From a virus, in IMG/VR virus record IMGVR_UViG_3300031857_001459, positions 1 to 23,116 of that record: DNA of 23,116 bases. One strand, written 5' to 3'. A model generated the notes under the pieces. It was not told where the DNA came from. It saw only the letters and a program-made list of their open reading frames with translations, and made no database searches. The position numbers were made by a program, and so were the translations under genes. This document shows, piece after piece, positions 1-23,116 of the stretch. Positions within the stretch are counted from its first letter, which is position 1; each line of letters starts with the position of its first letter.

Positions 1-1
1 T

Positions 2-388
2 ACTTCATCCACCTTTACTAAGGTGCAGTTAAATGCTGAACTTTTTGATACAAATAGCAATTTTGACACGGCAACAAATTATCGTTTTACGCCAACAGTA
101 GCTGGCTATTATCAAATTAACTTTATTATGTCTGCGTTTGACAGCACCTCTCCAACACGATGCCTTTCTGTTCTTTACAAAAACGGGGGTGCTTATACAT
201 ATGGAAGTGACTATTCAGCAACGGCTGGTATAGGCACTTCTGTAGGTTCAGCAGTTGTTTATATGAATGGTTCTACAGATTATCTAGAACTTTACGCATA
301 TATTACTGCAACAACTGCCGTTATTTCGACGGTTGGATCGTCTTCAGTTTATACAAATATGTCTGGCGCGCTTGTGAGGGCTGCATAA
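2..388 (+). CDS. C1q-like tail fibre protein, C-terminal part (5' end outside window)
   Basis: The reading frame is open to the left edge, so this is the C-terminal ~128 residues of a longer gene. A GTG at 23 is probably internal: the upstream codons already continue the fold (TKVQLNAELFDT). The pattern of a Phe-Asp-Thr stretch, then F-T-P-T-V-A-G-Y-Y, then strands ending in a hydrophobic G-A-L-V segment matches the C1q/TNF-like trimeric jelly roll found at the tips of many phage fibres. I infer a role in host-surface recognition at the distal end of a trimeric fibre. The segment is strikingly AT-rich: about 38 % GC by hand count over bases 1-360, against 55-65 % in most of the window. This suggests recent exchange of the tip. 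The stop overlaps the next start (TAATG). Confidence 0.75.
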   Translation, partial: TSSTFTKVQLNAELFDTNSNFDTATNYRFTPTVAGYYQINFIMSAFDSTSPTRCLSVLYKNGGAYTYGSDYSATAGIGTSVGSAVVYMNGSTDYLELYAYITATTAVISTVGSSSVYTNMSGALVRAA

Positions 389-564
389 TGACCCTGTATC
401 AACGTATCATGGTAATATACCCCGATCTGTTACCGCAGGACTTCCTGATCGTCATCCGCCTTCAAAACGACAGCGATGGCCGGGGCGACTATATCGCAGC
501 CTGGAACCATCCGACATTTGCACAGCCAACGCAGGAACAGCTTGATGCTGTTGGAGGCATCTAA
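388..564 (+). CDS. XkdW-like small tail-associated protein (58 aa)
   Basis: This 58-codon gene starts at the ATG overlapping the previous stop (TAATG) and has a GAGGG ribosome-binding site at 376-380. It ends in another TAATG overlap with the next gene, so the three genes look translationally coupled. The product has the layout of the PBSX XkdW family: an N-terminal I-M-x-x-Y-P-D segment, a D-F stretch, an aspartate/glycine turn, an A-W-N motif and a C-terminal P-T-Q-E-Q-L-D-A. Members sit beside tail-fibre genes and their exact role is not established; assembly or attachment of the fibre is the usual guess. The family call rests on motif spacing only. Confidence 0.65.
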   Translation: MTLYQRIMVIYPDLLPQDFLIVIRLQNDSDGRGDYIAAWNHPTFAQPTQEQLDAVGGI

Positions 565-1049
565 TGCCAATCACCATTTCTGGCTCCACAGGTATCGCGG
601 GTGTTGACGGCTCTGCCGCCACCCCAGCTGTGCAGGGTACTGACACGAATACGGGTATGTATTTTGCTGCTGACGCCATCTATTTTACGGAAGGCGGTGT
701 TCAATGTGGTGCATTTGATTCAAGTGCCAACTTCCAATTCAACTCCGGTTACGGTTCCGTCGCCACTGCGTATGGTTGCCGCGCTTGGGTGAACTTCAAT
801 GGCACAGGCGCAGTCGCCATCCGCGCGAGCGGGAATGTCACCAGTATCACGGATAACGGAACTGGCGACTATACGGTGAATTTTACCAGCGCAATGCCAG
901 ATGGAAATTACTCTTGTTATAGATGCGATAGCGAAGTTGGTGTTGGAGAATTTGTTGCTTTGAATACTGGAAGCACAAGGTTTAGAGTTCGAAACAGCGC
1001 TTTTGCTTTAATAGATTCATCAGTTATTCTTTTCGCTGTCTTCCGCTGA
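564..1049 (+). CDS. Short tail fibre protein with a mosaic C-terminal tip (161 aa)
   Basis: The gene starts at an ATG preceded by GGAGG (553-557) inside the previous gene. The N-terminal ~55 residues resemble a fibre attachment/shaft segment rich in Gly, Ala, Ser and Thr. Residues about 70-115 carry the Y-G-C-R-A-W-V-N-F-N-G-T-G, I-R-A-S-G-N-V and D-N-G-T-G-D-Y-T-V-N-F pattern I know from many phage tail-fibre proteins in marine and alphaproteobacterial phages and prophages. After A-M-P-D-G-N-Y-S the base composition drops abruptly from about 63 % GC (781-840) to about 37 % (901-1020). The last ~50 residues therefore look like an exchanged tip domain, presumably binding the receptor. No reverse transcriptase or template repeat is near, so a diversity-generating retroelement is not indicated. 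Confidence 0.75.
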   Translation: MPITISGSTGIAGVDGSAATPAVQGTDTNTGMYFAADAIYFTEGGVQCGAFDSSANFQFNSGYGSVATAYGCRAWVNFNGTGAVAIRASGNVTSITDNGTGDYTVNFTSAMPDGNYSCYRCDSEVGVGEFVALNTGSTRFRVRNSAFALIDSSVILFAVFR

Positions 1050-1060
1050 AAGGTAATCCA

Positions 1061-1252
1061 ATGAACCAGCGCATCATCTACCCCACAGACGAAGGCGGTG
1101 TTGCCGTCGTCATCCCCGCCCCCGAGTGCGGCCTGACGATTGAAGAAATTGCGGCCAAGGATGTGCCTGCGGGTAAGCCGTTTAAGATTGTGGATGTGGC
1201 GGATATTCCGTCAGACCGCACCTTCCGCGATGCGTGGGAATACACTCCATGA
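1061..1252 (+). CDS. Small tail-module protein (63 aa)
   Basis: A complete small gene with an AAGGT-type ribosome-binding site about 8 bases before the ATG. The product starts with N-Q-R-I-I-Y-P-T-D and contains a central acidic stretch and a C-terminal D-V-A-D-I-P-S-D-R-T-F-R-D-A-W motif. I recognise this layout from small uncharacterised proteins encoded between fibre genes in phages and prophages of Alphaproteobacteria, usually paired with a protein like the next one here. It overlaps that gene by an ATGA, so the two are probably made in fixed ratio. Function unknown; a role in fibre assembly or tail-tip structure is inferred from position only. Confidence 0.75.
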   Translation: MNQRIIYPTDEGGVAVVIPAPECGLTIEEIAAKDVPAGKPFKIVDVADIPSDRTFRDAWEYTP

Positions 1253-1482
1253 TCACCGTCAACATCGACAAGGCCAAGGCCATCGCCCATGACCGTCGCC
1301 GTGCGGCCCGTGCAGAGGAGTTCAAGCCGCATGATGAGATCATCATGAAGCAAATCCCTGGTGCTGACGCTGCGGCTGCTGAACAGGCTCGCAAGGACAT
1401 TCGCTTTAAGTATGCGCTGATCCAAGAAGCCATTGATTTGGCTAAATCGCCTGACGAAATCAAGGCCGCTTTAGGAGCCTAA
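1249..1482 (+). CDS. Small helical tail assembly/chaperone-like protein (77 aa)
   Basis: I choose the ATG at 1249, which overlaps the upstream stop as ATGA, over the ATG 15 bases upstream. Starting at M-I-T-V-N-I-D-K-A-K gives the usual N-terminus for this protein type. The product is almost wholly helical and charged. It has an R-R-R-A-A-R-A-E-E-F segment, a central H-D-E-I-I-M-K-Q-I-P-G motif and a C-terminal S-P-D-E-I-K-A-A-L. This resembles the C-terminal helical region of prophage tail-fibre assembly proteins (A-R-x-x-E-F-x-P-x-D ... Q-I-P-G-T-D). I infer a chaperone or assembly helper for the following 360-aa fibre. Confidence in the coding call is high; the function is tentative. Confidence 0.72.
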   Translation: MITVNIDKAKAIAHDRRRAARAEEFKPHDEIIMKQIPGADAAAAEQARKDIRFKYALIQEAIDLAKSPDEIKAALGA

Positions 1483-1484
1483 AC

Positions 1485-2567
1485 ATGTCCACCTTGCAAG
1501 CCACGAACCTCAAGCACGCCAGCAGCGCCAGCAACAACATTGTGCTGGATAGCAGCGGCAATGCGACCTTTGCTGGTACGGCGGTGCCTGCAAGCAGCTT
1601 CCTGCGGAACCGGATTATCAATGGCGATATGCGGATTGATCAGCGGAATGCTGGGGCTAGTGTGACGCCTGCAAGTCTTGCGGTAACCTATACTGTTGAC
1701 CGCTGGGCGTTCTATGTCAGCGCCGCATCCAAACTAACTGCCCAGCGTTCCACTGTTGCTCCAACAGGCTTTACAAATAGCCTGCTGGTTACGTCATCGT
1801 CTGCCTACACGCCCGGCAGCAGCGATCTATTTAACCTGTTTCAATCAGTTGAAGGCTTCAACGTTGGCGATCTTGGTTGGGGCACAGCAAACGCACAGAC
1901 GATCACTCTGTCGTTCTGGACCCGCTCGTCGGTCACTGGCACGTATTCGGGGGCAATGAGCAACAGCGCCAATAATAGATTTTACCTTTTTAACTTTACC
2001 ATTTCTGCTGCCGACACTTGGGAATATAAGACCGTCACCATTGCTGGCGATACGTCCGGCACATGGCTAACAGACAATGGGATTGGCGTTAATGTGCGCT
2101 TTGATATGGGGGCAGGTTCCACTTACTTCGGGACCGCTGGTTCGTGGAGCAGTTCTTCGACTTATAAGACATCAGGCTCTGTAAACCTTGTGGCCACCTC
2201 CGGCGCGACCTTCTACCTAACCGGCGTCCAACTCGAAGTAGGCTCCGCTGCTACCCCGTTTGAGCGGCGGCAGTATGGGCAGGAGTTGGCGTTGTGTCAG
2301 AGGTATTACAATCGTGATGTGCTTGTTGCAGTTGGTGGGGGAGCGACCCCCACAGTTACCAACAGAACTTTCTACTGTTCTGTGAATTGGCCTGTCGCGA
2401 TGAGAGCGGCTCCAACCATGACCTTGATTAGTACTCTGGCAAGTTCTAACATGAACGCCGGAGCGTGGGTTAATCTTACGACATCTAGGGGGCGGTTTTC
2501 CGCAACAAACAGTGTTGCCAATGACTGCGCTCTTGAAGCCCAGTATAGCGCCGACATCGAGCTATAA
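1485..2567 (+). CDS. Tail fibre / carbohydrate-binding-like protein (360 aa)
   Basis: The gene has a strong AGGAG (1473-1477) seven bases before the ATG. The first ~40 residues form an S/T/N/A-rich fibre-type N-terminus. They are followed by the diagnostic R-N-R-I-I-N-G-D-M-R-I-D-Q-R-N-A-G segment and T-V-D-R-W-A-F, which introduce a jelly-roll like family-4/9 carbohydrate-binding modules. The domain runs to about residue 255, closing with the typical F-Y-L-T-G-V-Q-L-E-V-G-x-x-A-T-P-F-E-R-R, then an R-Y-Y element and a separate ~90-residue C-terminal domain. Proteins of this plan are annotated as tail fibres in many aquatic phages. The likely role is binding of cell-surface glycans. The C-terminal domain after R-Y-Y probably sets specificity. 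Confidence 0.8.
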   Translation: MSTLQATNLKHASSASNNIVLDSSGNATFAGTAVPASSFLRNRIINGDMRIDQRNAGASVTPASLAVTYTVDRWAFYVSAASKLTAQRSTVAPTGFTNSLLVTSSSAYTPGSSDLFNLFQSVEGFNVGDLGWGTANAQTITLSFWTRSSVTGTYSGAMSNSANNRFYLFNFTISAADTWEYKTVTIAGDTSGTWLTDNGIGVNVRFDMGAGSTYFGTAGSWSSSSTYKTSGSVNLVATSGATFYLTGVQLEVGSAATPFERRQYGQELALCQRYYNRDVLVAVGGGATPTVTNRTFYCSVNWPVAMRAAPTMTLISTLASSNMNAGAWVNLTTSRGRFSATNSVANDCALEAQYSADIEL

Positions 2568-2570
2568 GCC

Positions 2571-2756
2571 ATGTACACAAATGCCCAATACATCGCCTTT
2601 AACGGCGTCAACAATGACATCCGCGTTGACATCAACGGCGTGACCAGTTTCGTGCCATTGGACCTAGCAAACACGGATTATCAGAACCTAATGGCCCTGG
2701 TTGCTGCCGGGGAACTGACAATCGCGCCAGCGGAACAGGAGAACGCAAATGGCTGA
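2571..2756 (+). CDS. Small tail-module protein (61 aa)
   Basis: A 61-codon gene starting three bases after the preceding stop, with only a weak ribosome-binding site, so it is probably translated by coupling to the fibre gene. The protein has an N-terminal Y-T-N-A-Q-Y segment, a V-D-I-N-G-V-T-S-F-V-P-L-D strand pair and a helical N-T-D-Y-Q-N-L-M-A-L-V-A-A-G-E-L segment followed by an acidic tail. The last motif (D-Y-Q-x-x-M-x-L-V-A-A-G) recurs in small phage proteins downstream of fibres and in the C-termini of tail-fibre assembly-like proteins. Function unknown. It overlaps the next gene by 8 bases. Confidence 0.72.
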   Translation: MYTNAQYIAFNGVNNDIRVDINGVTSFVPLDLANTDYQNLMALVAAGELTIAPAEQENANG

Positions 2757-3069
2757 TACAGTTTACACTTGGGCCGTAGTCGCGATGGACGTTCATACCC
2801 AAGCGGATGGTCACAACAATGTTGTGTTCACCGTGCATTGGACATGCAGCGGCGTCTGGGCTGACACCACTGGCTCCTGCTACGGCACTTGCGGTGTGCC
2901 AGCCCCGACCAACGCGTTCACGCCGTATTCTGACTTGACGCAAGATCAAGTTCTGAATTGGATTTGGGCTGACGGTGTGGATAAAGCCGGTGTTGAAGCT
3001 AACATCGCCGCTCAGATCAAAGAGAAAATTGCGCCGGAAGTTCAGACACCGCCGCTGCCTTGGGTGTGA
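2749..3069 (+). CDS. DUF7936-like small phage protein (106 aa)
   Basis: The ATG lies inside the end of the previous gene with AGGAG (2737-2741) seven bases upstream. The N-terminus Y-T-W-A-V-V-A-M-D-V, then V-V-F-T-V-H-W, a Cys-containing G-S-C-Y-G-T-C-G turn, a F-T-P-Y-S-D-L-T-Q-D-Q-V helix and a C-terminal L-P-W resemble a family of ~100-aa proteins common in cyanophages and other aquatic phages near tail-fibre genes (DUF7936, as I recall). Three cysteines lie in residues 30-50, unusual for this family. It is probably a structural or accessory tail protein of unknown function. The family name is from memory and unverified. Confidence 0.65.
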   Translation: MADTVYTWAVVAMDVHTQADGHNNVVFTVHWTCSGVWADTTGSCYGTCGVPAPTNAFTPYSDLTQDQVLNWIWADGVDKAGVEANIAAQIKEKIAPEVQTPPLPWV

Positions 3070-3073
3070 GTGG

Positions 3074-3244
3074 ATGATGGTTCAGATCAGCGAAACCGAA
3101 GCCCGGCTACAGTCTCATGAAGCTGTGTGCCAGTTGCGCTATGAGGCCATCAATGCCCGCCTAAAGCGGCTTGAGACTATCCTTATGGTGACGGCTGGGG
3201 CCATCATCACGGGGCTCGCGGCCATAGCTTTCAAACTGCATTAG
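3074..3244 (+). CDS. XhlA-like coiled-coil membrane peptide (56 aa), lysis module
   Basis: I start at the tandem ATG at 3074/3077, just after the previous stop; the frame extends upstream but overlaps the preceding gene there. Residues 4-33 are a charged amphipathic helix with coiled-coil character (E-T-E-A-R-L-Q-S-H-E, I-N-A-R-L-K-R-L-E). Residues about 36-53 are a single membrane span with a short Lys-His tail. This is the plan of haemolysin XhlA-type proteins of phage lysis cassettes, which help holins and endolysins in PBSX-like systems. Its position directly before a membrane protein, a holin and an endolysin supports a lysis role. No convincing Shine-Dalgarno is present. Confidence 0.65.
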   Translation: MMVQISETEARLQSHEAVCQLRYEAINARLKRLETILMVTAGAIITGLAAIAFKLH

Positions 3245-3252
3245 GTGTCGTA

Positions 3253-3717
3253 GTGGAACTGCCGAAGATCACACCCATCATACAGTTCGCAACAGCGGCG
3301 TTTGCCTTAACTGTCGGTGGTTATAGTGCAGGTGAGAAGTTTGGCTGGTTCAAGAACGAGATCATCACCTGGGCGCCGGAGCATTTCAGGATTGAACCTG
3401 CAAAAGTCGGTCAGCCAATTACGGTCACGGTAGCACGAATCAAGAAGCGCGATGACTGCTCGGTAGAAGGGTTCAATGTGACGGTACGGGATGGGGTAGG
3501 TATGGTCCACGAAGCCACCCCAAGCATGAGCCGCTTTACCGGCCCCGCAGGACCGGAAATTGATACCTTTACCTACCAGCTCACCCTGTCTGATAAGGAA
3601 GTGATTGCGCCAGGGCGGGCAACCTTGCTAGCTACGATCAAGTATAAATGCCCTGAAGGTGAGCGAACGGTGACATACCCGCGTCATCAGAACCTGACCT
3701 TCATGATGGAGCAGTGA
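3253..3717 (+). CDS. Membrane-anchored protein of the lysis module, unknown function (154 aa)
   Basis: A GTG start at 3253 has an AGGTG five bases upstream. Residues about 7-25 form a hydrophobic, weakly signal-anchor-like segment, so the ~125-residue remainder is probably periplasmic. The soluble part looks beta-rich and Ig-like: a V-G-Q-P-I-T-V-T-V-A-R strand, a single Cys (C69), a G-P-A-G-P-E turn, an A-P-G-R-A-T-L strand and Y-K-C-P-E-G with a second Cys (C133). C69 and C133 could form a disulphide. I do not recognise the family. The position between an XhlA-like peptide and the holin suggests it helps membrane or outer-envelope disruption, perhaps replacing a spanin. It could also be a superinfection or envelope protein. 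Confidence 0.7.
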   Translation: MELPKITPIIQFATAAFALTVGGYSAGEKFGWFKNEIITWAPEHFRIEPAKVGQPITVTVARIKKRDDCSVEGFNVTVRDGVGMVHEATPSMSRFTGPAGPEIDTFTYQLTLSDKEVIAPGRATLLATIKYKCPEGERTVTYPRHQNLTFMMEQ

Positions 3718-3718
3718 T

Positions 3719-4237
3719 ATGGAAAGCCTACTCAGCCTTGTCAGGACCGTTGCCCCAAGCCTGGCTTCTGCCGTTGGCGGGCCACTGGCCGGTATGGCCG
3801 TTCGCACCATTTCTGATGCGTTGCTGGGCAAGCCAGACGGCACTGAAGCCGAGCTGGCTGAAGCTGCAGCCAAGGCTACCCCAGAACAACTGCTGGCACT
3901 GAAGCAGGCCGAGCAAGACTTTGCTGTTCGTATGCGTGAGCTTGACATCGACCTTGAGCGGATTTCCAACGCAGATCGTGATTCAGCACGCAACCGTGAG
4001 GTTGCCACAAAAGATTGGACCCCGCGTATCTTGGCTGCGCTGATCACGGTTGGGTACTTCGGGGCTTTGTTTTACATGCTACGTAACGGTTTACCACCGC
4101 AGGGTGGGTCTGAAGCCATGCTCGTGATGCTCGGCACCCTTGGCACCGCTTGGGGTGGGGTCGTTGCCTACTACTTCGGCTCATCCGCTGGCAGTAAAGA
4201 AAAGACAGATGCTCTGAACAAGATGGTGCGGAAATGA
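3719..4237 (+). CDS. Holin, GTA_holin_3TM-like (172 aa)
   Basis: The ATG at 3719 has GGAG (3708-3711) at good spacing. Residues 8-36 are hydrophobic and Gly/Ala-rich, ending in A-L-L-G-K-P. A charged helix follows (about 40-100, with E-Q-L-L-A-L-K-Q-A-E and R-D-S-A-R-N-R-E). Two clear membrane spans lie at about 104-122 and 132-152, with G-T-A-W-G-G-V-V-A-Y-Y-F-G-S-S in the second. A K-T-D-A-L-N-K tail closes the protein. This is the pattern of the three-TM holin family first named from the Rhodobacter gene transfer agent. It would form inner-membrane lesions that release the endolysin encoded next; the two genes overlap as ATGA. This family supports an alphaproteobacterial host. Confidence 0.85.
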   Translation: MESLLSLVRTVAPSLASAVGGPLAGMAVRTISDALLGKPDGTEAELAEAAAKATPEQLLALKQAEQDFAVRMRELDIDLERISNADRDSARNREVATKDWTPRILAALITVGYFGALFYMLRNGLPPQGGSEAMLVMLGTLGTAWGGVVAYYFGSSAGSKEKTDALNKMVRK

Positions 4238-4749
4238 ACGACAACTTTCCCAAAGCCCTAGCGGTTATACTGCATCACGAAGGGGGGTGGGCTGACCACC
4301 CAAAAGACCCTGGCGGTGCGACCATGAAAGGTGTTACGCTGGCAACCTACTCCAAGTTCTTGGGGCGTGATGCCACCAAGGAGGAGCTGAGGAACATCAG
4401 CGATGCCGAGCTTCAGCAAATTTATCGAGACCTTTACTGGAACCGGGCTGCTTGTGATCGGTTGCCTTCTGGCCTTGATCTGGCTGTCTTTGATATGGCC
4501 GTTAATGCAGGCCCTGGCCGCGCTGCCAAGATATTGCAGGCCGTCCTGGGCGTCACGGCTGATGGGGCGATAGGGCCGAAGACGTTGGCCATGGTTGAAA
4601 GCCGCCCAACAACTGACCTCATCCGTGAGTTTTCGGACGCCCGGGAAGAATTTTACAAAGGGCTTCCGATCTATGCTACCTTCGGCAAGGGATGGCTTCG
4701 CCGTGTCGATGAAGTTGAGTCCGAAGCCTACAAACTCATAGGAGTCTGA
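4234..4749 (+). CDS. Endolysin, GH108 N-acetylmuramidase with peptidoglycan-binding C-terminus (171 aa)
   Basis: The protein begins with a helix followed by H-H-E-G-G-W-A-D-H-P-K-D-P-G-G-A-T. This is the family 108 lysozyme signature, with E16 in the EGGW motif as the expected catalytic acid. The T-x-x-G-V-T element and L-Y-W-N-R at about residue 65 are also typical. Residues about 80-171 fit the partner peptidoglycan-binding domain (D-M-A-V-N-A-G-P-G-R-A, then D-G-A-I-G-P-K-T-L). Length agrees with the family (about 170-190). No signal peptide is visible, so release should depend on the holin whose stop overlaps this start. It would cleave the glycan strand of the host wall at the end of infection. 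Confidence 0.92.
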   Translation: MNDNFPKALAVILHHEGGWADHPKDPGGATMKGVTLATYSKFLGRDATKEELRNISDAELQQIYRDLYWNRAACDRLPSGLDLAVFDMAVNAGPGRAAKILQAVLGVTADGAIGPKTLAMVESRPTTDLIREFSDAREEFYKGLPIYATFGKGWLRRVDEVESEAYKLIGV

Positions 4750-4753
4750 CCCG

Positions 4754-4909
4754 ATGAAAGATAAAATGAAAGCTTCCGGCAAAGCCAAGATGGGTATGGC
4801 CAGCTACAAGAAGGGTGGCATGGTTGGCGGGTTTAAGACCTGCCCTGGTTGCCCCACGCCGGGCAAGTGCCGCGCTGCCGGTAAGTGCATGGCGAAAGCA
4901 AAGAAGTAA
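4754..4909 (+). CDS. Small basic Cys-rich peptide (51 aa)
   Basis: A 51-codon gene with AGGAG about nine bases before the ATG, set neatly between the endolysin stop and the next gene. The product is very basic (about 14 Lys), begins M-K-D-K-M-K-A-S-G-K and contains a Y-K-K-G-G-M-V-G-G segment. It then has four cysteines, C30, C33, C39 and C45, each followed or preceded by Pro, Gly or Lys. C-P-G-C plus two further Cys could bind one zinc ion, giving a tiny zinc ribbon or knuckle. The K-K-G-G-M motif also occurs near the C-terminus of the 404-aa protein encoded later. I do not recognise a named family; DNA binding or a minor virion role are guesses. Confidence 0.72.
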   Translation: MKDKMKASGKAKMGMASYKKGGMVGGFKTCPGCPTPGKCRAAGKCMAKAKK

Positions 4910-4915
4910 TCATCC

Positions 4916-7339
4916 GTGTCAGCGATTAAGATCACCAAGTTCCTTGGGACAACTCCGAAAAATGCTTCGGAGTTGATACCCGATACGGCTGCGCAGCTTG
5001 CAGAAAACTGCAAGCTGTACTCTGGTGATCTTATTCCCTACCCGACGCCAACCATTGTAGCGGATGCCCACCGTTCGGGTGTTATCCGTACGCTTTATGC
5101 TTTGCGGGACCCGGACACCGATGATCTTGTTTGGCTTTCGTGGAATTCTGTTGTTGATATTGTAACGCCAGCCACGGATACAGCCAGTGAGCAGCGGTTT
5201 TACTATACAGGCGATGGTGCCCCAAAGATCAGCACCTATGACTTGGCTACGCAGGGTTCCACGCCATACCCTAATGGGTATTATGACCTGGGCTTACCTC
5301 TGCCCACAGTCAAGCCGACAACTGTCGCTACGACTTTCACGCCCGTAACCACTTCGTCTTTTGCTCGCGCCGCAGGTAACAACGTCACACTGGTGACAAG
5401 CTCAGCGCATAACTTGAAATCCGGCGCTATTATCACGGTATCAGGGTTCTCGTTCCGCACCGGTACATACAGCCGCAGTGGCACGCTTATCACGGTGACG
5501 ATCACCGGACACGGCCTGTCCAGCGGCTCCGATGTTCTGCTAAAGTTCACGTCTGGCACTGCCACGACCAATACCTACACCATCACGGTGACAGGAGCGA
5601 ACACCTTCACGTGTAACGATACTTCTTCCGGTTCGACTTCCGGCGATGTAAGTTGGGATATTGGCGATCTGAACACCACTGCAGAAGTGACGGTCATCAA
5701 CTCAACGACCATCAGGTATTTTTCGCCCGGCCCGACTGTGACCACCACATCGAGTTCCGATGGTTCGGTTGACCTTGGTGGGCAGATTCAATCTCGTAAC
5801 TACCTATACACTTGGTACACAGGCTGGCAGGAGGAGTCGATTGGCTCTGAGCCTGCTGATGCCTTGTTCATCAAGGAAGGGCAGATTGTTACTGTTGGCA
5901 CGCTACCCACCGTAAAGCCCGCAGGAGACAACTTCGTCCGTGGTATTCGGCTTTACCGTACCCTGGCTGGTACGACTGACGCTGAGTATTATCGGTTGGC
6001 AACCTTGCTGTTCCCCAACACCATCACAACTGTAGAGCGTACTAGTAACGTATCTAAAGTAACTTTTCAGTATCCCCACCAGTTGTTCAAGGATGACCGC
6101 TTTAAGATAAGCGGATGCAGTGTAGCATCGTTTGACATCACGGGCGGTATTGTTACTGAGGTCGTCGACCAGTACACGTTTGAGTATGCTCAGACGGCTT
6201 CTAATGTGGCCTCAGCATCTGCCACTGGTACGCTCTATTATGATGTGTCTGAGAACCCGCCAACGACCACGGCACGGTATTGGGGTGATGGCGGCATTTA
6301 TGACTTTACAGATGACTTCAGCTTCCGGTCACTTACCAGTATTCTGCAGTCCAATAACTATGATGCGCCGCCCGAGTACCTTCAGGGTCTGACGATTATT
6401 CAGAGCAGCATCCTCGCAGGATTTGTTGATAACACGCTCTACTTGTCTGAGCCGGGTGTCTTCCACGCATGGCCGAAAGCCTACACTAAGTCTTTCGATA
6501 GCGACATCGTTGGACTCGCTCAGATCGGTGGCAATCTATTGGTTCTGACCAAAGGCTATCCATACATTCTGTCAGGCTCAAACCCCGCGATTATGTCGCA
6601 GGCCCGGTTGTCAGCTCGTTACCCATGCCTTAACCGGCGCAGCATCGTTGAGACCAGCTTCGGGGTTATCTATTCTACCCATGACGGTTTGGCGATCTAT
6701 GCGCCATCATCCTCAGCGCAGCTTCTGACACGTTTGATCCACAGCAGCGATACGTGGAATGCGTCGCTTGACCCCGATACATTGGTGGGCGTGACATACA
6801 AAGACACGTACATCGCCTCCTCTGATACCGGCTCAATCGTATTGGAACCCGGCAGCGGGCAGAACGTCGGCACCTTTGTTGATAATGCCTTCACCTTCAC
6901 TGCCGCATGGTACGACGCTATCACAAATAACTTGTACGTTGTATCTGGCACCAACGGTGATATTTATCAGTGGGATGATGCCGCGCAGCCCAATACAACA
7001 ATGCGGTGGAAGTCAAAGACTTTCATCACCAAAGACTTCACGAACATCGGTGCAGCCCGCATCGTTGCAGACTATACTGGTGTCGCCGGGTCCTCCTTCT
7101 GGGAAGATGTCGATACCGCATGGAATGTAACCGAAGAATTATGGGATGCAGCCGACCCGATCACATTCAAACTATACGTGGATAAGAACCTTATCTTTAC
7201 CACAACACAGTCCAATAGTAGCCTATTCCGGCTACCATCAGGGTATAGAAGTGATACCTTCGAGGTAGAGATTGAAAGCCTTGTTCGGGTTCGTGCAATC
7301 CATCTGGCTGATACCCCAACCGGTTTGAGGACAGCGTAA
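4916..7339 (+). CDS. Tail nozzle / tail-tubular B-like structural protein (807 aa)
   Basis: The start is GTG at 4916, giving S-A-I-K-I-T-K-F-L-G-T-T-P-K-N-A-S-E-L-I-P-D. This is followed by A-A-Q-L-A-E-N-C-K-L-Y-S-G-D-L-x-P, a hallmark opening of podovirus nozzle and similar tail proteins (T7 gp12-type). The central and C-terminal part has the expected beta-propeller-like strings: V-F-H-A-W-P, D-I-V-G-L-A-Q-I-G-G-N-L-L-V-L-T-K-G and Y-P-C-L-N-R-R-S-I-V, then G-V-I-Y-S-T-H-D-G-L. Between about 155 and 245, and again near 379-440, sit small beta modules with an H-N-L/H-G-L-x-S-G motif, like FCCH-type inserts. The protein would form the distal tail tube through which DNA and internal proteins pass. 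The ribosome-binding site is weak. Confidence 0.78.
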   Translation: MSAIKITKFLGTTPKNASELIPDTAAQLAENCKLYSGDLIPYPTPTIVADAHRSGVIRTLYALRDPDTDDLVWLSWNSVVDIVTPATDTASEQRFYYTGDGAPKISTYDLATQGSTPYPNGYYDLGLPLPTVKPTTVATTFTPVTTSSFARAAGNNVTLVTSSAHNLKSGAIITVSGFSFRTGTYSRSGTLITVTITGHGLSSGSDVLLKFTSGTATTNTYTITVTGANTFTCNDTSSGSTSGDVSWDIGDLNTTAEVTVINSTTIRYFSPGPTVTTTSSSDGSVDLGGQIQSRNYLYTWYTGWQEESIGSEPADALFIKEGQIVTVGTLPTVKPAGDNFVRGIRLYRTLAGTTDAEYYRLATLLFPNTITTVERTSNVSKVTFQYPHQLFKDDRFKISGCSVASFDITGGIVTEVVDQYTFEYAQTASNVASASATGTLYYDVSENPPTTTARYWGDGGIYDFTDDFSFRSLTSILQSNNYDAPPEYLQGLTIIQSSILAGFVDNTLYLSEPGVFHAWPKAYTKSFDSDIVGLAQIGGNLLVLTKGYPYILSGSNPAIMSQARLSARYPCLNRRSIVETSFGVIYSTHDGLAIYAPSSSAQLLTRLIHSSDTWNASLDPDTLVGVTYKDTYIASSDTGSIVLEPGSGQNVGTFVDNAFTFTAAWYDAITNNLYVVSGTNGDIYQWDDAAQPNTTMRWKSKTFITKDFTNIGAARIVADYTGVAGSSFWEDVDTAWNVTEELWDAADPITFKLYVDKNLIFTTTQSNSSLFRLPSGYRSDTFEVEIESLVRVRAIHLADTPTGLRTA

Positions 7340-7689
7340 TGGCACGCTTTACAGGCATCCCTGAGATACCGCAGGGCGGTATTGACGAGTGGCAGTATCG
7401 CGTTTTTGAGGCGATGAAGCAGAACATCGAACTGTTGACTAATACTCGGAACGAAGAAGATGAAGCTAGTGTGGCTATCACCCGGTCCAGTATTTCCACT
7501 CGTCCTCCCGGCGCAGCTCAGTTTCAGGCGCTATCGGCTCGAGGTACGGGCTTTACCATTTCCGGTGTTCAAGTTCCGTCCCTTGATGATTATAATGCCC
7601 TGTTGCAAGATTTCATCCGGCTCAGCCAGGATGTGGCTAACCTTCGTGCTACCGTCTCAACGCTCATCACTCAGATAAGAGGGCTATGA
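7339..7689 (+). CDS. Small structural protein, coiled-coil C-terminus (116 aa)
   Basis: The gene starts in a TAATG overlap with the nozzle gene, with GAGGA about eight bases upstream. The N-terminus is A-R-F-T-G-I-P-E-I-P-Q-G-G-I-D-E-W-Q-Y, followed by a helix. A beta-type central segment (G-T-G-F-T-I-S-G-V-Q-V-P-S-L) leads into a C-terminal heptad-like helix from about residue 82 to the end (L-L-Q-D-F-I-R-L-S-Q-D-V-A-N-L-R-A-T-V-S). It is probably a trimeric or other oligomeric virion component associated with the nozzle or with fibre attachment. No family is recognised with confidence. It ends in an ATGA overlap with the next gene. Confidence 0.7.
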   Translation: MARFTGIPEIPQGGIDEWQYRVFEAMKQNIELLTNTRNEEDEASVAITRSSISTRPPGAAQFQALSARGTGFTISGVQVPSLDDYNALLQDFIRLSQDVANLRATVSTLITQIRGL

Positions 7690-8900
7690 TGTCATACTCC
7701 ACCACGTCGCTTGATGACGAAGAACTCGCGCGCCTCGATTTGCTGGGTCGCACTGGTGTGCCCATAAATATGCCGGGGGTCGGTTTCGGTATTTCTGTTG
7801 GTGTGCCCGGGACTCCTACTTACCGCGAGCAGCCAATGGGTAAGGTAGGGCCGCCTCAAGGTCCGTTTGGCATTTCTGTTGGTGTGCCCGGGACTCCTAC
7901 TTACCGCGAACAACCAATGGCACCTCCGGGTAAGGTAGGGCCGCCTGAAGGCCCATTCGGTATTTCTGTTGGTGTGCCGGGAACTGATACTTACCGCTTC
8001 AGGGGGATGAGCCCCCCCGGTTCTGCTGCTATGCCCAAGTATCAAATGGGTGGGCTGGTTGGTCCCGGCGGTATGCCGATGCGGCCTGATATGGGTACGG
8101 GAGAAACTCCGATGTCATACTCCACCACGTCGCTTGACCTGCCCCCGGCACTGGCAAGCCTGCTCGCTCCGACCGTTACTCCTGCTATGGGGCCGGGCGG
8201 CATTAGCACTTCTGCCATGGGCAACCGCGCCGCTATGATGGGTTCTGCTGCTATGCCTACGTACCAGATGGGCGGGATGGTCGGCCCCGGCGGTATGCCG
8301 ATGCGGCCTGATATGGGTATGGGTATGGGTAGCGCCATGGGTGGTATGCCTGGCCTGGCTCCTGCCGGTGCAATGCAGCAAAACTTGTCGCCTGGGCAGA
8401 TTCCCGGTGAGGTGCAGCGGTTCGTGCAGCAGAACCCCGATCAGATGAACCAGATTCGTATGCAGATTGAACAGCTTGTTCAGTCCGGTCAGGTTACGCC
8501 TCAAGAGCTGAATATGATGGTTCAGATGGCGCAAGCTGCGGCTAGTAACCCAGCACTTTACAAACAGCTTCGTATGATCGCCATCCAGCGTGGGATGGCC
8601 GGACCCGATGAGCTTAGTGAAGAATTCGACCCTGGACTTATCTTTGTCTTGCTTTTGATCGGCGCTGCTATGTCCGGCGGTATGGGTGGTATGGGCGGCG
8701 GGCAGATGCCGCAGATGATGCCTTCTATGAAGAAAGGCGGTATGCTTCCCAGCCGCAATGGTGATGATAGTGAAGCCGTGGTTGCTCAGCTTCATGAGGG
8801 CGAGTATGTAATCCCGGCCCACGTCGTCCGAGCCAAGGGTACCGAGTTCTTTGACAAGCTGCTGGAAACACACAAGAAGTCCAATGACTCGGACGATTGA
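7686..8900 (+). CDS. Met/Gly/Pro-rich repeat virion protein (404 aa)
   Basis: Two ATGs (7686, 7689) follow an AGAGGG. Residues about 34-108 are tandem repeats of a 27-30-residue unit (F-G-I-S-V-G-V-P-G-T-P-T-Y-R). Two 27-residue copies of S-A-A-M-P-x-Y-Q-M-G-G follow, separated by an exact copy of the protein's own N-terminus (M-S-Y-S-T-T-S-L-D). Residues about 235-315 are a Gln-rich helical region (P-G-E-V-Q-R-F-V-Q-Q-N). A hydrophobic span (L-I-F-V-L-L-L-I-G-A-A-M-S) lies near 318-332. The C-terminus (K-K-G-G-M-L-P-S, then L-H-E-G-E-Y-V-I-P-A-H-V-V) matches a segment common in phage structural proteins. I infer a virion protein, possibly minor and membrane-active during ejection. Confidence 0.75.
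   Translation: MMSYSTTSLDDEELARLDLLGRTGVPINMPGVGFGISVGVPGTPTYREQPMGKVGPPQGPFGISVGVPGTPTYREQPMAPPGKVGPPEGPFGISVGVPGTDTYRFRGMSPPGSAAMPKYQMGGLVGPGGMPMRPDMGTGETPMSYSTTSLDLPPALASLLAPTVTPAMGPGGISTSAMGNRAAMMGSAAMPTYQMGGMVGPGGMPMRPDMGMGMGSAMGGMPGLAPAGAMQQNLSPGQIPGEVQRFVQQNPDQMNQIRMQIEQLVQSGQVTPQELNMMVQMAQAAASNPALYKQLRMIAIQRGMAGPDELSEEFDPGLIFVLLLIGAAMSGGMGGMGGGQMPQMMPSMKKGGMLPSRNGDDSEAVVAQLHEGEYVIPAHVVRAKGTEFFDKLLETHKKSNDSDD
7785..8009 (+). repeat. In-frame tandem repeat, 2.6 units of 81-90 bp
   Basis: Unit 1 is 7785-7865 (27 codons), unit 2 is 7866-7955 (30 codons, with three extra codons for A-P-P) and a partial third unit is 7956-8009. The units are nearly identical at the DNA level over their first ~40 bases and diverge mostly at third codon positions. 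This points to duplication followed by purifying drift. All units stay in the reading frame of the surrounding gene. Confidence 0.9.
8022..8324 (+). repeat. Pair of 81-bp direct repeats (8022-8102 and 8244-8324)
   Basis: Each copy encodes S-A-A-M-P-x-Y-Q-M-G-G-x-V-G-P-G-G-M-P-M-R-P-D-M-G. The last ~34 bases are identical in the two copies, while the first half differs at third positions. The 141 bases between them include the second copy of the gene's N-terminal sequence. The arrangement suggests that a larger block carrying the gene's own start was duplicated in frame. Confidence 0.88.
8112..8137 (+). repeat. Exact 26-bp copy of the gene's own start region (7689-7714)
   Basis: Bases 7689-7714 and 8112-8137 are identical and both begin with the ATG of M-S-Y-S-T-T-S-L-D in the same frame. 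The second copy has GGGAG at 8099-8103, eight bases upstream, so it could act as an internal translation start giving a 262-residue C-terminal isoform. Whether it is used is unknown. Confidence 0.85.
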
Positions 8901-9312
8901 GCATCTGACTCCTGCCCGGGTTGAGGAGTTGTGGCCTTACATAGAACCACTCCTCTACTCCGTGTGTTTGGAAGGTATTGATGCCCCAATCCCAATGGAC
9001 CCCGAGTATATACGGATTACGGCTCAGCACGGTGTGACTGATATCCTAGGGATATTTGACAAAGAGCACCTTGATCTGATCGTAGTCTCTGAATTTACTG
9101 TTGTGTGCGGGGTTAAAACTGCTAGTATTTCTGCCATGGCTGGCAAAGGTTTGCTGAAGGCTCGTTCCGAAGTTTGGCAGGATATTCTAGCATGGTACAA
9201 GGCCGCAGGCGCCCGCGCCGTGGATGCGTATGCAAAGCCTAGGCTTGCTAGGGTATACCAGCAAAAGTTCGGTTTCGATCAGGGTTGTTCATACGTACGT
9301 ATGGCGCTTTAG
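8884..9312 (+). CDS. GNAT-like (acetyltransferase-fold) protein (142 aa)
   Basis: I choose ATG 8884 (M-T-R-T-I-E-H-L-T-P), which overlaps the previous gene by 17 bases. The frame is also open further upstream, but that part reads like a shadow. The order of elements fits a compact GNAT fold: an N-terminal helix (V-E-E-L-W-P-Y-I-E-P-L-L), central strands (V-T-D-I-L-G-I-F, D-L-I-V-V-S-E-F-T-V-V), a helix (D-I-L-A-W-Y-K-A-A-G-A-R-A-V-D-A-Y-A) and the closing V-Y-Q-Q-K-F-G-F-x-x-G-C-S-Y-V-R-M. The usual acetyl-CoA loop (Q/R-x-x-G-x-G/A) is not obvious; A-M-A-G-K-G-L is only a partial match. Podovirus proteins of this type lie next to internal virion genes, so it may be structural rather than catalytic. 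Confidence 0.65.
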   Translation: MTRTIEHLTPARVEELWPYIEPLLYSVCLEGIDAPIPMDPEYIRITAQHGVTDILGIFDKEHLDLIVVSEFTVVCGVKTASISAMAGKGLLKARSEVWQDILAWYKAAGARAVDAYAKPRLARVYQQKFGFDQGCSYVRMAL

Positions 9313-9316
9313 GAGG
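9311..9316 (+). promoter_or_regulatory. Strong Shine-Dalgarno AGGAGG for the 428-aa virion protein
   Basis: AGGAGG starts within the stop codon of the upstream gene and lies five bases before the ATG at 9322. It is the strongest ribosome-binding site in the window and fixes this start. It fits a highly expressed virion gene. Confidence 0.85.
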
Positions 9317-9321
9317 TTGAT

Positions 9322-10608
9322 ATGGGTGGTGTAAGTAAGGGTTTTAACCGGGCTCTCGGGTTGAACAAGGGCGGCACCCTTAACCGCGCTTTCGGCGGGA
9401 ACCAAAACCTTGCCGTGGCTATTGGAGTTGTCGCTGCAATCGCCATACCCATTGCCCTACCCTATGTTGCATCTGCGATTGCCACCTCTCTCACCGTTTC
9501 GCCCCTTGTGGCTTCCACGCTTGCGGGCGCCGGTATGGGCGCGGCTGCGGGTGCAGTCTCCGGGTCCTTGACTGGTAATGTGGGTCAAGGTGCCCTTATC
9601 GGCGGCGCAGGCGGTGCGGTTAGCGGTTTTGCGCAAGGCGGCGGGTTTCAGCAGGTAGGGAATGCGTTGTTTGGTCCTTCTACTACTGTCGTACCTGAGA
9701 CCGGGCAGGCCATATCCGGTGCCACGTACGAGAATTTGGCGGGTTCTTCGGGTATGCCCGAAGGCTTTTCTAGCGCCGCGACCGCCCCCAGTGCACAAGC
9801 CCCGGCTTCTTACAGTGCCGCTGGATATGGTACGCCTGTACAGGCAGGCTCGCAGGCGTCAGGTATTGGCGGTGCGGTTTCTGCACCATCTATTAGTGGT
9901 ATGACGCCCGAGCAGGCTATGGCATCCCTACCTGCTACCCCCACACCGGCAACTACAGGTGTTGCTGTTGCCGCACCTCAAGGTACGCAGTTTGAACGCT
10001 TCCTTGGCGGTCTTACCGGCGGTAAGGCGCCACTGGACCTTACCACGGCTGAGGGTGTGGGTCGTGCGATCTCGCCTATATTCAGCCCATCAACCGTTGC
10101 CGGTGTCGGTCAGCTTGCTATGACGATGTACAACAAGCCGCCTGAAAGCCTGACGCCGCAAGAACGGTCCTATGTTAGCGAAACGGCTGAGCTTGCTGGT
10201 ACCAACCGGGCCTTGTTTGAGCAGCGTGTGAACTCTGCTCGCCGCCTGTTGCAGCAAGGCACACCCAATCCCGAAGAAGCCTACGCTCAAGCCAGCATGG
10301 GTGTGCAACGCCGCTTCCGCGAAGCTGGTCTGCGTGATGCGGGTGACGTGCGGCGCGGCCTGATCGAAGGCGCTCGCCTTGGTGCTGCGGCTATCCCGGG
10401 TGAGTACACCCGAGCTGCTTCGCTCACACAGGCTGGTCTATCGGCTATGCCGTCCACTGCGCCGCAGGGTGCCGAAGGTATGGCGCTTCCGGTGTATCGT
10501 GATCTTGAGCGGCGTCAGCGTGAGTACCAAGCTGATCTTGGTCGCGGCTTCGGCACGCTTGCGGGCGGCTACAGTGGCCGTTCTAGGGGTGGTTTGTTTA
10601 GCAGTTAA
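9322..10608 (+). CDS. Putative internal virion / DNA-ejection protein, small member (428 aa)
   Basis: After a basic N-terminus (K-G-F-N-R-A-L-G-L-N-K-G-G), residues about 29-110 are hydrophobic and Gly/Ala-rich. A membrane-like stretch (A-V-A-I-G-V-V-A-A-I-A-I-P-I-A-L) is followed by glycine-zipper repeats (G-A-G-M-G-A-A-A-G-A-V-S-G). A Pro/Ala/Ser-rich linker fills about 120-240. The C-terminal ~150 residues are helical and charged (R-R-L-L-Q-Q-G, R-R-F-R-E-A-G-L-R-D-A-G), ending in an R-G-G-L-F tail. This is the build of ejection proteins such as P22 gp7 or T7 gp14, which leave the virion and insert in the host envelope. The assignment is by architecture and by its place before two larger proteins of the same kind. 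Confidence 0.65.
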   Translation: MGGVSKGFNRALGLNKGGTLNRAFGGNQNLAVAIGVVAAIAIPIALPYVASAIATSLTVSPLVASTLAGAGMGAAAGAVSGSLTGNVGQGALIGGAGGAVSGFAQGGGFQQVGNALFGPSTTVVPETGQAISGATYENLAGSSGMPEGFSSAATAPSAQAPASYSAAGYGTPVQAGSQASGIGGAVSAPSISGMTPEQAMASLPATPTPATTGVAVAAPQGTQFERFLGGLTGGKAPLDLTTAEGVGRAISPIFSPSTVAGVGQLAMTMYNKPPESLTPQERSYVSETAELAGTNRALFEQRVNSARRLLQQGTPNPEEAYAQASMGVQRRFREAGLRDAGDVRRGLIEGARLGAAAIPGEYTRAASLTQAGLSAMPSTAPQGAEGMALPVYRDLERRQREYQADLGRGFGTLAGGYSGRSRGGLFSS

Positions 10609-10619
10609 TATTGGCCGTC

Positions 10620-10624
10620 GGAGG
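10620..10624 (+). promoter_or_regulatory. Shine-Dalgarno GGAGG for the 700-aa virion protein
   Basis: GGAGG lies five bases before the ATG at 10630, in the 21-base gap after the previous stop. It decides the start of the long ORF that follows. Confidence 0.8.
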
Positions 10625-10629
10625 TCTGC

Positions 10630-12732
10630 ATGTCTGGTTATCTATACCCCTATACTCCTTACCCCACTGCTGGGAACTTGCAGTCTGCCGGGCAGGCGTT
10701 CCTTGGCGGCTTCAGCACAGGCCAGGAAATTGAAGGCCGTGCTCAGGAGATGGATGCCAGGAACCAACTTCAGAAGCTGCGGCAAGCTCAAGAAGAACGG
10801 GAGCGGCAGACGTTCCCATTGCGTATGCAACTGGCTGAGCAGCAGATGAAGTTCGCAGCGCAGAACCAACCTGTGACGCTTGAGGGGCTGCGCCTTAGAA
10901 ATCAAGCGCTTCAGGCTAGCCTCAACGCTGCCGCTCAGCAGCGGGCCGCTGCGGCAGAATATGCACGTTTTATAGCCAACGGTTCGTCGTTTACTGCGCC
11001 CGGTACGCCTGCTGTCCCTAGTGCGCCTATAACTCAAAGTCCCGGCCTTGTGGCTCCTGCGACACCTGCACCCGCACCTGTAGCACCACAGTATTCGCCT
11101 TACGGCGGGGACACGGTAACGCCCGGCCCGCAGTCTAACCTTGATTTCGGGGTTCAGCGGTTTGGTGACCGGGATTTCAACCGTCGTTTTAGCGGTATGC
11201 AACTGGCTAGTGCCGGGATCAATGATGGCACAGGTTTGCCTACTGGCATGACACCTGAAATGCTGGAACCGGATTACCAGCAGTATCCACAAACCGGTTT
11301 CCCCACGGGGCAGGGAGGCCCAAGCCCAACTGCACCAGGGGCGTTACCCGCCGCAATGCTACCTCCTGAACAACGTGCTGGCGCTGTGGCACCTGCGCCT
11401 GCCGCCCCACAACTTCCAATGTCAACACTCCCTGCCGATATTAATAGGGAACTTGCGGAACAAGCAGGAAACTACGAACTAGATAGGAATCTAGCTCGTA
11501 TTACGGCGGGGCAAGACCAAGAGAGTGCGCGGTCTCGGCTCATTCAAAACGCAATGCAAGATGTTCGTGCTCTCATAAACGCCGGTTATGAGCCACAACA
11601 AGCCATCCAAGAAACTCTTTCTAATACGGATTATGGCGGTCGTATAAACGCTGCTGACCTCAACTTGTTCGTACCACCGGGGCAACCCATTGCCACACCG
11701 CCTGTTGCTGGCACTCGCGGCACTCGCGGCACCGCTGCTTCAGCACCCGGTACTCAGTTTTCACCTTTCGGAGAGACTGCACCCGGCCTTGCCGGTGCTA
11801 TCCCGGCATCTCCTGACTTCACAGTTGCTCCGACTGGAGGTCCGGCGGGTTTGCGCCCGCAGGGTGCCGAAACTCCCGAACAGATTTCAGCACGCTTGCA
11901 GCGGCAGCTTACTAGTGGTTCCGATCTAACGCTGCCGGGGCTTTCGGTATTCGACCCGTTCACTGCGGGCGTGGAAAGCCGTTTGCTGGACAACACTTCT
12001 GCTCGGCTTGATCTACAGGAACGTCAGTTGGCTGATATGCGTAGGCAGGCTGCAATCCTTGCTCGCTCAGGCCCGGCAGGTATGACGCAAGCAATGCAGA
12101 TGATGCAGGCTGTTCGTGAGCGTGAAGTGGAGTTGCTACAGCAACGACAGAACTTGGGTGTAAGTCGCGCTAACCTCAACGGGCGGGCAAACATCTCCGA
12201 GTTCAACAACGGTAATTTTGCACCGCTGGCCGATGATATATTTAGGTCTTCTAACGGCAGCTTGCGCTTGCAACCGACGCAAGACGGTAAGTTCAATGTT
12301 CTTGACCGTAATAACAACGTAATCGCAACTCGCACGAGGGATGATATTCTCACTGTGGGTCGCCGCCTCTATGACGAAAACTATAAGAAGGCCATTGAAG
12401 ATAACCGCACTCGGATTGCTTCACGGCGTGAAGCTTTGTTCAAAACCACACTTGATGCGTTTGAACAGTCACTCAAAGACCAGTCTCAGGCGGGCCGTGA
12501 AATTTCTGTTGAGCGGGCCAAGGCCGACTTTAATCGTCAGAGTAGAAACACTGAGCTTGAGATGAGGGTGACTACTAATGGTGAGATTGTTGTCGTGCAT
12601 AAGTATGATCCAACCAAACCAATTCGTGCGTATAAAGTACAGCCCGGTGTTGATCCTCGGACTGGCAGGCCCACAGGTAGGAATGAACTAGTTCCGGTAT
12701 CAGTAGCACCAGAAGCAGTATTCACGCAGTGA
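10630..12732 (+). CDS. Putative internal virion protein, middle member (700 aa)
   Basis: The N-terminus (S-G-Y-L-Y-P-Y-T-P-Y-P-T-A-G-N) leads to G-Q-A-F-L-G-G-F-S-T-G-Q-E-I. A long Gln/Glu/Arg coiled coil runs from about 35 to 115 (L-R-Q-A-Q-E-E-R-E-R-Q). Pro/Ala-rich linkers fill about 120-280 and 345-420. A second helical region, about 425-515 (R-L-D-L-Q-E-R-Q-L-A-D-M-R-R-Q-A-A-I-L), and a charged helix at about 580-640 follow. The C-terminal domain (V-V-H-K-Y-D-P-T-K-P-I-R-A-Y-K-V) looks globular and beta-rich. No enzymatic motif is seen. By order and composition it is the counterpart of T7 gp15 or P22 gp20, a core protein released with the DNA. Sequence identity with those is not claimed. 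Confidence 0.65.
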   Translation: MSGYLYPYTPYPTAGNLQSAGQAFLGGFSTGQEIEGRAQEMDARNQLQKLRQAQEERERQTFPLRMQLAEQQMKFAAQNQPVTLEGLRLRNQALQASLNAAAQQRAAAAEYARFIANGSSFTAPGTPAVPSAPITQSPGLVAPATPAPAPVAPQYSPYGGDTVTPGPQSNLDFGVQRFGDRDFNRRFSGMQLASAGINDGTGLPTGMTPEMLEPDYQQYPQTGFPTGQGGPSPTAPGALPAAMLPPEQRAGAVAPAPAAPQLPMSTLPADINRELAEQAGNYELDRNLARITAGQDQESARSRLIQNAMQDVRALINAGYEPQQAIQETLSNTDYGGRINAADLNLFVPPGQPIATPPVAGTRGTRGTAASAPGTQFSPFGETAPGLAGAIPASPDFTVAPTGGPAGLRPQGAETPEQISARLQRQLTSGSDLTLPGLSVFDPFTAGVESRLLDNTSARLDLQERQLADMRRQAAILARSGPAGMTQAMQMMQAVREREVELLQQRQNLGVSRANLNGRANISEFNNGNFAPLADDIFRSSNGSLRLQPTQDGKFNVLDRNNNVIATRTRDDILTVGRRLYDENYKKAIEDNRTRIASRREALFKTTLDAFEQSLKDQSQAGREISVERAKADFNRQSRNTELEMRVTTNGEIVVVHKYDPTKPIRAYKVQPGVDPRTGRPTGRNELVPVSVAPEAVFTQ

Positions 12733-12739
12733 GGTATCC

Positions 12740-15700
12740 ATGAGCGGTTTGTACGCCCCCAGTGAGCTAGAACTAAGCCTCGGTATCAATCGTGCCCCGG
12801 AAAATTCTACGGAAGCTGTTGGGCTGTCTGCGCTGAACGCCGGTGACATCTATGGTATGCAGCAGCAGGTTATGCGTAGCACTGCGGCACTTCAGTCGGG
12901 TGTTGCGCCGCCTGCGCCCCCGCAGCCGGAAGCACAAGCGTACTTCAGTCGGTCCACTGGTAAGATGTTTGCCGGTGGTATGGCGTTTGATGAACGTGAC
13001 GTTCAGTCGGCGTTTCGTGCAGCGCAGCAATTTACTGCTGCTGCCGGTGCTCGTCCTCCGCAGGATGTGGCTGATTGGCAACCACTATCTCGCGCTGGGT
13101 ATGAAGCATACCTAAACGAACTTCGTACCCCACGTGGTATTGGCGAAAATCTAGTCCTCGGAGCACGTGGCGCTGTTGGTGGGTTTGTCAGTGGTATTGG
13201 CCGTGGCGCTGAGATGGTCGGTGCCACCAATGTTGGTCCCGCGATTGCTGGTTTTGGTGAGGCTATCACCGGTCAGGATGAGTTTGATAGGCAGCGGTCG
13301 GCCCTAATCCAGCAGTCTAATTCGCTTGTCAGCAATATCATTGACGCTGCTGTACAGGGTATTACATCTCTTGGCATATCAGCCGGTGCCGGTGTTGTTG
13401 GCGGTGTTGTTGGCGGCGCTATCGGTGGTCCTGCCGGTGCTGCTGCCGGTGCCACCACTGCCGCTACTGCAGCTCAAGCGGGTCGAGCCTTGGCTTCTGC
13501 ACGCGGTATCGGCGCTGTTCTCGGCCTCGGTGCAGCCAGCTTTCCTCAGCAACTCAATACGTTCTATGAAGCGGCGCAGAACGCCAGGGATGCACAGGGT
13601 CGTCCAGCATACGATCTGAATGATACATCTACTCAGCTTACCATCTTTGGTGCTGCCCTTGGTACATCGCTACTTGATGTAATTGCCCCGGGTCGCGCCG
13701 CGTTTGGTCTATCTCGTGCCCTCACTGAAGGCGCTCAGCAGGCTGGTACTCAGGCCCTTACCGGTCTGGCTCGGGCCAGGGCGGTTGGCGGCAGCGCAGC
13801 CCGCAGCGGGTTTGAAGAAGCTGCCACTGAAGCCACGCAGACCTTGGTTGAGCGGGCTGTTTTTGATCCCGAGTTCCGTCGGCAGCTCAACGCCGAAGAC
13901 ATAAAGGCGCTTGCCCCGTACATCGTCAACACGTATGGCCAGGATGTTCTCATCGCAGCCGGTGCCGGTGCGCTCCTTGGCGCCGGGTTTGGTGGCGCCG
14001 GTCGCTTCATTGAAACTCGGGGTGCAGGTTCTCAACCGCGCAACATTCTTGACCCAACGCAAACCAATGCTATTGGCGGTGCGGATACGGGTGAGGCCGG
14101 TACCGAACTTGTGCCCGTCGGTGGCCCCCCTCCCGGCGGTCCCCCTACCCCTGGTGCTCTCGTCACCCCTGGTACCCCTCCCATCTCCGGTTCTGTTTCG
14201 GGGGGTTATGGGGATTTACTACGTAGAACTCAATCATTAGCGTCAGGCGAAATTGGTGGCGCACCAAGTGAAAGAACGTATTCAGGATACGGAGAAGCAT
14301 ACGCTCGGCGTATGCCTGATCCCCTTGGCGTTGCCGGTTTTGGTGGCGCGGATGATACGTTTAACCGTATGGTTTCAGGTCCTGCCCCGGGCACCGAAGC
14401 TCCGCTAACATCCTATATCTACCCAGGACCGGTTCTGACTGAGCCCGGTTCGGTCGCGCAACTGCGCCCACCTGCAAGTGCAATACCCGGCGCACCCGTA
14501 GTTGCACCTTACACACCAACACCTACAGCACCTATCCCATCAGGGTCTCAACCGATTACTTTGGTGGCGCCGGGGGCCGACGCCCTTCGCGCACAGCGCG
14601 GGCTGACAACTACGGCGCAGCAACGGCAGGTCGAGCAAGACATCCAATCTCGGGTGCAGGCCAACGCGAGTGCACCACGCCCTGACGTTCTGTACGATCC
14701 GTCTGACCCTGGTGCCGTTCAGCGCGCCATGCGCTCTTTTGGATTTGCTTCAGAAAAGCCGGGAACCAAGGTACTAGAGCCGGACGCCACAGAAATACTT
14801 AGGCTGCGCGATCCGATGCGGGCAGGCGAGCCGATTACACTACGGGACGTGAACGAAGCAGCAGCGATGCTCGGTCGCACTCGCGGTTCCGGCACACCAG
14901 TGGCACGGCCCACCCCCGTGGTGCCTGCTAATATGGCACAAGCCATGCAGGATGTCGGGCTGACTGTTGAAGATGTGGTAGCGGCACGCGACCGCCTGCG
15001 CAGTGGCCCGGTTACTTATGAAGATGTGCGCATTGCGGCGCGGCGCAAGGGTACGGAACTACCGGTTCGTATGGCTCGGGCTGCGGCGCCTGAGTCTACG
15101 GTTGAGACGGCCCTCCCCCCTGCGCTTGAAGCACTTGCCGCGGCCCCTACGCCTACGCCCGCAACCAAGCTCAAGAAAGGAAAAGCCCGTGCCCCTGAAG
15201 TCAGGCAAGTCGAACAAGGTGGTCTCAGCCAACGTACAGGAGCTGGTGGACCGGTACCAAGCAAAGGGAAAGATCGGCTCAAGCCGACCAAAGAACAAGG
15301 CGGCGGCGGTCAAACAGGCCGTAGCAATCTCACTCGCCAAGGCCGGGCGGCAGCGCAAGAAGTAACACCTGCACCGGCTGCGGAGGTGGCCGCTCAGCGC
15401 CCTTTCTCACTCGCCGCACCAAACGTGACAGAAAGAGCGGCTCCATCCGCCGCCCCAAGGGCTGAGGCTGCGACCCCAAACACGTTTGATAGGCAAATCA
15501 CTCAGGCAGCTACCAGTGCTAACCCGGCGGCGCAGCTTCGTACGCTGAAGAACGAACTGATCACGCGGCGCGATGCCACCGCTGATGCTGGCCGCAGTAC
15601 GACTGAACTTACTCAGGCTATTGACCGTATTGACGCACTGGTCGCTGAAGGTCCGGTCACTACGCCAGATGTTGAGGGTGTGTCCGGCCCAGGTTCACCG

Positions 15701-18700
15701 CAGTCCGTCTGGGCTGCGGCCATGAACGATGATGGTGTTGGCTACACCCAGATGTCTGAAGATGGTCGCCGCGCTTGGGATAACGAAGTGGCTACCAGCC
15801 CTGTGCCGCCCACTGCGGAACGGGCTCAGTATTACCAAGACACGTTCCTGCCCGAAGATACCCAACGCAGCATCAGTTACGTGCGCAGCCTTGCCAGCAA
15901 GCTGGCATCTGCCAGCGATGAGCGTTACCTACAGATCACTGAGAAGCTGAGCGAGCTGGCCAGTTCTGACAACCAGCGTGTCGCTGCCGAAGCGCAGCGC
16001 GCATTGGACGGTGAATTATCCGGTACGCCCGGCAGGTTCTCCCTTTCTGGCTGGAACACCCGGCAGGGTACGGTCAACGCAGATGGCACACCAACAACCC
16101 CAATGGCCGTTGGCCGGGTGCGGATGCTTGTCAATAACTTCGTAGCTAAACTGGCAACCAAGCCCAAGGTCACAGTGGTGGCCAACCAGCAGGAACTACA
16201 GCGCACCAACCCGGCACTGTACCAACAAGCCGTGGCTGCTCGCCCGCAGGGTGACTTTGCTACTGCTGAGGCGGCTGGGTACTCCTTCGGTGACGGCAAC
16301 GTCATCATCTTCACTGACCGTATTGCCAATGAGCAGCACCTGCGGTTCGTGCTGGCCCATGAGACCTTCGGCCACTTCGGTATGCGCGGCATCATGCCCG
16401 CATCACGCTTCAACGCGCTTATGGAAAACATCTATGAGACAGATGGAAGCGCCAAGCTGGCAGTTGATGCCGCTATGGAAGTGCGCGGGCTGAGCAAGGC
16501 CGAAGCCGTTGAAGAATACCTGTCTGACTACGCCGGGATGCTTGAAACCAGCACGGTTGCCCGCATCTGGAACGCCATCAAGGGCTTCCTTGATCGCCTT
16601 GGTGTGAAGTTTGGGGATACAGCTACCCGGTACTTCCTTGATCAGTCGCGCCGCTATGTACGGCAGGGTGCCCAGGGTGTGACCTTCGATGCAGAGGCGG
16701 TGGCGAAGCGGCTGCACGCTGTTGAGTACGGCGATACCGGCACTGGCCGGTTCAGCCCGCAGGCAGCGATGAGTGCCAACGCCAAGGCGAATTTGTTTGT
16801 AACAGAGCTAGGCCCGTGGCCAACCAACTTCGCTGAGACTTGGGACTACATCCAGAAGCAAGGAAAGAATATTGCTAACATCTACGATGATGTGAAAGCA
16901 AAGTTCCTTAGCCTTGCAAATTACCGCGCACTGGAAAACCCAGGGCTATCAGCATTCGACGGCTTGATGGGCCAGACCAACCAAATTTCCATGGCGGTCA
17001 AAGCGTCATTGAATGAATATCTACGCCCCGTACTTGATGCTCCAAAAGCTGTGCAAGATAAAATCTCACGCACCATGTACAATGCGCGTAGCTATAAGAT
17101 CAGCCAGTTCAAAGCCGGTGATCTTGGTAAAGAACCTCTGTTCAAGGTTGCTGCTGATGGTACCCTTACGCCAAATACGGCTGAGCAGGAGCGTATATTC
17201 AAAGCCGGTCTGATGACGCTCAAGCAGATTCAAGACGGCTATTCCTACAACCGTGAGATCGAGGGTACTGATGGTAAAGTCACCACGGTAAAAGAAACCG
17301 TGGCCGCTCAAAAAGACTTCACCAAAGAAGATTACGCTCTGTATGAGCGTGCCCGGCGTGCGGTGTTTAACGTCGAGATGCAGCTACTTCAGGCTGAGTA
17401 CGGCGCCCTTATGGCTAACAAGCGCCTGACCAATAAAGAGATCAGCGGTTTTATGGCTGACAACAAACTCACTGCTGAAGATCGTCGCTTCGTTGATTCC
17501 ATGGCACGCCGCGCACTGGCGCTCTATACTGAAGGCGCCGGTACTGATCCCACAGGTAACACTGTGATCGATCCAAAAGCCATGAAGAAGTCCGATGATT
17601 TCTTGGCTGCTGTTAATGCTGCGACGATTGGCACCGGCACAGACCGCAACGCTGCGGTGCGCGACTACTTTGCTTCGCCACAAGCGGCTGATGCATTCAT
17701 CACTGAGCTGACCGCGTTTAAGGATCGTCGTCGCGAGATTACCGATGACAACAGGTTCTCCTTACAAAATAAGGTGAAGCAACTCATCCTCAACGAACAC
17801 AACCTGAACACCAGGGATAAGATTTCCCGTCGATCTGTGATGACTGGATACACCCCGGTGTTGCGCGAAGGTAATTTCCAGACCCGCGTTCAAGCGTTTG
17901 TCAACGGCAAACTTGTTGAGGTGAAGGACGCGCACAAGGCGTTGCTTTCCTATTCGCAGTTTAACACCGAGCCCGAAGCCAAGACCGTGGCTGATATGCT
18001 CGATAAGGAATTCAAAGGTAAGACCTTTGAGTTGTTGGTGCGCAATGATGCCGGTGAGTTCGTACCTACCAAGGTAACACTTCGCACCACGACTGGTCGT
18101 GTGTTGGATGCCGTGGCCGCTGACCCGCAGCTCAACCTACAAGAATTCCTCTACGGGCTGAACCTGTTCAATGTGAACCTCAACCCGGAAAGCATGGCAC
18201 GTATTGTCACCACGCTGTCGCGTCAGGGTGACGGTGCCCGTAGGCGGTTGGAGTATTCTCAGACCCCGGGCTTTGACCCCACCACTGGTATCTACGCCAT
18301 CTCACGGCACATCGAAGGTCGTGCATCCACCATTGCCAAGGCCACCACACGGCAGGCGCTGCGCGAACTGATGAACCTTGATATAGCTGAGTCGCGTGCC
18401 CTGTGGTCAGGTGATGAAGTTCGGGTAAATCAGATGCAGGCTGAGATGAACAGGCTCAACGCCGACCCAAATGCGTCGCAGGATGCGAAGCGGTATGCGC
18501 TACAGCAGCTCACGCAAGCGCAGTACCAGTTCCGTATGACCAACCCGGAAGGGCGTGCTGAGCGGTCAATGGCTTACTATAACCAAGCCGCTTCTACCCT
18601 TGATTATCTTGAGGGTAGTAAATATGTGGATGAGACTGACTTCGGCGCAGGTCCTGTTGCTTCTCGGGTCCGTGCCTACACCAGCGTATGGCAACTTGGC

Positions 18701-20242
18701 GGTAGCCTTGCCCAAGGTGTACTGAACTTGCTCAGCCCATACACCAACTGGATGCCATACATGGCCAGCTTCAATGCGAAGAACGGCTTCGGCGGCGGCT
18801 TCGGTATTGGTAAGGTACAGTCAGCTTACCACTCAGCGTTCCGTCAGGTGGGTGCGCCGGGCATCTTGCGCATGACCATGAACCAAGCTGAATTCTACGA
18901 TAACGTGGCCAAGGACCCGGCGCTTCAGAAGAAACACGGCCTGACAGTCGATGAAGCCAAGGTTATTGCTAACGAAATCCGCCAAGGTAAATTGATTCCG
19001 GCCCAGTCAAACGCACTCATCGCCACTGCGCGGGGGCAAACAACCAATAAGTTCCTGCGTGGTTTTATTGATAAGTACATGGCTCCATTCAACCTGTCAG
19101 AACAGGCAGGTCGTCGTGCAGCTTTCTTGGCTGCATACCGGTTGAAGCGGGACCAGATGCTCGGTGCCGGTAAATCCCAGAAGGATGCTCAACAAGAAGC
19201 AAGTGACTTCGCAGTGAAATCTCTTGACTTGACCCTTGGTGACTACTCGGTGCTGAACCGGCCACCTGCGTTCCGGGCTGGCATCACGTCCTTCCTCTAT
19301 ATGTACAAGACGTACCCGACCACCACGATCCAGTTGCTGGCCAATCTGTCCCGACCTGCGCAGCTATCCATGTTGGCCGGTCTGTGGTTCCTTTCCGGCG
19401 CAGCGGGTTTGCCTTTCGCTGAGGACCTTGAAGACCTGATTGATACCATCTCGCAGAAGCTAGGATTCCGGCAGGGCAGCATTCGGGGTGAGATCATCAA
19501 ACATATCGAAGCTACGTTCCCCGGTATGTCGGCTATATTCCTCAAGGGTTTGGTGAATGAGTTCCTGCCAATACCCGCCGACATCGCCTCTCGCACTTCG
19601 ATGGGTAACATCATCCCTGGCACTGGCGCATTCTTGGCTGGCGCTGATGTAGCCCGTGAACTTGGTGATATTCTTGGCCCGGCTGCAGGCTTTATCTCAG
19701 GCACTGCTGAGATGGCTCGCAACCTTGTGGTGTTCCCGTTCTCCTCGCGGGTGAGCCTGGAAGATGTAGCCCGGGAATCACCGATTACCTTGCTCCGGTT
19801 GATGGGTGACTCATACGCCTACCTACAGTCGGGTGCCGTGGTTGACCGCCGTGGGTATGTGGTTAGTAAAGATATGGATATGGGTACCATCATCACTCGG
19901 CTTGCGGGTTTCTACCCATCGCAAGCGGCGAACCAGTATGATGTTATCCGTATCGCCAACCGCACCACTGATTACCAGAAGGAAGCCGTGGCTTCGTTCC
20001 GTCACGCTTGGATCAAGGCTACCCTGCGCGGTGATACGCAGGCGGCTAGTGAGATCATGAATGACGTGCGCGAATGGAACAACGCCACACGTGGCACCCC
20101 ACTGGAAATCAGGAACTTCTCAACCGGTAACACCAGGGCATTGCGTGAGGCTCAGCGGCCAGCGGGTGAGCGCGCACTGCGGGCTGCGCCAAGGGCGGCG
20201 CAGGAAGACATCCGTGGGTTTATTGACGCCCTGATCGATTAG
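12740..20242 (+). CDS. Giant multidomain virion protein with HExxGH zincin module and polyvalent-type C-terminus (2500 aa)
   Basis: GAGG at 12731-12734 precedes the ATG by five bases; the frame is uninterrupted for 7.5 kb. Domains in order: N-terminal region (1-110); Gly/Ala-rich hydrophobic segments near 120-165, 207-250, 300-325 and 401-425; a Pro/Ala-rich linker (435-930) with a duplicated D-V-x-x-A-A module near 691-715 and 751-775; a zincin-like module (about 1098-1337) with H1207-E-T-F-G-H1212 and downstream E1258-E-Y-L-S-D; a long helical region (1340-1900); and a C-terminal domain (1920-2500) with G-L-P-F-A-E-D-L-E-D-L-I and I-I-P-G-T-G. This last part resembles C-termini of large phage polyvalent proteins. 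I infer the largest ejected protein, occupying the place of T7 gp16, with a peptidase module where T7 carries a transglycosylase. A separate gene lies embedded at 15189-15365. Confidence 0.8.
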   Translation: MSGLYAPSELELSLGINRAPENSTEAVGLSALNAGDIYGMQQQVMRSTAALQSGVAPPAPPQPEAQAYFSRSTGKMFAGGMAFDERDVQSAFRAAQQFTAAAGARPPQDVADWQPLSRAGYEAYLNELRTPRGIGENLVLGARGAVGGFVSGIGRGAEMVGATNVGPAIAGFGEAITGQDEFDRQRSALIQQSNSLVSNIIDAAVQGITSLGISAGAGVVGGVVGGAIGGPAGAAAGATTAATAAQAGRALASARGIGAVLGLGAASFPQQLNTFYEAAQNARDAQGRPAYDLNDTSTQLTIFGAALGTSLLDVIAPGRAAFGLSRALTEGAQQAGTQALTGLARARAVGGSAARSGFEEAATEATQTLVERAVFDPEFRRQLNAEDIKALAPYIVNTYGQDVLIAAGAGALLGAGFGGAGRFIETRGAGSQPRNILDPTQTNAIGGADTGEAGTELVPVGGPPPGGPPTPGALVTPGTPPISGSVSGGYGDLLRRTQSLASGEIGGAPSERTYSGYGEAYARRMPDPLGVAGFGGADDTFNRMVSGPAPGTEAPLTSYIYPGPVLTEPGSVAQLRPPASAIPGAPVVAPYTPTPTAPIPSGSQPITLVAPGADALRAQRGLTTTAQQRQVEQDIQSRVQANASAPRPDVLYDPSDPGAVQRAMRSFGFASEKPGTKVLEPDATEILRLRDPMRAGEPITLRDVNEAAAMLGRTRGSGTPVARPTPVVPANMAQAMQDVGLTVEDVVAARDRLRSGPVTYEDVRIAARRKGTELPVRMARAAAPESTVETALPPALEALAAAPTPTPATKLKKGKARAPEVRQVEQGGLSQRTGAGGPVPSKGKDRLKPTKEQGGGGQTGRSNLTRQGRAAAQEVTPAPAAEVAAQRPFSLAAPNVTERAAPSAAPRAEAATPNTFDRQITQAATSANPAAQLRTLKNELITRRDATADAGRSTTELTQAIDRIDALVAEGPVTTPDVEGVSGPGSPQSVWAAAMNDDGVGYTQMSEDGRRAWDNEVATSPVPPTAERAQYYQDTFLPEDTQRSISYVRSLASKLASASDERYLQITEKLSELASSDNQRVAAEAQRALDGELSGTPGRFSLSGWNTRQGTVNADGTPTTPMAVGRVRMLVNNFVAKLATKPKVTVVANQQELQRTNPALYQQAVAARPQGDFATAEAAGYSFGDGNVIIFTDRIANEQHLRFVLAHETFGHFGMRGIMPASRFNALMENIYETDGSAKLAVDAAMEVRGLSKAEAVEEYLSDYAGMLETSTVARIWNAIKGFLDRLGVKFGDTATRYFLDQSRRYVRQGAQGVTFDAEAVAKRLHAVEYGDTGTGRFSPQAAMSANAKANLFVTELGPWPTNFAETWDYIQKQGKNIANIYDDVKAKFLSLANYRALENPGLSAFDGLMGQTNQISMAVKASLNEYLRPVLDAPKAVQDKISRTMYNARSYKISQFKAGDLGKEPLFKVAADGTLTPNTAEQERIFKAGLMTLKQIQDGYSYNREIEGTDGKVTTVKETVAAQKDFTKEDYALYERARRAVFNVEMQLLQAEYGALMANKRLTNKEISGFMADNKLTAEDRRFVDSMARRALALYTEGAGTDPTGNTVIDPKAMKKSDDFLAAVNAATIGTGTDRNAAVRDYFASPQAADAFITELTAFKDRRREITDDNRFSLQNKVKQLILNEHNLNTRDKISRRSVMTGYTPVLREGNFQTRVQAFVNGKLVEVKDAHKALLSYSQFNTEPEAKTVADMLDKEFKGKTFELLVRNDAGEFVPTKVTLRTTTGRVLDAVAADPQLNLQEFLYGLNLFNVNLNPESMARIVTTLSRQGDGARRRLEYSQTPGFDPTTGIYAISRHIEGRASTIAKATTRQALRELMNLDIAESRALWSGDEVRVNQMQAEMNRLNADPNASQDAKRYALQQLTQAQYQFRMTNPEGRAERSMAYYNQAASTLDYLEGSKYVDETDFGAGPVASRVRAYTSVWQLGGSLAQGVLNLLSPYTNWMPYMASFNAKNGFGGGFGIGKVQSAYHSAFRQVGAPGILRMTMNQAEFYDNVAKDPALQKKHGLTVDEAKVIANEIRQGKLIPAQSNALIATARGQTTNKFLRGFIDKYMAPFNLSEQAGRRAAFLAAYRLKRDQMLGAGKSQKDAQQEASDFAVKSLDLTLGDYSVLNRPPAFRAGITSFLYMYKTYPTTTIQLLANLSRPAQLSMLAGLWFLSGAAGLPFAEDLEDLIDTISQKLGFRQGSIRGEIIKHIEATFPGMSAIFLKGLVNEFLPIPADIASRTSMGNIIPGTGAFLAGADVARELGDILGPAAGFISGTAEMARNLVVFPFSSRVSLEDVARESPITLLRLMGDSYAYLQSGAVVDRRGYVVSKDMDMGTIITRLAGFYPSQAANQYDVIRIANRTTDYQKEAVASFRHAWIKATLRGDTQAASEIMNDVREWNNATRGTPLEIRNFSTGNTRALREAQRPAGERALRAAPRAAQEDIRGFIDALID
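15178..15181 (+). promoter_or_regulatory. Ribosome-binding site AGGA for the embedded gene
   Basis: AGGA within GAAAGGAAAA lies seven bases before the GTG at 15189, inside the giant ORF. Its spacing fits initiation of the +1-frame gene. It supports that gene being expressed rather than a chance open frame. Confidence 0.6.
15189..15365 (+). CDS. Embedded +1-frame small basic protein, DUF6496-like (58 aa)
   Basis: GTG 15189 to TAA 15365 lies wholly inside the 2500-codon ORF, shifted +1. The product starts M-P-L-K-S-G-K-S-N-K-V-V-S-A-N-V and ends in K-Q-A-V-A-I-S-L-A-K-A-G-R-Q-R-K-K. This is the plan of small stand-alone phage proteins (P-L-K-x-G-K-S-x-K-x-x-S-x-N-I ... K-Q-A-V-A-I-A-L-S-K-A-G), which I associate with DUF6496. 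By hand count, 45 of 58 third positions in this frame are G or C, but only 25 of 58 in the giant's frame over the same bases. The giant's frame here encodes a low-complexity linker (G-G-G-G-Q-T-G-R-S-N). I conclude a real overlapping gene, probably captured by the giant ORF. Function unknown; its Lys/Arg content could suit nucleic-acid or virion contacts. Confidence 0.72.
   Translation: MPLKSGKSNKVVSANVQELVDRYQAKGKIGSSRPKNKAAAVKQAVAISLAKAGRQRKK
16031..16756 (+). other. Zincin-like peptidase module within the giant protein (residues 1098-1339)
   Basis: The module opens with G-R-F-S-L-S (residues 1098-1103) and is followed by another G-R-F-S at 1336-1339. Inside are a helical R-M-L-V-N-N-F segment, strands (K-V-T-V-V-A-N, G-D-G-N-V-I-I-F-T-D) and the helix carrying H1207, E1208 and H1212 in H-E-T-F-G-H-F-G. 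A downstream helix has E1258 and E1259 in A-V-E-E-Y-L-S-D-Y-A. The HExxGH spacing is that of M49 dipeptidyl peptidase III (HELLGH with a later EExxxE/D), not the commoner HExxH. Similar H-E-x-x-G-H-x-G-x-R segments occur in large phage polyvalent proteins. Peptidase activity is inferred, not shown. Confidence 0.65.
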
Positions 20243-20253
20243 GTCAGGGTGTT
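20225..20253. terminator. Possible hairpin between convergent genes
   Basis: CCCTGA (20229-20234) pairs exactly with TCAGGG (20244-20249) across a nine-base loop that holds the + strand stop. Four more pairs, two of them G-U on the + strand RNA, extend the stem outward. The - strand stop lies in the right arm. No U-run follows on either strand, so it is not a canonical intrinsic terminator. Its exact position over both stops suggests it may stop or slow converging transcription. Confidence 0.35.
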
Positions 20254-23102
20254 GCGCCTTGGATAACACTGAGGTGAGCGTTGATCGTCCGGTTTTCTTC
20301 ATTGGTTAGGATGCCAATGAGGCGCGGGTGGTTGACGCTGAGGGCCAGCACGTATTGCTGACCCAGCTTGATATTGGTGCCCCGGCCAAGGTAGCCCTTC
20401 TCGGACTGCGGGGTGGCGTTTATACCCTGCTGGTTTATTTCTTCTACCAGTGAGCGGTAATCACCGCCCCTCGCAGCCAGCCATTTCTTGAAGTGCCTCC
20501 GGTCGATGGTGATCAAACCATCGTTGAGCGGCGCCCCCGAGTTAGGGCGGAATAGGTCGTATCGGATATGCACCTCACCCCGTGGCATACGGTTGGTGTC
20601 AATGATTTGTTGAGATGGGTTGGTCACGTGAGTCACGGTCAGCGCCGTGTGCGATTGGTCGTTCAGGTACTCGGTCAGCATGTCAAAGGCATCCGCATGG
20701 TTCTCAGTCACGGACTTACGCATTGCTCCGATCTGAGCCAGCACGTAGGCTGTACCGTCCTTATAGTCGAATTGGATAAGCCCAAGTTCCGTAGCAATTT
20801 TACCCATTAGGTCGGCACACAGGATACATTGTTCCCAATACCGCTCACTGCCGGAAAACTTAGCGCCATACTGCTTGTTGAACACACCTCGGTGGTGTTC
20901 AAGCGCCGCCATGATACCCGACTCCCCAAGCGCCAGCAGATGGCGGATGATGACCCGCCCGGCTGAGCCGTAGTTGGTGCTGAGGAATGAGTACATCTTC
21001 TGCCCTGCGTTGGTATTGCGCGTGAACAGGGGGTGCGGGTTGATTGTTACTTCCAACAGACGCGCCATCTGGGCATCAGTCTCAAGCCCTGACGCTGCCA
21101 GCATGGAGGCCAGTGACCGGTTGGATGAGGTGGTTACGATGGTCGCCCATGTCTTGGCATCACGCTCCTCAGCGGAGCGGGACAGCCGGGCCTTATCACG
21201 CCCCTGTGATACCCAATAAAGGAAGTCTCCGATCTCCTTGGCAGGCAGCATGGTGGCTTCGTCAATGGTGACCGGCAGGTTGTTGTAGAACCCCATGCGG
21301 GCAAACATGGCGTTCTGCGTGAACTTGGCTGTGTAGTGTAACCGCACCGGGTCGCCCCATACTGACTGCTGCCATAGCTGCGCCAAGGTCTTACCTGCCC
21401 CGGTCTGCCCATACAGGCTGATCGTCAACCCCTTGAGCCCGGTGAAGTTAAACAGTGGCGCTGCCATCCCTACACACAGCGCGAACTTGTGGGCTGACAT
21501 GGTAGCCTTCTCTAATACAGAGGTGAAGTTGACCCATGCCTCAAGGGTGCCGCTTGTCTCATACAAGTTCTCAGTAATGCGCTGCGCGCCGAGTGCGACG
21601 CTCACAGTCTCAGTCGTTACGGAACCACTCGCATCGCGTTTGTACAACGTATCACCAAGAAGGAATTCGGCATTGTCCTGCTTCCATCCCATGGTGGCGT
21701 ACAGGTTGGTCACCGACTTAAGCTGCCGCAGTTCTTCCATGTAGGACCGCAACATCATTTGAAATAGCTCCGTCTGCTTCTTAGTGGGAAGAACGATACC
21801 CTGATCTGCGATGGTAATAGCGAAGTCTTTGATGGAGAACTCAGCCAGGAGTGACTGCCGGAACGACAGGGTTTGCCAACCAACGTGCGGGCGGTTCCAC
21901 CGGTAACGCACTGTCTCATACCCAAGGGACTCATCTCTACCATAACTGACCGGGTATATATCGAACGTGCATACGTCCACGTCGGATTTATCTAGGGTGA
22001 TGCGAAGCCCGCCCCCTTCGCGCCACTTGAACGGCCTTGGCGGCTTCATGGTCAGGGGCTCTGGCGTATCTACCGGCGGCGGTGCCGGTGCGTACTCTAT
22101 GGCCAGCCTTACGGGGGTCGTGATCTTGTTGAAGAACTTACAACCCTTGCACCCGTCAGGGCGTTCCTGCTCGAACCGAGTGCAGGTGGTCGGACCCGTG
22201 GTGCTATTGCGCCACTGATTCAGCTTGCGGAGGGTTGTGCCTTCATCATAGCCTGGGTGGTTCTGGCTCCAAGCCTTGGCCGTTTCTTCCGGGTCCGAGC
22301 AGTGCGCGGCCACACCCATCAGGGCATACCACAGGGGCTCAGGCACACTGTCTTGGTTCTGTACTGCCCATGCGACCTGGGCACACTTCTCAATGACCGT
22401 ATCGGGGTTGGCCGGTGGGAAGTCCTGCTTCACCGCCATGGCATCCAATAGGGATGAGCGGGCGGGTTGTATAACTGTGGTGCTGGTAGTGACAGTACCA
22501 ACCAGCAGGGCTGTCATATCCTCAACGCTGACAGGATCAGCGTCGATCAGCAGCTTAACCTCACCACCACCCTTGGGGTTCACGGTGCCGACAGGGCGCA
22601 GCACCCGGGCACTATCAGCCGGTACCGCAGGGTCGAACAGTGCGCGACCATCCTCAGTCGGGATCATAGCCTTCAGCCCCATGGCCAATGGCATCCACTC
22701 ATCGTGAGTGAGTTCACGATCCAATACCCAGTACACATGCAGCCCGTTACCGGATGCCACGATCATAGGTTTCGGCAACTTGTTGGTAGCAACAAACTCG
22801 CCTAGCGCACGAAGCCCTTGCTTCCAGTGCGGGAAAGGTTTGTCCGGGCCGCAGTCAATGTCGAGGTACAACGCTTTGATCAGGTGGACATTCTCCTGCT
22901 TACGCCCTGCCCGGCGGTCAACAAAGGATGCCACTGCGTAGTACACGTTGTTACCGGCGCCGTTCAGCGCGTCTATGTTGCTTGCCAGCGCAGCTATGTC
23001 ACTGTGGAATCCCTGCCTCGGTCCTTGGCCTTTGTTGAGTGTTATTGAAACAACATAGCCCTCGGACGGGAGGACCCGCCGAAGAAACTCAAGCGTATCC
23101 AT
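20244..23102 (-). CDS. Primase-helicase: AEP-like primase, Cys region and DUF927-like ATPase (952 aa)
   Basis: The ATG at 23102 gives a complete 952-residue protein. Residues 60-190 carry archaeo-eukaryotic primase features: L-Y-L-D81-I-D83-C (metal-binding DxD), S117-G-N-G-L-H122 (nucleotide-binding sxH) and R166-V-L-R-P-V-G-T-V-N-P-K. Residues about 235-325 resemble a primase C-terminal segment (W-Y-A-L-M-G-V-A-A-H, W-S-Q-N-H-P-G-Y-D) with C307, C318 and C321, which could hold zinc. The C-terminal half has Walker A G565-Q-T-G-A-G-K-T and S-V-W-G-D-P, Walker B V-T-I-D614-E615 and sensor-type T-T-S-S-N661, as in DUF927-type ATPases. It would prime and unwind DNA during phage replication. It is the only - strand gene here and converges with the late genes, so it belongs to a separate, presumably early, transcription unit. 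Confidence 0.82.
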   Translation of the reverse strand: MDTLEFLRRVLPSEGYVVSITLNKGQGPRQGFHSDIAALASNIDALNGAGNNVYYAVASFVDRRAGRKQENVHLIKALYLDIDCGPDKPFPHWKQGLRALGEFVATNKLPKPMIVASGNGLHVYWVLDRELTHDEWMPLAMGLKAMIPTEDGRALFDPAVPADSARVLRPVGTVNPKGGGEVKLLIDADPVSVEDMTALLVGTVTTSTTVIQPARSSLLDAMAVKQDFPPANPDTVIEKCAQVAWAVQNQDSVPEPLWYALMGVAAHCSDPEETAKAWSQNHPGYDEGTTLRKLNQWRNSTTGPTTCTRFEQERPDGCKGCKFFNKITTPVRLAIEYAPAPPPVDTPEPLTMKPPRPFKWREGGGLRITLDKSDVDVCTFDIYPVSYGRDESLGYETVRYRWNRPHVGWQTLSFRQSLLAEFSIKDFAITIADQGIVLPTKKQTELFQMMLRSYMEELRQLKSVTNLYATMGWKQDNAEFLLGDTLYKRDASGSVTTETVSVALGAQRITENLYETSGTLEAWVNFTSVLEKATMSAHKFALCVGMAAPLFNFTGLKGLTISLYGQTGAGKTLAQLWQQSVWGDPVRLHYTAKFTQNAMFARMGFYNNLPVTIDEATMLPAKEIGDFLYWVSQGRDKARLSRSAEERDAKTWATIVTTSSNRSLASMLAASGLETDAQMARLLEVTINPHPLFTRNTNAGQKMYSFLSTNYGSAGRVIIRHLLALGESGIMAALEHHRGVFNKQYGAKFSGSERYWEQCILCADLMGKIATELGLIQFDYKDGTAYVLAQIGAMRKSVTENHADAFDMLTEYLNDQSHTALTVTHVTNPSQQIIDTNRMPRGEVHIRYDLFRPNSGAPLNDGLITIDRRHFKKWLAARGGDYRSLVEEINQQGINATPQSEKGYLGRGTNIKLGQQYVLALSVNHPRLIGILTNEENRTINAHLSVIQGATP

Positions 23103-23116
23103 GGCCTACCCCTACC

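Follow-up and report, generated by a model that had tools for sequence, protein, structure and literature searches.

The small open reading frame inside the giant ORF of the window (the whole stretch of 23,116 nucleotides analyzed in this study) is very probably a phrog_2423 gene, overprinted in the +1 frame of the giant's linker, with its own ribosome-binding site and in a slot whose occupant can be exchanged (table 1). The computational results demonstrate homology to a phage gene family, purifying selection on the small frame, avoidance of stop codons in the giant's frame, an exact exchange of the nested gene and repeated switches of occupant. Independent translation from the giant's late mRNA is the most likely mode of expression, but this is an inference made without expression data. 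A late timing and a role either in virion (head) assembly or as a partner of the giant are also inferred.

Table 1. Positions of the features in the window that are referred to in the text.
Feature	Position	Strand	Description
Host giant ORF	12740–20242	+	2500 codons (2500 aa); PLxRFG-domain (NF032893) large polyvalent-type virion protein
Shine-Dalgarno-like AGGA	15178–15181	+	7 bases 5' of the GTG at 15189; SD motif in 36/37 nested relatives
Dual-frame stretch	15188–15365	+	Giant's frame is a Gly/Gln/Lys/Arg-rich linker (residues ~816–876) flanked by Ala/Pro-rich stretches
Nested small gene	15189–15365	+	phrog_2423-type basic protein; +1 relative to the giant ORF; 58 codons from GTG (15189) plus TAA (15363–15365)
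HETFGH motif	16358–16375	+	Giant residue 1207; possible HExxH metallopeptidase, family assignment inferred
PLxRFG domain region	18656–20125	+	Giant residues 1973–2462; NF032893, 147.9 bits (curated cut-off 100)

Family and product of the nested gene

The 58-residue product matched phrog_2423 over its full length (E 1.9e-9; residues 1–58, profile positions 1–43 of 52). An earlier sequence-only reading had placed the AGGA seven bases before the GTG, followed by 58 codons and a stop in the +1 frame of the giant, and all of these coordinates were confirmed. It had also proposed that the product belongs to a known stand-alone phage family; this was correct in that the family is PHROG 2423, but the name given, DUF6496, could not be confirmed. 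The Pfam search with the small protein returned nothing above the gathering score and no model of that name even at E 1, and the NCBIfam search gave no match above cut-off and no DUF6496. The overlap region was identical in a second IMG/VR record (L002/L088), which excludes an error in a single assembly.

In annotated phages the short form of the gene was found in 456 records as a stand-alone gene, unlike the nested copy in the window. These relatives adjoin portal/head-morphogenesis genes, 5' of protease/scaffold/capsid genes, in DSL-LC04, phiEap-2, PSA25 (Pbunavirus) and Spe5P4, and in vB_ValP_FGH the relative lies upstream of the terminase small subunit gene. The DSL-LC04 gene (WJZ48066.1) is an example of a family member that is similar to the window gene over its full length but stands alone between portal and capsid genes. 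Among 123 distinct family-1 (phrog_2423-type) loci from IMG/VR, 39 were nested (i.e. inside an ORF of at least 400 codons), 81 were stand-alone and three were only antisense to a long ORF. All 39 nested loci were in the +1 frame and none in +2. Each record searched had one copy (record G030 held two pieces of a single copy).

Some stand-alone copies (L154, L152 and L190) belong to another phage type and lie outside the head-gene module, among small genes of unknown function. Two nested copies (L101 7596–7736 and L109 7401–7544) are a short form of about 48 aa, while relatives of their hosts carry the 58-aa form, so that a middle segment appears to have been lost in frame from a dual-coding gene. 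Other conserved small basic phage genes (MAKTPAWQR..GGLNAKGR.. and KAPQKSLVDWTKQKWRTKSGKPS..) were seen in L018, L037, L039 and L195–L197, near stand-alone copies or in slot-bearing genomes, and may form a functional set. Weak matches in records without the small gene (L195–L199) resembled chance hits or other small genes and were dropped.

The small protein of the window has a pI of 11.3 (15 K/R and 2 D/E residues) and is predicted to fold into two helices (residues 9–26 and 37–51; pLDDT 88.7, pTM 0.70). Together with the head-gene neighborhood of the stand-alone relatives, these properties suggest an accessory role in virion assembly. Our best guess is a basic protein of two helices, made late from a ribosome-binding site of its own and serving as an accessory in virion assembly, its function and its translation both being inferred. 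The gene could also be nested as described while its product is an infection regulator or DNA-binding protein, a possibility that we consider real but hold below an even chance. The strongly basic two-helix character would fit such a protein, as would the CopG-like annotation of the top named match in a BFVD search, which otherwise returned mainly phage homologs. The PDB sequence search found nothing above cut-off, although its weak best match was an Arc variant (E 0.02). On the other hand, the stand-alone relatives are repeatedly found amid portal, head morphogenesis, scaffold and capsid genes, and solved folds offered no significant match (Foldseek against PDB, none at E 0.001 or better). 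The choice of an assembly accessory over a nucleic-acid-binding regulator is not much better than an even call.

Exchange of the occupant

The slot was examined in 52 relatives retrieved via the giant's C-terminus. A phrog_2423-type gene, wherever present, was nested in +1. Most of the other full-length giants had a different small basic ORF (family 2) in the same linker, also in the +1 frame and with an SD motif. The family 2a occupant (MPFKSQAQRKYLYANEP...) is phrog_1375-like (E 2.7e-4), an assignment that is tentative, as the PHROG 1375 profile gave E 2.7e-4 to 6.4e-3 for three sequences. The divergent form, 2b, gave no PHROG 1375 match but aligns to 2a at 96.7% probability. No convincing alignment was obtained between families 1 and 2. 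Family 2a is constrained in its own frame, and some family-2b pairs (L099–L100) are weakly constrained.

Comparison of L131/L134 (family 1) with L133/L135 (family 2) revealed an exact start-to-stop replacement of the nested gene. The giants of L134 and L133 are 94–95% identical in DNA on both sides, and the stretch that differs runs exactly from the ATG to the stop codon. L131, L132 and L134 come from three metagenomes and L133 and L135 from two others; since both versions were found in multiple metagenomes, assembly chimerism is unlikely to be behind the exchange. On a tree of the host C-termini the occupant family switches about five times, or nine times if 'none' and the 2a/2b split are counted as states. 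A scan for family 2 (57 classified loci) gave 24 nested loci in +1, 33 stand-alone loci and none in +2, with nested hosts of 419–3576 codons. Judged from these comparisons, the site is an overprinted slot with interchangeable occupants, a property that the sequence-only reading had not seen.

The slot is not always used: four full-length giants of the same group (L097, L102, L107 and L124) have neither family in it, and in several distant LPD38-type giants no occupant was recognized. The slots of the former four may hold other occupants or be empty sites. No nested member of either family was found in 12 isolated-phage regions that were scanned. Ten of these hold distant giant relatives (Shewanella Y11, Pseudoalteromonas Y7, Pseudomonas 8P and Pseudomonas F116, Microcystis Mel-JY34, Achromobacter CF418P1, Escherichia PTXU04, Aeromonas phiARM81mr, Planktothrix Pag-Yong1 and Vibrio D274), and two hold stand-alone family-2 genes.

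A possible third occupant was noticed in LPD38-type giants (L218 2019–2168, L231 6329–6478 and L220 5822–5968). Here +1 ORFs (MMKSLDKLRKQNLLKGMVALSKLAPKARARIVKNELAKRQLSS... and MRSNLKDKERKLKVVRALAKLPLDKRLPLIQDEMEKRGLQS...), roughly 50 codons long and with SD-like sequence, sit directly after a conserved host motif, GFTE.EI.DE. Their likeness was judged by eye, and tblastn was not significant.

The findings are best accounted for if a small stand-alone phage gene had entered a disordered-looking, tolerant linker of a giant late gene. Owing to that tolerance, the giant's frame would have been able to adapt by losing stops across the inserted gene, while the small gene would have retained its ribosome-binding site and start codon and be translated from the giant's mRNA. 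The homologous flanks would later permit the occupant to be swapped as a start-to-stop unit, with at least one other small basic family (phrog_1375-like) as partner. A further-reaching proposal, which we put forward only tentatively, is that the giants hold a dedicated overprinted docking slot, where unrelated small families are swapped as exact start-to-stop cassettes with the giant's frame preserved. The product of the occupant may then work together with the giant, and its production may be coupled to the giant's mRNA.

Start signals and constraint in the two frames

Of 37 nested starts, 36 have an SD motif in front of them, compared with 7.3% of the +1-frame ATG/GTG codons elsewhere in the same hosts. 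This bears on a very unlikely alternative, in which ribosomes translating the giant shift into the small frame, so that the product is a shortened giant with the small domain at its end and the small gene has no initiation of its own. The small frame in the window is indeed open for 69 codons 5' of the GTG. However, a small-frame stop lies shortly before the start in other nested loci (five codons in L003 and L012, two codons in L134), and an ATG or GTG start together with the SD motif was retained in the same 36 of 37 relatives. Moreover, the homologs are complete stand-alone proteins beginning at the same Met, and the exact exchange starts at the ATG. Initiation at the small gene's own start is thus preferred over frameshifting.

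The giant's frame contained no stop across the small gene in any of the 37 nested family-1 cases. When each small protein was recoded with the codon usage of its host, the mean probability of an open giant's frame was 0.007; the hosts of family 2 were also open, with a mean chance of 0.015. Because the sequences are related, these probabilities cannot be treated as independent; the effect was nevertheless seen repeatedly in distant hosts. Since the giant's frame has been kept free of stops, both frames are probably read in the overlap, although there are no expression data. It might still be supposed that the giant is in fact two genes, parted near 15200 with the small gene in the gap, and that the long frame is open by chance, as the small gene dictates which residues the giant has in the overlap, and these show little conservation. 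This is also very unlikely, given that the frame is open in every nested case although the chance of this per case is ~0.7% in family 1 and 1.5% in family 2, whereas 80 of the 81 stand-alone copies have 1–19 stops in that frame. In one relative (L215 1976–10311) a frame change near 7200, at a distance from the nested gene, divides the giant; this may be a sequencing error or a real split.

In 17 pairs of nested loci, dN/dS of the overlap was mostly 0.06–0.45 in the small frame, while the giant's frame gave about 1.3 or more in nearly all informative pairs (pair L015–L023 is little diverged and hence uninformative). Outside the overlap, the same giants had values of ~0.1–0.36. Differences at the giant's codon positions 1/2/3 numbered 116/62/44 in the overlap and 2295/1687/4319 in the downstream flanks (p ~1e-21). 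This test pooled seven pairs picked from different lineages; sites in the same gene are not entirely independent of each other, and for one pair the flank used was that of a close relative's pair. Amino acid identity in the overlap was higher in the small frame than in the giant's frame at every divergence among nested loci. By dN/dS, codon-position differences and identity, the small frame is the constrained one. An overprinted pair is expected to show an outer frame that is open throughout the overlap and purifying selection on the nested frame there, and both were observed; the production of both proteins, which is likewise expected, is inferred.

About 15 other plus-strand alternative-frame ORFs of at least 50 aa lie within the same giant ORF, so ORF length alone is no evidence for a gene, but the idea that the small ORF is a chance ORF or a codon-usage artefact of a GC-rich gene can practically be discarded in view of the full-length family match, the purifying selection on the small frame with the giant's frame relaxed, and the exact exchange with another gene, the substitution pattern alone being sufficient to refute it. 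Homology and selection together indicate that the ORF is a real gene.

The claim of the sequence-only reading that the embedded frame is the constrained one was thus borne out by dN/dS and codon positions. It had relied on G+C at third positions, and its counts (45/58 for the small frame and 25/58 for that of the giant) were reproduced, but a high GC3 alone does not indicate constraint. GC3 was 0.82 in nested genes and ~0.5 in their hosts. Third positions of the small frame are first positions of the giant's, and the high value arises because codons ending in T are avoided ahead of certain codons that start with A or G, where they would create stops in the giant's frame; GC3 was consequently rejected as independent evidence. 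The suggestion that an independent small gene had been inserted into, or swallowed by, the giant agrees with the stand-alone and nested loci counted above and the stop-free giant's frame, and also with the fact that giants which otherwise cannot be aligned have the nested gene in common over ~60 residues. The outcome named as refuting it, i.e. no homolog of the small protein and relatives that conserve the giant's residues but break the small frame, was not met on either count.

The host ORF and known overlapping genes

No Pfam match (LPD domains) was obtained for the giant of the window. Its relative L013 has an LPD38 region above cut-off, and relatives also match DarB-like families; these matches are to large polyvalent proteins (PMC5512222). 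The host type appears to be shared with that class, by PLxRFG in the giant of the window and by LPD38/DarB-like regions in relatives. Nested genes did not come up in that paper, as far as its passages with overlap and frame terms go. Profiles of host group A (window) and group C (L013), and of A and E (L038), align significantly only over the ~60 nested residues, and with the nested part masked, 72 nested hosts formed two clusters, with 52 and 18 members, and two singletons. In the small-protein tree most nested copies group together, with L038 and L188 among the stand-alone copies; a single embedding event was not rejected (AU p 0.42).

Genes nested in another late gene occur in dsDNA phages, where the spanin gene Rz1 lies in a different frame of Rz and the two form a functional pair within the lysis cassette. 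The arrangement described here is similar in that a gene of a dsDNA phage is nested in a different frame of a late gene, but the outer gene in this case is a giant virion/polyvalent gene, whose occupant changes from one family to another. Other systems also provide well-known examples of nested phage genes. In ssRNA phages, sgl lysis genes are embedded in rep, mostly in +1, and arose de novo (PMC7693330). Like the gene studied here they lie wholly within a large phage gene, in regions where it is less conserved, and their position varies between relatives, but the present gene belongs to a widespread conserved family that has stand-alone homologs and can be replaced in place by another. In classical overprinting, e.g. 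phiX174 E in D, two protein-coding frames likewise overlap internally and +1 is the usual phase (reviewed in PMC8227390); there the nested frame is the young one, whereas here the small gene is conserved and the giant's linker has adapted. In the open-access literature we found no description of an overprinted site at which one gene family takes the place of another as an exact unit, nor of a nested gene that is the conserved partner and has stand-alone homologs.

Overlapping genes are usually explained as new frames arising in old genes. In the present case conservation lies with the nested gene, which also has stand-alone homologs and for which a different gene can substitute without breaking the outer frame. 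The slot is thus a natural experiment on the tolerance of a long protein for a wholly different linker. The results also suggest that annotation which omits nested genes overlooks a class of small phage genes, and they open the roles of phrog_2423 and phrog_1375, two widespread families of unknown function, to joint testing.

Two neighbors of the giant were noted in the window: an internal virion protein-like gene (phrog_511) upstream at 4916–7339, and, immediately downstream at 20244–23102 and on the opposite strand, a DNA primase/helicase-like gene.
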